Origin: Bacillota bacterium | GTDB lineage: Bacteria > Bacillota > UBA4882 > UBA8346 | NCBI GenBank assembly: GCA_029974635.1 | Contig: JARKQY010000021.1 | Span: 1 to 64,000, forward strand | Reading direction: 5' to 3' | Length of the DNA stretch: 64,000 nucleotides | Part shown: piece by piece, positions 1-64,000 of the stretch | How the letters are laid out: each line of letters starts with the position of its first letter | Position numbering within the stretch: position 1 is the first letter of the stretch | Translations under genes and position numbers: made by a program | Notes under the pieces: model-generated | The model's database searches: none | Seen by the model: only the letters and a program-made list of their open reading frames with translations | What the model was told of the DNA's origin: nothing

Positions 1-59
1 GCAATCTACAACGGGCGATAATCGAGATTGACATTGCCAAGAAGCATCCAATCAAATAA
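1..59 (+). CDS. 3' end of an upstream gene (partial)
   Basis: A frame open from the left edge reads about 18 residues ending in AKKHPIK and stops at TAA 57-59. The sequence is too short to name a family. It is reported because it is the only plausible coding end before the next gene, whose start lies 27 bases on. Other frames stop earlier. Confidence 0.35.
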   Translation, partial: NLQRAIIEIDIAKKHPIK

Positions 60-86
60 CCTTTTCGATATCCGGGGTTACCCTTA

Positions 87-716
87 TTGAATCCAGCAAC
101 CAGCCTTGCCAAAATCGCCCTGGTACGGCACGGGGAAACGGATTGGAATGTTAAGGGTTTAATTCAAGGACAATCCGATATTCCGCTGAATCACAACGGC
201 CTGTTCCAAGCCGAACAAGTCGCCCAATGGTTTACCCGTAGCGGACAATGGAATTGTTTGTTCTCCAGTCATTTGTTACGGGCCTATCAAACTGCTGAAA
301 TTATCGGGAAAGCATTGAACTTGGAATGTATCGTTATCCGGGATCTTATGGAGCGTAAGTTTGGCGCGTTAGAAGGTCTGAATTCCGAAGAGCGGGAACG
401 GCTTTATCCTGACAGGCTTCAAAATGAATCTGTGGTACCCGGCTTGGAATGCCGCCCGGATTTTAAGGAACGGGTTCTTAAAACCTTTGGTGATGTTGTT
501 CATAAGGCAGTCGGCTCAAATGCTATTGTGGTATCCCATGGCGCTTGGATCAATCAGTTATTGTTTCATATCAGTGACGGGAAATTAGGAAGCGGGATAA
601 CGACTCTGCTAAACGGTGGGATTTGTATAATCACTCTTGATGATAATGGAATTTGGAATCTATCTGAAACTAACCTGAGTAATCATTTGCAGGCCGGTAA
701 ACCGGCTGATTCGTAG
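87..716 (+). CDS. Histidine phosphatase family protein (phosphoglycerate mutase-like)
   Basis: This is a cytoplasmic phosphomonoesterase of the histidine phosphatase (RHG) superfamily. The N-terminal motif LVRHGETDWN holds Arg14 and the nucleophile His15. Arg65 lies in LLRAYQTAE, an acidic residue sits in the MERKFGALEG stretch, and the second catalytic His151 lies in VVSHGAWIN. At 209 residues it has normal length for the CobC/GpmB-like branch. Its substrate cannot be told from sequence; alpha-ribazole phosphate, phosphoglycerate and sugar phosphates are all possible. The start is TTG at 87 with only a weak GGGG ribosome site, so it is less certain than the fold. The gene is followed by a hairpin terminator. 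Confidence 0.85.
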   Translation: MNPATSLAKIALVRHGETDWNVKGLIQGQSDIPLNHNGLFQAEQVAQWFTRSGQWNCLFSSHLLRAYQTAEIIGKALNLECIVIRDLMERKFGALEGLNSEERERLYPDRLQNESVVPGLECRPDFKERVLKTFGDVVHKAVGSNAIVVSHGAWINQLLFHISDGKLGSGITTLLNGGICIITLDDNGIWNLSETNLSNHLQAGKPADS

Positions 717-745
717 CTAATATAATGCATGACATCAGTATGAGA

Positions 746-776
746 AGCCTTTTGTGTTGCCGCAAAAGGTTTTTAA
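746..776 (+). terminator. Factor-independent terminator after the histidine phosphatase gene
   Basis: CCTTTTG (748-754) pairs perfectly with CAAAAGG (763-769) and is followed by a T-rich run. Confidence 0.75.
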
Positions 777-904
777 TTTGTCAATCCCGCTGGCATCAAT
801 AACTCGGTGAAATGGACAGTATAAATTCTGCAATAAATCTTTAGAATTCGCTAAAATTAGGTAGAGGGAAAATTTTAAATCGGTAGAATTGTTACTGCAA
901 ATAT

Positions 905-963
905 TAGTATGGCGTTCTCTAAATAACTACTAATGAAAATTAATAAAGTTGAACGCCATACTA
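905..963. repeat. Palindromic MITE-like repeat, copy A
   Basis: A perfect 13-bp inverted repeat, TAGTATGGCGTTC (905-917) and its complement (951-963), encloses an AT-rich 33-bp centre. The same arm and a similar centre recur at 45838-45895, and a diverged form lies at 36101-36135. It sits in the gap upstream of the PAS kinase. It is most simply a small non-autonomous mobile repeat; a transcript hairpin role is also possible. Confidence 0.7.
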
Positions 964-1010
964 GTGAAAAAGGTGCTCAAGACTGAATCAGGATTGCGGA
1001 GGGAGTTTTC

Positions 1011-3014
1011 TTGAAATCTGGATGCCATATTGGCGAGAGCATGGTTTCGGAACTGGTATATGATACTTTTTCGAAATCCGGTTTTCCGGTTTTAATGGAA
1101 GAACCGGAGCAACCCAAACATTGGACGGAGAATAATTTGGTATTTCAGACTATTTTTGCAAATGACTCTATCGGAATCGTAGTGGTTGATCTGGATGGCC
1201 GGATGTTGGAAATAAACCCTGCATTCCTTAAAATGCTGGGATTCCGGAAAGAGGAGCTTCTCAATCATAATTTTAATACGCTTTTTCACCCGGACGACCT
1301 GCAATTGGGGAACTCCTTTTATGTGGATATGATTTTGAGTGACCGGGATCATTACCAAATTGAAAGGCGTTTTGCGGGCAAAGATGGTTTGTTGGTATGG
1401 GGCCGTCTTACAATAATGCGGGTCAAAAGCTCCAGTGTCGAGTCCAATGTTTTGGTGGCAATGATCGAGGATATTTCAAAACGCAAACAGATGGAAGAGG
1501 TTTTGATTGCTGAAAAGAAAAGACTGGCAATTACCTTATGCTCTATTGCGGACGCGGTTATTGCCACGGATATTGACGGCAATATTATACTTATTAACCA
1601 GGTAGCCGAGAAATTAACCGGATGGGGCCAGGAGGAGGCCATCGGAGAACCAAGCGCCAAGGTTTTTCATATCAAGGATGACAAGACCGGCGATTCCTAT
1701 GAGAACCCGGTAAATAATGTGTTGCAAAGCGGAAAAGTTCTGATTTCCGAAAACATCCTGTTGGTTTCCAGGGATGGCGTGGAACGGCACGTCTCTTTTA
1801 GTATTGCGCCAATTCGGAATTCAATGGGGGATTATTCAGGGACTATCCTGGTATTCAGGGATATAACCGAAAAGCGCAAGATGGAAGAGGAATTAATCAA
1901 GGGACAGAAATATGAGTCAATGGCAGTGCTGGCCGGCGGTGTGGGCCATGATTTTAATAATATCCTGGCCGGAATTTTAGCCAATGTTCAACTCGCCGAA
2001 GTTTTATATGCCAAAGGAAAGGATATTTCGAAGAATTTCTCTAAAATTATCGAAGCGGTAAAACGGGCCGCCAACCTTACGAGACAATTGTTAACCTTTG
2101 CCAAGGGCGGTGTTATGGTGAAGAAGACCACCACTATTGCGGATTTGGTTAAATCCACCGCGGATTTTGCATTGTGCGGTTCCAACGTAAAGTGTGAATA
2201 CTTATTTTCCGACGATATTTGGCCGGTAGAGGCCGATGAAGGTCAATTAAGCCAGGTTATTAATAATTTAATCATCAATGCCTTTCAAGCGATGCCTAAT
2301 GGAGGCGTAATTTATATTTCCGGCAGGAATATCGAATTAGGGAATGAAACTTCGGTACCTTTACCGGAGGGAAAATATGTTAAGATAGAATTTAGAGATA
2401 CCGGTGAAGGCATTCCCGAAGAGTATCTTTCGCGGATCTTTGATCCTTATTTTACAACCAAGGAAAAAGGTTCCGGTTTGGGACTCGCAACCTCGTATTC
2501 AATTATTAAAAAGCATGGCGGTTATATTGGAGTTGAATCCCCGCCCCAGGAAGGCGCTACCTTTTATATTTATCTGCCTTCACCAGTGAGTAAGGCCGAA
2601 GAGGAAATATCACAGCCGGAAAAAATATACAATGGCAAAGGCAGGATATTATTGATGGATGATGAGGAAACGATTCGGAATACGACTCCCAAGATATTGG
2701 CTCATCTCGGATATAAAACCGCAGTAGCCAAGGATGGGGCGGAGTTACTGGAGCTTTACACGAAAGCCCAACAATCCGGTGATTCATTCGATGCGGTAAT
2801 TATGGATTTGACGGTGCCCGGGGGACTGGGCGGCAAGGAAACCATCGGCAAATTGATGAAGATTGATCCTGGAGTTAAAGCGGTTCTATCCAGCGGTTAT
2901 TCCGATGACCGAATTTTGTTAAATTACCGCCGGTACGGCTTTAAAGGAGTGGTTATTAAACCTTACAAAATGGAAGAGTTAAGTGCTACGCTGCATCAGA
3001 TTATTGCCAGATAG
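1011..3014 (+). CDS. PAS-PAS hybrid sensor histidine kinase with C-terminal receiver domain
   Basis: This is a soluble signalling kinase with no membrane segment. Two PAS domains (about residues 43-160 and 170-290) precede a HisKA-type dimerisation helix with phospho-acceptor His313 in GGVGHDFNNILA. The HATPase domain follows, with the N box near 418-424, DTGEGIPE at 463-470 and a GSGLGLA lid. A receiver domain (about 545-667) has an acidic pair in LLMDDEE, phospho-acceptor Asp599 and Lys650. The HDFNN form of the H box is typical of hybrid kinases that sense internal redox, light or small molecules. The start is TTG 1011 with GGAGGG about 8 bases upstream. No separate partner regulator is adjacent, and the next gene is convergent with only 3 bases between the two stop codons. 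Confidence 0.92.
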   Translation: MKSGCHIGESMVSELVYDTFSKSGFPVLMEEPEQPKHWTENNLVFQTIFANDSIGIVVVDLDGRMLEINPAFLKMLGFRKEELLNHNFNTLFHPDDLQLGNSFYVDMILSDRDHYQIERRFAGKDGLLVWGRLTIMRVKSSSVESNVLVAMIEDISKRKQMEEVLIAEKKRLAITLCSIADAVIATDIDGNIILINQVAEKLTGWGQEEAIGEPSAKVFHIKDDKTGDSYENPVNNVLQSGKVLISENILLVSRDGVERHVSFSIAPIRNSMGDYSGTILVFRDITEKRKMEEELIKGQKYESMAVLAGGVGHDFNNILAGILANVQLAEVLYAKGKDISKNFSKIIEAVKRAANLTRQLLTFAKGGVMVKKTTTIADLVKSTADFALCGSNVKCEYLFSDDIWPVEADEGQLSQVINNLIINAFQAMPNGGVIYISGRNIELGNETSVPLPEGKYVKIEFRDTGEGIPEEYLSRIFDPYFTTKEKGSGLGLATSYSIIKKHGGYIGVESPPQEGATFYIYLPSPVSKAEEEISQPEKIYNGKGRILLMDDEETIRNTTPKILAHLGYKTAVAKDGAELLELYTKAQQSGDSFDAVIMDLTVPGGLGGKETIGKLMKIDPGVKAVLSSGYSDDRILLNYRRYGFKGVVIKPYKMEELSATLHQIIAR

Positions 3015-3017
3015 TTT

Positions 3018-3941
3018 TCATACTCCGGTCAAATCAAACTCCGGAACATATTCCGCAGAAGCAGCCTCCAGCTCTTGGATGAAGCCGTTTTCCAAACCCA
3101 GCTCAAATACTTTGGCGATCACCAGATTATATTCTTCCTGGGTTAGTTTGCGGTTAATCTCGGGATGGTTTTGGGCGTGATGAAGCGGCAGATATTGAGC
3201 CATGATACTGGTATAGGCTCCATCAGGTAAATTGTATTTAATCCATTCCAGACAGCGTAAGGAATCTTCAATTCTCCCCGGCATCACCAGGTGTCTTACC
3301 AACAATCCGGAACTCATTATCCCGGCTTTATCAAAAATAGCGGGACCGCATTGCCTTGCCATTTCTTGTATGGCAATGCTGGCTACTGCGAAATAATTGG
3401 GGGCGTCGGAATATTCTTTACCGAGTTCGGGATCAATGTATTTCAAATCCGGTATATAGATACTGACTAATCCTTCCAACATGCGGAGGGTATCTACTTT
3501 TTCGTAAGCCGAGGTGTTATAAACCACCGGAATGGACAATCCCATCCCCTTGGCAATCTGTATCGCCTGTGCAATCTGGGGAACATAAGGGGCGCCGGTA
3601 ATCAGGTTAATGTTATGCGCTCCCATGGACTGTAGTTGCAGAAACTTTTGAGCCAGTGTCGGCACCGGAACCTCCTTGCCGAAACTTTCGTGGCTAATCC
3701 GGTAATTTTGGCAGAAACAACATTTCAGGTTGCAGTTGCTGAAAAATATGGCCCCTGAACCTTTTTCGCCGCTAATGGGCGGTTCCTCCCAATCATGCAA
3801 GGCAATTCTGGCAATTTTAGGCTGAATCCCGGCTCCACAGTAACCCAATTGGCCCTGGGTCCGTTTTACATGGCAATTGCGCGGACACAGAGAGCAATTG
3901 GCTAGTATACGTTCGACCGCATCGAGGTCCATTAAGTCCAT
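3018..3941 (-). CDS. Radical SAM protein, PflX-like (pyruvate formate-lyase activase homologue)
   Basis: The protein carries a CX3CX2C radical SAM motif (Cys70, Cys74, Cys77 in SNCNLKCCFC), which binds the 4Fe-4S cluster that cleaves S-adenosylmethionine. An N-terminal group of cysteines (Cys16, Cys19, Cys23, Cys35 in CSLCPRNC and GYCGAG) probably holds another metal or cluster. At 307 residues it matches the COG1313/PflX family, whose substrate is not established. It is cytoplasmic with no signal peptide. The gene stands alone on the minus strand between two kinase genes on the plus strand, and no glycyl-radical enzyme partner is nearby. Confidence 0.85.
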   Translation of the reverse strand: MDLMDLDAVERILANCSLCPRNCHVKRTQGQLGYCGAGIQPKIARIALHDWEEPPISGEKGSGAIFFSNCNLKCCFCQNYRISHESFGKEVPVPTLAQKFLQLQSMGAHNINLITGAPYVPQIAQAIQIAKGMGLSIPVVYNTSAYEKVDTLRMLEGLVSIYIPDLKYIDPELGKEYSDAPNYFAVASIAIQEMARQCGPAIFDKAGIMSSGLLVRHLVMPGRIEDSLRCLEWIKYNLPDGAYTSIMAQYLPLHHAQNHPEINRKLTQEEYNLVIAKVFELGLENGFIQELEAASAEYVPEFDLTGV

Positions 3942-4091
3942 GAGATCACCTTTTCTTTTATCATATATAAAATTATAGCAGATTTATGATATTTGGCAAT
4001 CCAAAGAAATTGAATATCAGTCAGTATATGAATGAATTTCTGTTTCATATCCTTGCATTATTGATATGTTTTCACTGGGTTTATTTTTTTT

Positions 4092-4117
4092 TATATGGTA
4101 CTATAGTACCATATAAT
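4092..4117. promoter_or_regulatory. Perfect 26-bp palindrome in a divergent intergenic region
   Basis: Each half reads TTATATGGTACTA inward to a central TATA-like axis, with no mismatch over 26 bp. It lies in the 331-bp gap between the divergent radical SAM gene and the NarL-type kinase gene. A perfect palindrome with a GTAC-containing core and no T-run is more like a dimeric repressor operator than a terminator. Nothing else in this gap was recognised. Confidence 0.55.
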
Positions 4118-4272
4118 ACTATTTCATTAAGTACACCGGTAACACGACAATCAATGGATACGGGGTTATGATAATTAAGTAAAGTATCAATTACATTGCC
4201 ATGATAAAAAGTTTATTCACTCGCCACCTATTATGAATCGGTCCCCATTTATCAATAATTGAAAGGGAATCC

Positions 4273-5487
4273 ATGTCAGAACGTTATTTAAAGGTTATTA
4301 TCATAATGTTGTCGGTTATCAGCCATATGGCGGCATTTTGGCAGTTCAAATCTTTTGAAGTTACGGAGACCCTGCCGATTGACTGGAAAAATTTTCTGGT
4401 GGGCTTATTGGTGATATCATTACTGACCGCTTTAGTGCTTCCGTTTTGTCAGCGGCAGCGTGCCACCGGCTATTTGTTGGCGCTGCGAGGCCTCATTGTA
4501 TTTTTGACTGGCCAAATCTCCGGCGATTATTTCGGAACGGAGTTTACTTTATTGGCGATTTTGATTGTCGAAGCCAGTATTTACACATCATTTCGATACG
4601 GACTGTCTTTCGGGATGTTGCTTACCTTTTTGGTTTTTCTTTCCCAAACACATTATACTTTTTTCGGGATGATTCCCCGGTCATTTTCATGGCATGAGCG
4701 GTGGGGTTTTTTAATAACAGCGCTATTAATTATTGGAATAACCGCCATATTACGTTTTCAAAGAGAGAATCAAATTCCGGCGGCGGAGCTGAACCGTCGT
4801 TTGGAGGAAGCAACTTTAGAGCTGGCTCAAACCAATATGAAATTGCAGGAATATGTTATTACCGCTGAGCAGGAGGCGATGTTGAATGAGCGTAAACGGG
4901 TAGCCCGGGAGGTTCATGATACGTTAGCTTATACTTTAACGAACCTGTTAATGATGATGGAGGCCGCTATTGCTTTGGCGGAGAAGGATAATCCGGAGCT
5001 GGTCAAACACTTGAGATCCGCCCGCAATCAGGCCAAAGAAGGATTAGCCGAAGTCCGTTACGCATTGCAGGCGTTGCGTCCAGTGGAATATAGCGGTTTT
5101 AGCGGGTTGTCGGCGATTCAGCGGCTTGTCAGAGCATTTGAAAAAGCTACTCAGCTAAAAGTTGTTTTAGAACTTGGTGATATTCCTCTTTATTTGGGTG
5201 AAGAAGCTAATTTGGCCTTATTCCGGCTGGTTCAGGAAGGAATGACCAATGCTTTGCGTCATGGTAAAGCCAGTTTGATTACGATTTTATTTTCCAGAGA
5301 CGGTGAGGGAGTTTCGGTAACCATTAAGGACAACGGTAAAGGCAGCGGTAATCCGGAACCCAGATCGGGTTTCGGATTGGTAGGAATGCAGGAACGGTTG
5401 CAAAGGCTGGGAGGCCGTTTAGAAACCTTCAGCATACCGGGGGAAGGCTTTACATTAACGGCGTGGATTCCGTTACGGGAGGAGTAG
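4273..5487 (+). CDS. Membrane sensor histidine kinase, NarL/DesK type
   Basis: The N-terminal 160 residues are hydrophobic with about five or six membrane segments and no obvious extracellular loop domain, followed by a coiled-coil linker. His215, in REVHDTLAYTLTN, is the HisKA_3 phospho-acceptor. A HATPase domain follows, with NALRHG, DNGKG and a GFGLVGMQERL lid. The architecture resembles DesK/LiaS-type sensors of membrane state. The ATG at 4273 has GAAAGGGA upstream. The partner regulator starts 5 bases after the stop, so they form a two-gene unit, and the MoxR/VWA operon lies 120 bases further on. Confidence 0.9.
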   Translation: MSERYLKVIIIMLSVISHMAAFWQFKSFEVTETLPIDWKNFLVGLLVISLLTALVLPFCQRQRATGYLLALRGLIVFLTGQISGDYFGTEFTLLAILIVEASIYTSFRYGLSFGMLLTFLVFLSQTHYTFFGMIPRSFSWHERWGFLITALLIIGITAILRFQRENQIPAAELNRRLEEATLELAQTNMKLQEYVITAEQEAMLNERKRVAREVHDTLAYTLTNLLMMMEAAIALAEKDNPELVKHLRSARNQAKEGLAEVRYALQALRPVEYSGFSGLSAIQRLVRAFEKATQLKVVLELGDIPLYLGEEANLALFRLVQEGMTNALRHGKASLITILFSRDGEGVSVTIKDNGKGSGNPEPRSGFGLVGMQERLQRLGGRLETFSIPGEGFTLTAWIPLREE

Positions 5488-5492
5488 GTTTA

Positions 5493-6188
5493 ATGGAAAA
5501 AATCCGGGTTTTATTGGTGGATGATCAGATGCTTTTTGTGGAGAGTCTGAGAACTGTACTGGAGACCAGAGCTCAAGATATCTCGGTTATCGGAGTGGCT
5601 TACGAAGGGGCTAAAGCCGTGGAGATGACGGAGGAATTAAATCCGGACGTAGTATTAATGGATGTTCGCATGCCCGGTATGAACGGTGTGGAGAGCACCA
5701 GGTCCATCAAGGAAAAACATCCCGAGATCAAGGTGCTGATGTTGACTACTTTCGATGACGATCAATATGTAGTGGAAGCTCTGCGGCTGGGAGCAGTGGG
5801 TTATTTACTCAAAGACATGCCCCCGGCCGAATTAATCAGCGCGGTCCGGGCGGTTCATAAAGGCGGTGTACTAATTTCCCCCAAGGTGGCCGCCAAACTG
5901 GTTGAGAAGTTGGTCACCACTCCGGAATCTTCGGGAAAAGAAAAAGAAGCTCAGAATCTAAGCGGCAGCTCTAATACGTGGACTAATGATTTAAGCGCCC
6001 GGGAAAAAAAGATTTTGCAGTTGATGGCCCAAGGCCTGGATAACAAAGAAATTGCCAAAACTCTATTTATTGCCGAACAGACAGTAAAAAATCATGTTAG
6101 TATTATCTATTCGAAACTCGGAGTAAGGGATCGTGTTCAGGCCTCCTTGTTGGTTATTGAGTCCGGTTTGGATAAGGATTTAGATTAG
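5493..6188 (+). CDS. Response regulator, NarL/LuxR family
   Basis: Partner of the kinase just upstream. The receiver domain has the acidic pair at Asp10-Asp11 and phospho-acceptor Asp57 in VVLMDVRMPG, with Lys in YLLKDMPP. A Ser/Thr- and Glu-rich linker leads to a LuxR-type helix-turn-helix (about 165-230, LSAREKKILQLMAQGLDNKEIA). The start is ATG 5493, set by GGGAGGAG at 5477-5484, rather than an in-frame upstream start that would overlap the kinase. Its most obvious local target is the adjacent MoxR/DUF58/VWA operon; that is inference from position only. Confidence 0.92.
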   Translation: MEKIRVLLVDDQMLFVESLRTVLETRAQDISVIGVAYEGAKAVEMTEELNPDVVLMDVRMPGMNGVESTRSIKEKHPEIKVLMLTTFDDDQYVVEALRLGAVGYLLKDMPPAELISAVRAVHKGGVLISPKVAAKLVEKLVTTPESSGKEKEAQNLSGSSNTWTNDLSAREKKILQLMAQGLDNKEIAKTLFIAEQTVKNHVSIIYSKLGVRDRVQASLLVIESGLDKDLD

Positions 6189-6308
6189 GTACCGGAGTAC
6201 TTTCATATATCATACCGGATCAGTACCGCCGTAAGACGACAATCCGGTCAAGCGATGATATATTTATTGTTGGAAGGATTGATCCGGAAACGAGCCGAGG
6301 TGATTCAT

Positions 6309-7988
6309 TTGAACCACAGAAAAATTTTGATTTTAACATGCGTAATATTGATGGGATTTTTAACGGGGCGGCCGGTAACGGCATCCGGAGTTCAAATGAA
6401 GATTACCTGCGGTTTTGGGGGGTATATCATACCGGAACATTGGATTCCCGTCCGGGTTCAAGTCAATACTACCGTGGAATCAGGCCGTATCGAAATTATA
6501 CGGGCAGGTGAAGCGAAAAACCACCATACCCTTGAAAGTTATGCGCTTCAGAGTACACAGCAGATTGAAATTCCGGTTTTCGCCGGCGAAGGGCTTCGGA
6601 ATGTCAAAATCAAGCTATATTCCGGAGAACAGTTGCTGACGGAAGAAATTGTCGATCTAAAGGCCAGAATATTTCCGGGGCATTTGGTTTTGGCGGTTAG
6701 TGTTCCATCCGTTGTACAACACGCAATTGAAAAATCACTGCTGCCGGTGGAGCCGGTATTGGTAGTGCCGCTGCAGATCTCTGAATTACCCGGTTTAGGG
6801 TTGAATTACGACGGAGTCAGCGGTTTATTATTAAACGGTCCTGAAGTTCCGTTAACGCCGGCGCAAATAACTGCCTTACGGAGCTGGCTGGCTGGGGGAG
6901 GCAGGATGACCATATTTGATCCGGATCGGGATTTGGATGCTTTATTCAGCAATCTCCAAATCGGTTCCAATCAAGAAAGGGAATACTCGACAAGCCGGTT
7001 TGGTTTAGGCAGTGTCACAGTCGTTCAAAGGGATGCCGCAGCAATGGGGGCGGGAAATCTTCAGTTCTGGAAAGGGCTTTTCACTCCAAAACCTTACCGT
7101 GAAACGGTTAAATTAAGCTCGAAAATTTGTTTTGCCGCCGCTCCATTGGATCCCGTTAAAGAAGAGGTACCGCCTTTTCCGACTTCATTGATAATAATTT
7201 CTTTGGGGGTTTGGGCGGGTGCCGCTTTTCTGATGAAGTTTTTCAGGCCATCCAAGGCAATGGTGTATTTGCTGGGGACAATCCTGGTGGAAACGATTCT
7301 CGTTTTTCCGATGGCCGGAGCGATCACCGCCCGTTGGCAAAGGGGAGCCGATCTCCGGACCCGGGCGGTTATTTTCCCTGGGAACCGGGGGGTTCTATTG
7401 GAAACAAATATTCGGATGAAATTTGTGGCGGGTATGAACATCGTCGATGAGAGCGCGTCACCTTGGGGCGTAAATATTTCGTTGAATAACATTGAACAAG
7501 GCGGTATTCATCTGAATCGTGAAGAACTAAGCAAATGGCATCACAAGAACTCCCGACCGTTATACGCAGTCCGCTCTGGTAATACGGCGGCTCTTAATTT
7601 GACCGGCTGGTTCCCCGATGTCTCCCTGAATATGAGATTTACAAAGAGCCAGTGGATGCCTTCCGGAAGTGTAACTACAAGTATTCGGGGGCCATCCGCC
7701 TTGTTAATCCATGCCACTGACAGGACTATTGCTTGGAACGGAAACCGCTGGTTTTTATTTCAAAAAGATAATGATGGCAATCCAAGGTGGGCGCCTGTGG
7801 AAAAGCCGCCCCGATGGTTGAAAACCGGTCAAGACTGGCTTGTTCAGTTGCAGGCATCAAACCCGGATGTCATTTGGATCGGTGGTTATGGAAGCTTACC
7901 ATTGGAGATGCAATTGCGAATCCAAAGGGTTGGAATCCAGGAAGTTTTATGGGCCATGCCTTTATCTCACGAGGAGTTTGCGCTGTAG
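6309..7988 (+). CDS. Exported membrane-anchored protein, first gene of the MoxR/VWA operon
   Basis: I do not recognise a named family. A signal peptide (NHRKILILTCVILMGFLTG..VTASG) leads into a beta-rich domain of about 280 residues. Two hydrophobic segments follow near residues 295-350 (SLIIISLGVWAGAAFLMKF, AMVYLLGTILVETILVF), then another beta-rich domain. A short segment, GLLLNGPEVPLTPAQITALR, resembles the glutamine-amidotransferase-like fold seen in VWA-operon proteins. The TTG at 6309 with GAGGTGA just upstream is preferred over an ATG 54 bases earlier, because it puts the signal peptide at the N terminus. The genes behind it suggest a role in an envelope chaperone or assembly complex. 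Confidence 0.7.
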   Translation: MNHRKILILTCVILMGFLTGRPVTASGVQMKITCGFGGYIIPEHWIPVRVQVNTTVESGRIEIIRAGEAKNHHTLESYALQSTQQIEIPVFAGEGLRNVKIKLYSGEQLLTEEIVDLKARIFPGHLVLAVSVPSVVQHAIEKSLLPVEPVLVVPLQISELPGLGLNYDGVSGLLLNGPEVPLTPAQITALRSWLAGGGRMTIFDPDRDLDALFSNLQIGSNQEREYSTSRFGLGSVTVVQRDAAAMGAGNLQFWKGLFTPKPYRETVKLSSKICFAAAPLDPVKEEVPPFPTSLIIISLGVWAGAAFLMKFFRPSKAMVYLLGTILVETILVFPMAGAITARWQRGADLRTRAVIFPGNRGVLLETNIRMKFVAGMNIVDESASPWGVNISLNNIEQGGIHLNREELSKWHHKNSRPLYAVRSGNTAALNLTGWFPDVSLNMRFTKSQWMPSGSVTTSIRGPSALLIHATDRTIAWNGNRWFLFQKDNDGNPRWAPVEKPPRWLKTGQDWLVQLQASNPDVIWIGGYGSLPLEMQLRIQRVGIQEVLWAMPLSHEEFAL

Positions 7989-8037
7989 GGCGTTGGCTGA
8001 AACATGAACAAATATGATATTTGGAAAGGAGATCCTG

Positions 8038-8703
8038 ATGGCGGCCTTTATTTTAACGGAGCTTTCCGATTGGAATGAGAATTACAGATGGAGAACAGTG
8101 ATATTCATGGTTGGTGTTGTGACTTTAACCGGAATGATAACCAAATTACGGCCTGAATATTGCTTCATCGTAACCGCTATCATGTTTTGCTGGATTGGTT
8201 TCCTGACCGGAAAATATATCGGCAGCAGTGATGTAATGTTGACCTGGGTTCGTGAAGCCGGACTGACACTCTGGAAAGTTATTCTGGGTAAGCTGGCGCT
8301 AACCATACTGATTACCCTGACTCATTTATTTCTCTTGATGCCTATCATGATTTTAGTCAATTCAATATGGGGCGTTACCTGGATTGCACTGATCAAGATT
8401 GGTTTCGTACTGGTAAATGCGGCGTTGATTTCAAGCAGCTTTGGAATGCTAAGCGAATATATGATATGGCCGGAAGAAAGTTTTCCAGGGGTGTTATTGG
8501 TATTGGGATGGTTGTTGGTCACCCTTATCTTTCCTTTTTTTTCTATTATAAATCCGTTTGCAGCGGTACTGCAGATTCTTATTAAAGAATCCGGCCGGTA
8601 TATCATCGGATACATGATTGCGAACATTGTTCTCATTTTTATTTTAATAATCATTCTCCGGTATATTTTGCGAGGGGAGGTACAGGGTCATCATGAGGAC
8701 TGA
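8038..8703 (+). CDS. Polytopic membrane protein, ABC-2 permease-like
   Basis: The 221-residue protein has about six hydrophobic segments and almost no soluble part, in an arrangement like ABC-2 type permease subunits (a helical pair, a short amphipathic link, then three or four helices). No ABC ATPase is encoded nearby, so transport is doubtful. The start is ATG 8038 with AAGGAGA 7 bases upstream; an in-frame ATG at 8014 lacks a site. It overlaps the next gene by 11 bases, so translation is probably coupled. It belongs to the MoxR/DUF58/VWA operon and may anchor that complex. Confidence 0.7.
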   Translation: MAAFILTELSDWNENYRWRTVIFMVGVVTLTGMITKLRPEYCFIVTAIMFCWIGFLTGKYIGSSDVMLTWVREAGLTLWKVILGKLALTILITLTHLFLLMPIMILVNSIWGVTWIALIKIGFVLVNAALISSSFGMLSEYMIWPEESFPGVLLVLGWLLVTLIFPFFSIINPFAAVLQILIKESGRYIIGYMIANIVLIFILIIILRYILRGEVQGHHED

Positions 8704-10036
8704 AAATCTATTTCCGCTTTTGGAGAGAACCCGCCGGGGCCTAAATCTGATTTTAACGGCGGTCCAAATTATCCGGTTCATGACTTTCGCCGGAATGGCC
8801 GGCGGGTTGTTCATCCTGATAATCCGTTTGGCGGGATGGCCGGTGGCGAACTTTACATTTTGGATAATTCTTGTTCTTAGCGGTGGTCTGGCCGGTTTGA
8901 TTCGGGGCTGGTCGCAACGTTTGGATCTCCAAGCGGCAGCCCGCTGGCTGGATGAACATTTTCAAAATCAAGAAGCTTTTTCAGCCGCCTTAACCTGTTT
9001 GGAGCGTAATTATTCAGGATCGCTGGATGCTTTCGTAATGGAGCGGGCGGAAGCTTTGATGGAAACTCATGGTATTATCCGCTGGCCTTTACATTACCTT
9101 AAAAAGCAGGCATTAATTGCTTTTGGAATACTATGTTTGGCCGGAGTTACGGCTGTCTGGCGGATACCCGCCATAAACCATAATCTCAGCCAAATTCAGC
9201 TTAACGGACCAATGGCAGATAAAGCCTCAAACAAATCCCAGCAAATTTTCAACCGGATAGCGCTGCAAACCCCGCAGGAATTGGCTGAGCAATTATTTCC
9301 CCGGGACGCGAAGCTGGCCGCTGAGGCGGAAAAAGCCCTCCAAAGCGGGGATATTGAACGTTTGGCGGAAATCATGCAACAGGCCAAACCAGATCTGGAT
9401 ACCAAGCTTTCCCAAAATATTTCGCCCGCAGAGCGAAAGCGTAGCGAATTGGAAGAGGAACAGCGTTCCCAAATGATGCAGACACTGCAAAGAGCCATGA
9501 GCGGCAGCGGCAGGAATAATCAGGATGACGCAAAGGCCCAAAGGGAAGCGCTGGAAAAAATGTTTGGCAGGCGTGATACAAAGTCAATCCGGCTAGAGAA
9601 TTTTTGGTTAGATAAGGAGGCGGGAACTAGCGAGGTACCGCTGGAGAACGATTCCAAGAAAAAGACGGTTGTAAGGAATAACAAGAACCGAAACAAAACC
9701 GGAGCGCATCAGTACATCCCTTGCGATGGAAGTATGTCTCCGGGCGATGAACTTGGGAATCAAACCGGTAATTGGGGTAGGATAATACCCCGTTCCGGGT
9801 CACAACCAGCGGCTATTATCCGGCGCAATAATCATTCGGTACTGGAATATGTCTTACCCGGTAAAAATGCAGCAGTACCGTTAGCCGGGATACTGCCGGA
9901 CGCGCGCCGTACCGCCGAAACCGCCCTGGTTCGAAACGGGGTTCCACTGGAATATAGCGACTTTGTCCGCTCTTATTTTTTTGAATTATCACGTGAAATC
10001 ACGGGCAATTTGCCGGAAAGCGGGGGAGAAAAATGA
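8693..10036 (+). CDS. Membrane protein of MoxR/VWA operon, DUF4175-like N terminus
   Basis: Two membrane helices near residues 28-70 are followed by ARWLDEHFQNQEAFSAALTCLE, the kind of segment seen after the helices of DUF4175-type proteins in MoxR operons. A third helix lies near 135-155. The rest is a long, charged, probably extracytoplasmic or coiled region rich in Gln, Lys and Arg. It overlaps the previous gene by 11 bases and joins the MoxR gene through an ATGA overlap at 10033-10036, so all three are translated together. Its function is unknown; a structural partner for the MoxR ATPase and VWA proteins is likely. Confidence 0.7.
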   Translation: MRTENLFPLLERTRRGLNLILTAVQIIRFMTFAGMAGGLFILIIRLAGWPVANFTFWIILVLSGGLAGLIRGWSQRLDLQAAARWLDEHFQNQEAFSAALTCLERNYSGSLDAFVMERAEALMETHGIIRWPLHYLKKQALIAFGILCLAGVTAVWRIPAINHNLSQIQLNGPMADKASNKSQQIFNRIALQTPQELAEQLFPRDAKLAAEAEKALQSGDIERLAEIMQQAKPDLDTKLSQNISPAERKRSELEEEQRSQMMQTLQRAMSGSGRNNQDDAKAQREALEKMFGRRDTKSIRLENFWLDKEAGTSEVPLENDSKKKTVVRNNKNRNKTGAHQYIPCDGSMSPGDELGNQTGNWGRIIPRSGSQPAAIIRRNNHSVLEYVLPGKNAAVPLAGILPDARRTAETALVRNGVPLEYSDFVRSYFFELSREITGNLPESGGEK

Positions 10037-11082
10037 ATCCCAGTATCAAGGAACATACTAAAAAAGAGAATGCCGGGACGGAGTTTTTAGTCAATATTCG
10101 GGAGAAGATTGAAGGACTCCGGCGGGTCCGGGAACAAATCAGCGCGGTGATTGTGGGACAGGATGAGGTTATTGATCTTATTTTAATCGCCTTGCTTTGT
10201 GAAGGCCATGTGCTCCTTGAAGGAGTCCCTGGACTTGGTAAAACGATGGTGGTTCGGACATTGGCGGATTCACTGGCTCTCCGGTTTTCACGGATTCAAT
10301 TCACGCCCGACCTGTTGCCTGCTGATGTTATTGGGACTAACATCGCCATCCAGGACGAAGGGGGAAGCTTTAGACTGCAGTTTGAGCCGGGACCGGTTTT
10401 TGCAAACCTGACTCTGGCGGATGAAATCAACCGGGCTTCGCCGAAAACCCAGTCCGCTTTACTGGAAGCAATGCAAGAGCAGGCAATTACGTTACGTGGA
10501 GTCCGGCATCAATTACCCCGGCCGTTTCAAGTTTTGGCAACTCAAAACCCGTTGGAAATGGAGGGTACCTATCCCCTTCCGGAAGCCCAAATCGATCGGT
10601 TTTTCATGAAAATATTGGTGCAGTATCCTTCGGAAAGTGAATTAATAGCTATTATTGAGCGTACAGTGGGTTCAGCGATTCCGGAGGCCCAAGCTGTTTT
10701 GGATATTGAGGAGCTTCATTCACTGCAAAGGGCCGTTCGTGAAGTGGTTATTCCGCCTCACGTATCAAGTTACACCGCCAGGTTAATATTATCAACCCAG
10801 CCTGACCATGAGCTGGCATTGCCTCAAATCCGTCAATTTGTCCGTTACGGTTCCGGCCCCCGGGGCGCTCAGGCATTGATTTTGGCAGGTAAAGCAAAGG
10901 CTTTAATTTCAGGCCGTTTTAATGTAAGCATTGATGACATTCAACAGTTGGCCTGCCCGGCATTACGTCACCGCATTGCCTTAAATTTCGACGGACAAAG
11001 TGAAAGAGTACGCGTAGATGATTTGCTTTCAAATATTATCAATGCATTGCCTGTTGATCTCACCCGGCCTGCGGGGATTTAA
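10033..11082 (+). CDS. MoxR family AAA+ ATPase
   Basis: This is an ATP-dependent chaperone-like AAA+ protein that works with VWA-domain partners. Walker A is GVPGLGKT (residues 64-71), Walker B is LTLADE with Asp130-Glu131, and INRASPKTQSALLEAMQE is the MoxR signature. Sensor 1 lies in ATQNPLEMEGTYPLPEAQIDRF. At 349 residues it has the usual MoxR length. It is cytoplasmic. The ATG lies inside the stop codon of the preceding gene. The following DUF58 and VWA genes are the standard MoxR partners, so this is the motor of the operon. Confidence 0.95.
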   Translation: MNPSIKEHTKKENAGTEFLVNIREKIEGLRRVREQISAVIVGQDEVIDLILIALLCEGHVLLEGVPGLGKTMVVRTLADSLALRFSRIQFTPDLLPADVIGTNIAIQDEGGSFRLQFEPGPVFANLTLADEINRASPKTQSALLEAMQEQAITLRGVRHQLPRPFQVLATQNPLEMEGTYPLPEAQIDRFFMKILVQYPSESELIAIIERTVGSAIPEAQAVLDIEELHSLQRAVREVVIPPHVSSYTARLILSTQPDHELALPQIRQFVRYGSGPRGAQALILAGKAKALISGRFNVSIDDIQQLACPALRHRIALNFDGQSERVRVDDLLSNIINALPVDLTRPAGI

Positions 11083-11170
11083 GATTAAAGCTTGCAGGTG
11101 AAGGGTGAAAAAGGAACAACTTAAGATGTACGCGCTGAATCGAGGTTTAATATAAAGAAGGTAGTTCATA

Positions 11171-12049
11171 ATGGACAAAAAACTACTGAATGCCCGGGAT
11201 TATGAATTAATTACTCAATTAAGCCTACTTGCGAAGCGGAGAATGACCGGTTTGGTTTCGGGGGAGCAAAACAGCCCGGCCCGGGGAGGAGGCATCGAAT
11301 TCGCCGATTACCGGGAATACCAGCCGGGCGATGATATTCGCCGGGTTGATTGGTCAGTCTTTTTAAGGCTGCGCCGGTTATTGGTAAAGCTATGCGCTGA
11401 AGAAAAGGAATTGACGCTCCTTATGTTGTTGGATACCAGCCGTTCCATGAGGTTTGGCACTCCGGATAAATTGTGGCTGGGGAAACGAATTGCTGCCATA
11501 TTAGCCGGGATCGCGCTTAACGATGGCAACCGTACCGGATTGTTGACTTTTGGGAAACAGCTGCATGAGTTATTGCCGCCGGAACGCGGCCGGGTGTCCC
11601 TGGCCGCCATTGTTAGCGCCATTGAACGGATTGAACCTGTTGAACACATGAATCCCATGGCTTGTATCCGTCAGTTTGCCTCCCGGTACGGCCGTAAATG
11701 CATGGCGGTTTTGATTTCCGATTTTTTATATCCGGAGTGGAACCAAGTATTAACAGGGCTCGCAGTCAGCGGTTGTGAGAGTTATGCAATTCAAATCCTG
11801 GCCCCGGAGGAACTGGAACCGGTCAATATGGGTGAAGTAACTCTGGTTGATATGGAAGGAATGGGTGAAATCGGACTCCATATAGATTATCCGATGATCA
11901 AGCAATATCGAAAAATAATGGACGATTATTTGAAAGATATTAGCCGGATCTGTCGTCGTGAAAGACTCGGCTATAGCCTGATCACCACTGATGCGCCTCT
12001 GGCAAAGGTTCTGCACAGTGAGTTGAAAAAAGGTGGACTACTATGCTAA
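11171..12049 (+). CDS. DUF58 domain protein (VWA-like, MoxR partner)
   Basis: Residues about 38-66 hold the DUF58 signature (RGGGIEFADYREYQPGDD, then RRVDWSVFLR). A VWA-like fold with a MIDAS-type DTSRS at 88-92 follows. The protein is soluble and has 292 residues, short for DUF58 proteins because it lacks N-terminal membrane helices. It lies 88 bases after the MoxR gene with a GAAGGTAG site before the ATG. It overlaps the next gene by 7 bases. DUF58 proteins are regular MoxR partners, but their biochemical role is not settled. Confidence 0.93.
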   Translation: MDKKLLNARDYELITQLSLLAKRRMTGLVSGEQNSPARGGGIEFADYREYQPGDDIRRVDWSVFLRLRRLLVKLCAEEKELTLLMLLDTSRSMRFGTPDKLWLGKRIAAILAGIALNDGNRTGLLTFGKQLHELLPPERGRVSLAAIVSAIERIEPVEHMNPMACIRQFASRYGRKCMAVLISDFLYPEWNQVLTGLAVSGCESYAIQILAPEELEPVNMGEVTLVDMEGMGEIGLHIDYPMIKQYRKIMDDYLKDISRICRRERLGYSLITTDAPLAKVLHSELKKGGLLC

Positions 12050-13872
12050 ACATTACGTATCCATTGGCATTATGGCTGGGTTTATCGCTCATCCCCATTT
12101 TGTTGTTTTATTTTCTGCGGAAGCGGTTCCGGCGTCAACCGGTGTCGTCGGTCTATTTATGGTCCCGGCTTCAAAACGTGATGAGTGGCGGCAGTCATTT
12201 GCGCTGGCGGACAATTTTGCTATTACTGTTGCAAATTATAATCGCCATCGCAGTGGTCTTTGCCGTAGCTAAACCGGTATGGATTTCACGGCAGCTTTCC
12301 AAACCGGGGGTTGTTTTTCTGCTTGATGTCTCCGCCAGTATGGGGGCCCAGGATGTGACTCAAACCACTGAATTTCGCTCGCGGTTGATTCAAGCACGAT
12401 CGATCATCGCCCAACAAATCGAGGAACAACCTGATTTAACCCCAGTTATGGTTTTTCTTTGTTCTTCCGGAATTCAGCCCCTGGGTTCTCCAACTGGTGA
12501 TCACCGCAAGTTAATCAACAGTTTAATGACTGTTGATGTAAGCGATGCCGGTTTTAACGAAGCGGAAGTCGTAAATCAATTACAAGCTTGGTTATTAACC
12601 CATAAAAGAGTTTGGCAAGGCGTTTTGGTAACCGATGGCGGCCTTAGCCTGAGTGGAACAAAATTGGGAAATCTCTTCGACGGTAATCTGAAAACAGTTA
12701 TTGTAGGTGCCAATGGAAACAATCTTGGAGTTACCGCTTTGCGTCTTTTGCCTGAAGAAAAGGCGCAATTTATCATCCGTAACGGGTGGCCGGATGAACA
12801 ATTGGCTAAAGTTGTCCTGGAACATAATGAGCGAATTATCGCCAGAGCAACCTTGAGAGTTCCAACGGGTTTGAGTAACCAAACACTATCTTTTCATGGT
12901 CCCGTCAGGCCGGGAGTCTATCAAATTCGGTTGGATCAGGCTGCTGACAATTTTGCCGGTGATGACCAGTATTTTTTGGCCGTCAACCAGCCGCGGCCTG
13001 TGAAAATATTACTGGTCGGCAACGGAAACTCGTTTTTGCGGGCTGTTCTAAATAATCCGGGAGTTTCGCTTTCAATGATGCCTTCTTTTCCAGCGGCTGA
13101 TTTTACCGGCGAAGGCTGGGATCTAATTATTGCCGATCAAGTCATGATACCCAATCGCCTAAGCTCAAATATATTAGCCTTTGGGTGTGTTCCGGAGGAG
13201 CCGGCCGTACGCTTCGGGAAACCAATCAACGGCCAGTTAATGAAGGTTGATTCAACGCATCCCTTATTACGGTTTGTTGATTTGAATCACGTTCAAATTT
13301 CCGGCGGATATGCTTTGCATGTTCAACCTGGAGTTCAAATCTTAGCTAAGGTGAATAATCAACCGGTGATTGCCGCCTGGGAGAAGGATGGTTGGCACAA
13401 CGTGGTTTTCGGAACGGATTTGATTCATTCCGATCTCGGACTTTCAGGAGCTTTCCCGGTTTTTATGGGTAATCTGTTGCAGCAGTGTGTTCCCCAATGG
13501 AATAATCCTTTGATATATACATTGACAGTGGGGGAAACGGTGGTTTTAGCAGAACCCCCCACCTGGCAGGTTATCAATCCGAAAGAGATCAATATCAATC
13601 GGAGAGGTCCCTCTTTGTTTATCAAACCATTGAATGCGGGTGTATTTAGCTGGGGTCAGGGGATGCTTCGGGGTGTTCTGACGGCCAATATACCTCCCAG
13701 TGAACTTGATATTGCGCCCCGGCCGCTCCATTTGTCAAAAAACTCAATGCCTCCGGCGGCGGAATACTCTTTCGCGCGGATTTCCTTTGAACATACCGGG
13801 TTGTATCTTTTATTATTTTGTTTATGCCTCGAATGGGTTTTATGGCGCGGTTTGCCGGTTGGAAAGAGGTGA
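12043..13872 (+). CDS. BatA-type membrane protein with VWA domain
   Basis: The N terminus (YPLALWLGLSLIPILLFYFLRKR) and a second helix near 57-78 form the BatA-type anchor seen in aerotolerance-operon proteins. A VWA domain follows, with MIDAS motif DVSASMG at 95-101. A beta-rich middle part and a C-terminal helix (LYLLLFCLCLEWVLW) complete it. The VWA domain should face the outside or the membrane surface and bind a divalent metal. The start overlaps the DUF58 stop by 7 bases, and the next gene begins 5 bases after its stop. Confidence 0.88.
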   Translation: MLNITYPLALWLGLSLIPILLFYFLRKRFRRQPVSSVYLWSRLQNVMSGGSHLRWRTILLLLLQIIIAIAVVFAVAKPVWISRQLSKPGVVFLLDVSASMGAQDVTQTTEFRSRLIQARSIIAQQIEEQPDLTPVMVFLCSSGIQPLGSPTGDHRKLINSLMTVDVSDAGFNEAEVVNQLQAWLLTHKRVWQGVLVTDGGLSLSGTKLGNLFDGNLKTVIVGANGNNLGVTALRLLPEEKAQFIIRNGWPDEQLAKVVLEHNERIIARATLRVPTGLSNQTLSFHGPVRPGVYQIRLDQAADNFAGDDQYFLAVNQPRPVKILLVGNGNSFLRAVLNNPGVSLSMMPSFPAADFTGEGWDLIIADQVMIPNRLSSNILAFGCVPEEPAVRFGKPINGQLMKVDSTHPLLRFVDLNHVQISGGYALHVQPGVQILAKVNNQPVIAAWEKDGWHNVVFGTDLIHSDLGLSGAFPVFMGNLLQQCVPQWNNPLIYTLTVGETVVLAEPPTWQVINPKEININRRGPSLFIKPLNAGVFSWGQGMLRGVLTANIPPSELDIAPRPLHLSKNSMPPAAEYSFARISFEHTGLYLLLFCLCLEWVLWRGLPVGKR

Positions 13873-13877
13873 ATGCA

Positions 13878-16661
13878 ATGTGGTGGACCAATCCGTTTTG
13901 GTTGCTGGCTTTGATTTTAATTGTCCCGGTTCTCTGGCTGGGCGGTTTTACATTGAGCTCTAAAAAACAATCCGGACAATCCCAGGTATTTGGAAAAGTA
14001 GTGATGACCGGTCCTCATGCTTTAAAACGTTTGACCATTCTACGGGCGGCTGCGGTCATGGCTGCAGTGTTGGGGCTTGCCGGAACGTCCATATTGATTC
14101 CCACAAAAAACCGCCATACTGTAATGATTTTTGATGTTTCGGCCAGTATTGGGATTGTACAGGTTGAAGATTCACGAAGAGCCGCTTTGCAAATCATCAG
14201 AGGATTAAGTTCATATGACAGCGTAGCTTTGGTTTCATTTGCAGGGAAACCCGCCATTTTGACACCGTCGGTTAAACCGGAGGATGCCGTCGTAATTTTA
14301 GAGTCCGCTATTTTCAGCCCCGAGTTACCCCAGCAAACGGATCTACAAGCAGCATTACGGGTTGGGGTTGAATTGCTTCAAGCCAAACAAGGAAACCGGA
14401 GTATTTTATTATTTTCCGACGGTCATTCCAACAGTGGCGGCCCGGTTAGTGAGGTTCTTAAAGTGATTAACGGTTTGGGTATATCCATCCACTCCATTCC
14501 AGCGGGTCTTCCCGGCAATGACCTTACCACCCTGGGTTTGAATACGCCGGATATGGTTCATCCCGGTGAGAGGATTCCGGTTCAATGGAAAATGACGACG
14601 AATGGCCCGCAAAGCATCATCCGGGTGATTACCCTGGACGGCAAAGAGTCTCAACGTATAACGACCCGGATGAATAAGGGTGAAAGCAGTTTTCATTTTG
14701 AAATCCCTCCTTTACAACCGGGTGTCCATACCGTCGAAGTTGAAGCAATGACCACCGATGGTAAAAAAATTCCATCTTCAATGGGCGGCGCCCTTTTATG
14801 GGTGAGCGGCCGGCCCAAGGTTCTGGCAATACAGGGTGATTCATCGCCGGCTTTGAGCCGCGCTTTGGAGATCCAAGGAATACAGGTTGACAAACAGGAG
14901 GTATCCGGTTTACCGGAGACGGCTAACGGTTTTGATAGTTATGCGGCGGTTATTCTCGACAATATTCCGGCTCTTGATATTACTGAAAACCAGCAAAACT
15001 TATTGCAGAATTATGTTAGCGCCGGGGGGGGATTATTGGTCATCGGGGGTGACTCATCACTGGGGCGCGGTGAGTATTATGCCACCGGATTGGAAGAACT
15101 GCTGCCGGTCCAAACTGATACCAGGCAAAGGTTATTTTTCCCCAGAGTTAATATTCTGTTTGTTATTGACACTTCAGGCTCGATGTCCGAAATGGTCGGC
15201 AATACCTCCAAACAATTGGCGGCAATGCAAGGAGTAGCGGCGGCCATCGCAGAATTGAATCCCCAGGATGAGGTGGGTATTTTATCATTTGACGTTCAGC
15301 CAACCTGGGTGCTTCATTTTACATCGGCCAGCAACCGAGCCCAAATTGCTCAATCCCTTTCCGGAATCGGCGAAGGCGGCGGCACCGATATGTCGGCTGC
15401 AATTCAGGAGGTAATCCGTGAATTCAGTAGCCCCGGTCCTATAAGACGTCATGTGATAATTTTGACCGACGGGATTACCGGAGGCGGTAATTTTAGGGAG
15501 CTTAGCTTGAAGCTTAGCGATCTACGGGTTACTGTCACCACCATCGGAGTGGGGGAGAACGTAGATGAACAATTGTTACGGGATATAGCGCAGTGGGGCG
15601 ACGGCCAGTTTTATCGCGCCAATCTCGATCAGATCCCTCAAGTCATTCAGAAGGAAACCATCCGTATTAGTCGCGATTTAATACAGGAAGGCGATTTTAA
15701 ACCGGTTCTGCGGACCCCCCTCATGGATGCCGGTGGTTTTGATAACAATCTGCCCCGGCTCAAAGGATATTTGATTACCAAACCAAAAGCGTTGGCAACG
15801 ATTTATCAGCGAGTCGGCAAGGAAGATCCATTATTGGCCGGATGGCGGTATGGGAACGGCCGGGTGATGGTTTTCACCAGTGATTCCGGTCGGCGCTGGC
15901 TGGCCCCCTGGTCGGGAAGCCGGATATATAACCTTTTCTGGAGTCAAGTAGTGCGCTCCGTTCAAAGGAATGATAATGATGAAGGCTTACAAGTATTTGT
16001 AAGAACGGAGGCAGCTACTGCTCAAATTACTGTTGAAGCCATAGGCCCCGACCACCGTCTCAAAACCGGTTTACAACTGGTTGGTTATACCAGCGATAAT
16101 CCTGTTCAATCCTTTCCATTAAAAGAAAGCGCTCCTGGCCGTTATGAAGCGAATGTTCAAATCAACGGCTCCGGTATTCAGCAATTTAAAGTTTACGACC
16201 GGCAAAGTGAAAGCTGGGGAATAGGATGGGCGTGGATTCCGCCTGGTACTGAATTATCAAAGCTTGGTCCGGATAATGCATTTTTAGGACAACTGAGTTC
16301 AAGTACCGGTGGTAAATTAATGTCGGTTCAAACCGCGGAATTACCTTCTTTGCAATGGAAGTGGGCGCCGTTAAACCTGCAAAACTGGTTGATTATAGTT
16401 GCATTATCGTTATTCATAGTTGAATTAGGGTACCGCAGTACCTTGCTAGGGCAGTTTTCCACGGCCCGCGCCATTTTAGCTAACTGGTGGGCGGTGCAAG
16501 TCCGTTTGGCAGAAACGATCAAAGGTGTTCGAACTTCTGAAGAATTGGTTACCATCCGGCCCGAGCAAACACAAACCATGGAAGCCTACCGGTTTTTAGC
16601 GGAAAAGGCCCGGCGGCACCGGGAGGAGCAAAAAGATGCCCAAAAACGTTCTGATGATTAA
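13878..16661 (+). CDS. Large membrane protein with two VWA-like domains
   Basis: The 927-residue last member of the MoxR/VWA operon has two N-terminal helices and a first VWA-like domain with MIDAS DVSAS at 86-90. A glutamine-amidotransferase-like segment follows (around LQNYVSAGGGLLVIGG). A second, complete VWA domain has DTSGSMSE starting at Asp431 and the downstream GGGTDMSAAI loop. A C-terminal helix (LIIVALSLFIVELGY) and a charged tail end the protein. The start is ATG 13878 with GAGGTGA overlapping the previous stop. Its 3' end overlaps that of pfkA on the other strand by 4 bases, with no terminator between them. Two VWA domains in one chain suggest a scaffold for the complex. Confidence 0.88.
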   Translation: MWWTNPFWLLALILIVPVLWLGGFTLSSKKQSGQSQVFGKVVMTGPHALKRLTILRAAAVMAAVLGLAGTSILIPTKNRHTVMIFDVSASIGIVQVEDSRRAALQIIRGLSSYDSVALVSFAGKPAILTPSVKPEDAVVILESAIFSPELPQQTDLQAALRVGVELLQAKQGNRSILLFSDGHSNSGGPVSEVLKVINGLGISIHSIPAGLPGNDLTTLGLNTPDMVHPGERIPVQWKMTTNGPQSIIRVITLDGKESQRITTRMNKGESSFHFEIPPLQPGVHTVEVEAMTTDGKKIPSSMGGALLWVSGRPKVLAIQGDSSPALSRALEIQGIQVDKQEVSGLPETANGFDSYAAVILDNIPALDITENQQNLLQNYVSAGGGLLVIGGDSSLGRGEYYATGLEELLPVQTDTRQRLFFPRVNILFVIDTSGSMSEMVGNTSKQLAAMQGVAAAIAELNPQDEVGILSFDVQPTWVLHFTSASNRAQIAQSLSGIGEGGGTDMSAAIQEVIREFSSPGPIRRHVIILTDGITGGGNFRELSLKLSDLRVTVTTIGVGENVDEQLLRDIAQWGDGQFYRANLDQIPQVIQKETIRISRDLIQEGDFKPVLRTPLMDAGGFDNNLPRLKGYLITKPKALATIYQRVGKEDPLLAGWRYGNGRVMVFTSDSGRRWLAPWSGSRIYNLFWSQVVRSVQRNDNDEGLQVFVRTEAATAQITVEAIGPDHRLKTGLQLVGYTSDNPVQSFPLKESAPGRYEANVQINGSGIQQFKVYDRQSESWGIGWAWIPPGTELSKLGPDNAFLGQLSSSTGGKLMSVQTAELPSLQWKWAPLNLQNWLIIVALSLFIVELGYRSTLLGQFSTARAILANWWAVQVRLAETIKGVRTSEELVTIRPEQTQTMEAYRFLAEKARRHREEQKDAQKRSDD

Positions 16662-17743
16662 TCTCCGAATTCCACCCCGATGCTTTTGGCAATACGGACC
16701 AACTCGCCGTCGGAAGGTACGGTTTTTAGCTTGCCGACGGCTTCCTCCAATGAAACCGAAGTAATGGTGCTTCCCTGCAGGCTGACCATCCTACCGAAGT
16801 GTCCGGCTGAGATTAGCTCTACGGCGGCCACCCCGTATCTCGTTGATAGAACTCGATCATAAGAAGAAGGGCGGCCACCCCGTTGGAGATGCCCTAAAAC
16901 AGTTACCCGGCTATCCATACCGGTTAACTGTTCCAGTTCGCCGGCGATTTTTTGGCCGATGCCTCCCAAACGGACGGGATCCGGACTGTCTTTCACGATA
17001 TGGCTGATAACCATCTCCCCGCCGCTTGGCTTGGCCCCTTCCGCCACCACCACAATACTAAAATTCTTGCCATTTCTCTTCCGTTCCATGACCTTATCGG
17101 CTACTTCCCGAATATCATAAGGAATTTCGGGAATCAAGATGATATCGGCCCCGCCGGCAATACCTGCTTCTAAAGCGATCCAACCGGCATAACGGCCCAT
17201 GACTTCCAGGATCATAATCCGGTGATGGGATTCCGCCGTGCTATGTAATTTATCCAGGGCTTCAGTGGCGGTTTCCACTGCAGTCATAAAGCCGAAAGTA
17301 GTATCGGTAGCGGATAAATCGTTGTCAATGGTCTTGGGAACGCCGACAACTTTTAATCCTTTGCGGGCGAAATCCCTGGCGCTGGTTAAAGTTCCGTCGC
17401 CGCCGATTAAAACCATGGCGTCAATACCGTGAGATTTAGTATTTGCAATGACCTGATCCGACATGTCTACAAATTTGGTGGCGCCGTTTTCCTCTACTTT
17501 GAAATTAAATGGATTATCCCGGTTGGAAGACCCTAAGATGGTGCCGCCCCGGTCCAGGATCCCTGAGACGGAAAAGGGGTTCAATTGAACGTAATCATTT
17601 AGAACCAGACCGTGGTAACCATCTTTAAAACCGAGAACTTCCCAATGAAAGCGGCCAATGGCAGTTTTCACCACTGCCCGCAATACGGCGTTCAAACCCG
17701 GACAATCACCGCCGCCGGTTAATACTCCGATTTTTTTAATCAT
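16658..17743 (-). CDS. pfkA: 6-phosphofructokinase
   Basis: Phosphorylates fructose 6-phosphate to the 1,6-bisphosphate in glycolysis. The N-terminal loop is TGGGDCPGLNA. The phosphoryl-donor loop is GGDGT (114-118), whose Gly is the ATP-type residue. The catalytic loop is PKTIDND (136-142), whose Lys137 is the residue usually seen in pyrophosphate enzymes; the base is Asp140. This Gly-plus-Lys combination defines the mixed group III enzymes, most of which use ATP where tested. It has 361 residues, longer than the 320-residue bacterial ATP enzymes. AAGGAGCC precedes the ATG. It is a single gene, convergent with the VWA operon. Confidence 0.93.
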   Translation of the reverse strand: MIKKIGVLTGGGDCPGLNAVLRAVVKTAIGRFHWEVLGFKDGYHGLVLNDYVQLNPFSVSGILDRGGTILGSSNRDNPFNFKVEENGATKFVDMSDQVIANTKSHGIDAMVLIGGDGTLTSARDFARKGLKVVGVPKTIDNDLSATDTTFGFMTAVETATEALDKLHSTAESHHRIMILEVMGRYAGWIALEAGIAGGADIILIPEIPYDIREVADKVMERKRNGKNFSIVVVAEGAKPSGGEMVISHIVKDSPDPVRLGGIGQKIAGELEQLTGMDSRVTVLGHLQRGGRPSSYDRVLSTRYGVAAVELISAGHFGRMVSLQGSTITSVSLEEAVGKLKTVPSDGELVRIAKSIGVEFGD

Positions 17744-17979
17744 GAATAGGCTCCTTGATCAGAATTTACAGAACTATAGAATATTCAGAATGAGGGTTGA
17801 CCCCAAACTATTCTATCAATAATTTTTATAGACAGAACCCAGATATATAGTTAATAATTTTACAATTTTATTGAAACTCCTGCTAGAAATGAAGGCAGAC
17901 AAATCCATCCTTCCAAAAAAATAACGTTATGCCGATAGTTTTTCCCAACCATAATAAAATACAGAGGGAGGTGAGAAGA

Positions 17980-18159
17980 TTGACTACCAATGACCATAAA
18001 AAGGGAGAACAAGCGAATCCAAAACCGAAGAATGAAAACCCAACCAAGAATGAAAACTCCTTTGAGATCGGCAGGATTGGAAAACGGTATAAGAATCCTA
18101 AATATTCCGAGGCTCCGCCTAGCCACATCGGAATAGATCGAGGCCGCTGGGAGGATTAG
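17980..18159 (+). CDS. Small hydrophilic protein of unknown function
   Basis: A 59-residue, very hydrophilic, Lys/Asn/Pro-rich protein with no membrane segment. The start is TTG 17980, placed by an excellent AGGGAGGTGA site at 17965-17974 with 5-base spacing. An ATG 51 bases upstream would precede that site and is rejected. The C-terminal half (FEIGRIGKRYKNPKYSEAPP) is less skewed and could fold or bind a partner. I do not recognise a family. Composition and a spore-former host make a small spore protein possible, but this is only a suggestion. Confidence 0.6.
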   Translation: MTTNDHKKGEQANPKPKNENPTKNENSFEIGRIGKRYKNPKYSEAPPSHIGIDRGRWED

Positions 18160-18298
18160 CGGTAGTTACAATATGGTGGAATCCGTAAATTGTTTACCGA
18201 AAGGAAATTAATTCGCATCATGTTTCATCAATTTGCATCCATAATAAGACTGTACCTTTAAGAGGTGCAAAAATAAAAATATACGGAGGAAACAAACA

Positions 18299-18559
18299 GT
18301 GAATATTCAGAATCAGGGTCAACAGGCGATAACCGCCCAAAACGCTCAGGCTGCCAATGCCCAACTCCAGCAGGAGATTGCCAGTGAACTCGCGCAATCT
18401 ACGGGACAAATCAGCCAGTATCTACTTTCCCAGTCAAAAAACGGCTTTGAATTTGGGACGTTCGGCCCAAAGAACGCCAATAGCAATTTTAATCAAAATT
18501 CGGAACTCAACCAATCCAACGGACAGATCAGCCAGATTTTAGCTAAGGAATCACGGTAA
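18299..18559 (+). CDS. Small Gln/Asn-rich repeat protein, possibly spore-associated
   Basis: An 86-residue protein rich in Gln, Asn, Ala and Ser, with two diverged copies of the pattern QSxGQISQ-L (around residues 38-46 and 72-80) and a central GFEFGTFG. The start is GTG 18299 with ACGGAGGA 9 bases upstream, and a hairpin terminator follows. Low complexity, Gln/Asn repeats and an EFGTF-like block recall gamma-type small acid-soluble spore proteins, but the pattern is not a clear match. It has no signal peptide and no cysteine. Confidence 0.6.
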   Translation: MNIQNQGQQAITAQNAQAANAQLQQEIASELAQSTGQISQYLLSQSKNGFEFGTFGPKNANSNFNQNSELNQSNGQISQILAKESR

Positions 18560-18569
18560 TTTCTTCTCT

Positions 18570-18618
18570 AAAAGGCCATAGCGCAAATTGCCTTTATGCG
18601 TGAGGCCTTTTAATTTTT
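18570..18618 (+). terminator. Terminator after the small Gln/Asn-rich gene
   Basis: AAAAGGCC (18570-18577) pairs with GGCCTTTT (18604-18611). An inner GCGCA/TGCG(T) stem extends the hairpin, and T-rich sequence follows. Confidence 0.75.
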
Positions 18619-18630
18619 CGTCGCTCGTAT

Positions 18631-18706
18631 CTCGTCGTTCGTCACTCGGTTCTTACGAGTGCGCCTTGGCTGGGTTTTTGGAACTACGAACGACGAGCGG
18701 CGCACT
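18631..18706. repeat. Interleaved inverted repeats overlapping the lysR 3' end
   Basis: CTCGTCGTTCGT (18631-18642) is complementary to ACGAACGACGAG (18686-18697), and AGTGCGCC (18658-18665) to GGCGCACT (18699-18706). The two arm pairs alternate rather than nest. CGTCGTTCGT-like sequences also flank the block. It looks like a dispersed intergenic repeat. Its right end supplies the last bases and stop codon of the LysR gene. Confidence 0.55.
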
Positions 18707-19604
18707 AGGAACTACGAGAGATCAGCGCGATGAATTTGAGGCCGGCCTGTGATACCGGTACCTTTTTAAGGGTGATGATTCCCAATTTCCGGGATGGAAT
18801 ACCAGGTTTAATCTTTAATTCAAACACCTCTTTCTTGGCAATGCTTTCCAGGGCGCTTTCCTTCAGAACATGAGCCACCCCCAGGCCCATTTTTGCAAAT
18901 TCAACCAGTAAGTCAACGCTTTCCAGTTCAATCTCCGGTGTTAATGTTATCTTATTTTGGCGCAGGAAATCATCCAGATTGCGCCGGGTGGCGCTGGTTC
19001 TTTCCAGCATGAGCAAGGGATAGGCAGCCAGTTCAGTAATTTCCACCGTTTTTTTTGATAACGGCGCAAATTTGGGAGCTGCGATAAAGATATCTTGGAC
19101 TTTGAACAGCTCTTGAATAGCTATATTCCGGTCATCAAAACTCTCAGTCAATGGTAATGTAACCACTCCCAGGTCGATGGCCCCGTTTCCCAGGATGGTT
19201 TGGATCTGGGACGAGGTCCGGTTGATAACGCGTATTTTGATGTTGGGGTATTGTTGGTTGAAGATCCGCAAAAAAGGGAGTAAACTGTATTTGCAAACCG
19301 TATCGCTGGCTCCGATCCGGATCTCTCCGGAGGCTAGGTTTTGCATTTCAGCAATTTTGTTCTCCGCGGTTTTGATAAGATTAAAAGCCTGTTCGATATG
19401 GACATACAGCAGCCTGCCCTCTGATGTCAGGGAGAGATTCCGGGTGTTGCGGAAAAACAGTTGCATTCCCAGCTTGTTCTCCAAGTTTTTTATGGATTGA
19501 CTGACGGCTGATTGCGAGATGAAAAGCCGGGCGGCAGCTTTGGAAAAGCTTTCATCCTTGGCGGCGTAATAGAAGATCTTATAGAATTCGAAATTAATAT
19601 CCAT
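18705..19604 (-). CDS. LysR family transcriptional regulator
   Basis: A winged helix-turn-helix (residues 1-60, with FSKAAARLFISQSAVSQSIKNLE) is followed by a periplasmic-binding-like effector domain (about 90-295), total 299 residues. The C-terminal residues SRSS come from an intergenic repeat, so the original C terminus may have been altered. It is transcribed away from purL, with a very AT-rich 128-bp divergent gap holding T-N11-A type dyads where it could bind. The effector is unknown. Regulation of purL by a LysR protein would be unusual, so autoregulation is the safer guess. Confidence 0.9.
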   Translation of the reverse strand: MDINFEFYKIFYYAAKDESFSKAAARLFISQSAVSQSIKNLENKLGMQLFFRNTRNLSLTSEGRLLYVHIEQAFNLIKTAENKIAEMQNLASGEIRIGASDTVCKYSLLPFLRIFNQQYPNIKIRVINRTSSQIQTILGNGAIDLGVVTLPLTESFDDRNIAIQELFKVQDIFIAAPKFAPLSKKTVEITELAAYPLLMLERTSATRRNLDDFLRQNKITLTPEIELESVDLLVEFAKMGLGVAHVLKESALESIAKKEVFELKIKPGIPSRKLGIITLKKVPVSQAGLKFIALISRSS

Positions 19605-19732
19605 TGGCGATCTCCTGATTTATGTTTATAATTATAAATAATATTTATCATTAGATATATTAACTTTACTAATCTATTGTATCATATTATAATAAATTCG
19701 AACCAAACTAACCCCCAAAAAGAGGTGTGCGG

Positions 19733-22700
19733 ATGAAAAATTCCAGTGTTCGCCGTATTTTCGTTGAAAAAAAACCGGGATTTGATATTGAAGCCCGGAA
19801 TTTATATGCCGACCTCAAACATAATTTAGGGATTGGCGGTTTAAAAAACGTTAGGCTCATCAACCGGTACGATATACAGGGAGTATCCGCAGCCGAGTTT
19901 GAGAAGGCCCGTTTTACTATTTTTGCAGAACCACCAGTGGATTTGGTATTTAATGAAAAAATTGAGGTGGGAAAAAACTCCCGGGTGCTGGCCATTGAGT
20001 ATTTGCCCGGCCAATATGACCAACGGGCCGATTCGGCGGCACAGTGTGTCCAAATTCTTACCCAAAAGGAAAAACCGGAGATTCGCTGCGCCAAAATAGT
20101 TGTTCTGGAAGGTGTTGTAAGTGATGAGGAGTATCAGCAGATCAAAGAATATTGCATTAATCCGGTGGAGAGCCATGAGGCTGCTTTACAGAAACCAGCC
20201 ACTCTGGATGCTGTAGTTCATATTCCTGAAAACGTAAGTGTTGTTCAAGGGTTCCTGGAAATGACCGCTGCCAAATTAGAGGAATTGTCGAATGAGATGA
20301 ATCTGGCAATGGCCTTGGAAGATTTAAAATTTTGCCAAACCTATTTTAAGGGCACCGAACACCGGGACCCCACCATTACGGAGATTCGGGCCATCGATAC
20401 CTATTGGTCCGATCATTGCCGTCATACCACTTTTCTTACCCGGATCCAGGACGTATCTTTTAAACCAGGTCCATATGAAGCGGTTCTTAAAACCGTATAC
20501 CAGGATTATCTTGCTTCCCGGAAAACGGTTTACCTAAATCATGACAAATATCTTTCCTTAATGGATCTGGCCACTATCGCCATGAAAGAATTGAAACGCC
20601 GGGGGAAACTGGCCGATTTGGATGAATCGGAGGAGATTAACGCTTGCAGTATTGTAGTGAATGTGGATGTTAACGGTGAGAATCAAGAATGGCTCATCAT
20701 GTTTAAGAATGAAACCCATAATCATCCTACCGAGATTGAGCCCTTTGGCGGCGCCGCTACTTGCCTGGGTGGAGCCATTCGGGATCCGTTGTCGGGCAGA
20801 GCTTATGTCTACCAAGCGATGCGGGTGACCGGATGCGGCGATCCCCGGGCTAGAGTGGAAGATACCATCCCGGGGAAATTGCCCCAGCGTAAAATAACCA
20901 CCGGAGCCGCCGCCGGCTATAGCTCCTATGGTAATCAGATTGGACTGGCTACTGGACAGGTGGCGGAGGTTTATCATAATGATTTTATCGCAAAACGAAT
21001 GGAGATTGGGGCCGTTATTGGTGCTGCACCCAGGGAAAATGTGGTCCGGGAAGCCCCGGTATCTGGAGATGTTGTTATTTTGCTGGGAGGGCGAACGGGA
21101 CGTGATGGCTGCGGTGGAGCTACAGGCTCCTCCAAGGAACATACCGAGGAATCCTTATTGACTTGCGGCGCTGAAGTTCAAAAGGGAAATCCGCCCACCG
21201 AACGAAAGATCCAGCGTTTATTCCGGAATCTGGCGGTGAGCCGGATGATCAAAAAATGCAATGATTTTGGAGCAGGCGGTGTAGCTGTAGCTATCGGAGA
21301 ATTAGCGGAAGGCTTGTCCATCGATCTGGATGCCATCCCGAAGAAATATGAAGGCCTGGACGGAACGGAACTGGCCATATCCGAATCCCAGGAACGGATG
21401 GCCGTGGTGGTGAGTCCAAGAGATATGACTGCGTTCATCGATGCCGCCCGGGAGGAAAATCTGGAAGCTACGGTAGTTGCGTTGGTAACTGAGGAAAAAA
21501 GGCTTAAAATGACCTGGCGGGGGCAGACTATCGTTAATCTAAGCCGGCAGTTCTTGAACAGCAACGGCGTTTTACAAACTGCCAAAGTAACCGTGGATTC
21601 CCCCCGGCCTGATGAGAATTATTTCCGTTGTTCCGCCTGGGAGGTTGTAACCCGTTGCGGCAGCCTGGAAGATGCATGGCTGCAAAATCTGCAGCAATTA
21701 AACATATGCAGCCAAAAGGGATTGGTTGAAAGGTTCGATAGCACCATCGGCGCGGGAACGGTATTAATGCCCTTCGGCGGCAAATACCAGCTTACCCCGG
21801 CAGAAGGAATGGTTGCCAAAATTCCGGTATTGAACGGAACCACGAATACGGGAACCGTGATGACCTTTGGGTATAATCCGGATCTGGCCAAATGGAGCCC
21901 CTTTCATGGAGCTCTATATGCCATCATTGAGGCAGCCAGCAAAGTGGTAGCCATTGGCGGCGATTACCGCAAAATTCGGTTGACTTTGCAAGAATATTTT
22001 GAGAAGCTTGGCAAGGATCCCTTGAAATGGGGGAAGCCTTTCAGCGCGTTGCTGGGCGCGTATTACGCCCAAATGGCCTTAGGCGTTCCGGCCATCGGAG
22101 GCAAGGACAGTATGAGCGGCACTTTCAAGGAGATGACGGTTCCGCCCACTCTGGTGGCTTTCGCGGTAACAACGGTGGCTGTAAACCGGGCGCTTTCCAA
22201 TGAATTTAAAGAAACCGGCAGCCGGGTGATATTGGTGCCTTTAGAGCGGGATGTTTGTGATATTCCGGTTTTTGGGCAGCTTGAGCGTAATTTCATTAAG
22301 ATCCATGATTTGATTCGGGCCGGGAAAGTTTTGTCCGCCCAAAGCATTCGCCGTGGCGGGTTGGCTGAGGCCATCTCCAAAATGTGTTTCGGCAATAAGA
22401 TCGGTTTTGTATTTGAAGGATATATGGATCCGGAAAATCTGTTTTCCCCCGATTATGGCTCATTGGTGCTTGAAATACCAGGTTCTGAAGATATTCATAC
22501 TTTACTCTCTGGATTGAATTATTGTTGTTTAGGATATACCACTGCGGAACCCGCGATTCAAATCAATAATACCGTAATTAACCTGGAGAGGGCTCTTGAA
22601 AAGTGGCAAGAACCGTTGGAAGCCGTTTTTCCGACGAAGGTCCCGGCAAAACAATCCAGCCATCCGGTCCGTTACGAATATGCTCATGGCGGTGGCGGTA

Positions 22701-23518
22701 AACCCATCGCTCCTGTTGCCAGACCGCGGATTTTTATGCCGGTTTTTCCGGGGACCAATTGTGAATATGATACAGCCGAGGCCTTTGAAAGAGCGGGTGG
22801 CATTACCGATATGATGATTATCCGGAATCTCTCTCCGTGGGAGATAGAGGCTTCCATTGAAATGATGGCCCGGAAGATTGATAACGCCCAAATCATTATG
22901 CTGCCGGGAGGATTCAGCGGCGGTGATGAGCCGGACGGTTCCGGAAAATTTATTGCCACCGCATTTCGTAATCCCTATGTCAAAGATGCTGTAATGCGAT
23001 TATTGCGGCAACGGGACGGATTAATGCTGGGGATCTGCAACGGATTTCAGGCCTTGATAAAGTTGGGACTGGTGCCGTACGGCGAGATCCGGGATATCGA
23101 AGACTCGGATCCAACCCTGACATTCAATACCATTGGGCGGCATGTCTCCTGTATGGCCAGGACCAAAGTTGGCTCGACCCTTTCACCCTGGTTGAACAAG
23201 GTAAAACTCGGAGATATTCATACCATTGCGGTTTCTCACGGCGAAGGCCGGTTTGTGGCCAATGAGCAGGTTTTAAAAATACTGCTTCAAAACGGGCAAA
23301 TCGCGACTCAATATGTGGATCCCGATGGTGAACCCACTTGTAATCTGCCTTATAACCCCAACGGATCCATAGAGGCCATCGAGGGAATTACCAGTCCCGA
23401 CGGCCGGATATTCGGTAAAATGGGCCATTCGGAGCGGGTAGGACCGAATGTCGCCAAAAACGTACCCGGTGCGAAAGAGCAGCTGATATTTGAGGCCGGA
23501 GTGGAATATTTCAAGTAA
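19733..23518 (+). CDS. purL: Phosphoribosylformylglycinamidine synthase, single-chain form
   Basis: Catalyses the fourth step of purine synthesis: FGAR plus glutamine and ATP gives FGAM. At about 1262 residues it fuses the synthase (two AIR-synthase-type halves, with HNHPTEIEPFGGAATCLGG in the first and GGKDSMSGTF in the second) to a C-terminal class I glutamine amidotransferase. That domain begins about residue 1005 and has nucleophile Cys1102 in GICNGFQ and His1169 in VSHGEGRF. Most Bacillota use separate PurL, PurQ and PurS; the long clade II form occurs in clostridia. ATG 19733 follows AGAGGTG at 19721-19727. No other purine gene is adjacent. Confidence 0.96.
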   Translation: MKNSSVRRIFVEKKPGFDIEARNLYADLKHNLGIGGLKNVRLINRYDIQGVSAAEFEKARFTIFAEPPVDLVFNEKIEVGKNSRVLAIEYLPGQYDQRADSAAQCVQILTQKEKPEIRCAKIVVLEGVVSDEEYQQIKEYCINPVESHEAALQKPATLDAVVHIPENVSVVQGFLEMTAAKLEELSNEMNLAMALEDLKFCQTYFKGTEHRDPTITEIRAIDTYWSDHCRHTTFLTRIQDVSFKPGPYEAVLKTVYQDYLASRKTVYLNHDKYLSLMDLATIAMKELKRRGKLADLDESEEINACSIVVNVDVNGENQEWLIMFKNETHNHPTEIEPFGGAATCLGGAIRDPLSGRAYVYQAMRVTGCGDPRARVEDTIPGKLPQRKITTGAAAGYSSYGNQIGLATGQVAEVYHNDFIAKRMEIGAVIGAAPRENVVREAPVSGDVVILLGGRTGRDGCGGATGSSKEHTEESLLTCGAEVQKGNPPTERKIQRLFRNLAVSRMIKKCNDFGAGGVAVAIGELAEGLSIDLDAIPKKYEGLDGTELAISESQERMAVVVSPRDMTAFIDAAREENLEATVVALVTEEKRLKMTWRGQTIVNLSRQFLNSNGVLQTAKVTVDSPRPDENYFRCSAWEVVTRCGSLEDAWLQNLQQLNICSQKGLVERFDSTIGAGTVLMPFGGKYQLTPAEGMVAKIPVLNGTTNTGTVMTFGYNPDLAKWSPFHGALYAIIEAASKVVAIGGDYRKIRLTLQEYFEKLGKDPLKWGKPFSALLGAYYAQMALGVPAIGGKDSMSGTFKEMTVPPTLVAFAVTTVAVNRALSNEFKETGSRVILVPLERDVCDIPVFGQLERNFIKIHDLIRAGKVLSAQSIRRGGLAEAISKMCFGNKIGFVFEGYMDPENLFSPDYGSLVLEIPGSEDIHTLLSGLNYCCLGYTTAEPAIQINNTVINLERALEKWQEPLEAVFPTKVPAKQSSHPVRYEYAHGGGGKPIAPVARPRIFMPVFPGTNCEYDTAEAFERAGGITDMMIIRNLSPWEIEASIEMMARKIDNAQIIMLPGGFSGGDEPDGSGKFIATAFRNPYVKDAVMRLLRQRDGLMLGICNGFQALIKLGLVPYGEIRDIEDSDPTLTFNTIGRHVSCMARTKVGSTLSPWLNKVKLGDIHTIAVSHGEGRFVANEQVLKILLQNGQIATQYVDPDGEPTCNLPYNPNGSIEAIEGITSPDGRIFGKMGHSERVGPNVAKNVPGAKEQLIFEAGVEYFK

Positions 23519-23546
23519 GAAACCATTGGGTAAAGGTGAAATCCGG

Positions 23547-24557
23547 ATGAAATGGTTAAAACCGAAGGAATGCGGTTTATGCAAAGCGGCTTATACGTGT
23601 CCTGCCAAAAACGGCGCTTCAAAAATAACCCGGCTGCCTGATTACTGGTTGCAGAAGGTTTTGCGAAAGATATCAGCCGCAGCCCAGTTTCCGGCCGGGC
23701 TATACCTGCAGTTTCATACCGATTCCACCCGGCTGGTCATCAAATATGGCTGCGGAATGGCGGCCGGGGTCGTGCCGCAAAAAATGGCGATCCAGGTAAA
23801 CGAACATTTACTGGAGTATCAGGTTCAATCCGGTGAAGAAAATGAATTTATGATCAATTTGCACAATGCCGCCGTTAAATTGATTACCATTCATCTCCCT
23901 TGGGGAGCGGAAATGATTCTCTCCGGGATTGGCATTGACGACAACGCCACTCTTGCCCCTTGCCATGATAAACGCAAAACCATCTGTTTTTGCGGTGATT
24001 CCGTGACTCAAGGGTTCTATGCTTCCAATCCGGTTTTGACTTATCCTTATTTAGTCAGCCGGGAACTGGGTATGCATTGTATCAATCATGGTTATAGCAG
24101 TTTGATATTACCGGATCCGGGAACTGCAATCTATCTTGCCAAAGAAGTATCCTGGGACATACTCTGTATTTCCCTGGGTGTAAATGCTTACCTTACCGGC
24201 TCCAAATCGGCGGCGGAATTTGAAAAGCTGTATCGCGTGTTTCTGGAAATCATCCGTTTGTCCAAACCCAATAAACCCATATTTTGCATTACGCCTATTT
24301 GGCAAAAAGACAGTGACGGCGACGGTGTAAAAAATGCCAAGCGGAACAGCCTGCAAGATTATCGCAAGGCTGTTCAAAACGCGGTCCTTCATTTTCAAAC
24401 CAAAGATCCGCATTTCTATTTAATTAATGGCTTGTTATTGATTGATTCGGGGGAAGATCTTTGCGATGACGGACTGCATCCCGATGATTCGGGAATGAAA
24501 GCCATTGCCAAAGGTATTTTGTTGTCGTTGAAAATTAATGGCTTTAAAGTCGATTGA
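23547..24557 (+). CDS. SGNH/GDSL-family hydrolase with N-terminal beta domain
   Basis: This is a predicted esterase or lipase. The C-terminal SGNH domain has Ser152 in FCGDSVTQG, a Gly in SLGVNAY, and Asp308 and His311 in DDGLHPDD. The first 130 residues include a cysteine cluster (CGLCKAAYTC) and a beta-sandwich-like part, as in two-domain carbohydrate esterases. There is no signal peptide, so it should be cytoplasmic. The ATG at 23547 has AAAGGTGAA 6 bases upstream, 28 bases after the purL stop, so it may be co-transcribed with purL. Deacetylation of sugars or oligosaccharides is likely but unproven. Confidence 0.82.
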   Translation: MKWLKPKECGLCKAAYTCPAKNGASKITRLPDYWLQKVLRKISAAAQFPAGLYLQFHTDSTRLVIKYGCGMAAGVVPQKMAIQVNEHLLEYQVQSGEENEFMINLHNAAVKLITIHLPWGAEMILSGIGIDDNATLAPCHDKRKTICFCGDSVTQGFYASNPVLTYPYLVSRELGMHCINHGYSSLILPDPGTAIYLAKEVSWDILCISLGVNAYLTGSKSAAEFEKLYRVFLEIIRLSKPNKPIFCITPIWQKDSDGDGVKNAKRNSLQDYRKAVQNAVLHFQTKDPHFYLINGLLLIDSGEDLCDDGLHPDDSGMKAIAKGILLSLKINGFKVD

Positions 24558-24596
24558 TCTTGGATTACAATAGGGTGCTGGTCAAAGAACATTTTA

Positions 24597-24693
24597 GACG
24601 GGATTTACAGGATTTATTGGATTAAAGCATTTTACACCTTCGTTTTTAGCTCTTGCATATATAAAAAATCCTCTTAATCCAGTTAATCCTGTC
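24597..24693. repeat. Imperfect inverted-repeat element in intergenic DNA
   Basis: The left arm (24597-24614) and right arm (24676-24693) pair over about 18 positions with two mismatches and one wobble. They carry GGATT/AATCC words of the type GGATTAACAGGATT that recur in intergenic repeats of many bacteria. The spacer is AT-rich. Nothing else is visible in the 252-bp gap apart from the ribosome site of the next gene. Confidence 0.55.
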
Positions 24694-24809
24694 AAAAAAA
24701 GCCTTACTGTATATCAGTTTGCAGGATGGTCTGAAAAAATTCTGTATATTTTGAACATGATTTTGATTGTTAAGATACTGCAAATTCTAATCCGGGTTAG
24801 GAGGAATAA

Positions 24810-25622
24810 ATGGTCAGTTCTACCGCCATCGCTTTTATGTTATTATCGATTGTCATTGTATTTGGAGTGCCCATTGGCTTGTGGCTTTATTTTTACAAGT
24901 CTTACAAGATTGCTTTCAAAGCGGTTGCTGTTGGCGCGCTGGTGTTTTTTGTATTTCAGATTCTTCTCCGGATCCCTCTATTAAGCCTGTTAGCCGGTAT
25001 GGGTTGGATTAAGAATATAACCGGATCCGGTTCCTGGCTAAATATATTATTTTACGCTCTATTTTTGGCATTTACGGCCGGGATCTTCGAGGAAGTCGGA
25101 AGGTATTTGGGGTTCAAGTTTTTCCTCCGCAAGGAACTGGCATGGAAAAACGGCGTTGCTTTCGGAGTCGGCCACGGGGGTGCCGAAGCCGTTTTATTGG
25201 TCGGATTTGGAACTTTTAATTATATTATCTATAGTTTGTTAATTAATGCCGGTAAGTTTAGCAGCCTGGTGGCCGCCAAACTGCCTTCTCAAGTCGCCGA
25301 AAACTTGCGAAACCTGCTGGTGAATTCACCTCCCTGGATGTTTGGGCTGGGAGGCGTTGAACGAATCATGGCCATGATGATCCATATCGGTTTTTCAGTA
25401 TTGGTATTATACAGCGTAATGGCCCGAAAGCCCCGGTTTTTGCTTTATGCGGTATTGCTTCACGGGATTGTCAATCTTCCGGCGGGATTATACCAATTAA
25501 AAGTTTTGAATATTTGGATTACCGAGGTTTTTGTCCTTATTGCCGCCGGATTAAGCTGGTATTTAGCTTATAAGTTTAAACCGGTTTTTGATAAATTGAA
25601 GAAATCGGAGGAGGTTTCATGA
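24810..25622 (+). CDS. YhfC family intramembrane protease-like protein
   Basis: A 270-residue polytopic membrane protein with about seven helices. It carries EEVGR (Glu94-Arg98) followed by VAFGVGHGGAEAV, the paired acidic/His motifs of the YhfC family, which is distantly related to CPBP (CAAX-type) intramembrane metalloproteases. The substrate is unknown. ATG 24810 has a perfect TTAGGAGGAATAA site. Its stop overlaps the dapA start (ATGA), so the two are translationally coupled with a PAP2 gene behind. Confidence 0.85.
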   Translation: MVSSTAIAFMLLSIVIVFGVPIGLWLYFYKSYKIAFKAVAVGALVFFVFQILLRIPLLSLLAGMGWIKNITGSGSWLNILFYALFLAFTAGIFEEVGRYLGFKFFLRKELAWKNGVAFGVGHGGAEAVLLVGFGTFNYIIYSLLINAGKFSSLVAAKLPSQVAENLRNLLVNSPPWMFGLGGVERIMAMMIHIGFSVLVLYSVMARKPRFLLYAVLLHGIVNLPAGLYQLKVLNIWITEVFVLIAAGLSWYLAYKFKPVFDKLKKSEEVS

Positions 25623-26494
25623 AGGTACAAGGCGTATGGCTTCCAATAGTAACCCCGTTTATCAATGATGAAGTCGATTATGAATCTTACCAAAAGTTAA
25701 TCGAGTACTATCTTCAAAAGGGGATTCATGGTTTGATTCCGCTGGGGACTACCGGAGAAAGTCCTACGGTGGGCGAGGCCGAATTTGAACAAATTATCGA
25801 CCGGACCGTCGCCATCGTAAATAAACGGGTCCCGGTCTTTGCCGGAGTGGGAGGTAATTGTACCCACAAAACGGTCCAATTGGTAAACAAGATTGAAAAA
25901 TATAATATCGACGGCATTTTGTCCGTTTGTCCCTATTATAACCGGCCGGATCAAAACGGGATTTATCAACATTTTTTAAAGATTGCGGAGTCCACTGATT
26001 TGTCCATCTTGATTTATAATATTCCCTACCGGACCGGCCGCAATATCGAAAATGATACCATGCATAGACTGGCTGGTATACAAAACATTATCGGAGTGAA
26101 AGACTCCTGCGGGGATTTCAAGCAAGCCATAGAACTTTTGCAACACCGGCCGGCTGATTTTTCAATTCTTACCGGAGAGGATATTTTATTCTATTCTACC
26201 CTTGGATTGGGCGGTGATGGAGGCATACTGGCCTCAGCTCACCTGGAAACCGGCAAGTTCGTTTCGATTTTTAATTTGATGCAAGAAAACAATTATCAAA
26301 GAGCTTTGGAAATATGGCGCGAAATTGCTGATTTGATTCCCTTGTTGTTTGTGGAGCCCAATCCGGCGCCTTTAAAATATTGCTTATGGAATCAGGGATT
26401 GATTCAATCTCCGGAAACCAGGCTACCGATTACCGGGATTTCGGAGGGACTGAAAGCCAGGTTGAATGGGGTGATAATGGTTGAAAATGATTAA
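25619..26494 (+). CDS. dapA: 4-hydroxy-tetrahydrodipicolinate synthase
   Basis: Condenses pyruvate with aspartate semialdehyde at the start of the lysine/diaminopimelate/dipicolinate branch. Lys161 in IGVKDSCGD forms the Schiff base, Tyr133 in IYNIPYRTG is the catalytic tyrosine, and GTTGESPT is the substrate loop. These positions match the numbering of the E. coli enzyme. It has 291 residues, a TIM barrel, cytoplasmic. Overlap with yhfC-like and PAP2 genes is odd for a lysine gene and suggests a link with cell wall or spore function. A related aldolase (DapA/NAL superfamily) is the alternative. Confidence 0.9.
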   Translation: MKVQGVWLPIVTPFINDEVDYESYQKLIEYYLQKGIHGLIPLGTTGESPTVGEAEFEQIIDRTVAIVNKRVPVFAGVGGNCTHKTVQLVNKIEKYNIDGILSVCPYYNRPDQNGIYQHFLKIAESTDLSILIYNIPYRTGRNIENDTMHRLAGIQNIIGVKDSCGDFKQAIELLQHRPADFSILTGEDILFYSTLGLGGDGGILASAHLETGKFVSIFNLMQENNYQRALEIWREIADLIPLLFVEPNPAPLKYCLWNQGLIQSPETRLPITGISEGLKARLNGVIMVEND

Positions 26495-27335
26495 ATTTTT
26501 ACAGTCCTTCGCCAATCCTTTTCTGGACAAAATCTTCATCGGCATTACCATGCTGGGGGAAGATTATTTTTTTATCCTAATCGTGGCTTTATTATTTTGG
26601 TGCATCCGGAAAGAATGGGGTTACCGGCTTGGCGTGGTTTTGTTGACGAGTTCGGTTTTGAATTTAACCGTCAAAGAAGTATTCCAAGTGCCGCGTCCGA
26701 TTGGAGAACCGGGGATTCGCTCGCTACGGCTGGAAACCGCCGGGGGATTTTCTTTTCCAAGCGGCCATACTCAGAATATCGCCGTACTTTCCGTCACACT
26801 GGCTCTCTGGGCCAAGAAACACTGGATACATATTTTCAGTATTCTAGCTATTGTTTTGGTAGGCATTTCCCGGATGTACCTGGGAGTACATACACCGGTG
26901 GATGTAATTGGCGGAGCAGTCATCGGAGCTGGTTGGGCGTTGGGGATTAACCGGTTATTTGACTATGCGGAATCTAGACTGATTGCGCACCGGCGTGTAC
27001 AGATTGTTTTTTTTCTGCTTGGTCTTGGTATTTTGATTGGCCTTTGTTATTTTGCGACTCCCGATTATGGTAAGGCTTCCGGAGCGGCCCTGGGGTTATT
27101 AACGGGGTACTTTGTCGAGCCAAGGTTTATCGGGTATGAGCCTAAGGCGCGGTTTTGGAAGCAAGTGGTGAAGTTTGTGTTGGGAATTACTGTGCTGTTA
27201 GGGATCGAGATTTTCGGCAAGCAGCTGTTGCCGGACCGGTTAATAGGCCATTTCATTAGGTATTATCTGATGGGAATCTGGGCCACCATCCTGGCGCCTT
27301 TAATATTTAAAACGATGTTTATCGAAAAAAAATAA
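26481..27335 (+). CDS. PAP2 family membrane phosphatase
   Basis: A polytopic lipid-phosphate phosphatase. The three catalytic motifs are visible: KEVFQVPRP (KX6RP), FPSGH (PSGH) and SRMYLGVHTPVD (SRX5H). Four or five further helices follow, with YFVEPRF near residue 210. Likely substrates are undecaprenyl pyrophosphate or phosphatidylglycerol-phosphate-like lipids at the outer face of the membrane. TTG 26481 sits 6 bases from TGGGGTGA; ATG 26487 is the alternative. The start lies inside the dapA 3' end. A hairpin terminator follows, closing the three-gene unit. Confidence 0.9.
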   Translation: MKMIKFLQSFANPFLDKIFIGITMLGEDYFFILIVALLFWCIRKEWGYRLGVVLLTSSVLNLTVKEVFQVPRPIGEPGIRSLRLETAGGFSFPSGHTQNIAVLSVTLALWAKKHWIHIFSILAIVLVGISRMYLGVHTPVDVIGGAVIGAGWALGINRLFDYAESRLIAHRRVQIVFFLLGLGILIGLCYFATPDYGKASGAALGLLTGYFVEPRFIGYEPKARFWKQVVKFVLGITVLLGIEIFGKQLLPDRLIGHFIRYYLMGIWATILAPLIFKTMFIEKK

Positions 27336-27367
27336 ACAATTAATGTTAAATCGACAGATGTTTGCCG

Positions 27368-27403
27368 GCTTCAGGCTAATTCGCCCGAAGCTTTAATTTT
27401 TTA
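27368..27403 (+). terminator. Terminator after the YhfC-dapA-PAP2 unit
   Basis: GCTTCAGG (27368-27375) pairs with CCCGAAGC (27384-27391) with one mismatch, followed by TTTAATTTTTTAT. Confidence 0.65.
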
Positions 27404-27566
27404 TTTGATAGCAAAGGAACTAATTTGGTAAACTTCCAGATCTGTAAACCATAGTTTTTCCCTGTAAAAATCGCTGTTTATTGACACCCTTTATTTTGAA
27501 TTTCATATACTGCTTATGAGCCTTTGGCCTAAAATTAACAGTATGGTTCAAGATGAAAGGAACTAT

Positions 27567-27682
27567 AAGAAGTGTGATAAACTCTATTCTTAACAAAATA
27601 TGCGCACTTCTTCCCAAGAAGTTATGTGAAAACGCAAGGAGAATCGTTTTTGTTTTACTGAAAGGAATCTTTTTCACATAAC
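27567..27682. repeat. Two successive inverted repeats in a 417-bp gap
   Basis: AAGAAGTG (27567-27574) pairs with CACTTCTT (27605-27612), and GTTATGTGAAAA (27621-27632) pairs perfectly with TTTTCACATAAC (27671-27682). Two hairpins in tandem recall the layout of the repeats at 36.1 and 45.8 kb, though the sequences differ. The rest of the gap (27404-27752) has no recognised gene. Confidence 0.5.
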
Positions 27683-27752
27683 GTCTACGAGAGCTATTTG
27701 CGCCAGTCATATTTTGTTTGGGAGCAAATATAGTCGTAAAGGAGGTCTACCA

Positions 27753-28136
27753 TTGACCGATTTGGAAGCATTAACCCGTATCATCTGGGGTGAAGCCGAG
27801 TCCGAAATCTTTGAAGGGAAGCTAAGTGTTGGCGCATCCATTATCAATCAAGCCCAAGCGGAAAACCGGACAATTTTACAAGTAATTGAAACTCCCGGAC
27901 AGTTTGAAGCTTACGCCAACCGCCGTTTTTGGCAAGCTCCTTATGACACCCAAGATCCGGCCGTCGTCCAAGCTAAACAAGCGGCCACCCGAGCACTTCA
28001 GGGAGAAGACCCGGTATATGAAAAAACCCATTTTTGCGCTTTTCAAAAAAGTCCCTGCCGCTGGCATTATCTTCAAACCCCGCCGCTTCAATTTGTAGGA
28101 CAGCACTTATTTGTCCGTTCCAGGGCCTATGAATAA
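27753..28136 (+). CDS. SleB-like cell wall hydrolase (Hydrolase_2)
   Basis: A 127-residue catalytic domain of the SleB/CwlJ family, which cleaves spore-cortex or cell-wall peptidoglycan. LTRIIWGEAESE holds the conserved catalytic Glu, followed by SVGASIINQ and the pattern FCAFQKSPCRWHYLQ. There is no signal peptide and no peptidoglycan-binding domain, as in CwlJ. The TTG at 27753 follows a strong AAAGGAGGTC site; a longer reading from 27714 would bury that site. Together with the small nearby genes it supports a spore-forming host. Confidence 0.85.
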   Translation: MTDLEALTRIIWGEAESEIFEGKLSVGASIINQAQAENRTILQVIETPGQFEAYANRRFWQAPYDTQDPAVVQAKQAATRALQGEDPVYEKTHFCAFQKSPCRWHYLQTPPLQFVGQHLFVRSRAYE

Positions 28137-28193
28137 ACAGCGCTACAACATCAAATAACCGAATATAAAGTAGAATGTTGGAGGAGAGATTCC

Positions 28194-29477
28194 ATGTTGA
28201 ACACTTTTCATTATACGCTGAGGACCAGCTCTCAAACGGGCGGTTTCATCAATGCCGCAGTCAGATATGATGTTTATTATGATATGAACCGGGGTATTTC
28301 ATATTATGTTGAGCTTCAGGCTCCGTTAAATGAGACATCCCGCAGTTTGCAGACGGTATGGAGAGCCAGAATCGTCAATGAAGCAAGGGACCGGCGGCTT
28401 GAATACGATGAATTACAACGCATTTATTATCAAACCCGGCAGACAATCCAGGTAGAAAGCGCTTTGTATAAACTTCAGGAAGATTTGATGGAGTTTTTAC
28501 GGACAAATCAGGGAATACCGGTGGATGATCTGAACATGGACGGGAAGCAGTATCCGGGATACCGCTTAAATACCTTGACGATTTGGTACGATCCGGAAAA
28601 CTTTGTGCCCATCCGGCGTGAAAATCTGGACCGGGGCAATCTAATCATCGATCAATTCACCTATCATTCCATCAACGAGTCGATTAACCCGGAAGTGTTT
28701 ATGCTTCCTAAACCGGCCGAAGCCGTTGCCGATTTTAACCTGTATCCGGAGGCCCCTGTTTTGCCCCGGTTTGATACCGTAACCGATGCTGAAAGTCCCC
28801 AGGCCGGAGTATATGTGGAAACCCTTTTAAATGCAATAAAGCGGCATGTCATTTTAAACCAATGGGAATATGGGCCGTTTTCAACCATTAAATTGCCCTG
28901 GCTAACGGATATGAAGGTTACCATTTACCGTGGGATAACCCCGGAGCTGCGTCCGCCCCTGGTGGTGGTCTTTGAAGTACCGGAACTGGGACCGGTTTAT
29001 TTCTTAGTCACTTATGACTTTTTGGGCTATGTAGTAACAGGGTTCACTGAAAATCCTTATGATGTAAGCCGCTATGAACTTCTGCCCATAACCGCCACCG
29101 TTCGTCTTGAGGAATTAGTACCGCTTTACGCCGCCCCTTCGCCGGAAAAAGAGTTTGTGATCAGCAATTTCATTATCTCAGCCCAAAGCAACGACACATT
29201 TATTAATGCTTTTGATATGGGGGGCAAGACCTTCCCCATGATCATTAAAAATTTCAGCTTTCATGAGAACGAAGGTTATTTTATCATGGATGTTTATGGT
29301 AAGGAGTATTGGGATAACGCCAATATGGAAGCCATGTTTAATTATGTGATCTCCGGTCAAATGGCCGATGCTCATACCACCCCGGTGATCATTTATGCGG
29401 TAAACACCTTGAAACGTCTGGGGATTTATCGTGAGATCAGCATGCCCCAATACCGTGAGGTTGCAGGAACGATATAA
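28194..29477 (+). CDS. Unknown soluble protein, possible LolA-like beta fold
   Basis: A 427-residue protein without signal peptide or membrane helix and with many short beta stretches. Residues about 25-165 resemble the fold of LolA-type lipoprotein-sorting domains (an IWYDPENFVPIRRE strand, then ESINPEVFMLPKP), but the match is by eye and weak. The second half is unrelated to anything I know. ATG 28194 has GGAGGAGAG 6 bases upstream. It follows the SleB-like gene by 57 bases and may share its transcript. Confidence 0.6.
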   Translation: MLNTFHYTLRTSSQTGGFINAAVRYDVYYDMNRGISYYVELQAPLNETSRSLQTVWRARIVNEARDRRLEYDELQRIYYQTRQTIQVESALYKLQEDLMEFLRTNQGIPVDDLNMDGKQYPGYRLNTLTIWYDPENFVPIRRENLDRGNLIIDQFTYHSINESINPEVFMLPKPAEAVADFNLYPEAPVLPRFDTVTDAESPQAGVYVETLLNAIKRHVILNQWEYGPFSTIKLPWLTDMKVTIYRGITPELRPPLVVVFEVPELGPVYFLVTYDFLGYVVTGFTENPYDVSRYELLPITATVRLEELVPLYAAPSPEKEFVISNFIISAQSNDTFINAFDMGGKTFPMIIKNFSFHENEGYFIMDVYGKEYWDNANMEAMFNYVISGQMADAHTTPVIIYAVNTLKRLGIYREISMPQYREVAGTI

Positions 29478-29595
29478 GTAAAAATTTTGATGCGCTTGAA
29501 GGAATAAACGTAAAAATATGGAATAGTTAACGAATGAGAAAATGGAAGCATTTTTAATTCCTGTATCCGGCGAATAGTTTTTGACTAAGGAGAGA

Positions 29596-30126
29596 ATGGT
29601 AATTAAACGGTTCTTGACGATTCTAACAGTTGTTTTCATATTGTTCTTTGTCTCCGGTTTAGCTTTGGGAGCCAATGGCTATTTCGGCGGAATGGTTGAA
29701 GGATTATATAACGCAGACAATTTTAATGATATGAAGTTTGTGGGGATAATTTACAGGGTTGTTCCGGAGAGCTCTCCTAATTTTGGAGCCGATATTTCAC
29801 TGGTAAGCGCGGAAAATCCGGAGGCACTCCTGTTACTGGCCGGAATCAATTTTTTTGTTGGCCCCGAGTCGCTGAAATTTTATTTAGGTTTAGATATATG
29901 TTTTAGTGTAGAGATGGGCATTTACTATGATTCTAAAACGTTGGAAGTCTTTAGGATGAATGGCGAACCATATAGTGCTAAATTAGGTTTTCAGTATGAT
30001 GCCGGAGATATCGGCTTTTTTATTCAACATCGAGGACTATTAGCTAAAATTACCGATGAATCTAGCCGTTCGCGAATAATTAGTATTCAGTGTCTTGAGG
30101 CAGGTCTGGTTTTCCAGATCCATTAA
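29596..30126 (+). CDS. Secreted beta-rich protein of unknown function
   Basis: A signal peptide (VIKRFLTILTVVFILFFVSGLALGANG) is followed by about 150 residues of alternating polar and hydrophobic residues in short strands, ending in LVFQIH. The pattern looks like a small beta-barrel or beta-sandwich. The ATG at 29596 is close (3 bases) to AAGGAG, so TTG 29581 is an alternative. The gene follows the previous one by about 120 bases, and a weak hairpin terminator comes after. No family is recognised. Confidence 0.6.
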   Translation: MVIKRFLTILTVVFILFFVSGLALGANGYFGGMVEGLYNADNFNDMKFVGIIYRVVPESSPNFGADISLVSAENPEALLLLAGINFFVGPESLKFYLGLDICFSVEMGIYYDSKTLEVFRMNGEPYSAKLGFQYDAGDIGFFIQHRGLLAKITDESSRSRIISIQCLEAGLVFQIH

Positions 30127-30162
30127 GGAAAATTAATTCCAATTTTGCATGCAGATTTATCC

Positions 30163-30190
30163 GCTCCGGGATCTTCAGACCGGGGTTTTC
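30163..30190 (+). terminator. Weak terminator
   Basis: A 6-bp GC-rich stem, CTCCGG with CCGGGG (one wobble), is followed by TTTTC. Confidence 0.45.
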
Positions 30191-30248
30191 TTTATGAAAT
30201 GGTTCATACTATACTATAATCAATTCGTTCACGGAGGTTATGGATAGT

Positions 30249-30845
30249 ATGGCGATAAAGCATCGTTCCACCGGTATTTTGATTTTTATTCTGGCGCTCT
30301 CTATCTTCATTACCGGATGCCCTGACCGTAAACAGGGCGGCAATATCGTGGAACCTAATATTTTGACCGATATTGAACAAAAGGTTTTTGAACAAATCAA
30401 TGATTACCGTATTTCTCAAGGTATGAACGCTCTTAATTTGCATGAACAAATCGTTTATCAAGCCCGTAACCACAGCCGCGATATGGCCCGGGGGACGGTA
30501 TCCTTCGGCCATGAAGGTTTCAATCAGCGGGTTTCCGCTACCGGCATTGCTCCTCAATCTGCTGCCGAGAATGTAGCTTACAACCAGGGATACTCGGATC
30601 CGGCAACCCGGGCGGTGCAAGGATGGCTGGATAGTCCGGGGCATCTGAAAAATATCCGGGGAAATTTCAACTATACTGGTATTGGAATCGAACGAAATAA
30701 CGCCGGTACTTATTATTTTACCCAGATTTTCATGCTAACCGAAGGAGGAACCGCTCAAATCACCAATCAACAATCGCAGCAACAGCAGCAACCAGAAAAT
30801 CAAAACATGGGGAGGGACTGGTCCTGGCTAAAGTTCTGGGAATAA
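30249..30845 (+). CDS. CAP-domain (SCP/PR1-like) lipoprotein
   Basis: An N-terminal signal with lipobox (FITGC, Cys about 23) would give a lipid-anchored extracellular protein. A CAP domain of about 125 residues follows, with the first His in VYQARNHSRDMA, FGHEGF, AENVAY and GWLDSPGHLKNI. The protein ends in a Gln-rich tract (QQSQQQQQ) and DWSWLKFWE. Bacterial CAP proteins of this YkwD type are found in spore formers; the substrate is unknown. ATG 30249 is 11 bases from GGAGG and ATG 30240 only 2, so the start is uncertain by three codons. Confidence 0.85.
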   Translation: MAIKHRSTGILIFILALSIFITGCPDRKQGGNIVEPNILTDIEQKVFEQINDYRISQGMNALNLHEQIVYQARNHSRDMARGTVSFGHEGFNQRVSATGIAPQSAAENVAYNQGYSDPATRAVQGWLDSPGHLKNIRGNFNYTGIGIERNNAGTYYFTQIFMLTEGGTAQITNQQSQQQQQPENQNMGRDWSWLKFWE

Positions 30846-30856
30846 ATCACAGCGGA

Positions 30857-30981
30857 GCAAGGGCTGTCCCAAAAGGTATTTTAAACGATGATGATATACA
30901 ATATATAAGTTTCAATTGTCTGTGGATGTTATATATTGTATATCATTTCGGATTCAAATTGCTTTTTAGACAGCCTCTTGC
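30857..30981. repeat. MITE-like element with terminal and internal inverted repeats
   Basis: Terminal arms GCAAGGGCTGTC (30857-30868) and its complement (30969-30981, one bulge) enclose a second, perfect 18-bp inverted repeat (30891-30908 and 30929-30946) with a 20-base loop. At 125 bp, with long perfect internal arms and no coding capacity, it looks like a non-autonomous mobile element or its relic. It sits between the CAP lipoprotein and the promoter region of the arrest-peptide candidate. A hexamer TATAAT at 31012-31017 just beyond it could serve that gene. Confidence 0.65.
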
Positions 30982-31097
30982 ATCCCGATTTTTATCGTGA
31001 GATAATTACGATATAATAAGGAACCATCCTAAAAAATTCACGTTTATTTATCCGGAGAGGCCTAACTCTATTTGCCAAATTAAAATTAAGGGTGAAA

Positions 31098-31385
31098 ATG
31101 AACAAATTAGCCAACCAAAATTCATTCAAGCTTCTGGCAATCATTTTCCTTTGTTTGCTGCTACTCTCATTCCCTGTCCATGCCTCACTTACGGACGGCG
31201 GAAATCATTATTTCCTTTTGGGCCTCTTAATTGACGCAGTTCTTGCCGCCGCCATCCTCTTTACTTTTGCCCCGGTCTTTATTCTAATTGGAGTTGTTTC
31301 CTTCACTCCCATTGTCTTCACCGGAACAACGCCTGATAGCGGAATTCAGCGCCGCGCTCCCCCGGCAAACCTCTTGTTCTACTAA
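31098..31385 (+). CDS. Candidate RAPP-type translation-arrest peptide (secretion monitor)
   Basis: A 95-residue small exported or membrane protein. A signal sequence (LLAIIFLCLLLLSFPVHA, about residues 11-28) is followed by a long hydrophobic stretch (about 40-72) and a short tail. The tail reads SGIQRRAPPANLLFY, with RAPP at codons 31353-31364. RAPP is the core stalling motif of the ApdA and ApdP arrest peptides. GIQRRAPP also recalls GIRAGP in SecM, though the latter resemblance may be chance. The stop codon is 110 bases before a SecA-like gene. ATG 31098 is 5 bases from AAGGG. That it stalls ribosomes is inference; the protein is otherwise unrecognised. Confidence 0.75.
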   Translation: MNKLANQNSFKLLAIIFLCLLLLSFPVHASLTDGGNHYFLLGLLIDAVLAAAILFTFAPVFILIGVVSFTPIVFTGTTPDSGIQRRAPPANLLFY

Positions 31386-31492
31386 ACTTTAAGCGAGAAT
31401 AGCCCATATTTAGACAGGCAGCGAATCTTCCGATATTCGGCCTTATTTCCGGCTGTTCTCACGATTAATTTATAGAAGGAACTGGAGGGTTT
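31367..31492 (+). promoter_or_regulatory. RNA structure predicted to sequester the secA-like ribosome site
   Basis: AAACCTCTTGTTC (31367-31379), the last codons of the small gene, is complementary to GAACTGGAGGGTTT (31479-31492), which contains the Shine-Dalgarno of the SecA-like gene. There are 12 pairs with one wobble, one mismatch and one bulge. Inside it GAGAATAGCC (31395-31404) pairs with GGCTGTTCTC (31451-31460). A ribosome paused on RAPP would cover the left arm and free the start site, as in secM-secA. Confidence 0.65.
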
Positions 31493-31495
31493 ACC

Positions 31496-33850
31496 ATGTT
31501 AAAAGCCATTGCCAAACTGCAGCGCCTGGCTGATTTTCAACGCGCTCCGGTGCAGTTTGATTTCACTGCCTATCATTCGTTGCTTCAAGAAATAGATCAA
31601 TACCGCTTGGAATCCGAGTCCGATGCCAGGCTCCGGGAATATGTCACTGAGTTAAGAACCCAGGTTTTCAACAACATTCCACTAGAAAAACTGCTTTCAA
31701 AAACATATGCATTGGTGCGGGAGGTATCCCGGCGCATACTCGGCCTTCGTCCGTTTGACGTCCAGGTTTTGGCCGGGATTGCCATGCATCATGGCAAGAT
31801 CGTAGAAATGCTTACCGGCGAGGGAAAGACCCTGGCCGCGGTGCTGCCGGCCTGTTTAAACGGCTTGGCCGGGCAAGGAGTCCATATCCTGACCTTCAAT
31901 GATTATTTAGCCAAACGGGACGCACATTGGATGGGACCGGTATATCAGTTTCACGGATTGACCGTAGGTTATATTCAAAGCGGCATGAATCCGGCAGAAC
32001 GTAAAAAAGCTTATGACTGCGATATAACATACGTAACTGCCAAAGAGGCCGGATTCGATCATTTACGGAGCTTCCTTTGCTACGATAAGGCTGATCTGTT
32101 GCAACGGCCATTTCATTTTGCCATTATTGATGAGGCTGACTCCATTTTGATTGATGAAGGCCGGATTCCGTTAATCATTGCCGGGAACCGGCCGGTTCAA
32201 GAGAATAAACTGCGTCAAACTTTGGCGGAACTGGTCCTGAAGTTTATCCCGGAGATTGATTACGGATTAGATGAGTATCAGCGCAATGTATTTCTGACTG
32301 AATCCGGAATTGCCAAGGCTGAAGCTGGGTTGAATTGCGATAATTTATATAACGCCAATAATTTGAAATTATTGACGCTTTTGAATAACGCCCTTCACGC
32401 CGAAGTCTTGCTGCACCGGGATATTGACTACATCATCCGGGATGGCCGGATAGAGCTGGTGGATGAGTTTACCGGCCGGGTGGTGGAGAACCGGCATTGG
32501 CCGGATGGTTTGCAGGAAGCCATTGTAGCCAAGGAAGGTTTGGATGCTCAATGGGGGGGCCGAATATTGGGTTCAATAACAATGCAGCATTTCTTGAATG
32601 GCTACCCCAAAATTGCCGGAATGACAGGCACCGCCCAAGCTGCCGCCGACGAATTCAAGGAGTTTTATAACCTGGAAGTGGCGGTTATTCCGCCCAACCG
32701 TCCTTGCATCCGTATCGATGAACCGGACTTGATCTTTACGGATCAAAGAACCAAGCTGAAGGCCATTATTCAGGAAATTATCCGGGTTCATGCCGGCGGA
32801 CGCCCGGTACTGATTGGTACCGGGACGATCCGGGAGTCGGAAAGCCTGGCCGGTTTATTAGACCGTAGTGGCATTCCCTATCAATTATTAAACGCCAAAA
32901 ATGATGAACAGGAAGCCCAAATCATCGCTCAAGCGGGGAGACTCGGAGCGGTTACTATTTCCACCAACATGGCCGGGCGGGGAACGGATATCCGGTTGGG
33001 CGGAGCCGGTGCGACGGCGGAGGAATATGCTCGGGTTAAAGCTCTGGGAGGACTCTATATAATCGGCACCACTCATTTTGAAAGTACCCGGATTGATGCT
33101 CAACTCCGGGGCCGGGCCGGCCGTCAGGGAGATCCCGGCTCCAGCCGTTTTTTCATCAGTATGGAGGATGAGCTCATCTGCCGGTATGGAATTCGGGAAC
33201 TGCTCCCCTCAAAATACCGTCATTTGAAACAGGAGAACTTCATTGCTGAGCCGGCGTTGAACCGGCAGCTCCTGAGCGTCCAGCGAATCATCGCAGCCCA
33301 AAACTACGAAATCCGTAAAAGTTTATGGAAATATTCCTGGATAGTCGAGCAACAGCGCCGGGTAATTCACGAAAGACGCCGGAATGTTTTATTGGATCAT
33401 ACGGAACCTTGGTTGTTCCGCACCGCTTTGCCGGAGCGGTATACCCGGTTATCGGATATATATGGGGAAACAGTATTGCAACAAGCTGAAAAGTACGTTA
33501 CCTTATATCACATCGATAATCTCTGGGCTGATTTCTTGGAGGAGATCGCTCAAGTTCGCGAAGGCATTCACCTGGTCAGCTTAAGCGGCCGGAATCCTTT
33601 GGATGAATTCCACCGGTTGGTGACGGCGGCCTGCTTTGATCTGCAACAGCAAATCGATGCGCAGATTATTGCCACCCTTAGGGGCATTGAGATTACTGAC
33701 GCCGGTATTGATCTGGAGAAGGAAGGTTTACGGGGACCTTCAGCAACCTGGACATACCTGGTCAATGATGCTCCCTTTGGAGGAACATTGGCGATGATGC
33801 TGGCGCCGTTGATCAAGAAGCTGTTAAAACGGAGCGACGAACTGGAATAG
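31496..33850 (+). CDS. Divergent SecA-like preprotein translocase ATPase
   Basis: A SecA homologue of 784 residues, shorter than the usual 830-900. Walker A is MLTGEGKTLAA, and Walker B plus the next block read IIDEADSILIDEGRIPLIIAG (canonical SecA has DEVDSILIDEARTPLI). The pre-protein cross-linking region, the second helicase lobe (TNMAGRGTDIRLGG, LRGRAGRQGDPGSS) and a helical scaffold are all present. The C-terminal zinc finger (CXCX8CH) is absent and the tail ends at SDELE. Extra helices near the N terminus precede the motor. It may be an accessory SecA2-type motor or the sole SecA. The ATG follows GGAGGG within a predicted hairpin shared with the upstream RAPP peptide. Confidence 0.88.
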   Translation: MLKAIAKLQRLADFQRAPVQFDFTAYHSLLQEIDQYRLESESDARLREYVTELRTQVFNNIPLEKLLSKTYALVREVSRRILGLRPFDVQVLAGIAMHHGKIVEMLTGEGKTLAAVLPACLNGLAGQGVHILTFNDYLAKRDAHWMGPVYQFHGLTVGYIQSGMNPAERKKAYDCDITYVTAKEAGFDHLRSFLCYDKADLLQRPFHFAIIDEADSILIDEGRIPLIIAGNRPVQENKLRQTLAELVLKFIPEIDYGLDEYQRNVFLTESGIAKAEAGLNCDNLYNANNLKLLTLLNNALHAEVLLHRDIDYIIRDGRIELVDEFTGRVVENRHWPDGLQEAIVAKEGLDAQWGGRILGSITMQHFLNGYPKIAGMTGTAQAAADEFKEFYNLEVAVIPPNRPCIRIDEPDLIFTDQRTKLKAIIQEIIRVHAGGRPVLIGTGTIRESESLAGLLDRSGIPYQLLNAKNDEQEAQIIAQAGRLGAVTISTNMAGRGTDIRLGGAGATAEEYARVKALGGLYIIGTTHFESTRIDAQLRGRAGRQGDPGSSRFFISMEDELICRYGIRELLPSKYRHLKQENFIAEPALNRQLLSVQRIIAAQNYEIRKSLWKYSWIVEQQRRVIHERRRNVLLDHTEPWLFRTALPERYTRLSDIYGETVLQQAEKYVTLYHIDNLWADFLEEIAQVREGIHLVSLSGRNPLDEFHRLVTAACFDLQQQIDAQIIATLRGIEITDAGIDLEKEGLRGPSATWTYLVNDAPFGGTLAMMLAPLIKKLLKRSDELE

Positions 33851-33923
33851 AATCTCATTCATTTTATGAAAGGTTTTTTTTGCCTCCTGTCGTATTGGTA
33901 TTTATATACCGGAGGTGATATTA

Positions 33924-34472
33924 ATGCGAAAATTCGTCGCCTGGGTTTCCATTATCGTTTTTGGATTGATGGCGGTTTATATTATTACGCGGCGTGATTC
34001 CAACAGTCAACCGCAGTTTGTTACGTTCACCCTACCCAAAGCATACGCCATAACTTATCCGAAAGGCTGGCTACGGGAGGGTGGAAGACAAAAAAGCGGT
34101 TTTGAAATCTTGGCAATCTATAATTACGATTATCGTAACGTAACCAATCCGGATGGCAGTTTCGAGCCGGGTCAGATAAAAATCGCTTTAAGTATTGTCG
34201 ATAAAGGATTCAAACCGTTAACCCGGATTATTGACGAACAGTATGCCGGGGCTGATCGGGATTTTACCCAAGAAGTTTTGAAGCTTGGCGAACGTCAGGC
34301 AATCCGGGTATCCGGTAATTTTGCGGCAAATGGCGATATATCTTCAAAGATAGAGACCTATCTCGATTATAATGACCACCAATATGCAATGTTAGTCGGA
34401 TATTATAATGGGGATACCGCTACCGCTAAAATTATCGAAACAGTCCAGGCGTCATTTGAAGTGCTCAAGTGA
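33924..34472 (+). CDS. Membrane-anchored protein with PsbP-like domain
   Basis: An N-terminal membrane anchor (RKFVAWVSIIVFGLMAVYII) is followed by about 150 residues beginning AYAITYPKGWLREGG. The order is the same as in PsbP-related proteins, a small alpha-beta fold seen in many bacterial lipoproteins. No lipobox cysteine is present, so it is an uncleaved anchor. ATG 33924 is 5 bases from GGAGGTGA. It follows the SecA-like gene by 73 bases. Function unknown. Confidence 0.65.
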   Translation: MRKFVAWVSIIVFGLMAVYIITRRDSNSQPQFVTFTLPKAYAITYPKGWLREGGRQKSGFEILAIYNYDYRNVTNPDGSFEPGQIKIALSIVDKGFKPLTRIIDEQYAGADRDFTQEVLKLGERQAIRVSGNFAANGDISSKIETYLDYNDHQYAMLVGYYNGDTATAKIIETVQASFEVLK

Positions 34473-34530
34473 TGACCATTCCGTTTGCTTAAGCGTTGCT
34501 TGTAAATATTAATCCAGGTACGGAGAAATT

Positions 34531-35910
34531 ATGAAACAATTTATTGCCAGGAATCGGGACTTTTTCGGCCCGATCTTCACCATTGCCTTGCCCCTGGCCT
34601 TGCAAAACCTTATATCAGCGTCATTGAATATGATTGATGTAATTATCGTCGGGCAGTTGGGACAAACGGCAATCGCCGCGGTGGGTCTGGGAAATCAGGT
34701 CTTTTTTATTTTAAACTTGTTGTTATTCGGGCTCAATAGCGGTATAGCTATTTTTACCGCGCAGTTCTGGGGCCAAAGAGATGTAACCAATATCCGCCGG
34801 GTATTGGGGGTCGGGTTGCTTACCGGAGTGGTAATTAGCTTTTTGTTTTCGTTAATCTCGTGGCTGTTTCCGGATGCTGTCCTGTCGCTGTATACGAATG
34901 ATCCGGCGGTTATTTTACGGGGTTCGGAGTTTTTGCGGGTGATTGCTTTCAGTTATGTCGTAAATGCGGTTTCATTTGGTTATGCTTTTGTGTTACGCAG
35001 CACCGGAAAAGTAATGCTGCCTGTAAAAATTAGCAGTGCCGCCCTTATTATTAATACGATTTTAAATTATCTCCTGATATACGGAAAATTTGGCTTCCCC
35101 AGGCTTGAGGTGGCCGGATCCGCATTAGCCACCGTTATAGCCAGAATTGTTGAATTGGTTTTGATGTTGGGAATCGTATATGGAAAGAATTTAGTTCCGG
35201 CAGCCAAATTGAGAGAGTTATTGGATTTTTCCGCTGCCTTTGCAAAACAATTTTTCAAAACCACGGTTCCGGTAATTTTAAATGAATCCCTTTGGGCGTT
35301 GGGGATTACTATGTTTACTGTGGTCTACGCGCATATGGGGACTGCAGTGGTGGCCGGGGTTAATATCTTTTCAACTATCGAAAGAATGGCTTTCGTGCTC
35401 TTTTTCGGATTAGCCCAGGCTTGTGCGGTTACAGTGGGGCACGATATTGGCGCCGGCCGGGAATCAAGCGCCTTTACCCGCGCCAAACAGTATTCTCTGG
35501 TTGGTCCGGCAGTCAGTCTATTGATTGGCTGGAGTTTAGTATTGGCGGGGCGGCCGATTTTAGGCTTATTCCGGATATCGGCTGAGGCCAGTGAGGTGGC
35601 CGGACAGATCCTGCTCGTCTTCGCCTGGGTATTACCATTTAAAGTTTTTAACTTGATCAACATTGTCGGAATATTACGCGGCGGGGGCGATACCCGGTTT
35701 AGTTTATTCTTAGATATCGGCGTGTTGTGGCTTGTGGCCGTCCCCCTCTCTTTCCTGGCCGGCTTGGTATGGCATTTTCCGCCGCATCTGGTTTATTTGC
35801 TGGCGGCCTCGGAAGAAGTGGTAAAATTTATTCTGGGTATTCAACGGGTGCTCTCTAGAAAATGGATCAATAATTTGACACATTCCATGCGAACCATAGC
35901 TGAAAAATAA
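34531..35910 (+). CDS. MATE family efflux transporter
   Basis: A 459-residue inner-membrane protein with about twelve helices in two similar halves, each opening with a MATE-type segment (IALPLALQNLISASLNMIDVIIVGQLG and the equivalent VPVILNESLWALG). Such transporters export drugs or metabolites by sodium or proton antiport. The DinF-like branch is also possible. ATG 34531 has a GGAG site 7 bases upstream. The gene is 58 bases after the PsbP-like gene. No local regulator marks its substrate. Confidence 0.92.
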   Translation: MKQFIARNRDFFGPIFTIALPLALQNLISASLNMIDVIIVGQLGQTAIAAVGLGNQVFFILNLLLFGLNSGIAIFTAQFWGQRDVTNIRRVLGVGLLTGVVISFLFSLISWLFPDAVLSLYTNDPAVILRGSEFLRVIAFSYVVNAVSFGYAFVLRSTGKVMLPVKISSAALIINTILNYLLIYGKFGFPRLEVAGSALATVIARIVELVLMLGIVYGKNLVPAAKLRELLDFSAAFAKQFFKTTVPVILNESLWALGITMFTVVYAHMGTAVVAGVNIFSTIERMAFVLFFGLAQACAVTVGHDIGAGRESSAFTRAKQYSLVGPAVSLLIGWSLVLAGRPILGLFRISAEASEVAGQILLVFAWVLPFKVFNLINIVGILRGGGDTRFSLFLDIGVLWLVAVPLSFLAGLVWHFPPHLVYLLAASEEVVKFILGIQRVLSRKWINNLTHSMRTIAEK

Positions 35911-36100
35911 TCCAACATTTTAAAACAGGACGGTTTTTCGTAAAAGGAGGGAATTTTTTGGGGATAATTTTAATGGTATAGACATCTATTCACCTAGACG
36001 AATAAACCAATATAGTGTAGAATAAAAAAAGACAGCTAATACTATATCAATCTGAAACGGGATTTTATGTATCGATGAAAGGAGGCTGCCGAAAGAGTTA

Positions 36101-36186
36101 GTATAGTGTTTCGCAAATAATATGCGCTATACTTTGGTAAAACGTTCATTCTGATTGTAATGTTATTTCGAGAACGTTTTACTAGA
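36101..36186. repeat. Palindromic MITE-like repeat, copy B
   Basis: A first imperfect hairpin (AGTATAG / CTATACT, 36101-36133) is followed by a second, perfect 11-bp one (GTAAAACGTTC 36137-36147 and complement 36172-36182). From ATACTTTGGTA to the end it closely matches the copy at 45.8 kb. It sits 50 bases before the GH18 gene, and its second arm holds an AACGTT core like the LacI operators nearby. The rest of this 325-bp gap has an AT-rich promoter-like stretch (TATAGTGTAGAATA near 36013) and nothing else. Confidence 0.7.
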
Positions 36187-36235
36187 TTGAGACCTTACTC
36201 AAGATGAGATAATACTTTTAGGGAGGAGAGTCCGA

Positions 36236-38038
36236 ATGAGTGGCATACGGTCGTATTGTGTAATTTTACTTAGTATGGCATTGTTGGTTGCAGTTTCCGC
36301 CGGTTTTGTTTTTTCCGCCCCGGCAAGTCCGAAAAATTTCATAATTTATTTCCCCAATTGGGGAACTTATGGTGAAGCCCATAAAAACTTTACGGTTGGC
36401 AATATTCCCTGGGATAAAGTGACTGTCATCAATCATGCTTTCTTGGAAGTAAATAATGAATTTAAACTTGGTTTTACAGACGATTGGGCTGACTTGAGTA
36501 TTGTTTACCCCCATTCCGAAGAGGATGGGTTAAAAGGACATTTTGGCGAGTATAAGTATTATAAACAATTGTATCCTCAAGTAAAACTTCTGGCATCTGT
36601 GGGTGGATGGACCAGGGGTCATAATTTCCATGCCATGGCGTTAACCGCAGCAGGACGTCAAACCTTTGCCGACAGTTGTGTGGAATTTTTAGACAAATAT
36701 CCTTTCTTCGACGGAATTGACCTGGATTGGGAGTATCCCGGCGTGCACCGTGATCCGGATCCCGGGGATAAATACGATAAAGGCTGTCCCGGAGGACCAG
36801 AAGGAACTGTCAATTTCACCTTATTATTAAAAGACTTGCGGGAAACCTTCGACAAAAACGGCCTCACCGGGAAATTGCTTACGGCGGCCATTCCTGCCGG
36901 TTACGATAAACTAGCGCTGCAACAACCGAAAGAGTATCATAAATATCTTGATTTTATAAACGTGATGACTTATGACTTCCATGGCGCGGCGGATCCCGTT
37001 ACCGGCCATCTGTCACCCTTATATGCCAATCCGAAAGACACCGCTCCGCAAAAACCGGTAAATGTCAAGAAATACTATAATACTGATTACGCTATGAAAC
37101 TGTTGGTTAAACTTGGAGTACCCAAGGGAAAATTGAATGTGGGTTCTCCTTGGTACTCCCGTGGTTGGAAAAATGTAGATGGGAATACCGGTATTAACGG
37201 TTTATTCGCCAATGCCAACGGTGGCCCGGTGGGGAATTGGGATGATCCCGACAATCCAGGCGGTCAGAACTCGTACTTCCGACTGAAAGAAATGGAAACG
37301 CTGCCCGGTTTCGTAAAATACCGTGATGAAAAAAGCGGCGGGTCTCCTTGGCTGTATAATGCCGGTACTGGTGAGGTGTATACATATGAGGATGAAGTTT
37401 CCCTGGCAAAGCGGTGCGATTACATCAAGAAAAAAGGCTTCGGGGGGATTATCGTCTGGGAGATCACCGGGGATGACAAAGATTTTACCTTAACCAACCT
37501 GGTTTACAATAAATTGATTGGCTCAATTACAATACCGATTGCTGTAGATGATAAAAAAGGAGAGCAAGTGGTAGTAGATGATAAAAAAGGGGGGCAAGTG
37601 GTAAATGGAACTTTTGGTGCCGCTATAGGTAAGCCTTGGTTTTATTGGACCGAAGCTACTGCCAAACTCGCCCTTGAAAATGGCGAAGCCAAGATTTCCA
37701 TTAAAGATGAAGGCGCTGAGTATTGGAGTGTCCAATTTAATGCGGATGGAATTCGAGTGGCTAAAGATCAAACCTATGTTTTAAAATTCGATGCCCGCTC
37801 AACCGTTCCGAGAGATATTGTAGTCATAGTCGAACATAGAGTCCAACCGTTTGCCAAGCATTATGGGCCGGAAACTGTGCGTATTACAGATAAAATGACG
37901 ACGTATACTTATGAATACACCCAGAAAGAAGTGAGTGATGATGATTCCCATATAGTATTCGGTCTGGGTAAAGTTGGCAATAAAGTGGGTAAGGCCCATG
38001 ATGTCTTTATCGATAATGTGAGTTTTACATCAAAATAA
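36236..38038 (+). CDS. Secreted GH18 chitinase with C-terminal CBM4_9-like module
   Basis: An exported endo-chitinase candidate. The signal peptide spans residues 1-30. The GH18 barrel (about 32-425) has the catalytic signature DGIDLDWE with Asp159, Asp162, Asp164 and acid Glu166, plus SVGGW on strand 3 and MTYDFHG on strand 6. A short linker made of two near-identical 10-residue units (VDDKKGEQVV type) leads to a CBM4_9-like module (about 456-600). That module ends FIDNVSF, the same type found in neighbouring GH16 and stand-alone proteins. ATG 36236 has GGGAGGAGAG upstream. It opens the polysaccharide locus and its substrate is probably fungal or arthropod chitin. Confidence 0.93.
   Translation: MSGIRSYCVILLSMALLVAVSAGFVFSAPASPKNFIIYFPNWGTYGEAHKNFTVGNIPWDKVTVINHAFLEVNNEFKLGFTDDWADLSIVYPHSEEDGLKGHFGEYKYYKQLYPQVKLLASVGGWTRGHNFHAMALTAAGRQTFADSCVEFLDKYPFFDGIDLDWEYPGVHRDPDPGDKYDKGCPGGPEGTVNFTLLLKDLRETFDKNGLTGKLLTAAIPAGYDKLALQQPKEYHKYLDFINVMTYDFHGAADPVTGHLSPLYANPKDTAPQKPVNVKKYYNTDYAMKLLVKLGVPKGKLNVGSPWYSRGWKNVDGNTGINGLFANANGGPVGNWDDPDNPGGQNSYFRLKEMETLPGFVKYRDEKSGGSPWLYNAGTGEVYTYEDEVSLAKRCDYIKKKGFGGIIVWEITGDDKDFTLTNLVYNKLIGSITIPIAVDDKKGEQVVVDDKKGGQVVNGTFGAAIGKPWFYWTEATAKLALENGEAKISIKDEGAEYWSVQFNADGIRVAKDQTYVLKFDARSTVPRDIVVIVEHRVQPFAKHYGPETVRITDKMTTYTYEYTQKEVSDDDSHIVFGLGKVGNKVGKAHDVFIDNVSFTSK
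37544..37603. repeat. Two tandem 30-bp units in the GH18 linker
   Basis: Copies at 37544-37573 and 37574-37603 differ at two positions and encode a duplicated 10-residue linker unit. They are in frame and look recent. Confidence 0.85.
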
Positions 38039-38054
38039 TTTATGATTTAAAAAA

Positions 38055-38104
38055 AAGGGGGTGTCGCAAAACTGCCTTTTTAACAGTTAGCGGCACTCCC
38101 TTTT
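38055..38104 (+). terminator. Terminator after GH18 gene
   Basis: A long hairpin, GGGGGTGTCGC with GCGGCACTCCC (a few mismatches), is followed by TTTT. Confidence 0.65.
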
Positions 38105-38160
38105 CCATCCAAAAAACTAAATGTCCAGCTAAATTAAGTGATAATTTCATTAACTCAAAA

Positions 38161-38210
38161 GAGGCTGTTGTAAATAAGCTTTCAAGTTTATTTTGCAACA
38201 GTCCCTTTTT
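38161..38210 (+). terminator. Second hairpin terminator downstream of GH18
   Basis: GGCTGTTGTAAATAA pairs with TTTATTTTGCAACAGTCC around a short loop, then TTTTTATTTT. Confidence 0.7.
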
Positions 38211-38296
38211 ATTTTGGTTGGTTATCTATTTTTTGATGGTAATGCCGTAATAGATATCAAAAATAATAGAGACTTACCGATGAAAAAAATATAGTG

Positions 38297-38433
38297 TATA
38301 ATATTAATTATTCGTGCTGGGATTCTGTGCAAGTAAACTTTTTTAAGGCCAAGAACCACAATATTTTGTATTAGGTAATATTACTATATACTAAATATGC
38401 TTCGAAAGCCTATTACCCCGCACAGAATCCTAG
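38297..38433 (+). promoter_or_regulatory. Promoter and structured 5' leader of the large GH16 gene
   Basis: A -10 box TATAAT (38297-38302) precedes a near-perfect inverted repeat: CTGGGATTCTGTGC (38317-38330) with its partner (38420-38433, one wobble), enclosing 89 bases. Inside, a GCTTtcgAAAGC hairpin is visible. The ribosome site begins 17 bases after the second arm. Such a leader could act as an RNA switch or attenuator; no known riboswitch consensus was recognised. Confidence 0.55.
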
Positions 38434-38465
38434 TTAGCTTGAAAGAAAAAGGAGTGAATTTTGGG

Positions 38466-41141
38466 ATGAAGAAGTTTTTATGGGTATTGCTTATTGTTTC
38501 GTTAGTTCTTTCCGTTTCCGTATCATTAGTTGCCAAGGATGATGAATGGGAATTAGTATGGAAGGATGAATTTGAAGGCCCGAAGATCGATACTTCCAAA
38601 TGGAATTTTATCGAAAAAGGGGATGGTTTCGGCAACAACGAGTTGCAGTTTTACACCGGCAGACCGGAAAATGCGTACATAGAAAATGGTTGCCTGATCT
38701 TAAGGGCCATACCGGAAGATTATCAAGGAAATGAATATACCTCCGCCAAATTGACCACCCAAAATAAAGGAGATTGGACCTACGGCAGGTTTGAGATCAA
38801 AGCCAAAATGCCTATTGGACAGGGGCTTTGGCCGGCCATCTGGATGATGCCCACCGATGAAAAAATGTATGGCGGTTGGCCCAATTGCGGCGAGATCGAT
38901 ATTATGGAGTATCTCGGCCATAAGCCTGATACCGTATATGGAACGGTTCATTATGGCATACCTCATTCCCAATCCCAGGGAGAGCCTTATATCTTGACGA
39001 ATGGCAAGAAATTTAGCGATGATTTTCATGTTTTCGGCCTGGAATGGCTGCCGGGGGAGATCCGCTGGCTAATTGACGGCAAAGTATATCAGACCCAGAA
39101 GTATTGGTATAGCCGTGCCCCCAAAGAAGCTACCGATTTTACCTACCCGGCGCCCTTTGACCGGAATTTTTACCTGCAATTGAACCTGGCGGTGGGCGGC
39201 AATTGGCCGGGCGATCCCGACGAAACCACCGTATTTCCGCAAACCATGGCCGTAGATTATGTCAGGGTATATAAGTATACCGGGAAACTTCCCGAGGTTG
39301 AAGATATAACTTATGTTGTGCCCGAAAGTTCCGCCGGTCCGAGAACACCCATCGGAATGGGCAATTACGTTTATAACGGCAGGTTTGATCAGGGTAAAAA
39401 ACGCCTGGGTTATTGGGATTTAAGGGTCGCCAATGACGCCGCCGCTTCCATGGCGGTTGGAGTTACCCCTGAAGAGCGGGAATGCCGGATTACCATAAAA
39501 AAACCGGGTAAAGGGCCGGAATCGGTTCAACTGGTGCAGGAGCGGTTTCCCCTTGAAAATGATAACGAGTATACCTTAAAGTTTGACGCCCGGAGCATCA
39601 AAAACCGGACGATTCAAGTTGCGCTCCGGAAATCGGGTTCGAAGAGTCCCACATATCTACTGGAAAATGTAACTCTAAATGCAACAATGAAGAGTTTTTC
39701 TTATAATCTTACCATGAAGGAACCGACGGATCACGGGGTTGAACTGCAGTTCAACGTAGGAGGCAACACCGATGATGTTATTTTGGATAATATCAGCTTC
39801 GTCAAGTATCGTAAGCCTATGACGGTTAATGGCTTTACCGTTATTAACGGTCCGGATTTCTATGAAATGGAAGGAGTCCAAGCTGAAAACTGCGCTGAAG
39901 GCGGTCAAAACGTGGGCTGGATCGACACCGGTGATTGGATGAAATATGATATCGACGTAAATCAAGCCGGAAATTATCTGGCCATGTTCAGGGTGGCCAG
40001 CCAACCCGGTGGATGGGCTTCCGCTCAATTGGATACTCAAACTCCAGAAACCATATTTTGGAAAGCGGATATAATGACCGGTGCCTGGCAAAATTGGACC
40101 ACTATATCGACCAATATTTACCTAACTAAAGGGACTCATTCGTTATTTTTCGCCGGGGATCGGGTGAATCTGCACTGGATAAAATTAACTCCGAACCTGC
40201 TCAAGAACGGTACTTTCGATAAAAATACCGATACCTGGGGGAGTTTGGCCGCGGCTGCGGAAGGCGTGAAACAAACGCTAACTGCGGAACAAGGAAAGCT
40301 AAAAATCGATCTTAGTTCCGATGGGAATCAGTCTTCAGCTGCACAGGTATTTCAGGGAAATCTTAAGATTGAAAAGGGAAAAAATTACCGGGTCAGCTTC
40401 GACGCCAGTTCTTCCGTTTCTCGGGAGATCCAGGTTCTGGTCGAACAAAGCGGCGGGAATCGTGTAAAGTACGCGGAGGTTAAGACAATTCAACTCACTC
40501 CGGAGACAAAACCATACTCCCTGGAGTTCTCGATGACGGCGGAAACTGACTCCGCGGCCCGTCTGCTGTTTGCCCTGGGGAAAATGAATACCAAGGTGGG
40601 GGCCAAACATACCATATATATTGATAACGTATGTTTAGGCCAGATTGACGCAGTAACGGAAAAGCCTGCAAAACCCGTTGAAGTTGTTGCCGTTGATCAG
40701 ATTAAAGGCGGAACATTTGATAGCGATGATTATGATTGGCTATTCTGGACAGGAGCATCGGCATTCAATATAGTTGAGAAAGGTGAAGCCAAAATAGTCA
40801 TCAATCATGCCGGCAATGAAACCTGGAGTGTTCAATATGTCCAGGAGGACTTGCAGTTGGTCAAAGGACAGACTTACGTCATCAAATTTGACGCTCGCTC
40901 AACGATTGCCCGTGATATTCAAGTAATCATGGAGTTTAACGGCGCTCCGTATACTAAGTATTTCGGCCCCAAGGCTGTCAGTCTGACAACCAAGATGAAT
41001 ACTTATACCTATGAGTTCACCATGGACGCCGCAACCGATTTCAAAGCGCATCTGGTATTTGCCCTGGGTAAGGTTGGAAATACACCCAGTTCGTCTCATA
41101 ACGTGTTTATTGACAATGTAAGTTTAACGCTGAAAAAATAA
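38466..41141 (+). CDS. Secreted multidomain GH16 beta-glucanase (laminarinase type)
   Basis: An 891-residue exported enzyme. The signal peptide is residues 1-24. The GH16 domain (about 28-278) carries nucleophile Glu143, Asp145 and acid/base Glu148 in GEIDIME, as in endo-beta-1,3-glucanases. It is followed by a CBM4_9-like module (about 298-448), a CBM6 (about 455-575, FYEMEGVQAENCAEGGQNVGWID) and two more CBM4_9-like modules (about 578-728 and 742-891). The last closely resembles the stand-alone proteins downstream. The ATG at 38466 has GGAGTGA 8 bases upstream; a longer reading from 38397 crosses a leader hairpin. Four binding modules suggest attack on insoluble glucan. Confidence 0.93.
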   Translation: MKKFLWVLLIVSLVLSVSVSLVAKDDEWELVWKDEFEGPKIDTSKWNFIEKGDGFGNNELQFYTGRPENAYIENGCLILRAIPEDYQGNEYTSAKLTTQNKGDWTYGRFEIKAKMPIGQGLWPAIWMMPTDEKMYGGWPNCGEIDIMEYLGHKPDTVYGTVHYGIPHSQSQGEPYILTNGKKFSDDFHVFGLEWLPGEIRWLIDGKVYQTQKYWYSRAPKEATDFTYPAPFDRNFYLQLNLAVGGNWPGDPDETTVFPQTMAVDYVRVYKYTGKLPEVEDITYVVPESSAGPRTPIGMGNYVYNGRFDQGKKRLGYWDLRVANDAAASMAVGVTPEERECRITIKKPGKGPESVQLVQERFPLENDNEYTLKFDARSIKNRTIQVALRKSGSKSPTYLLENVTLNATMKSFSYNLTMKEPTDHGVELQFNVGGNTDDVILDNISFVKYRKPMTVNGFTVINGPDFYEMEGVQAENCAEGGQNVGWIDTGDWMKYDIDVNQAGNYLAMFRVASQPGGWASAQLDTQTPETIFWKADIMTGAWQNWTTISTNIYLTKGTHSLFFAGDRVNLHWIKLTPNLLKNGTFDKNTDTWGSLAAAAEGVKQTLTAEQGKLKIDLSSDGNQSSAAQVFQGNLKIEKGKNYRVSFDASSSVSREIQVLVEQSGGNRVKYAEVKTIQLTPETKPYSLEFSMTAETDSAARLLFALGKMNTKVGAKHTIYIDNVCLGQIDAVTEKPAKPVEVVAVDQIKGGTFDSDDYDWLFWTGASAFNIVEKGEAKIVINHAGNETWSVQYVQEDLQLVKGQTYVIKFDARSTIARDIQVIMEFNGAPYTKYFGPKAVSLTTKMNTYTYEFTMDAATDFKAHLVFALGKVGNTPSSSHNVFIDNVSLTLKK

Positions 41142-41153
41142 TTTAGGCTTGTT

Positions 41154-41196
41154 AAACCTGTAGTCCGGCGAAAGCCGGACTACAGGTTTGGATTTT
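41154..41196 (+). terminator. Perfect 16-bp hairpin with GAAA loop
   Basis: AAACCTGTAGTCCGGC (41154-41169), loop GAAA, then the exact complement (41174-41189). Only a weak T-run follows, so besides ending transcription it may be a repeated extragenic palindrome. Confidence 0.65.
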
Positions 41197-41287
41197 GTGT
41201 AATCGTTATTTTCTTGTCAATGGATTAATAGGCACCATTGAAATACGGATTTTCAATCAAAAAAAAATTTTTATGGCAGTTTTATAT

Positions 41288-41358
41288 CGTTAACATTAAC
41301 GAAAATTATTCCTATGAAAGTCAAATGGATTGCTTTTGAATTGTGTAAACGTTATAAT
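41288..41358 (+). promoter_or_regulatory. Promoter with LacI/CcpA-like operators before the CBM-only gene
   Basis: TTGCTT (41330-41335), 17 bases, then TATAAT (41353-41358). TGTAAACGTTATAA (41343-41356) lies between and over the -10 box and matches the CcpA cre consensus at 13 of 14 positions. A perfect 14-bp dyad CGTTAACATTAACG (41288-41301) lies upstream. Sugar-responsive repression is likely. Confidence 0.6.
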
Positions 41359-41473
41359 AAATGGTAAAGTAGTTGGTTTCAATTTTTGAAAGGGGGGAAC
41401 CGGGAGTTTACAGAATTTTAGAAGCGAACTTAATGAAAAATTTTGAAAGAAAAATTGAAAGGGGAGTCTCGCG

Positions 41474-42016
41474 TTGTTGAAAAAAATCTTTACGTTATTG
41501 GCAATCATTGCTTTGGTTGTAGTACCGGTTTGTTCCGCGGCTGAAATAGCCGAGAGCGAACAGGTTAAGAACGGAACGTTCGATACTAATTATGCTCCTT
41601 GGGATTTTATGATCGAGGCCGGTGGCGATGCCAATGCATCCGTTGTGAATGGTGAGTTAAAAATCCATGTGGCGAGTATTGGAAAGGAATACTGGAGTGT
41701 CCGGATCACCCACGAGAAGATCCAGTATGTAAAAGGGCAGACTTATGTTGTCAAGTTTGACGCCCGTTCTACAACACCCGGAACGATTGCTTTAGTGGCC
41801 GAAGCCAATTTTGAACCCTGGAACAACACTTATCTCAGGGTGCTAGATGTCGCGCTCACCGATAAGATGGCTACCTATACTTATGAATTTACCATGAAAA
41901 ATCCGCGTGACAACAGAGCCCGTCTGGTGTTTTGCTTTGGAAAATGCGATGAAAATAGTCCCAAGGGAGAACATGATATCTATCTGGATAATATCAGCTT
42001 AACAGTGAAAAAGTAA
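41474..42016 (+). CDS. Secreted stand-alone CBM4_9-like carbohydrate-binding protein
   Basis: A signal peptide (about 1-23, ending CSAAE) is followed by one binding module of about 150 residues and nothing else. Shared features with the modules on the GH18 and GH16 enzymes are VKNGTFDTNYAPW at the start, YVVKFDARSTTPG, TYTYEFTM and a final IYLDNISLTVKK. No catalytic domain is present. It could coat glucan or chitin, act as a cell-surface or released lectin, or help enzymes bind. TTG 41474 (or 41477) has GGGGAG upstream. Confidence 0.85.
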   Translation: MLKKIFTLLAIIALVVVPVCSAAEIAESEQVKNGTFDTNYAPWDFMIEAGGDANASVVNGELKIHVASIGKEYWSVRITHEKIQYVKGQTYVVKFDARSTTPGTIALVAEANFEPWNNTYLRVLDVALTDKMATYTYEFTMKNPRDNRARLVFCFGKCDENSPKGEHDIYLDNISLTVKK

Positions 42017-42037
42017 TTCCGTCTCAAATCATTATTA

Positions 42038-42072
42038 AAGCCTGCTGCCACTTTGGCCTGCAGGTTTTTAAA
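42038..42072 (+). terminator. Terminator after first CBM-only gene
   Basis: CCTGC (42041-42045) with GCAGG (42060-42064), extended by weaker pairs, then TTTTTAAATTT. Confidence 0.6.
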
Positions 42073-42265
42073 TTTACATTTGATTATATGTTTGCGTTTT
42101 CCATTTTTTCAACCATTAATTCCAAAAAAAGAAGAAGTTGTTTTTTCAAATAAAAATAGATATAATAGAAAAGAGAGCTTTTCATCTTGTAATAAGGAGG
42201 GATTGGTTGATTCTTTTGGTTACACTAACATTTCCAGATTAATCAAATTTAAGGGGGAGATTTAT

Positions 42266-42787
42266 TTGGGCAAGAAAGTTTTAGGATTGTTGATTTTGGC
42301 TATTTGCACCATGTTCTTAGTAATGCCGATTCATGCTGAAGAGCTCATTCAAAACGGTACTTTTGATGAAAATACTGATAACTGGGTACATTGGGCAGGT
42401 GGCGGCGGGGATGTTTCTATAGCGGCGGAAAACGGTGAAGCGAGACTAAAAATCAACAATACGGGTAATGAAGTCTGGACTGTTCAGTTCAGACAGAATA
42501 TCTCAATAGTTGCCGGCACTACCTATGTTATTAAATTTGATGCCCGTTCAACCACTCCCAGAACCATTCGTTTTATGCTGGAAAGAAGCGGGGGAGCCCA
42601 GCCTTATCCAGTCTACTATGGTCCTGTAGATGTAGACTTAACAACCGAAATGGCAACCTATACTTTCGAGGGCACTGTAGAAATCACCGAACCCAATGCT
42701 CATCTCATTTTTTGTCTTGGCAAAGTAGGTAGAATCGGTAGAGTACATACGGTTTACTTAGACAATGTCAGTATAACTACGAAATAA
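42266..42787 (+). CDS. Second secreted stand-alone CBM4_9-like protein
   Basis: A 173-residue exported binding protein with a signal peptide (1-26, ending MPIHAEE), then one module with NGTFDENTDNWVHW, YVIKFDARSTTPR and VYLDNVSITTK. It is a paralogue of the protein just upstream and of the modules at the C termini of the GH18 and GH16 enzymes. The start is TTG 42266 with GGGGGAGA 5 bases upstream. A longer frame from 42053 runs through the preceding terminator and is rejected. It probably binds the same polysaccharide. Confidence 0.83.
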   Translation: MGKKVLGLLILAICTMFLVMPIHAEELIQNGTFDENTDNWVHWAGGGGDVSIAAENGEARLKINNTGNEVWTVQFRQNISIVAGTTYVIKFDARSTTPRTIRFMLERSGGAQPYPVYYGPVDVDLTTEMATYTFEGTVEITEPNAHLIFCLGKVGRIGRVHTVYLDNVSITTK

Positions 42788-43150
42788 GTATTTTGTTTTT
42801 ATTGATTGTATTAGTTGAAATAAGTTTTGCATAAATATCAAAGCCTGATATTATTCGGCTTAATAATATTAGTGGTTATTCGCGCAATTAGCGATTAATA
42901 GAAAGATTTAGAAACCACGAATGGCCGCTAATGGCCACGAATAAAGTTCAATTATTTAATTTAACTATCATAACAGTTAATCGCCTGCGGTCAGAATTGA
43001 CAGCAGGTTTTTTATGCAATTTCAAATACAAAATCATACACTTTAAAGTGTAGCTAGCACGAGACCCTTGTGATTAAAATAAAAACTGAAATGATGGAGC
43101 CTCATATCATAACCATATTATTAATTATCCCGGAGCGCTCACGGTTTTAT
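42788..43150. other. Intergenic region with terminator, short repeat and palindrome
   Basis: The region holds a degenerate direct repeat (CCACGAATGGCC, then GGCCACGAAT at about 42915-42945). A terminator follows at 42984-43014 (GCCTGC / GCAGG then TTTTTTAT). A perfect 16-bp palindrome, TACACTTTAAAGTGTA, lies at 43037-43052. No gene is visible. Confidence 0.55.
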
Positions 43151-43200
43151 TTGACAACACTTTGGTGGTATAATATAATAAACTTATAAAAACGTTTACA
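43151..43200 (+). promoter_or_regulatory. Sigma-A promoter and operator of the first lacI-type gene
   Basis: A consensus TTGACA (43151-43156), 17-bp spacer and TATAAT (43174-43179) are followed by AAAAACGTTTACA (43188-43200), a LacI/CcpA-type half-palindrome with central CG placed at the transcription start. The position fits autorepression. Confidence 0.75.
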
Positions 43201-43213
43201 TTGAGGGGTCCAA

Positions 43214-44224
43214 ATGGCGCTTACCATTAAAGACGTGGCAAAAAAGGCCGGGGTATCCATCGCCACTGTTTCCAGAGTGTTGAACAACAAGGATCGGGTG
43301 AAGGATGAAACCCGGGAAAAAATTATGGCCATTGTTAATGAAATGAATTATGTCACCAATTTTTCCGCCAAAACGTTGCGCCAGAATAAATCGAATGTTA
43401 TCGGAGTCATTGTGCAAGGGGTATCCATTTCATTTTACGCGGAAATTGTCAAAGGAATTGAAAATAAGGCCAATGAATACGATCTCAGGTTAATCGTCTG
43501 TGATTCCGAGAATAGTGTTGAAAAAGAAAAAGATTTTGTAAGATTTTTATATGATCGCAGTGTCGACGGTATGATATTTATTGTTCCCCAAATGCCCTCT
43601 GAAGATATTGTCAAGATACATCAAGATAACTATCCCATCGTAGTCTTTGGCAGCAACATGCAAGAATATAATATTCCTTCCATTACCGTTGATAACCGGC
43701 TGGGGGCCATTCTGGCCGTCCGGCATTTATATTCCCACGGTTTCACAAAAATCGCTTTCATTGGCAGTATCGAAGATGAACATAATAGCGACCGCCGTGA
43801 AAGATTGCAAGGCTACCGGGATGCTTTGAAGGAGTGTCAACTCGAGCTATTACCCGAATACATTGAAAACGGGTTGTATTACGAAGAGACCGCCAGTGGG
43901 GCTTTTATCCGTCTGATGAAACTTCCCAACCCGCCGGATGCCGTCTTTTGTGGTAACGACGAAATGGCTTTGGGAGTGCTCAAAACTGCCAAGAAGATGG
44001 GCATTAGCATACCCGAACAAATTGGCTTGGTGGGATTTGATAACATTCGGATCTGCCAATATACCAGCCCGGCATTGACCACTATCAATCAGCCAACCCA
44101 TAATATCGGTGTTTTGTGTTGTGAAAAGTTGATATACAGTCTCAATGACAAAGGAAAGGATGCTAAGTATACCAATTTGGTTTTACAGCCGGAGTTAATT
44201 ATCCGTGAATCGTGTGGTTGTTGA
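43214..44224 (+). CDS. LacI/GalR family transcriptional regulator
   Basis: 336 residues. The N-terminal helix-turn-helix (1-55, TIKDVAKKAGVSIATVSRVLNNKDRV) and hinge helix are followed by a periplasmic-binding-like sugar domain ending LIIRESCGC. The sugar ligand is not readable but is presumably a glucan breakdown product. A strong promoter with an overlapping AACGTT operator lies upstream, so autorepression is likely. The downstream GH30 and GH81 genes, which have similar CG-centred operators, are the probable regulon. A second regulator at 60.9 kb is a paralogue with an extra domain. Confidence 0.93.
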   Translation: MALTIKDVAKKAGVSIATVSRVLNNKDRVKDETREKIMAIVNEMNYVTNFSAKTLRQNKSNVIGVIVQGVSISFYAEIVKGIENKANEYDLRLIVCDSENSVEKEKDFVRFLYDRSVDGMIFIVPQMPSEDIVKIHQDNYPIVVFGSNMQEYNIPSITVDNRLGAILAVRHLYSHGFTKIAFIGSIEDEHNSDRRERLQGYRDALKECQLELLPEYIENGLYYEETASGAFIRLMKLPNPPDAVFCGNDEMALGVLKTAKKMGISIPEQIGLVGFDNIRICQYTSPALTTINQPTHNIGVLCCEKLIYSLNDKGKDAKYTNLVLQPELIIRESCGC

Positions 44225-44360
44225 ATTTAATCAGCTTAATTAATGTATTGACGTTTTATGAAATATACCTTAATATTAATGAGTAAGTAAATTATTCCAA
44301 AAACAAGCTAATTTATAACTTTGGAGAGTTAGCGGAGAAAATAATTGGTTTATGGTTATT

Positions 44361-44410
44361 TAAAAACGATTTTATACATAATTTAAAACATATTGCTGTT
44401 GACGTCAACA
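44361..44410 (+). promoter_or_regulatory. Operator candidates before the GH30 gene
   Basis: AAAAACGATTTTAT (44362-44375) resembles the LacI-type sites at 43188 and 62581. TGTTGACGTCAACA (44397-44410) is a perfect 14-bp palindrome. Both lie within about 100 bases of the start codon. Confidence 0.55.
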
Positions 44411-44462
44411 ATTTATGCAATGTCATAAATTCAAATCTAATATTAATAAAAAGGGGTACATC

Positions 44463-45821
44463 ATGGCTAGCAATGAATCGAGGAACAAGATTAAAGTAGT
44501 TCAGACAGCAAAGGAAACCGGAGATAAATTAACCCCGAAGCCGGATCTGCAGTTTCAGGTTGGTCCATCCGGAAAAACAACGGTTATTGAAATCAATAAC
44601 CAAAAAAAGTATCAGGAAATATTAGGTTTTGGAGGAGCCTTTACGGAAGCTACCGCATTCACGATTGCCAAGATGAGCCCGGAAAAACAGGCCGAAATGA
44701 TGAATGCCTATTTTCATCCTGAACAGGGTTTGAAGTATTCGTTATGCCGCACTCATATGAATAGTTGCGATTTTAGTTTGGGTAATTATTCATGTGATCC
44801 GGTTCCGGGGGATGTTGAACTGAAATTTTTTAATATTGACAGGGACAAACAATATCTCATCCCCATGATTAAAGAAGCCAATAAAATCAAGGGGACACCG
44901 CTGGATATCTTTATTTCCCCCTGGAGTCCTCCCGGCTGGATGAAAACTAATCACCAAATGAATCACGGCGGGAAATTACGGGAGGAATACCGGTCCACGT
45001 GGGCGGCTTTCTTTGTTAAATTTATAAAATCTTATGAAGCGGAGGGCATTCCGATTTGGGGACTATCGGTGCAAAACGAGCCGGATGCGACCCAGACTTG
45101 GGATTCGTGCCGTTACACCGCCGAGGAGGAAAGGGATTTTATCAAGGAGCACCTGGGCCCCATATTAAAACGGGAAGATCTGGCTTCTAAAAAAATCATA
45201 GCCTGGGACCATAACCGGGATTTGCTATATGACCGGGCAAAGACTATTTTATCAGATAAACAGGCTGCTGAGTATGTTTGGGGAATGGGATTTCATTGGT
45301 ATTCCGGAGAACAGTTCGATAATGTGGCCAAGACCCATGATATGTTTTCTGACAAAGCGCTTATATTTACCGAAGGTTGCTGGGAAGGCGGCGTAAAACT
45401 ACACCAGTGGGATCGCGGCGAGCGTTACGGACACCATATAATTGGTGACCTGAATCACTGGACCAACGCCTGGGTGGATTGGAACATGGTTTTGGATCAT
45501 ACCGGCGGCCCGAATCATGCGGGCAATTTCTGCGACGCTCCCATAATCGCCGACCCAAATATAGATACGGTTTATTATCAAACTTCATTTTACTATATCG
45601 GACATTTTAGTAAGTTTATTATGCCGGGAGCGCGGCGCATCGATAGCCATTCCAATGATCGTCACCTGGAAACCACCGCCTTTGAAAATCCGGATGGCAG
45701 TATTGTGGTGGTAGTATTAAACTGTTCCGATAAGCATCATGAATTTCAGTTGAAAATGGATCAAAAAATCGTTGATTTATCCAGTTTGCCCCATTCCATT
45801 GCAACTTACATAATTTCGTGA
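44463..45821 (+). CDS. GH30 family glycosidase, intracellular (beta-1,6-glucanase or beta-glucosidase type)
   Basis: A 452-residue retaining glycosidase. The N-terminal GFGGAFTEATAF is typical of GH30. Acid/base Glu206 lies in SVQNEPDATQ and nucleophile Glu304 in FTEGCWEGG; WSPPGWMKTN is conserved. The C-terminal beta domain ends SLPHSIATYIIS. There is no signal peptide, so it should act in the cytoplasm on imported oligosaccharides. The GH30_3 (beta-1,6-glucan) branch fits the locus, but subfamily is by eye. ATG 44463 follows AAGGGG. It lies 3' of a LacI gene, with dyads in the gap. Confidence 0.9.
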   Translation: MASNESRNKIKVVQTAKETGDKLTPKPDLQFQVGPSGKTTVIEINNQKKYQEILGFGGAFTEATAFTIAKMSPEKQAEMMNAYFHPEQGLKYSLCRTHMNSCDFSLGNYSCDPVPGDVELKFFNIDRDKQYLIPMIKEANKIKGTPLDIFISPWSPPGWMKTNHQMNHGGKLREEYRSTWAAFFVKFIKSYEAEGIPIWGLSVQNEPDATQTWDSCRYTAEEERDFIKEHLGPILKREDLASKKIIAWDHNRDLLYDRAKTILSDKQAAEYVWGMGFHWYSGEQFDNVAKTHDMFSDKALIFTEGCWEGGVKLHQWDRGERYGHHIIGDLNHWTNAWVDWNMVLDHTGGPNHAGNFCDAPIIADPNIDTVYYQTSFYYIGHFSKFIMPGARRIDSHSNDRHLETTAFENPDGSIVVVVLNCSDKHHEFQLKMDQKIVDLSSLPHSIATYIIS

Positions 45822-45837
45822 ATCAAGGTTGCATGTC

Positions 45838-45946
45838 TAGTATGGCGTTTTCTACATAACTATTATGAAAAATTAACCAAGATGAACGCCATACTTTGGT
45901 AGAACGTTCATTCTGAATTGTAACGTTATTTTAGAGAACGTTCTAC
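45838..45946. repeat. Palindromic MITE-like repeat, copy C (two hairpins)
   Basis: Hairpin 1 is TAGTATGGCGTT (45838-45849) with AACGCCATACT (45885-45895), near-identical to the copy at 905-963. Hairpin 2 is a perfect 11-bp repeat, GTAGAACGTTC (45899-45909) with its complement (45936-45946), matching the copy at 36137-36182. So one locus has both halves of the family in tandem. Confidence 0.75.
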
Positions 45947-45978
45947 TAGAACTTAAACATTTGGATAAGATATTCTTT

Positions 45979-46009
45979 AATTAGGATGGATTAAACCGTC
46001 CTAATTTTG
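45979..46009 (+). terminator. Terminator after the GH30 gene
   Basis: TTAGGATGG (45981-45989) with CCGTCCTAA (45996-46004), one wobble, then TTTT. It overlaps a possible TTG start at 46007, which argues against that start. Confidence 0.65.
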
Positions 46010-46054
46010 CATATCAAGGCTTTAGGGATAGAAGAAGGAGCATTCTTAGAAACC

Positions 46055-48316
46055 ATGGACATTGTTCATATAGGTTCGGGCAGTTTTAAAGCCGGTGATA
46101 CCGGTTGTTATCTTCCCGTATCCCCGCTTTTTAAAACCAAAAACCTGAAAACACCCATACCGTCCAACGGGTGGTGGCAATCGATCCTTGTCAAACAATT
46201 AAGTGATGGAATCGTTTCATTGCCGTTCAGGCTTCAGTATACATCTCGCGGCCTAAGTATAATGAATCCCGGCGCCGGATTTGTCAACCATGATCAAACG
46301 ACGGTCATTACTGAAGGTAAGCCCGACCTTTACCTGGCGGTTGAAAATATTAACGTACCGCAAATGGTTGCCAGGGTTTGTGAATACGGTGACTGGTCCG
46401 TAACGGCGGTATTATCGGACGATGACACCGCCAAGATGAAAACTACATTTGTTAAAGGAGCGCCCTATATCTTCAATGAGTTTGGCGATGATTGTACGCC
46501 GTATATTTTTCTAAATGGAATCAGCACCCGGATTTTTGATGATGGGAATAACAGCATTCTCATTTCCGACAATGACTCGATTTTCACGGACCATGTCGGA
46601 TTAGAAATAAGCAATACCGATGCCGCCGGGTTCACCTATGTGAGATGGTATGGCATATTTTCTCCGGAGGGCAGTGTCTTTAAGCGAGTCGCCGATAAAA
46701 TTATAATTCAAATGGCTGGTAGGGAAAATTATCTGTCCCTAGCAACCTTGACCGCGGATAATGATTTATATTATTTTTATCAACATGCATACGCATTTGT
46801 AAAGGATACTAAAGTAAACTACAACTGTGATGATGCCTCAGCGTTTGTGACGACAACCTTCAAGGTTACAACCCAGGTTAAACGCTCCGGATTTTCCGCG
46901 GATACCTTGATGTGTCTTTTCCCTCATCAATGGAAATCAACCGCCGTTTCATTAACCGGGCTGGATTATTCGTCCATTCGCGGGAGACTGAAGGTTCACG
47001 AAGGGAATTCATTTGCCACCCAAAATATCTTCCCCGGGATTATTCCGCAATTTGGCGAACCGGTTGGTTCGGAAGGATATAACCGGACAGACACGGTCAG
47101 TTATATCAAAAACTTAATTGCAATGCTGCAAAATGACTATTTGATAGATGATCCTTATTGGCAAGGCAAAAATCTGCATCCGTTAACCCAAGCGGTGCTC
47201 ATAGCGGATCAACTGGAGGAGATCGTTTTACGCGATGAGTGCCTGTCCTTGCTGAAAAATATCTTAACGGACTGGTTTACCTATCATGGCGATCCATCAG
47301 AAAAGCCGCGTTTTTTATATTATTCGGGGGAATGGGGCGCCATGCAGGGAAACGGCGGTGATCATGGCATGGCCGTCTGGATGTCCGACCATCATTATGT
47401 TTGGGGTTACTTTATCTATGCAGCGGCGATTCTGGCGGCTTATGATAAAGAGTTTTTAACCGGTTACGGCGGAATCGTCGAGCATTTGATCCGGGATGTG
47501 GGGAATCCTTGCCGGGATGATTCCATGTATCCTTTTGTAAGAGGTTTTGACGTATATGAAGGCCATTCATGGGCCGGCGGTTACGGGGATAATTACGACA
47601 GCAATAATCAGGAAGCTGCATGTGAAGGCTTGCTGGCTTATGTGGGTGAATATTTTTGGGGATTGATTACCAATAATAAAGCATATTGCGATTTAGGAAA
47701 GTGGGTCTATACCCTAGGGTTTAATTCGATTCTGCAGTATTGGTTTGATATCGACGGGGAGAATTGGTTAACGAATTATCCCCACAGAGTTGCCGGCCAA
47801 GTTTGGGGCAGCCGGTATGTTTATGACACATATTTTTCGAAGGATCCCAATTGTATTTATGGTATTCATTGGCTTCCGGTGGCTCCATATATTACATTTT
47901 ACGGTCTTTGGCCGGAAGCCGCGCGCAAAATATATAATGACTTTTTAGCGGAGAAAGGCGGGCCGGAAGATGGCTGGTATCATATTATTTGGCCTTTCCA
48001 GTCGCTAGGAGATCCAAAAGGGGCCATTGCCAAATGGGATCCGGACTTGATAGCCGGGGATGATAAAAACGGCCAAAAAGAGTGGTCAAATACTTATTGG
48101 TTTATTCATAATATGAATGCCTGCGGATACCGAACGCAAGAAATCTGGTCTCCCAATTGGAGTTGTTATCAAGTGTTCCGGAAAAACGGCCAATACACGG
48201 CCCACATTTGGAATCCCACCGGCGCAGCTCAAAGTGTCGTTTTCCGGGACACCACCGGAAACATTGTAGGATTTGTAACGGTTCCTGCAATGAAAACCAT
48301 TACTGCCAATTTATAG
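46055..48316 (+). CDS. GH81 endo-beta-1,3-glucanase, apparently intracellular
   Basis: An inverting laminarinase-type enzyme of about 753 residues. GH81 hallmarks are PIPSNGWWQS near the N terminus, GGDHGMAVWMSDHHYVWGYFIYAAA, then FVRGFDVYEGHSWAGG, and NNQEAACE with the likely catalytic Glu520 and Glu524. There is no signal peptide and no binding module, so it probably works inside the cell, unlike most secreted GH81s. The ATG at 46055 is 14 bases from AAGGAG. A TTG at 46007 would sit in a terminator T-run and is rejected. It follows GH30 by 233 bases that contain a palindromic repeat. Confidence 0.88.
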   Translation: MDIVHIGSGSFKAGDTGCYLPVSPLFKTKNLKTPIPSNGWWQSILVKQLSDGIVSLPFRLQYTSRGLSIMNPGAGFVNHDQTTVITEGKPDLYLAVENINVPQMVARVCEYGDWSVTAVLSDDDTAKMKTTFVKGAPYIFNEFGDDCTPYIFLNGISTRIFDDGNNSILISDNDSIFTDHVGLEISNTDAAGFTYVRWYGIFSPEGSVFKRVADKIIIQMAGRENYLSLATLTADNDLYYFYQHAYAFVKDTKVNYNCDDASAFVTTTFKVTTQVKRSGFSADTLMCLFPHQWKSTAVSLTGLDYSSIRGRLKVHEGNSFATQNIFPGIIPQFGEPVGSEGYNRTDTVSYIKNLIAMLQNDYLIDDPYWQGKNLHPLTQAVLIADQLEEIVLRDECLSLLKNILTDWFTYHGDPSEKPRFLYYSGEWGAMQGNGGDHGMAVWMSDHHYVWGYFIYAAAILAAYDKEFLTGYGGIVEHLIRDVGNPCRDDSMYPFVRGFDVYEGHSWAGGYGDNYDSNNQEAACEGLLAYVGEYFWGLITNNKAYCDLGKWVYTLGFNSILQYWFDIDGENWLTNYPHRVAGQVWGSRYVYDTYFSKDPNCIYGIHWLPVAPYITFYGLWPEAARKIYNDFLAEKGGPEDGWYHIIWPFQSLGDPKGAIAKWDPDLIAGDDKNGQKEWSNTYWFIHNMNACGYRTQEIWSPNWSCYQVFRKNGQYTAHIWNPTGAAQSVVFRDTTGNIVGFVTVPAMKTITANL

Positions 48317-48484
48317 AATTGGTAAAATATAAATTTTCTGTAAAAAATACTTTTTGGGGTAATTCGGCGGAATTAAACCTCGATTCGGTCAAGTGCAATG
48401 GCTCTATTGTGTTCAGGGAAGCGGCGCTTATGTTGAAGGAAATCCTGGTAACGGAAAGCGTAATGGAAGCGGAAAAGATACGTT

Positions 48485-49390
48485 TTACTGATGGCAACAA
48501 TTGGAGTATTTATCGGTTTGCTCCTTACGGTATTGGGTAGGGCTTTTACCTTCCAACCGGGTGAATAAAGTTTCGAAATATTTATCGGTATTAAAACCAC
48601 ATTTATAACTGATCTCCTTAACGGTTTTACTGGTGTAAAACAACAATTCCTTCGCTTTTTCCATCCGGCAATTAATCTGATATTGAATGGGAGTCTGCCC
48701 GAGATACTTTTTAAATAACTTGGTAAAAAACCCAACACTCATATCATAGCCGGCGGCAATATCTGAAACATAAAGTTGTAGCCGAAAATTTTGACGAATG
48801 TATTCTTCAGCCTGTTTAATATTGGTAAAGTACTTGCTGTCCGGATCATTGTGATTTACTGACGGAGGGACGGCGGTTTCCAATAATAGCCGAATAATGC
48901 GCAACAAGCTAATTTTGGCATCCAATTTATACAAATCGCTTTTATGTAAGAAGTTGCCGTAAAAATTTGAAAATAGGGTATTGAATTCGCTACCATCCAA
49001 AGGGTGGTGGATTTGGGGCAATCTAAATTCAGGAATAATTTCCATCATTCTACATCCAACATTGTTATGAATTTCTAGTTGAACCGGATAGTCATTTTCC
49101 AAACCCGGCGAGTAAATCGGAGCAAAGAGGATGATGACTGAACTGTATCGAGCAATCCCTTGAATCGCTGTACCCGGAGTATTAAATATAATATCACCTT
49201 CGCGGACGTCGATAATCTTTCCGTTTAATACCATACCGCCTTCCCCATAGTTGATATATTCCAATTCGTAAGTATAAACGGTCCTTGGTTGATACTTGAA
49301 ACCTTTTTCGAATTTTAAACTGATAGCGTTATGAAAACAATGAATGACATAGGGGTTTAATTTTTGTAAAAATGAAATATTTAGTGACAT
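48485..49390 (-). CDS. AraC family transcriptional regulator, first of three paralogues
   Basis: 301 residues with an N-terminal cupin-like sensor domain (about 25-130, GEGGMVLNGKIIDVREGDIIFNTPGT) and a C-terminal pair of helix-turn-helix motifs (about 195-295, LYVSDIAAGYDMSVGFFTKLFKKYLGQTPIQYQINCRMEKAKELL). The other two paralogues lie at 52.4 and 53.4 kb, and all three open with LNPYVI-CFHN. They flank GH16 genes, so they should respond to glucan sugars. The 3' end is 169 bases from the convergent GH81 stop. Confidence 0.92.
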   Translation of the reverse strand: MSLNISFLQKLNPYVIHCFHNAISLKFEKGFKYQPRTVYTYELEYINYGEGGMVLNGKIIDVREGDIIFNTPGTAIQGIARYSSVIILFAPIYSPGLENDYPVQLEIHNNVGCRMMEIIPEFRLPQIHHPLDGSEFNTLFSNFYGNFLHKSDLYKLDAKISLLRIIRLLLETAVPPSVNHNDPDSKYFTNIKQAEEYIRQNFRLQLYVSDIAAGYDMSVGFFTKLFKKYLGQTPIQYQINCRMEKAKELLFYTSKTVKEISYKCGFNTDKYFETLFTRLEGKSPTQYRKEQTDKYSNCCHQ

Positions 49391-49934
49391 TGTTCACCAC
49401 GCCTCCTAAATTATTTTTATGATGGTGTACAACATGAAGCGATATTGATTGTTAATTATAAATTTTACAAGCACTTTTAAGGAATTTTAAACACATTAGT
49501 AAAAAAACCATTTGTAGCTATTATATAATTTTTTTAGCAATTTTTCGTGGTTTGTAGTGAGATGAATTGAATTCTTAAGAATAAAATAGAATTGTAGGTA
49601 TCAATGTTTGCGTTTATCATAAAAATTAAAAATAATGGAGTTAATACTATGTTTTATGGAATTGTTGAAATCGATAAATAGTGTTAGCATTTAAATGTAA
49701 ACATATTATTAAAAGTAAACCTGAAAATCCGGTTTGAAAACGTGTCCGCTTCGTCACCGTCAACGATTAGAATCATTAGATTCGTTGACCGGTGAATCAT
49801 GTTTTGGAATGGGGGTGAATGATGGGGAATGATTGTCTTTTAACCTGGAGGAATCTGACTATAGGTTGAATCGAGGGTTAAAGCATCATCTATTATGGAA
49901 TTGAAGTTAAGTTAAAAAGGAGGAGGGTTTTATT
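49391..49934. promoter_or_regulatory. 544-bp divergent regulatory region between araC-like and GH16 genes
   Basis: On the araC side, GTAGC (49514-49518) and TTAGC (49534-49538) flank TATTATATAATTTT. This closely resembles the block before the third AraC gene. On the GH16 side a 13-bp hairpin (TCACCGTCAACGA 49754-49766 with its partner 49782-49795, one bulge) lies in the leader. A half-site GAAAACG is near 49736. AGGAGGAGGG (49919-49928) is the GH16 ribosome site. Confidence 0.5.
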
Positions 49935-52292
49935 TTGAGTACAAAACTGGCAAAAGTTAGATGCTTAGTTATCATCGGTTTACTGGTTTTAGGTCTCAAT
50001 TGGGGATCACTACCGGAATCAGCGGGGGTTGTAAATGCCGCCTATGATCCCAGCATAGGCTGGAACCTGGTTTGGTCCGATGAATTTAACGGTACGGCGG
50101 TAGATGCCGCCAAATGGAGTTTTGATATCGGTGACGGGTCACAATACGGTCTCGCGGGGTGGGGAAACAGTGAACTACAGTATTACCGCTCAGAGAATGC
50201 AACCGTATCAGGCGGTTACCTTAATATCAACATTAAGCGCGAGTCTTTCGGAGGAAAAGAATTTACCTCTGCCAGAATGTATACACAAGGTAAGTTTGAC
50301 TGCCTTTATGGAAAGATCGCGGCCCGGATCAAAATGCCCTACGGGTATGGCATGTGGCCCGCCTTTTGGATGCTGGGGCGAGATTTTGATCGTCATAATT
50401 GGCCGGCTGTAGGCGAGATCGATATAACCGAAATGCGAGGCGGCGATGGTAGTACCGGTGACTTTACCACGATGTCCACCATGCATTGGGACCATAACGG
50501 CAGTTATGCTATGTATGGGCAATCATATACTAATACGGAGGCTTTAAGCCAGGACTTTCATATCTATGAAGTCGAATGGACCCCGTACTATCTTTATGGC
50601 AAAATCGACGGAATCAAATATTACGAAATGGACTTTTATTATGCTGATCCGAAACCGCTTAATGAATTCCATTTCCCATTCTTTCTTATTTTGAACTGTG
50701 CGGTGGGCGGGACATTCTGGAACCCGGCCATCGCCAATCCCGGTCAAGTAACCGCGCCGCTCCCACAGGCGATGCAGGTGGACTGGGTTAGAGTTTATAA
50801 AAACGATACTTCCGCTCCGGTAACCTGGACGCCTATTCCGGCGAACGATTTACAGATATTCAGTGAGACTCACACCGGGAATGATGTATTTTCGGTAGAC
50901 CGGACCACACTTGATACCTGGGCAGAGACTTGCACAATTACTGAAGATACCTTGTGTTCCGAAGGTTCCAAGGGATGGAAAGTCACCGTTGGATCCGTTG
51001 GTTGGATGGGCTTCGGCGTATCGTCGCTTTACGGGAACGATTTAACCGGGTACACCAATAGCGCTCTCAAGTTTGACATTCGAACCACATCCACCAAACA
51101 ATATAAAGTCGGCATCAAAACCAGTTCGGTTTTGGAATGCTGGGTGAATTTGGATTCCTCCGTAGGATATGTCGCGGATGGGAATTGGCATACCGTAACG
51201 ATTCCAATCAGCAGGTATATTTCGATTCAACCGTATTTGGATTTCAAATACGTTAACCAGTATTTCATGCTTGCTTCGGTTGGCGCCAGCCAAAGTGGAG
51301 ATGTAATTTACATTGATAATGTATATTGGGAAAAGACTGGTTCAGGCGGTCCAACAGTGACACCAACTCCGACTGGAGCGGCAACAGCTACACCGACTCC
51401 CGGCGGCAATCCGACATCGACTTCAACGCCGACCCCTACTTCCAGTGAAAGCACTCCAACCCCTACCCCTACTCCCAGTGGAGGTTACAGCCAGGGTGTT
51501 GAGAACAGTGATATAAACTCAGTATTGATATGGTTCAAACCGGATGGTTTCAATTCCGCTTATGTGGATATTCATTATAAGGTCAATAACGGTTTACAAT
51601 TAAATTACCGCATGACCAACAATAGCAGCACAGGTAGGTGGGAACAGACTATATCGGATTTAACATCCGGAAGTACGATTGATTATAATTTTACATACGA
51701 GAAGAATGGTTTTCAATATGACTCGCCCTGGTACAGTTATACTTTCAATACTACTGCTACTCCGACCCCAACTCCTACCGCTACTCCGACCCCAACCGTG
51801 GCGTCAACGCCGACTCCGGGAGGGACTTTGTCAAGCGCCACTTGGTATTTATTCAACCAAACGGTAAGCGGTGTTACTCCGGCAGGCGAGAATATGCAGA
51901 CCACCAAGAGCGCTATTACCGGTTGGCAGCCGATAAAGACGATTACTACGACTTCGGCTTACTGGTACAGTACAACGGTTAATGGAACATATAATTCCGG
52001 AGCATATACCTTGGTACTTTGGACCAACAATCCCGGTTCCTCGTCCCAGGTTAAGGTGGATATTTACAAGGTCAATTCCGACGGCGGCGGGGCTACCTTA
52101 ATCGCTTCTCAAACCCAGGAAGCCGGCACTTCTTCAACAGGAAATCATGCGACCACTTATACCTTCAGTGGTATTGGCGCTGTAGCGTTCAGTAATCAAC
52201 GTTTGATGGTCAAGATCACCAAGACTTCCGGTGTGGACTGTACCATGGTCTATAATACCAATGATTTTCCAACCCGATTGATTACCCCTTAA
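49935..52292 (+). CDS. Secreted GH16 beta-glucanase with CBM56 and two linkers
   Basis: 785 residues. The signal peptide covers about 1-36. GH16 (about 38-295) has Glu161, Asp163 and Glu166 in GEIDITE. An unrecognised beta-rich domain (about 304-462) follows, then a Thr-Pro linker. A CBM56-like beta-1,3-glucan-binding domain (about 517-607, VLIWFKPDGFNSAYVDIHYKV, YNFTYEKNG) and a second Thr-Pro linker come next. The C-terminal beta domain (about 633-785) I do not recognise. TTG 49935 has AGGAGGAGGG upstream. A divergent AraC gene lies beyond a 544-bp gap and a terminator follows. Confidence 0.92.
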   Translation: MSTKLAKVRCLVIIGLLVLGLNWGSLPESAGVVNAAYDPSIGWNLVWSDEFNGTAVDAAKWSFDIGDGSQYGLAGWGNSELQYYRSENATVSGGYLNINIKRESFGGKEFTSARMYTQGKFDCLYGKIAARIKMPYGYGMWPAFWMLGRDFDRHNWPAVGEIDITEMRGGDGSTGDFTTMSTMHWDHNGSYAMYGQSYTNTEALSQDFHIYEVEWTPYYLYGKIDGIKYYEMDFYYADPKPLNEFHFPFFLILNCAVGGTFWNPAIANPGQVTAPLPQAMQVDWVRVYKNDTSAPVTWTPIPANDLQIFSETHTGNDVFSVDRTTLDTWAETCTITEDTLCSEGSKGWKVTVGSVGWMGFGVSSLYGNDLTGYTNSALKFDIRTTSTKQYKVGIKTSSVLECWVNLDSSVGYVADGNWHTVTIPISRYISIQPYLDFKYVNQYFMLASVGASQSGDVIYIDNVYWEKTGSGGPTVTPTPTGAATATPTPGGNPTSTSTPTPTSSESTPTPTPTPSGGYSQGVENSDINSVLIWFKPDGFNSAYVDIHYKVNNGLQLNYRMTNNSSTGRWEQTISDLTSGSTIDYNFTYEKNGFQYDSPWYSYTFNTTATPTPTPTATPTPTVASTPTPGGTLSSATWYLFNQTVSGVTPAGENMQTTKSAITGWQPIKTITTTSAYWYSTTVNGTYNSGAYTLVLWTNNPGSSSQVKVDIYKVNSDGGGATLIASQTQEAGTSSTGNHATTYTFSGIGAVAFSNQRLMVKITKTSGVDCTMVYNTNDFPTRLITP

Positions 52293-52302
52293 TAGTATAA
52301 AA

Positions 52303-52341
52303 AGAGGGGCTGTCCCGGAAATAAACCGGGCAGCCCCTTTA
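52303..52341 (+). terminator. Terminator after the modular GH16 gene
   Basis: AGGGGCTGTCCCGG (52305-52318) with CCGGGCAGCCCCT (52326-52338), one mismatch, then TTTAAT. Confidence 0.85.
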
Positions 52342-52391
52342 ATCTGGCAAAAAGAATACTATTCACTGATCGCTGGGATTGTAAAATAGAA

Positions 52392-53303
52392 TTACGATTT
52401 ACAGTATGTAAAATACTTATCTGTTAACTCCTTCCGGTATTGACTGGGACTTTTTCCTTCATATTTGGTAAATAAGGTTTCAAAATATGTATCACTATTA
52501 AAACCACATTCATAACTGATTTCTTTTACTGTTTTACTGGTATGAAAGAGCAGTTCTTTTGCTTTTTCAAGACGGCAGTTAATTTGATACTGGATTGGTG
52601 TCTGTTTAAGATATTTTTTAAATAGCTTGGTAAAGAATCCGGCGCTCATATTGAACATTCCGGCAAGATCCGGAACATAAAGCTTTAATCTGTAATTCCA
52701 ACGGATGTATTCCTCGGCTTGCATAATCTCGGCATAATATTTCAGATGGGGATCATCCTGGTTGACGACTTGAGTATCCGCTGCCTCGGATAATAATGTG
52801 ATGATTCGTAACATGTTTATTTTGGTTTGTAATTCATAAGACTTGTTTTTGTGAATGAAATGATAATAAGTGTTTAAAAACAAAGTGTTATATTCATTAG
52901 AGTTTAGCGGATGATAGATTTGCGGCAGAATAAATTCAGGGTATGCTTCCATCATTTTATATTCTTTGCCCTCGTTAAGGTGAATCTCAAGAGTGTCGGG
53001 GTAATCCTGGGCCAGGTTCGGAGAATAGAAAGGGGCAAAGAAGATAATGATTGAGCTGTATTTGGCAACTCCTTGGACGGTGGTTCCCGGGGCTTTAAAA
53101 ATGATATCGCCTTCCCGGATATCCACCATTTGGCCGTTGATAACCATGCCTCCTTCACCGTAATTAATGTACTCCAGTTCGTAAGAAAAAGCAACCCGCG
53201 GAAAGTATTTAAAGCCTTTCTCATATTGCAGACTGGTGGGATTATGAAAACAATATATGATGTAAGGATTCAACCGTAATAAACAAGAGCGGGTTAGATC
53301 CAA
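52392..53303 (-). CDS. AraC family transcriptional regulator, second paralogue
   Basis: 303 residues: a cupin-like sensor (GEGGMVINGQMVDIREGDIIFKAPGT) and a C-terminal AraC double helix-turn-helix (NMSAGFFTKLFKKYLKQTPIQYQINCRLEKAKELL). The start is taken as TTG 53303, preceded by GAGAGGTGA. This gives an N terminus (about 10 residues before LNPYII) equal to its paralogues; an upstream reading from 53351 or 53399 would add residues they lack. It lies 138 bases after the third AraC gene in the same direction, with its own -10 box TATAAT. Confidence 0.9.
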   Translation of the reverse strand: MDLTRSCLLRLNPYIIYCFHNPTSLQYEKGFKYFPRVAFSYELEYINYGEGGMVINGQMVDIREGDIIFKAPGTTVQGVAKYSSIIIFFAPFYSPNLAQDYPDTLEIHLNEGKEYKMMEAYPEFILPQIYHPLNSNEYNTLFLNTYYHFIHKNKSYELQTKINMLRIITLLSEAADTQVVNQDDPHLKYYAEIMQAEEYIRWNYRLKLYVPDLAGMFNMSAGFFTKLFKKYLKQTPIQYQINCRLEKAKELLFHTSKTVKEISYECGFNSDTYFETLFTKYEGKSPSQYRKELTDKYFTYCKS

Positions 53304-53369
53304 AAAGGTCACCTCTCTATCCAAAAGTATTGTTGGTATAATCGCGTGCATATATAGCTCCCTATAATT

Positions 53370-53399
53370 ATTATACCGCGTTTTGGCATTTTTGACCAA
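53370..53399 (-). promoter_or_regulatory. Promoter of the second araC-like gene
   Basis: On the minus strand TTGGTC (53399-53394), an 18-bp spacer and TATAAT (53375-53370) precede the coding start by about 70 bases. Confidence 0.55.
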
Positions 53400-53441
53400 A
53401 ATAATTACCGGATGTTTTAAGCCGTGATTCCGGAAAGATAT

Positions 53442-54326
53442 TTATGCCATACGATCCGTAGCTTTTTTCGGTTCTCTGCGGTACCTGGTAGGAGTTCTTC
53501 CCTCAATTTTGGTGAATAAGGTTTCGAAATAAGTATCGCTGTTGAAACCGCAATCCAAACTTATTTGTTTAACGGTTTTACTGGTGTGGATAAGTAATTC
53601 CCTGGCTTTTTCCAACCGGCAGTTGTTTTGATATTCAATGGGCGTTTGTTTGAGATATTTTTTAAATAATTTATTAAAGAATCCCACACTCATATTAAAC
53701 ATAGCAGCTATATCCGGTGTATATAGTTTCAGCCGGCAATTTTCCCGGATATATTTTTCTGCTTGCATAATCTCATCATGATACTTTAGCCGGGTATCAT
53801 TTTTATTGATGGGCTTTGCAGACATATCTTCGGTCAGCATCGTAATAATTCGTAATACATTGGTCTTGGTATGCAATTGATGGAATTTGGTTTTATGTAA
53901 AAAGCTTTTGTAAGTGCTAAAGAAAAGAACGTTTAAATCGCTATTATTGAGGGGATGGTATAAATCAGGCAAAATAAAGCGGGGGTCGTAGTCAATCTTT
54001 TTAAAATTATTTTCGAGAGTATCCGGATAATCAAGTTGTTCCAGGAGCGGATCGTAAAACGGAGTAAAACAGATAATTACCGAGCTGTATTTAGCGACTC
54101 CCTGAACCAAAGTCCCCGGCTGTTTAAAAATAATGTCTCCTTCCTGAATGCCGAAAGTCTTTCCGTTGAGACTCATTTCGCTTTTGCCGAAATTAACATA
54201 TTCAAGCTCATAAGCAGAAGTAATTCGCGGTTTGTATTTAAAGCCTTTATCAAATTGTAAACTGGTGGCATTATGAAAACAAAAGATAACATACGGGTTA
54301 AGATTCAGCAAGAATTGCTTATCCAC
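53442..54326 (-). CDS. AraC family transcriptional regulator, third paralogue
   Basis: 294 residues with the same plan: LNPYVIFCFHNATSLQFDKG at the N terminus, a cupin-like sensor (GKSEMSLNGKTFGIQEGDIIFKQPGT) and two helix-turn-helix motifs near 190-285. GGGGGTGA precedes the start. Between this gene and the GH16 gene at 54.6 kb lie two GTAACA boxes (TTGTTAC on the coding strand) two helical turns apart. They could serve as its own binding site. Confidence 0.92.
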   Translation of the reverse strand: MDKQFLLNLNPYVIFCFHNATSLQFDKGFKYKPRITSAYELEYVNFGKSEMSLNGKTFGIQEGDIIFKQPGTLVQGVAKYSSVIICFTPFYDPLLEQLDYPDTLENNFKKIDYDPRFILPDLYHPLNNSDLNVLFFSTYKSFLHKTKFHQLHTKTNVLRIITMLTEDMSAKPINKNDTRLKYHDEIMQAEKYIRENCRLKLYTPDIAAMFNMSVGFFNKLFKKYLKQTPIEYQNNCRLEKARELLIHTSKTVKQISLDCGFNSDTYFETLFTKIEGRTPTRYRREPKKATDRMA

Positions 54327-54352
54327 GAAGAATCACCCCCTTTCCGTCATTT

Positions 54353-54381
54353 GTAACATAATTATATAATTTTTGTAACAA
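54353..54381. promoter_or_regulatory. Paired GTAACA boxes in the araC/GH16 divergent gap
   Basis: GTAACA at 54353-54358 and again at 54375-54380, 22 bp apart, read TGTTAC on the minus strand. The same word TTGTTAC occurs twice, 11 bp apart, before the GH16 genes at 56.3 and 57.6 kb. The remaining part of this 294-bp gap up to 54620 shows no other clear motif. Confidence 0.5.
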
Positions 54382-54620
54382 TTTTGCTTAAGTTCGGTGG
54401 GTTTGGTCAGAATACTTAAGTAAAAATTTGAAAAAATTATGTGAAGTTATGGTATGGCCCAGCGGCGTCATTAGCAGCATCGGCTGTAAAATCAGGTTGA
54501 ATTCAACCGGTAATTTTAGAGAGGTTATATATATGCTTGATCTTTGGATTATTTTGGAGGATAATAATTATTAAGAATTAATAACCGTTTTTCATATTAA
54601 TCCGGGGAGCGTAAGAATAA

Positions 54621-55859
54621 ATGGTGAAGCGTTTATATCTATTATTCATATTGGCATTATGTGCGGCGATAGGGATATTGGTTCCCGTCCATGCCGCAAC
54701 ATGGATATTAGTCTGGAATGACGAGTTTAGCGGTTCTTCCATCGACAGAGCCAATTGGAACTTTGAAACCGGACCGTCGGACAGTTGGAATAGCGGCGAA
54801 TTGGATTACTGCACTAACGGAGCCAATGTCCGGATTCAAGATGGGGTACTGGTTATTGAAGCACGCCAGGAAAACGTAGGAGGCATGAATTATACTTCGG
54901 CCCGTATCAATACCAAGGGTAAGCGCGAGTTTACATATGGAAAAATCGAAGCCCGGATTGCGATTCCCACCGGTAAAGGGTTATGGCCGCAATTTTGGAT
55001 GCTTGGCGCTAATTATCCGGGTATGGCTTGGCCTGGCTGCGGTGAGATCGATATTATGAGCCACACCAATACCGATCGGTTGAATTACGGATCGATATAT
55101 TGGGATAATAATGGTTGCCAATCATATGGAGCGAATGTAAGAGTTTCCAATATCACCTCGTATCATGTTTATAGTATTGAATGGAGTCCTGCCACCATAA
55201 AGTGGTTTGTAGACGGGATTCAATACTGTGAAGGGAGTTTATTGGATGACGCCGCTGGTATGGAAGAGTTTCAAAAACCTTTCTTTATTGTATTAAATTT
55301 AGCCGTGGGAGGTAATTGGGCGGGGTCTCCGGATGCCAAAACTGTGTTTCCGGCTAAAATGTTAGTTGACTACATCCGGGTTTATCAGGATGAAGCCAGT
55401 ATCAAGCCAACATCCTCCCCTACACCATTGCCCGCTTCTCCTACACCTAAACCTACAATCACGATTTTGGCGGTAACCGGTAAAGGAATACCTGGGAAAA
55501 TTGAGGCGGAAAATTATGATGACATGTCCGGTATTCAAACGGAAGCTTGCTCGGAAGGCGGGTTGAATGTCGTTATACGGGAAAAAGGCGGTTGGATGGA
55601 TTATCATGTAAGAGTCCGTACGACAGGGAGTTATCAGGTTTCATATCGTGTGGCAAGTCCCTCGGGAACCGGTCAGATTCAACTTTTAGCGAATTCCGAC
55701 CTTTTGGCTACTTCCACAATACCGAATACCGGAGGTTGGCAAAGCTGGATTACGGTAAAAGCAACGGTAAATTTAAAGGAAGGGACCCAAACTTTACGGT
55801 TATATGCCCGTTGGGGCGGTTTTAATATCAATTGGATCACTTTTGAACAGCGCAAATGA
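54621..55859 (+). CDS. Secreted GH16-like protein with CBM6, acid/base residue missing
   Basis: 412 residues with a signal peptide (1-25). A GH16 domain (about 27-262) has nucleophile Glu142 and Asp144 conserved in GEIDIM, but residue 147 is Ser (codon AGC) where GH16 enzymes have the acid/base Glu. A Pro-Thr linker leads to a CBM6 (about 292-412, KIEAENYDDMSGIQTEACSE). With the general acid gone, normal hydrolysis should be strongly reduced. It may act as a binder, inhibitor sink or sensor, or use another residue. ATG 54621 has GGGGAG 12 bases upstream. A strong terminator follows. Confidence 0.88.
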   Translation: MVKRLYLLFILALCAAIGILVPVHAATWILVWNDEFSGSSIDRANWNFETGPSDSWNSGELDYCTNGANVRIQDGVLVIEARQENVGGMNYTSARINTKGKREFTYGKIEARIAIPTGKGLWPQFWMLGANYPGMAWPGCGEIDIMSHTNTDRLNYGSIYWDNNGCQSYGANVRVSNITSYHVYSIEWSPATIKWFVDGIQYCEGSLLDDAAGMEEFQKPFFIVLNLAVGGNWAGSPDAKTVFPAKMLVDYIRVYQDEASIKPTSSPTPLPASPTPKPTITILAVTGKGIPGKIEAENYDDMSGIQTEACSEGGLNVVIREKGGWMDYHVRVRTTGSYQVSYRVASPSGTGQIQLLANSDLLATSTIPNTGGWQSWITVKATVNLKEGTQTLRLYARWGGFNINWITFEQRK

Positions 55860-55898
55860 GCTTTTGCTGAAATAATAGGATCTCCAGGCCAGAAAGAT

Positions 55899-55927
55899 TA
55901 CCGCTTAAATTCGTTAAGCGGTTTTTT
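55899..55927 (+). terminator. Terminator after the GH16-CBM6 gene
   Basis: CCGCTTAA (55901-55908), loop ATTCG, TTAAGCGG (55914-55921), then TTTTTTATATTT. Confidence 0.85.
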
Positions 55928-56142
55928 ATATTTATGCTCACCTTTTATTACCTTTATATAAAGGATAATTTAAAGCTGATGAATTCAATTTGAATAAAAA
56001 CTTTAGCTTAATATCCAAAGTAAGTCCGAAAGCGGGGTGAAAAACATTCATATTTAGCTGAACACATCGTTTTTCCGTTCGAATTATTTTCATAAATATT
56101 TTATTAAAAAAACTGATAATTAAGTGTAGTATAAAAAAAAAG

Positions 56143-56200
56143 TTAAGTAAAATACGACTTTTTTGTATTGTTACTATTTTGTTACGATGTTAAACTTAAA
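56143..56200 (+). promoter_or_regulatory. Conserved upstream block with TTGTTAC direct repeats (GH16, 56.3 kb)
   Basis: TTAAGTAAAATA (56143-56154) is followed by two TTGTTAC words (56168-56174 and 56179-56185), 11 bp apart. The whole block is about 85 percent identical by eye to 57392-57449 before the next GH16 gene. One helical turn between direct repeats fits an AraC-type monomer site. Confidence 0.6.
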
Positions 56201-56318
56201 TTATGGGATATTCCAAAATATAGAAGAAAGGGGTGTATAGAAGCTGTTATATTAAAGAAGTCTCAGTCTAGTAATCATCGAAAAACAGATTATTCAATGA
56301 GAGTAAAGGAGGTCTAGA

Positions 56319-57095
56319 ATGATGAACAGAAAATATTTGTTTTTGATCTTGGTGTTTGTAATGGTTTTGGGGATGATAGGGCTCCCTACAGTTCATGCTG
56401 ATTATACGCTGGTTTGGAGCGATGAATTCGACGGTTCAGCGGTGAACACCAACAACTGGACCTTTGAAACCGGCGGTGGCGGCTGGGGAAATAATGAATT
56501 ACAATACTACAAAGCAAATAATGCGACCGTTTCAGGGGGGGTCCTCACCATAACCGCCAAGAGGGAAAGCTATGGCGGTTATGCCTACACTTCCGCCCGT
56601 TTGAAGACACAAAATAAAAGAACATGGACTTACGGTAGAGTGATAGCCCGCCTAAAGGTGCCGAAAGGCCAGGGATTATGGCCGGCCTTCTGGATGCTCG
56701 GCAACAATATCAGCAGCGTAAGTTGGCCGAGATGCGGCGAGATCGATATTATGGAGCATGTAAACACGGATGATCTTTGTTATGGGACCATACACTGGGA
56801 TTGCAACGGTTATGCAAATTACGGCGGCAGCAGACTGGTTTTAAATCATGTGGACACATGGAACAACTACAGAATCGATTGGACTCCTTCCTACATCCGC
56901 TGGTTCGTCAACGGCAATCAATATTGGGAAGCCAATATCGCCAATAGCATCAACAGCACCGAGGAATTTCACCGGCCGTTCTTTATCTTGTTGAACCTGG
57001 CCGTAGGCGGCAACTGGCCGGGCAGCCCCAATTCCAGCACACCCTTCCCGGCGAAATATCAAATTGACTATGTCCGGGTTTATCAGCAGAATTAA
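56319..57095 (+). CDS. Secreted single-domain GH16 beta-glucanase
   Basis: 258 residues: a signal peptide (1-27, ending TVHADY) and a GH16 domain with Glu141, Asp143 and Glu146 in GEIDIME. It has no binding module. Protein and DNA are very close to the next two GH16 genes, including identical runs of about 50-65 bases, so they arose by tandem duplication or exchange sequence. ATG 56319 (or 56322) follows AAAGGAGGTC. Substrate is probably laminarin-type or mixed-linkage beta-glucan. A hairpin terminator follows. Confidence 0.92.
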   Translation: MMNRKYLFLILVFVMVLGMIGLPTVHADYTLVWSDEFDGSAVNTNNWTFETGGGGWGNNELQYYKANNATVSGGVLTITAKRESYGGYAYTSARLKTQNKRTWTYGRVIARLKVPKGQGLWPAFWMLGNNISSVSWPRCGEIDIMEHVNTDDLCYGTIHWDCNGYANYGGSRLVLNHVDTWNNYRIDWTPSYIRWFVNGNQYWEANIANSINSTEEFHRPFFILLNLAVGGNWPGSPNSSTPFPAKYQIDYVRVYQQN

Positions 57096-57132
57096 ATCTA
57101 ATAATTAAGTAATATTAAGTAATAAAAGCGGT

Positions 57133-57180
57133 AAACGGTGTGAAATAGCATAATTAGGTGTTTCACACCGTTTTGATTTT
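57133..57180 (+). terminator. Terminator after the single-domain GH16 gene
   Basis: AAACGGTGTGAAA (57133-57145) pairs perfectly with TTTCACACCGTTT (57161-57173), then TGATTTT. Confidence 0.8.
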
Positions 57181-57391
57181 CGGCCGCAGGCACTAAAGGC
57201 TGATGCAAGCCTCCTGTTTTACAGGCGATCTTGACTGAATACAGAAGGAATTTTTGTTTATGCCGCAAGATTCTTCCTTCGATGCGAGTTTTTTTGCCGG
57301 CGATTCTTTTTTGCGGGGTTGAACAATTCGGAACGTTTTCTTAAGTATTTTGTCCATAAATTTATTAATTAAGTTTGGCGAAAAAGAATAA

Positions 57392-57449
57392 TTAAGTAAA
57401 ATATATTTTTTTTGTATTGTTACCATTTTGTTACGATGTTAAAATTATA
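57392..57449 (+). promoter_or_regulatory. Conserved upstream block with TTGTTAC direct repeats (GH16, 57.6 kb)
   Basis: Second copy of the block: TTAAGTAAAATA (57392-57403) and TTGTTAC at 57417-57423 and 57428-57434. The gap from 57180 to 57391 shows no gene. Confidence 0.6.
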
Positions 57450-57620
57450 TTAATGACAAGCTAAAAAATATGATTCATAGTAATAGTTATGTATTATGTA
57501 TTCCTCAATATAACATTGTTTTTTACAGTATGAGAAAAAGGGGGTGATATGTAAAGTTAATACGGGTTTCGGTTCAGAAGCTATAGAAAACACTTTGTTC
57601 TATTTGATGAAGGAGGGAAA

Positions 57621-58982
57621 ATGTTGAAAAGAAAGTATTTGTTTTTAGTTTTAGCGTTTGTAATGATTATCGGTATGTTAAGTATTCCTACCGCTCATGG
57701 CGCTTACACACTGGTTTGGAGCGATGAATTTGACGGTTCATCGTTAAACACCTCTAACTGGACTTGTGAAATCGGCGGCGGCGGTTGGGGAAATAACGAA
57801 TTACAATACTACAGGGCTGAAAACGCTACCGTATCGGGAGGCGTTCTCACCATAACCGCCAAGAGGGAAAGCTATGGCGGTTATGCCTACACTTCAGCTC
57901 GTCTAAAGACACAAAACAAACGGACATGGACTTATGGTAGAGTGGAAGCCCGCCTGTTGGTGCCGAAAGGCCAGGGATTATGGCCGGCCTTCTGGATGCT
58001 CGGCAACAATATCAGCAGCGTAAGCTGGCCCGCATGTGGTGAAATCGACATTATGGAACACGTAAATACGAATGACACTTTAATTGGCACCATACACTGG
58101 GATTCTGGCGGTCATGCCTATTACGGCGGCGAGACAGGGGTTTCCAATATGGCCACATGGCATGTCTACAGTGTTGAATGGACTCCGTCTTATATTCGCT
58201 GGTTCGTTGACGGCCGTCAATATTGGGAAGCCAATATCGCCAACAGCATCAACAGCACCGAGGAATTCCACCGGCCGTTCTTTATCTTACTGAACCTGGC
58301 CGTGGGCGGTAACTGGCCGGGCAGCCCTAATTCCGGCACACCTTTCCCGGCGGAATACAAAATCGATTATGTCCGGGTTTATCAGGATGGCGGTGGCGGC
58401 GGCAACCCGACCCCGACACCCCAGCCCCCGCCGTCAAATGGCGTCACCTTCTATCAGGATATTAATTACGGCGGAACAGCCAGAACATTGGGCGCCGGCA
58501 ACTACACCCTGTCCCAGTTGAATGCTGCGGGGATCCCCAATGACTGGATGTCTTCATTACGAGTTCCCAGCGGTTATACGGTTGTAGTTTACGAGCATGA
58601 TAATTTTGCCGGAAATACCTGGACCTTTACAGCGGATACTTCTTTTGTAGGATCGGCTTGTAATGACAAAATGTCATCCTGTAGAATTACTACGGGTGGC
58701 GGTTCGGGAAGCGGGTATACATATGGCGTGACCAACGTCAGTTCGAACCAGGCCAGGTTCTGGTTCAAACCCAGCGGCTGGACGTCAGGTTATGTGATCC
58801 TGCACTATACCATGTCCGGGGCGGGGCAACAAAACGTGAACATGACCTATAACAGCGGTGCGGGACAATGGGAATACACAGCCGGTGGTTTGGTCTCCGG
58901 AAGATCAATTACCTATAATTTCACTTATAATCGGGACGGATTGCAATATGATAGCCCGAATGCAACGTGGACTAAGCCCTGA
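57621..58982 (+). CDS. Secreted GH16 beta-glucanase with crystallin-like and CBM56 domains
   Basis: 453 residues: a signal peptide (1-27), GH16 with Glu141, Asp143 and Glu146, a Pro-Thr linker, a beta/gamma-crystallin-like domain (about 273-356, FYQDINYGG, VVVYEHDNFAG) and a C-terminal CBM56 (about 366-453, RFWFKPSGWTSGYVILHYTM). The crystallin-like domain may bind calcium or stabilise the enzyme outside the cell. ATG 57621 follows AAGGAGGGAAA. The GH16 part is nearly the same as in the genes on both sides, while the C terminus differs, so accessory domains were swapped after duplication. Confidence 0.92.
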   Translation: MLKRKYLFLVLAFVMIIGMLSIPTAHGAYTLVWSDEFDGSSLNTSNWTCEIGGGGWGNNELQYYRAENATVSGGVLTITAKRESYGGYAYTSARLKTQNKRTWTYGRVEARLLVPKGQGLWPAFWMLGNNISSVSWPACGEIDIMEHVNTNDTLIGTIHWDSGGHAYYGGETGVSNMATWHVYSVEWTPSYIRWFVDGRQYWEANIANSINSTEEFHRPFFILLNLAVGGNWPGSPNSGTPFPAEYKIDYVRVYQDGGGGGNPTPTPQPPPSNGVTFYQDINYGGTARTLGAGNYTLSQLNAAGIPNDWMSSLRVPSGYTVVVYEHDNFAGNTWTFTADTSFVGSACNDKMSSCRITTGGGSGSGYTYGVTNVSSNQARFWFKPSGWTSGYVILHYTMSGAGQQNVNMTYNSGAGQWEYTAGGLVSGRSITYNFTYNRDGLQYDSPNATWTKP

Positions 58983-59022
58983 ACTGTTGCAGTTAATGGG
59001 CTAGAAAACGAATAAGCGAAAA

Positions 59023-59065
59023 AGCGGTGTGGAATGCAAATTAGGCGTTCCGCACCGTTTTTTTA
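59023..59065 (+). terminator. Terminator after the GH16-crystallin-CBM56 gene
   Basis: CGGTGTGGAA (59025-59034) with TTCCGCACCG (59048-59057), one wobble, then TTTTTTT. Confidence 0.85.
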
Positions 59066-59264
59066 TGTTTTATCCAGAAAGATTATAATTCGATGATAAA
59101 ACCGCAAAAGAATCGGTTCATCCAGCTAGAGCGATTTTCTCATCGGTTTATTCCCGTTAAAATCCGTCTCTTACTTTAAGGAAAATGGAAAATGATAAAA
59201 ATGGATGAAAATCTACGAAAAATAAAGCTAATTCATTCGATCGTCAAATTGGCATCGTTTCCAA

Positions 59265-59339
59265 AAACATTACGGAAATGTTAACAAGTTTTTATAAAAT
59301 GGTTAAAGACTTTATAATAAAGTAAGAAAACGATTTTTG
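59265..59339 (+). promoter_or_regulatory. Promoter region and LacI-like operator before the third clustered GH16
   Basis: An AACATT/AATGTT dyad (59265-59283) is followed by a -10 box TATAAT (59313-59318) and GAAAACGATTTTTG (59326-59339), which lies just after the -10 box as a repressor site would. The part of the gap before and after holds no gene. Confidence 0.55.
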
Positions 59340-59487
59340 TGAATAGGGAATAAAATATCGGCAGTTGAGAAAGGAGGCTGAAACAGCGCTTTCAATTGTT
59401 TTAGTAAGTATTGGTGTTGTTATTTTTCGGAGATAAATTTGTAACATTAGACATTACACCTTGACATTTAATGAAGGAGGAGAAAAG

Positions 59488-60675
59488 ATGTTTCGCGGAA
59501 AAATTTTTTTGTTGGTATTGATCACTGTATTGACACTGGGGTTATTGGGAATTCCTACTGCGCACGGCGCTTACACGTTGGTTTGGAGCGATGAATTTGA
59601 CGGCTCAGCGGTGAATACCGCTAACTGGACCTTTGAAACCGGTGGTGGCGGCTGGGGAAATAACGAATTACAATATTATAGGGCTGAAAACGCTACCGTG
59701 TCGGGCGGCGTTCTCACTATTACTGCTAAAAAGGAAAATTATGGAGGGTACGCTTACACTTCCGCCCGTTTGAAGACACAAAATAAAAGGACATGGACTT
59801 ACGGGAGAATAGAAGCCCGCCTTCAGGTCCCCCAGGGACAGGGATACTGGCCGGCTTTTTGGATGCTCGGCAATAATTTCAGCAGTGTGGGTTGGCCGGC
59901 ATGTGGCGAAATCGATATTATGGAATGTGTAAACACTACCAGCACATGTGTGGGTACCATACATTGGAATAGTGGCGGCCATGTTTCCTATGGCGGCAGC
60001 CGGGGTGTTTCCGGTATGACGGGATGGCACACCTACAGCATCGAATGGACTCCTTCCAGTATAAAATGGTTTGTGGACGGGGTTCAATACCATGAGGCCA
60101 ATATCGCCAACAGCATCAACAGTACCGAAGAATTTCACCGTCCGTTCTTCCTGATCTTGAATTTCGCCGTGGGCGGTAACTGGCCCGGCAGTCCCAGTTC
60201 CAGCACGGTATTCCCGGCAGCATATAAAATCGACTATGTCCGGGTATATCAAGATAATGGCGGAACTCCCACCCCGCCTCCATCGGGTGGAACCGTCAGT
60301 ATTAGATGCAGTGCAAATAATTTGTATGCTTCCGCCGACCTTAATGTTGGGAATTATGTAATCGGAAACCGTTCTTCGGTTAGTACTTGGGAACAGTTCA
60401 CCCAGGTAACCAATTCCGATGGAACCGTATCGTTCAGAGCAAGTGCGAACGGTATGTATGTATCGGCTGATACCAATCTGGGCGGAAGATTGATAGCCAA
60501 CCGCTCATCCATCGGCACCTGGGAGAAATTCCGCAAAATTAACAACAGCAATGGCACGGTTTCTCTCCAGGCACTTTCAAATAACATGTATGTATGCTGC
60601 GACCTTAATGAAAGTGCTTATTTGATAGCCAACCGGTCATCCGCCGGCACTTGGGAACAGTTTACCATTCGATAA
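59488..60675 (+). CDS. Secreted GH16 beta-glucanase with fascin-like beta-trefoil
   Basis: 395 residues: a signal peptide (1-26, ending AHGAY), GH16 with Glu141, Asp143 and Glu146 in GEIDIMECVN, a short Pro linker, then a C-terminal domain (about 267-395) made of three similar repeats. Each holds a TVSxR/L, N-YxSADxN and IxNRSSxxTWEQF pattern, as in fascin-like trefoils that bind carbohydrate or protein. ATG 59488 follows GAAGGAGGAG; a frame from 59461 adds nine residues without a site. It is the third of the closely related GH16 copies. Confidence 0.92.
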   Translation: MFRGKIFLLVLITVLTLGLLGIPTAHGAYTLVWSDEFDGSAVNTANWTFETGGGGWGNNELQYYRAENATVSGGVLTITAKKENYGGYAYTSARLKTQNKRTWTYGRIEARLQVPQGQGYWPAFWMLGNNFSSVGWPACGEIDIMECVNTTSTCVGTIHWNSGGHVSYGGSRGVSGMTGWHTYSIEWTPSSIKWFVDGVQYHEANIANSINSTEEFHRPFFLILNFAVGGNWPGSPSSSTVFPAAYKIDYVRVYQDNGGTPTPPPSGGTVSIRCSANNLYASADLNVGNYVIGNRSSVSTWEQFTQVTNSDGTVSFRASANGMYVSADTNLGGRLIANRSSIGTWEKFRKINNSNGTVSLQALSNNMYVCCDLNESAYLIANRSSAGTWEQFTIR

Positions 60676-60727
60676 TCAAATTTCCGAATAATAAATTACG
60701 GTCTGCGGTATTAGTTTGTGTAACTAC

Positions 60728-60760
60728 AGGGAGCAGTCCAAGCGGGCTGCTCTCTTTCTA
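60728..60760 (+). terminator. Terminator after the GH16-trefoil gene
   Basis: GGGAGCAGTCC pairs with GGGCTGCTCTC around AAGC (one wobble), then TTTCT. Confidence 0.6.
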
Positions 60761-60892
60761 TATAAGTCGAAATAAGTTTGTTAATTGAATAGAATCAAAT
60801 TACTTTTACGAATAATCATATAATAAGCAGGGGGAATGCAGCTTTTGTCGAAGATAAAATTAAATAGGAAACGATATAGTTGGTGATGTACA

Positions 60893-62338
60893 ATGAGCCG
60901 TACCATTAAGGATGTTGCTAGAAAAGCCCGGGTTTCCATTACTACGGTTTCACGAGTGGTGAATAACCAGGGACCGGTCACGCCGGAGACCCGTGAGAAA
61001 GTTTTGGCGGCAATTGAAGCTTTGGAATATACGCCCAACTTTACCGCAAAGCGGATGCGGAATAGCGATCTCAAAACTATCGGGGTGGTTGTGCCTGATA
61101 TTTCTGATCTGTATTACAGTGGATTTGTCAATGGAATCCAGGAAAAAGCCAACGAAACCGACTGCCGTTTAATTATTTGCTGTTCTCGAAACAACATTGG
61201 CAAAGAACGTGATTATGTCAAATATTTATATAATGGCAGTGTGGATGGGCTGATTTTTATCTCGCCCTGTATTTCGGTTGCGGAAATTAATACAATCACT
61301 GCCAAGCAGTCTGTGGTTGTTTGCGGAAACAACTTGCAGCTTGATAATGTTCAGTCCATTATTTCGGACAATGTATCCGGAGGGTATCAAGCCGTAAAGC
61401 ATTTTCATACGCATCAAATAAAAAAAATCGCCTATATCGGCGGGGTAGCGCAGGAACGGGATTACACGCACTGGGAAAGATTATCAGGATATCAAAAAGG
61501 AATGGCCGAGTGTGGCTTGGAAATAATGGCAGGGTATATTGAAAATGGTTATTATACGAAAGATGGCGGCGAATATGCTTTTACCAGGTTGATGAATCTT
61601 AGGGAACCTCCGGAAGCAGTTTTTTGCATCAACGATAAAGTTGCTTCCGGAGTTATAAAAGCAGCCCGGAAAGCAGGAATCAAAGTTCCGGAAGAACTGA
61701 AATTAATTGGTTTCGACAATACTGCAATCTGTGAATATACTACTCCGACCTTGACCAGTCTCGATCCATCGACCTATCAGATCGGGACCTTGTTGTTTGA
61801 GAAATTGATGACCAGTTTGAACCAGCCGGAATCCCGGATTAAGAATGAGATTCAGGTTATTTATCCCAGATTAGTTATCCGGGAGTCTTGCGGCTGTGTA
61901 CAGAATACACAACCTGAGCCCGTTATCGACCTGGATTCCAACCGAATCATCATCAATGATAACATTACCGGCGATGGCAATTACCAGTTTGAATATTGCG
62001 GGATGTGGAACTATAGCGTTGATCCGGAAGCGTATCAGGAAGATAATCATTGGTCATTCATTCCGGAAAGTTATTGTTTGATGCGTTTCTATGGCACTCA
62101 ACTCAGATTATACGCAGCCCGGGACCCCCGCCACGGGATGGCGGCGATTTCCGTCGATGGCGGGGAAGAGGTTCTGATTGATTGTTTCGGGGCGAAAAGA
62201 GAGAATAATGTGATACTATATACAAGTCCCGAGTTGCCTCAGGGTGATCATTTATTAAAAATCAGGGTCACCGGACAGAAAAGTCCGGAGTCTTACGGAA
62301 CTTCCATCTCCATCGACAAGGTGGAAGTTATTATATAG
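60893..62338 (+). CDS. LacI family regulator fused to a C-terminal glycan-binding-like domain
   Basis: 481 residues. Residues 1-335 form an ordinary LacI protein: helix-turn-helix (TIKDVARKARVSITTVSRVVNNQG), sugar domain, and the same ending LVIRESCGC at which its paralogue at 43.2 kb stops. A further 146 residues continue in frame (about 336-481). This extra beta-rich part resembles the beta-sandwich carbohydrate-binding modules of glycosidases (YQFEYCGMWNYS, MRFYGTQLRLYAARD, ISVDGGEEVLIDC, GDHLLKIRVTG). The protein has no signal peptide. ATG 60893 has GTGATG-type weak site upstream. Its target is probably the enzyme gene downstream and itself. Confidence 0.88.
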   Translation: MSRTIKDVARKARVSITTVSRVVNNQGPVTPETREKVLAAIEALEYTPNFTAKRMRNSDLKTIGVVVPDISDLYYSGFVNGIQEKANETDCRLIICCSRNNIGKERDYVKYLYNGSVDGLIFISPCISVAEINTITAKQSVVVCGNNLQLDNVQSIISDNVSGGYQAVKHFHTHQIKKIAYIGGVAQERDYTHWERLSGYQKGMAECGLEIMAGYIENGYYTKDGGEYAFTRLMNLREPPEAVFCINDKVASGVIKAARKAGIKVPEELKLIGFDNTAICEYTTPTLTSLDPSTYQIGTLLFEKLMTSLNQPESRIKNEIQVIYPRLVIRESCGCVQNTQPEPVIDLDSNRIIINDNITGDGNYQFEYCGMWNYSVDPEAYQEDNHWSFIPESYCLMRFYGTQLRLYAARDPRHGMAAISVDGGEEVLIDCFGAKRENNVILYTSPELPQGDHLLKIRVTGQKSPESYGTSISIDKVEVII

Positions 62339-62479
62339 TAAAAATAGTTACTCGTTTTCAAGGTATCTGGCTATTTAGTAATTAAAAAATTGCGGTTCAT
62401 GGTTTAAAATATTGCTTAATATAGAGGTACCATAAGTAATCATTCGTAATATAGAGATGATTTGATTCAACGGCAAAAT

Positions 62480-62593
62480 GTTAACGTTTTTTTATTTTTT
62501 TAAGGGCCATTCACTGGCTTTGGTAAAATCGCGAAAGCATCTATAATAAAAGGCAGAGGATGAATCTTTTAAGTATTATTGAAAACGTTTTTA
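62480..62593 (+). promoter_or_regulatory. Promoter with two LacI/CcpA-like operators before the last gene
   Basis: TTGGTA (62520-62525), a 16-bp spacer and TATAAT (62542-62547) are flanked by TTAACGTTTTT (62481-62491) upstream and GAAAACGTTTTTA (62581-62593) downstream. The second site matches the cre consensus at 13 of 14 positions from 62580. The rest of this 469-bp gap shows no gene. Confidence 0.6.
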
Positions 62594-62807
62594 CATTCTC
62601 ATTGAACCGGGCCTCATGATGAATCATTTGATCATAAATTCTCTCTCCTTTTTTCTTGCGCCTTCAAGAGTAACTTTTATTGGAGGCGTGCCTTTTATTT
62701 TTCATCAATTCTAATTCAGCAGCAATAGGATAATTATTCCGGAAAGGGGGTGGAAAGATTAAAGAAACGGTTCTTACGAATAAAAAATAGATGGGGAGGA
62801 TATAGGT

Positions 62808-64000
62808 ATGAGTAAAACAACATCAAGGTTCATTTTACTTTTGAGCGTGTTCATCTTTATTGCACTGGTATTATTTGCGTCGCCTATGGGCACAAATGCC
62901 GCAATATGGCAATCCAGCAATAATTTTTCAACCGGTACCGTTATTTTAGGTACTGGAAGTTCCGGACTGCTGTCTATAGAATTTGATGTTACTCCTTTAT
63001 ATAACAATATTGATGGAGTAATAGGGTATGCAGACGGCACGACAAATATAACCGGCTATTCAAGCTTGGGAATGATTGTACGAATGAATACCGGCGGGAC
63101 CTTTGACGTAAGAGATGGCGCCGTATACCAGGCGGTGAAGACGGTTGCTTATACAGCCAATTCGACTTATCATGTAAAAATTGTCACAAATATTGCCAGT
63201 AAAAAATTTGATGTTTGGGTCAATAGAATCGGACAGCCGCAGGTACAGATAGCAAGCGCTTACTCATACAGGAGCGATGCGCCTGCAATAAACAGCATAG
63301 GAAAGGTTTGCCTCTATAGCACAACCAATCAGGCGTTCTCTGTAAATAATCATAAAATAGCTAATCTGGACGTTTATCCTGGACAGGCGTCAGTTTTAAA
63401 TGCAATGAGGACGGTTAACGATTACTGGATTAACGGACACCTTGACGGAGGAGATCGCTTATGGGCAAATGGCGTATACCATACAGGCAATACGGCCTGT
63501 TTTGATGCAACCCAAGATTTGAAATACTATAATCATTCAACAGCTTGGTCCCAAAAACTCGCTTGGAAAATTAATAATGGTACACTTACAGGATATGCCG
63601 ACGACCAAGTCGCCGGAACTACTTTCATTAAACTATATCAGCTTCAGCCGGCCGACTATAAAATAGCTAATATCAAAGCGAACATCGATGCAATGGTCAA
63701 CAATTCAAAGATAGATGATTGGTGGTGGATTGACGCGTTTTATATGGCAATGCCCATATTCACCAAACTAGGGGTTATATACAATAATAATTCATACTTT
63801 AACAAAATGTACGCTTTATACAATGATAATAAAGTGCGTAGAGGCTTATACGATAATATATCCCATCTATGGTACAGGGATGAAGGCCAAAAATATCCTC
63901 AAAAGAAAACCCCTGCCGGCAATAAAGTGTTCTGGTCCAGAGGTAACGGTTGGGTGTTCGGCGCCATGGTGAAAATTCTCGATGAACTACCGGCAAGCGA
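62808..64000 (+). CDS. Secreted GH88/GH105-like unsaturated glycuronyl hydrolase (truncated by window end)
   Basis: A frame open to the right edge, with 397 complete codons. A signal peptide (1-31, ending TNAAIW) is followed by a LamG-like beta domain (about 35-185) and then an alpha/alpha-barrel start. In the barrel, DDWWWIDAFYMAMPIF is the GH88/GH105 pattern, in which the Asp of WIDA is catalytic in YteR-type enzymes, and FWSRGNGWVFGAM is the second signature. Such enzymes cleave the unsaturated uronic acid left by lyases on pectin or similar chains. ATG 62808 follows GGGGAGGA. Secretion is unusual, since many GH105 enzymes are intracellular. The C terminus lies outside the window. Confidence 0.85.
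   Translation, partial: MSKTTSRFILLLSVFIFIALVLFASPMGTNAAIWQSSNNFSTGTVILGTGSSGLLSIEFDVTPLYNNIDGVIGYADGTTNITGYSSLGMIVRMNTGGTFDVRDGAVYQAVKTVAYTANSTYHVKIVTNIASKKFDVWVNRIGQPQVQIASAYSYRSDAPAINSIGKVCLYSTTNQAFSVNNHKIANLDVYPGQASVLNAMRTVNDYWINGHLDGGDRLWANGVYHTGNTACFDATQDLKYYNHSTAWSQKLAWKINNGTLTGYADDQVAGTTFIKLYQLQPADYKIANIKANIDAMVNNSKIDDWWWIDAFYMAMPIFTKLGVIYNNNSYFNKMYALYNDNKVRRGLYDNISHLWYRDEGQKYPQKKTPAGNKVFWSRGNGWVFGAMVKILDELPAS

Follow-up and report, generated by a model that had tools for sequence, protein, structure and literature searches.

The window analysed here, a stretch of 64,000 nucleotides from a Bacillota draft genome, carries on its forward strand a small open reading frame at 31098-31385 (95 codons and a stop) followed by a SecA2-type gene at 31496-33850. 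On the basis of its translation, its match to a profile of small CxxC/RAPP proteins and its codon-position GC, the small frame is proposed to be an arrest leader of the SecA2 gene. A likely ribosome-binding site, AAGGG (31088-31092, forward strand), lies 5 nt ahead of the ATG at 31098. The preliminary description had reported a 95-residue protein with a signal sequence and a second hydrophobic stretch, ending SGIQRRAPPANLLFY, and the translation bears this out. Judged by eye, an N-terminal signal-type hydrophobic stretch, FKLLAIIFLCLLLLSFPVHA, occupies residues 10-30 (31125-31187), with a possible cleavage site after VHA (VHA-S), and the second stretch was placed at residues 38-74 (31209-31319) by alignment with homologues. 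The RAPP codons, CGC GCT CCC CCG, are found at 31353-31364 as had been described, and are followed by six codons (A-N-L-L-F-Y) and the stop. Approximately 59 residues separate the signal from the arrest site, which exceeds the 30-residue criterion of PMC10987492 and falls between the medians published there for YidC-type leaders (54) and short SecM-type leaders (71).

Codon-position GC was 0.53/0.38/0.52 in the leader and 0.58/0.38/0.54 in the SecA2 gene, and the leader looks coding because its values agree with those of the neighbouring genes. Searches of the leader ORF against Pfam and NCBIfam gave no match. RAPP, RGPP and RSPP were counted in all ORFs of at least 250 aa in any frame of the window, and none of the three occurred in these 17,669 residues.

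The downstream gene encodes an accessory translocation ATPase of 784 aa, preceded by the Shine-Dalgarno (SD) sequence GGAGGG (31484-31489, forward strand) and separated from the leader stop by a 110 nt spacer. Its product scored 815.4 bits against TIGR04221 (NCBIfam SecA2, cut-off 725), fell outside the well-supported housekeeping SecA clade in a 27-sequence tree and lacks the C-terminal zinc tail CPCGSGKKYKKCCG, which is present in the SecA of all four class relatives sampled. The gene had previously been called SecA-like; it does belong to the SecA family, as an accessory SecA2 of the TIGR04221 type and not as the housekeeping SecA. Housekeeping secA was not found in the 88%-complete draft assembly of the organism. 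This probably reflects an assembly gap over the secA-prfB stretch, because in a relative (G009) secA is followed by the gene of a release factor, presumed to be prfB, and the only release factor found in the window genome (contig C19) scores below the prfB cut-off and appears, from a following gene that looks like prmC, to be prfA.

RNA folding placed the SD of the SecA2 gene in a stem whose 5' arm (31370-31380) lies within the last codons of the leader and whose 3' arm (31478-31488) overlaps the SD. A pairing of 31367-31379 with 31479-31492 had been noted beforehand; the pairing is real, with its limits shifted to 31370-31374/31484-31488 and 31376-31380/31478-31482, and the inner 10-bp stem of 31395-31404 with 31451-31460 was returned by folding with exactly the limits given earlier. 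The ribosome is halted with the first proline of RAPP in the P site in ApdA/ApdP (PMC10951233) and CruR (PMC12992588). For the window leader the same register is predicted: the P site would hold Pro88 (31359-31361) and the A site Pro89 (31362-31364), so that the stalled ribosome would cover the mRNA to approximately 31374-31375. With the 3' edge of the ribosome at this position, the computed cost of opening the SD fell from 8.9 to 3.1 kcal/mol, a drop of 5.8 kcal/mol. The leading edge was also scanned in 4-nt steps, and the lowest cost of this coarse scan was obtained at 31374, which is the expected edge of the footprint. When the intergenic region was dinucleotide-shuffled, 0/500 variants gained as much as 5.8 kcal/mol, and when the six-codon tail was recoded synonymously, 2/500 did. 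The whole 161-nt fold (31340-31500) was not unusually stable (z -1.19); the unusual feature is the stall-specific switch, not general fold stability. Attenuation by an intrinsic terminator was rejected, as no such site was found in the region scanned.

BLAST with the leader alone gave weak matches (E 0.02-0.03), two of which, in members of the same family, end in RAPP (G007, ...NRAPPIAFLFY; G002, ...FRAPPVQNPANEYLN). A profile built from the window leader and these two proteins found two paralogues on contig C44 of the window's own genome (G000) and one in G005, and a further profile added two more relatives in G002. The relatives with both CxxC and RAPP are thus seven small membrane proteins of approximately 92-97 aa from four genomes of the same family: L106 1489-1773 (-) and L107 1474-1782 (G000:C44:17688-17966) in the window genome, L102 1468-1761 (-) in G005, L003 507-794 (-) in G007, and L004 1408-1767, L118 1501-1779 (reverse strand) and L122 1468-1779 in G002. 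CxxC and RAPP are 43 residues apart in 7/7 relatives and RAPP is invariant in 8/8 homologues, of which the window leader is the only one to precede a sec gene.

Searched genome-wide with a seven-member profile that excluded the window copy, the window ORF was found with E=2.4e-7, and hhalign gave E=3.5e-7. With the first five-member profile, the window ORF outscored all pattern-preserving shuffles that kept RAPP (0/2000 matched). Two relatives owed their discovery to a resemblance to the window ORF, so a second five-member profile was made without them; 0/3000 RAPP-keeping shuffles scored as high on it as the window ORF, although three of its five members still came from a profile that had contained this ORF. 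With the five-member profiles the window ORF also scored far above approximately 2,150 control ORFs. When RAPP was masked, 1% of hydrophobic-pattern shuffles equalled the score of the window ORF, so RAPP itself accounts for much of the homology signal. Kinship of the window leader to the CxxC/RAPP leaders is likely, not certain. Judging from the alignments, both cysteines of the CxxC that all seven relatives have were lost from the window leader; the aligned positions read YFLL or FLLG and are cysteine-free, and the single cysteine left lies within the signal stretch. What had been described as a possible new arrest peptide is retained as a probable RAPP leader, not as an isolated invention: it would be a diverged CxxC/RAPP member resembling CruR/DUF2946.

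Genes for ABC-3 metal permeases, ZnuA, a FUR-family regulator and ArsP_1/DUF1980 permeases were found among the neighbours of six of the seven relatives, and the seventh (L107) precedes an M16 metallopeptidase gene, with 240 nt between the two that fold into long hairpins. The relatives are probably zinc-uptake counterparts of the copper leaders CruR and CutF, the metal being read from the neighbouring genes only, and it is from this family, linked to genes for the uptake of a metal (probably zinc), that the window leader appears to descend. A stall-dependent SD switch was sought in the CxxC relatives and was not found, so the SD masking belongs to the SecA2 locus and not to the leader family. 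Four of the seven relatives match the C-terminal half of DUF2946 (PF11162) up to its RAPP end, with E 0.003-0.035, below the cut-off; the PF11162 search gave no match to the window copy. Across 399 genomes of the phylum, PF11162 returned scattered weak or frame-broken matches, which were treated as chance. Weak matches in G342 (L103), apparently a frame running antisense to a proB-like gene, and in G227 and G034, with stops inside the matched stretch, were taken as spurious, and those at G007:C395 and G005:C15 were discarded since no RAPP ORF opened there.

Among known leaders, CruR of Bordetella pertussis (DUF2946) stalls at RAPP (PMC12992588), and mutation of its CxxC to SxxS strongly impairs metal control (PMC9426467). 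CruR and the CxxC/RAPP relatives share the CxxC, the C-terminal RAPP and a fixed spacing between them (45 residues in CruR against 43). The window leader differs from CruR in that it has the C-terminal RAPP but no CxxC, precedes SecA2 and stays below the Pfam cut-off; for want of the CxxC and of a sufficient score it was not filed as DUF2946. CutF of Rhodobacter capsulatus is an exported metal-sensing leader that opens the stem hiding the next SD (PMC9973294). An exported nascent leader (predicted for the window), a proline-rich end and an SD-hiding stem are common to both, whereas CutF senses copper via CxxxC and the window leader has no metal motif and precedes SecA2. SecM of E. coli likewise has the SD of a secA-family gene in a stem opened by a stalled ribosome, the window version being a computed one. 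It differs in its arrest sequence (FxxxxWIxxxxGIRAGP against the RAPP of SGIQRRAPPANLLFY) and in its target (SecA against SecA2), and no sequence kinship between the two was seen.

RAPP uORFs of sec genes stall ribosomes (PMC10987492). These uORFs and ApdA/ApdP (PMC10987492, PMC10951233) resemble the window leader in their N-terminal hydrophobic signal, their C-terminal RAPP and the export gene directly downstream. As in the RQH leaders defined in PMC10987492, the window leader is the uORF of a sec gene and encodes a small protein without a family match, with residues 10-30 as its N-terminal signal or transmembrane segment, again by eye. Unlike the sec-linked RQH and orphan RAPP uORFs, it stands before an accessory SecA2 gene and is likely akin to CxxC/RAPP leaders. 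RAPP/RGPP uORFs are reported to be absent in many Gram-positives including Bacillota (PMC12992588), whereas the window leader sits in a genome in which Spo0A is present and which is therefore of the endospore-forming Bacillota type.

We consider it rather probable that 31098-31385 is a cis-acting RAPP arrest leader which comes from a metal-linked lineage and has been reassigned to SecA2, and that membrane targeting or export is what likely ends its arrest. The N-terminal hydrophobic signal would bring the nascent chain to the membrane or the Sec machinery, and the ribosome would, going by the motif, stall at RAPP. According to the computed folds, ribosome-free mRNA would keep the SecA2 SD paired with the last codons of the leader, and a ribosome halted at RAPP would cover 31370-31375 and free the SD. 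Pulling during insertion or export would end the arrest, after which the stem would re-form and SecA2 translation would drop; slow targeting or export would prolong the arrest, and SecA2 would be made. The earlier proposal of a peptide that raises SecA-like synthesis by arrest is supported in part: the computations favour a RAPP leader whose predicted stall unmasks the SD, with accessory SecA2 as the gene it would control. The leader has lost its metal site, so membrane targeting or export has probably taken the place of metal as its input. Going by the sequence, this input may be export, YidC-dependent insertion or something else. More tentatively, a metal-sensing leader may have been duplicated, lost its cysteines, gained the SD-masking stem and become an export or insertion monitor for the accessory SecA2.

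The same RAPP leader with SD unmasking could still take a metal or envelope signal as its input, with the tail-less SecA2 as a possible stand-in under zinc shortage. This is suggested by the homologous leaders, which lie mostly beside ZnuA, ABC-3, FUR-family and ArsP_1-DUF1980 genes, and by the missing zinc tail, by which the window SecA2 differs from the SecA of 4/4 class relatives. However, SecA2-type proteins are generally without this tail, the window locus has no metal genes, and the leader, with its one cysteine left in the signal stretch, does not have the CxxC that matters in CruR (PMC9426467), so that a metal or envelope input seems unlikely. It is also quite unlikely that the leader stalls constitutively or just couples translation, leaving SecA2 at a fixed low level without regulation: the cost is lowest with the ribosome stalled at RAPP, a motif that proteomes strongly avoid (PMC12992588) and that is invariant in the leader family, and the leader retains its membrane signal. 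Such coupling would draw on the scan, in which every leading edge from 31370 to approximately 31394 reduced the cost of opening the SD, so that passage and termination would also open it briefly.

SecA2-type genes were sought outside the window genome. Among the 29 genomes of the class searched, only the window genome has one and the 28 others do not; the leader-SecA2 pair is found in one species only. The preliminary description had looked to a recurrence of the same small gene before SecA-like genes. Most of the 14 remote SecA2-type loci examined were without a RAPP uORF, and the expectation was borne out in part by one of them, in a Spirochaetaceae MAG (L059; DAOWEB010000062.1; uORF 2251-2490), which has RSPP and SD pairing. 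Its hydrophobic uORF ends TSPRSPPQR, 51 nt upstream of a SecA2-type gene, and its arrest codons pair with the SD. A stall would cut the computed opening cost from 7.6 to 2.0 kcal/mol, a gain equalled by 2/300 and 3/300 shuffles at a locus that was chosen by scanning many loci for RAPP-like motifs. RSPP partly permits arrest (PMC12992588). The locus is like that of the window in its hydrophobic uORF ending R-S-P-P, its SD masked by arrest codons and its SecA2-type gene, and differs from it in the uORF sequence, in having RSPP and in its phylum. As a second candidate arrest leader it is supportive of the arrest reading of the window, not conclusive.

A different conserved small membrane ORF, without RAPP and with the C-terminal pattern SLDI..FF..LMLLI.FH..K, directly precedes SecA2 at three loci (L047, L049 and L098; Heliobacteria-like and Hungateiclostridiaceae), where it is perhaps a SecA2 partner or another leader. 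The SecA2 of a further locus, L108, is near-identical to that of this group. These ORFs lend some colour to the view that the window leader, too, is a small membrane partner or substrate of SecA2 in which RAPP and the pairing are incidental, which is very unlikely in view of the shuffle results, the family-wide conservation of RAPP and the combination of RSPP and pairing in L059. CruR-like transcriptional control by Rho-dependent termination between leader and SecA2, for which the CruR precedent (PMC9426467) and the CxxC relatives without an SD switch could be cited, is highly improbable, since the SD switch in the window is strong and specific to the stall, and no intrinsic terminator was found in the scanned region.

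No account of an arrest peptide for SecA2 was apparent in open-access full texts: two papers matched and neither seems to deal with SecA2, the match in PMC10987492 looking like secA with a superscript reference 24. An arrest leader at 31098-31385 would, if true, be the first known case of SecA2 controlled by an arrest peptide. The regulation of SecA2 is poorly understood, and the window locus makes one case testable. It would also place RAPP control in a lineage where surveys report it to be mostly absent (PMC12992588), a lineage in which the CxxC/RAPP relatives likewise lie. If the proposed change of input is true, RAPP leaders can change their input yet keep their arrest output, and the leader family, two of whose CxxC members share a genome with the window leader, offers a concrete case for how the releasing signal changes. 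Downstream of the SecA2 gene, 36236-48316 is occupied by a run of predicted secreted carbohydrate enzymes (GH16 with CBMs, GH30 and GH81), to which a chitinase-like ORF at 36236, so named by sequence, also belongs; these enzymes are possible clients of SecA2.

Follow-up and report, generated by a model that had tools for sequence, protein, structure and literature searches.

Few switches have been studied as well as the LacI regulators, whose domain layout has been regarded as fixed. Carbohydrate-binding modules (CBMs), in turn, control polysaccharide-degrading genes as parts of the RsgI-type anti-sigma factors of Clostridium thermocellum, in which the module is extracellular and belongs to a membrane protein that holds the sigma factor. 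A survey that covered 272 genomes and 1281 LacI regulons termed the domain structure of the LacI family rigid (PMC4052901). In the case of GlyR3 of C. thermocellum, laminaribiose frees the regulator from an operator similar to the CcpA consensus (PMC5483248). CcpA and PurR, the nearest solved relatives of the protein described here, consist along their whole length of a helix-turn-helix (HTH) domain and a periplasmic-binding-protein-like core (CcpA 1rzr, E-value 2e-54).

The window, i.e. the 64,000-nucleotide stretch of Bacillota DNA that was analysed, is contained in the 83.8 kb contig C18, which extends past it, and includes an uninterrupted reading frame of 481 codons, here called T1, that, like GlyR3, adjoins beta-glucanase genes. 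The HTH domain of the encoded protein scored 67.9 bits against a cut-off of 27 and the effector domain 110.2 (PF13377) and 76.9 (PF00532) bits, each above cut-off, as expected of the LacI/GalR family. In comparison to an untailed paralogue in the window, T1 continues for 146 residues after the motif RESCGC; the positions of both frames, the end of the paralogue at this motif and the length of the extension had been given exactly in an earlier note made from the sequence alone. Other close untailed relatives also end within two residues of RESCGC (two on contig C48, others in the genomes G104, G022, G023 and G012), and among the 38 matched LacI-type sequences of solved structure none covers the tail, the matches stopping at residue 340 or earlier. 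T1 is a variant of the LacI/GalR family, and departs from the common, non-defining layout that ends at the effector domain, termed rigid in the survey (PMC4052901), by 146 further residues that are predicted to form a separate folded module. Since neither a signal peptide nor a membrane segment is evident in T1, the cytoplasmic location assumed in the earlier note is reasonable, and in contrast to RsgI the module would be carried by a presumably cytoplasmic DNA-binding repressor. Features of the locus are collected in Table 1.

Table 1. Position of T1, its domains, its paralogues and operator-like sites (window positions, unless a contig is named).
Feature	Position	Strand	Evidence
T1, LacI-family regulator with C-terminal module, 481 aa	60893..62338	+	ORF (ATG start); Pfam LacI 67.9 bits, Peripla_BP_3 110.2 bits, both above cut-off
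T1 LacI HTH DNA-binding domain, residues 4-49	60902..61039	+	PF00356, E 6.7e-19
T1 effector-binding (periplasmic-binding-protein-like) core, ~residues 62-333	61076..61891	+	PF00532/PF13377
RESCGC motif, T1 residues 330-335, end point of untailed paralogues	61880..61897	+	alignment
13-residue linker VQNTQPEPVIDLD, differs among the three copies	61898..61936	+	alignment
CBM-like beta-sandwich module, T1 residues 349-481	61937..62335	+	AlphaFold2 pLDDT 96.4, pTM 0.89; PDB fold matches 3nqh, 7ehg; 44 homologous modules; tree nesting
Untailed LacI paralogue (comparison), 336 aa, ends RESCGC	43214..44224	+	ORF, alignment
T2, tailed LacI protein, 486 aa	G000:C18:68869-70329		same contig, beyond window
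T3, tailed LacI protein, 482 aa	G000:C18:70407-71855		same contig, beyond window
Operator-like site TGTAAACGTTATAA upstream of gene at 41474	41344..41357	.	motif scan
Operator-like site TAAAAACGTTTACA, 27 nt upstream of untailed LacI gene	43187..43200	.	motif scan
Operator-like site TAAAAACGATTTTA upstream of GH30 gene	44361..44374	.	motif scan
Operator-like site TGAAAACGTGTCCG upstream of GH16-like gene	49735..49748	.	motif scan
Operator-like site TGTTAACGTTTTTT between T1 and GH88 gene	62479..62492	.	motif scan
Operator-like site TGAAAACGTTTTTA, 228 nt upstream of GH88 gene after T1	62580..62593	.	motif scan
Operator-like sites outside window	C18 66909 and 72098		motif scan

Another set of LacI-type proteins was observed on contig C24 of the same genome (G000:C24, ~113.2-124.1 kb, minus strand; L076:748-11559), where four consecutive proteins of 821-830 aa contain a LacI-type effector domain without HTH that closes with a SCGC-like motif; behind it come a helical region and a C-terminus like that of histidine kinases. 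These may be cytoplasmic sugar-sensing kinases; as in T1, a domain is added after a SCGC-type end, but the HTH is absent and the fusion partner is kinase-like.

The tail was modelled with AlphaFold2 from an alignment of 47 homologous modules as an all-strand domain with high confidence (pLDDT 96.4, pTM 0.89), which rules out a disordered extension. Its best Foldseek matches in PDB were parts of carbohydrate-active proteins. The C-terminal domain of glycosyl hydrolase BT_2959 (3nqh) was matched by both fold (E-value 5e-7) and sequence profile (1.6e-8), although this domain is part of a glycosyl hydrolase and the entry title names no binding function. The xanthan-binding module MiXBM (7ehg; E-value 5e-6, TM 0.65-0.71) is, like the T1 tail, a stand-alone beta-sandwich of similar fold (~135 residues), but it is only 13-15% identical to the tail, is absent from the sequence-profile matches of the module up to an E-value of 10, and belongs to a secreted enzyme. 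Xanthan-binding modules of Microbacterium XT11 have been assigned to CBM84 in a review (PMC10881899). Further matches were exo-beta-1,3-galactanase, xanthan lyase, CE2 esterases, CBM36, CBM35 and CBM6, and the folds of the named families CBM6, 35, 36 and 84 were matched with Foldseek E-values of 5e-6 to about 1e-3. By sequence models, no Pfam or NCBIfam family was assigned to the tail above cut-off, nor did the tail match these four families in Pfam, the libraries used not modelling every named family. The CE2 N-terminal domain (PF17996) remained below its cut-off in the tail (15.1 versus 27.9 bits) and matched 20 of the 47 modules at an E-value ≤0.01 (best 5e-7). A filamin match in PDB (E-value 1.1) was discarded as chance. 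The model of full-length T1, built from 15 sequences of which three cover the tail, was poor over the tail and does not give its placement on the core.

Homologous modules, 44 in number, align with the tail over the whole module at 23-48% identity and occur nearly all within large secreted-type proteins. The closest (48%) is in a GH59-like protein with SLH repeats, followed by a GH2-like protein of an uncultured Eubacterium (41-43%), and two tandem modules of about 25-30% identity are found in a secreted GH32-like protein of the same genome as T1 (G000:C5, L009:6971-9427); others are in GH16-like enzymes and one protease-like protein. These enzyme names are readings of the sequences, Pfam having been run on the neighbours in the T1 genome alone. 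Modules were present in 38 of 300 genomes from the order of genome G241, mostly within long frames. By sequence comparison, the tail is homologous to a beta-sandwich module of secreted glycosidases in Bacillota. The likeness to such modules noticed earlier was thus confirmed in homologues and predicted fold alike, and the structure prediction and fold search suggested in the earlier note returned an ordered domain with carbohydrate-active relatives.

A search for other tailed LacI proteins, also suggested there, gave two more on the same contig (T2 and T3), whose tails are 61-64% identical to that of T1, in frame and with the same junction, the three cores being 62-66% identical to one another. 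Synonymous divergence among the copies is saturated or nearly so, dN is 0.23-0.25 in the core and 0.24-0.26 in the tail, and omega, where computable, is about 0.11 in both; as dN and omega are equal, purifying selection constrains the tail to the same degree as the core. In the LacI core tree, T1-T3 formed one group (100/100) next to untailed paralogues of their own genome and of G104 (fork supports 82-91), and in the module tree the three tails likewise formed one group (100/100), nested in the main clade of secreted modules (99/99). Because both trees group the three copies, the sequences are most simply explained by a single fusion with later duplication. The GH32-like modules of the same genome were excluded as the source of the tail, as they are located in a different clade of the module tree. 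Among about 745 Bacillota genomes (29 being the whole class as sampled), queried with the tail, the full protein or a junction-spanning profile, the fusion was not found elsewhere; a profile of LacI residues 270-336 plus the tail crossed the junction only in the three proteins of this genome, all its other matches being tail-only or core-only. No further LacI fusion with the tail was obtained in a contig scan by two short peptide patterns or, going by annotation, among plasmid matches.

Of the 138 residues that the three tails have at module positions with ≥70% conservation among the secreted modules, 111 (80%) are unchanged, including W372, H386, D422, D430, R436, H453 and D475. To our knowledge, no sugar-binding residue has been described for this module family, and the kept residues may therefore be structural. 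Five of the six invariant positions (F399, G401, G415, D422, Y432 and H453) are kept in T1-T3. The exception is Y432, which is Tyr in 44/44 secreted modules and Phe in 3/3 tails, and on account of this replacement the ligand of the tail may have changed relative to the secreted modules. Several further changes are tail-specific, e.g. R351, N373, R413 and K435. The three tails contain three, three and one Cys residues, versus a mean of 0.5 in the secreted modules, 33 of 44 of which have none; the Cys-richer tails would fit a reducing cytoplasm. In the core, positions (near-)invariant in untailed relatives are altered in all tailed proteins, among others E77 to G, E249 to K, R278 to A/T/S, G175 to Q/R and L55 to M, the last close to the hinge helix. 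Positions 249 and 278 flank the inducer-contacting residues of Escherichia coli LacI (there N246 and D274), and the effector may for this reason differ in the tailed proteins. In the alignment, the T1 core keeps R196, N247-D248 and D275, presumably the sugar-contacting positions by analogy with LacI, and T2 is without R196.

All three tailed genes are located among polysaccharide-degrading genes, Pfam families of the neighbours in this genome being GH16, GH30, GH81, GH88, GH26, GH3 and GH5. Upstream of T1, the window includes GH18-like, several GH16-like, GH30 and GH81 genes, the untailed LacI gene and three AraC-type regulators; downstream follow GH88, a BNR_4 protein, another GH16, T2, T3, two GH26, ABC permeases and GH3. 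The cluster looks like one for utilisation of beta-1,3-glucan and mixed polysaccharides, with the exact substrates inferred. On contig C48, the two closely related untailed paralogues stand beside ABC importers and GH5 in similar loci with no tail.

The GH88-family and BNR_4 proteins beside T1 (C18 62808-66572; L008:2809-6573) both end in DUF7910/FRG1-like (fascin-like) modules, which resemble the C-terminus of the GH16-like protein at 59461-60675. This protein closes a row of four GH16-like genes (window 54621-60675) with similar N-terminal halves and different C-terminal modules, as if the latter had been swapped after duplication. The three AraC-type regulators (48485-49390, 52392-53399 and 53442-54326, minus strand) are mutually similar, with a GH16-like gene interleaved (window 48485-54326).

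Proteins of the LacI/GalR family recognise palindromic operators and are switched by a sugar. Intergenic LacI/CcpA-like palindromes resembling TGWAAACGTTTWCA, a motif chosen on the locus of T1 itself, numbered eight in the CAZyme region versus 1.2 expected from dinucleotide shuffles (maximum five in 200 shuffles). They are placed upstream of CAZyme and regulator genes, one of them before the gene at 41474, which we read as CBM4-like, and also occur near the C48 regulators; the site at C18 66907-66924 is a perfect palindrome of 18 bp. Given this choice of motif and its similarity to the consensus of CcpA sites (TGNAANCGNWNNCW, as cited in PMC5483248), the candidate sites are not assignable to one particular LacI protein.

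Taken as a whole, a CBM-like beta-sandwich module of a secreted glycosidase would have been captured once, in frame just after RESCGC, by a LacI-type repressor of the beta-glucan and mixed polysaccharide cluster, and the fused gene would then have been copied and three copies retained under selection. As in other LacI regulators, an imported oligosaccharide is probably the effector of the HTH and LacI core, with the TGWAAACGTTTWCA-like operators as the probable binding sites, so that the LacI part would repress the genes of the cluster until released by that oligosaccharide, as GlyR3 is by laminaribiose. The tail would constitute a second domain in contact with glycan inside the cytoplasm; it would read the oligosaccharides brought by the ABC importers and tilt the response in favour of longer, or of certain, degradation products. 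We give this putative role, a second glycan contact conferring a preference for chain length or composition, about an even chance. The earlier note had likewise envisaged a second sugar-binding site for oligosaccharide chain length or polymer ends, which may hold true. The main rival is that the tail has lost sugar binding and serves as a protein-protein or oligomerisation element, assembling LacI dimers into tetramers, forming mixed oligomers of the paralogues, or contacting another partner. In LacI, a C-terminal helix joins dimers into tetramers, and the tail is likewise at the extreme C-terminus; the loss of Y432 together with the tail-specific residues, and the presence of three paralogues with similar tail sequence at one location, also speak for such an element. 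On the other hand, no partner was identified, the conserved module positions are mostly kept, and the fold relatives handle carbohydrate, so that this rival, while deserving attention, appears rather unlikely.

The fusion is known from one genome only and thus cannot be essential to such regulation, and the relatives do without a tail. This would agree with a passive tail of no specific role, be it a stabiliser of the protein or a product of chance fixation. A useless tail, however, should decay or vanish, whereas three copies persist with saturated dS and a tail constrained to the level of the core, and we regard a passive tail as improbable. It is still harder to believe that the tail, homologous as it is to modules of glycosidases broadly like those encoded nearby, binds the glycan motif of the enzymes merely to concentrate oligosaccharide near the repressor in a non-allosteric manner, as a few repressor molecules would hold little sugar. 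Finally, in a fragmented genome of 88% completeness, a frame error or misassembly could have fused a LacI gene to a glycosidase fragment; the sequencing error joining two frames that the earlier note had considered was nevertheless not borne out, since one in-frame junction is common to three diverged paralogues under selection, and the probability of an artefact is negligible.

With the tail as a second glycan contact, it is conceivable, and proposed here tentatively, that two sugar-reading domains are combined in a one-component repressor, the LacI pocket taking a small sugar and the tail a chain from the same polysaccharide that is longer or differs in chemistry, and that the three paralogues act as two-input gates for different polysaccharides. 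No published LacI-CBM fusion was found in the open-access literature, in which, as in the sampled genomes, coverage is incomplete and unannotated earlier cases may exist. If the two-domain reading is true, T1-T3 would, as far as we know, be the first cytoplasmic transcription factors that sense via the carbohydrate-binding module of an enzyme. The selected and triplicated fusion to a CBM-like module of an enzyme shows that the LacI layout is extendable, and T1-T3 provide a concrete case of how a cell might gauge the chain length or composition of a polymer in its cytoplasm; as a building block, the tail could moreover find use in oligosaccharide biosensors constructed on a LacI frame.
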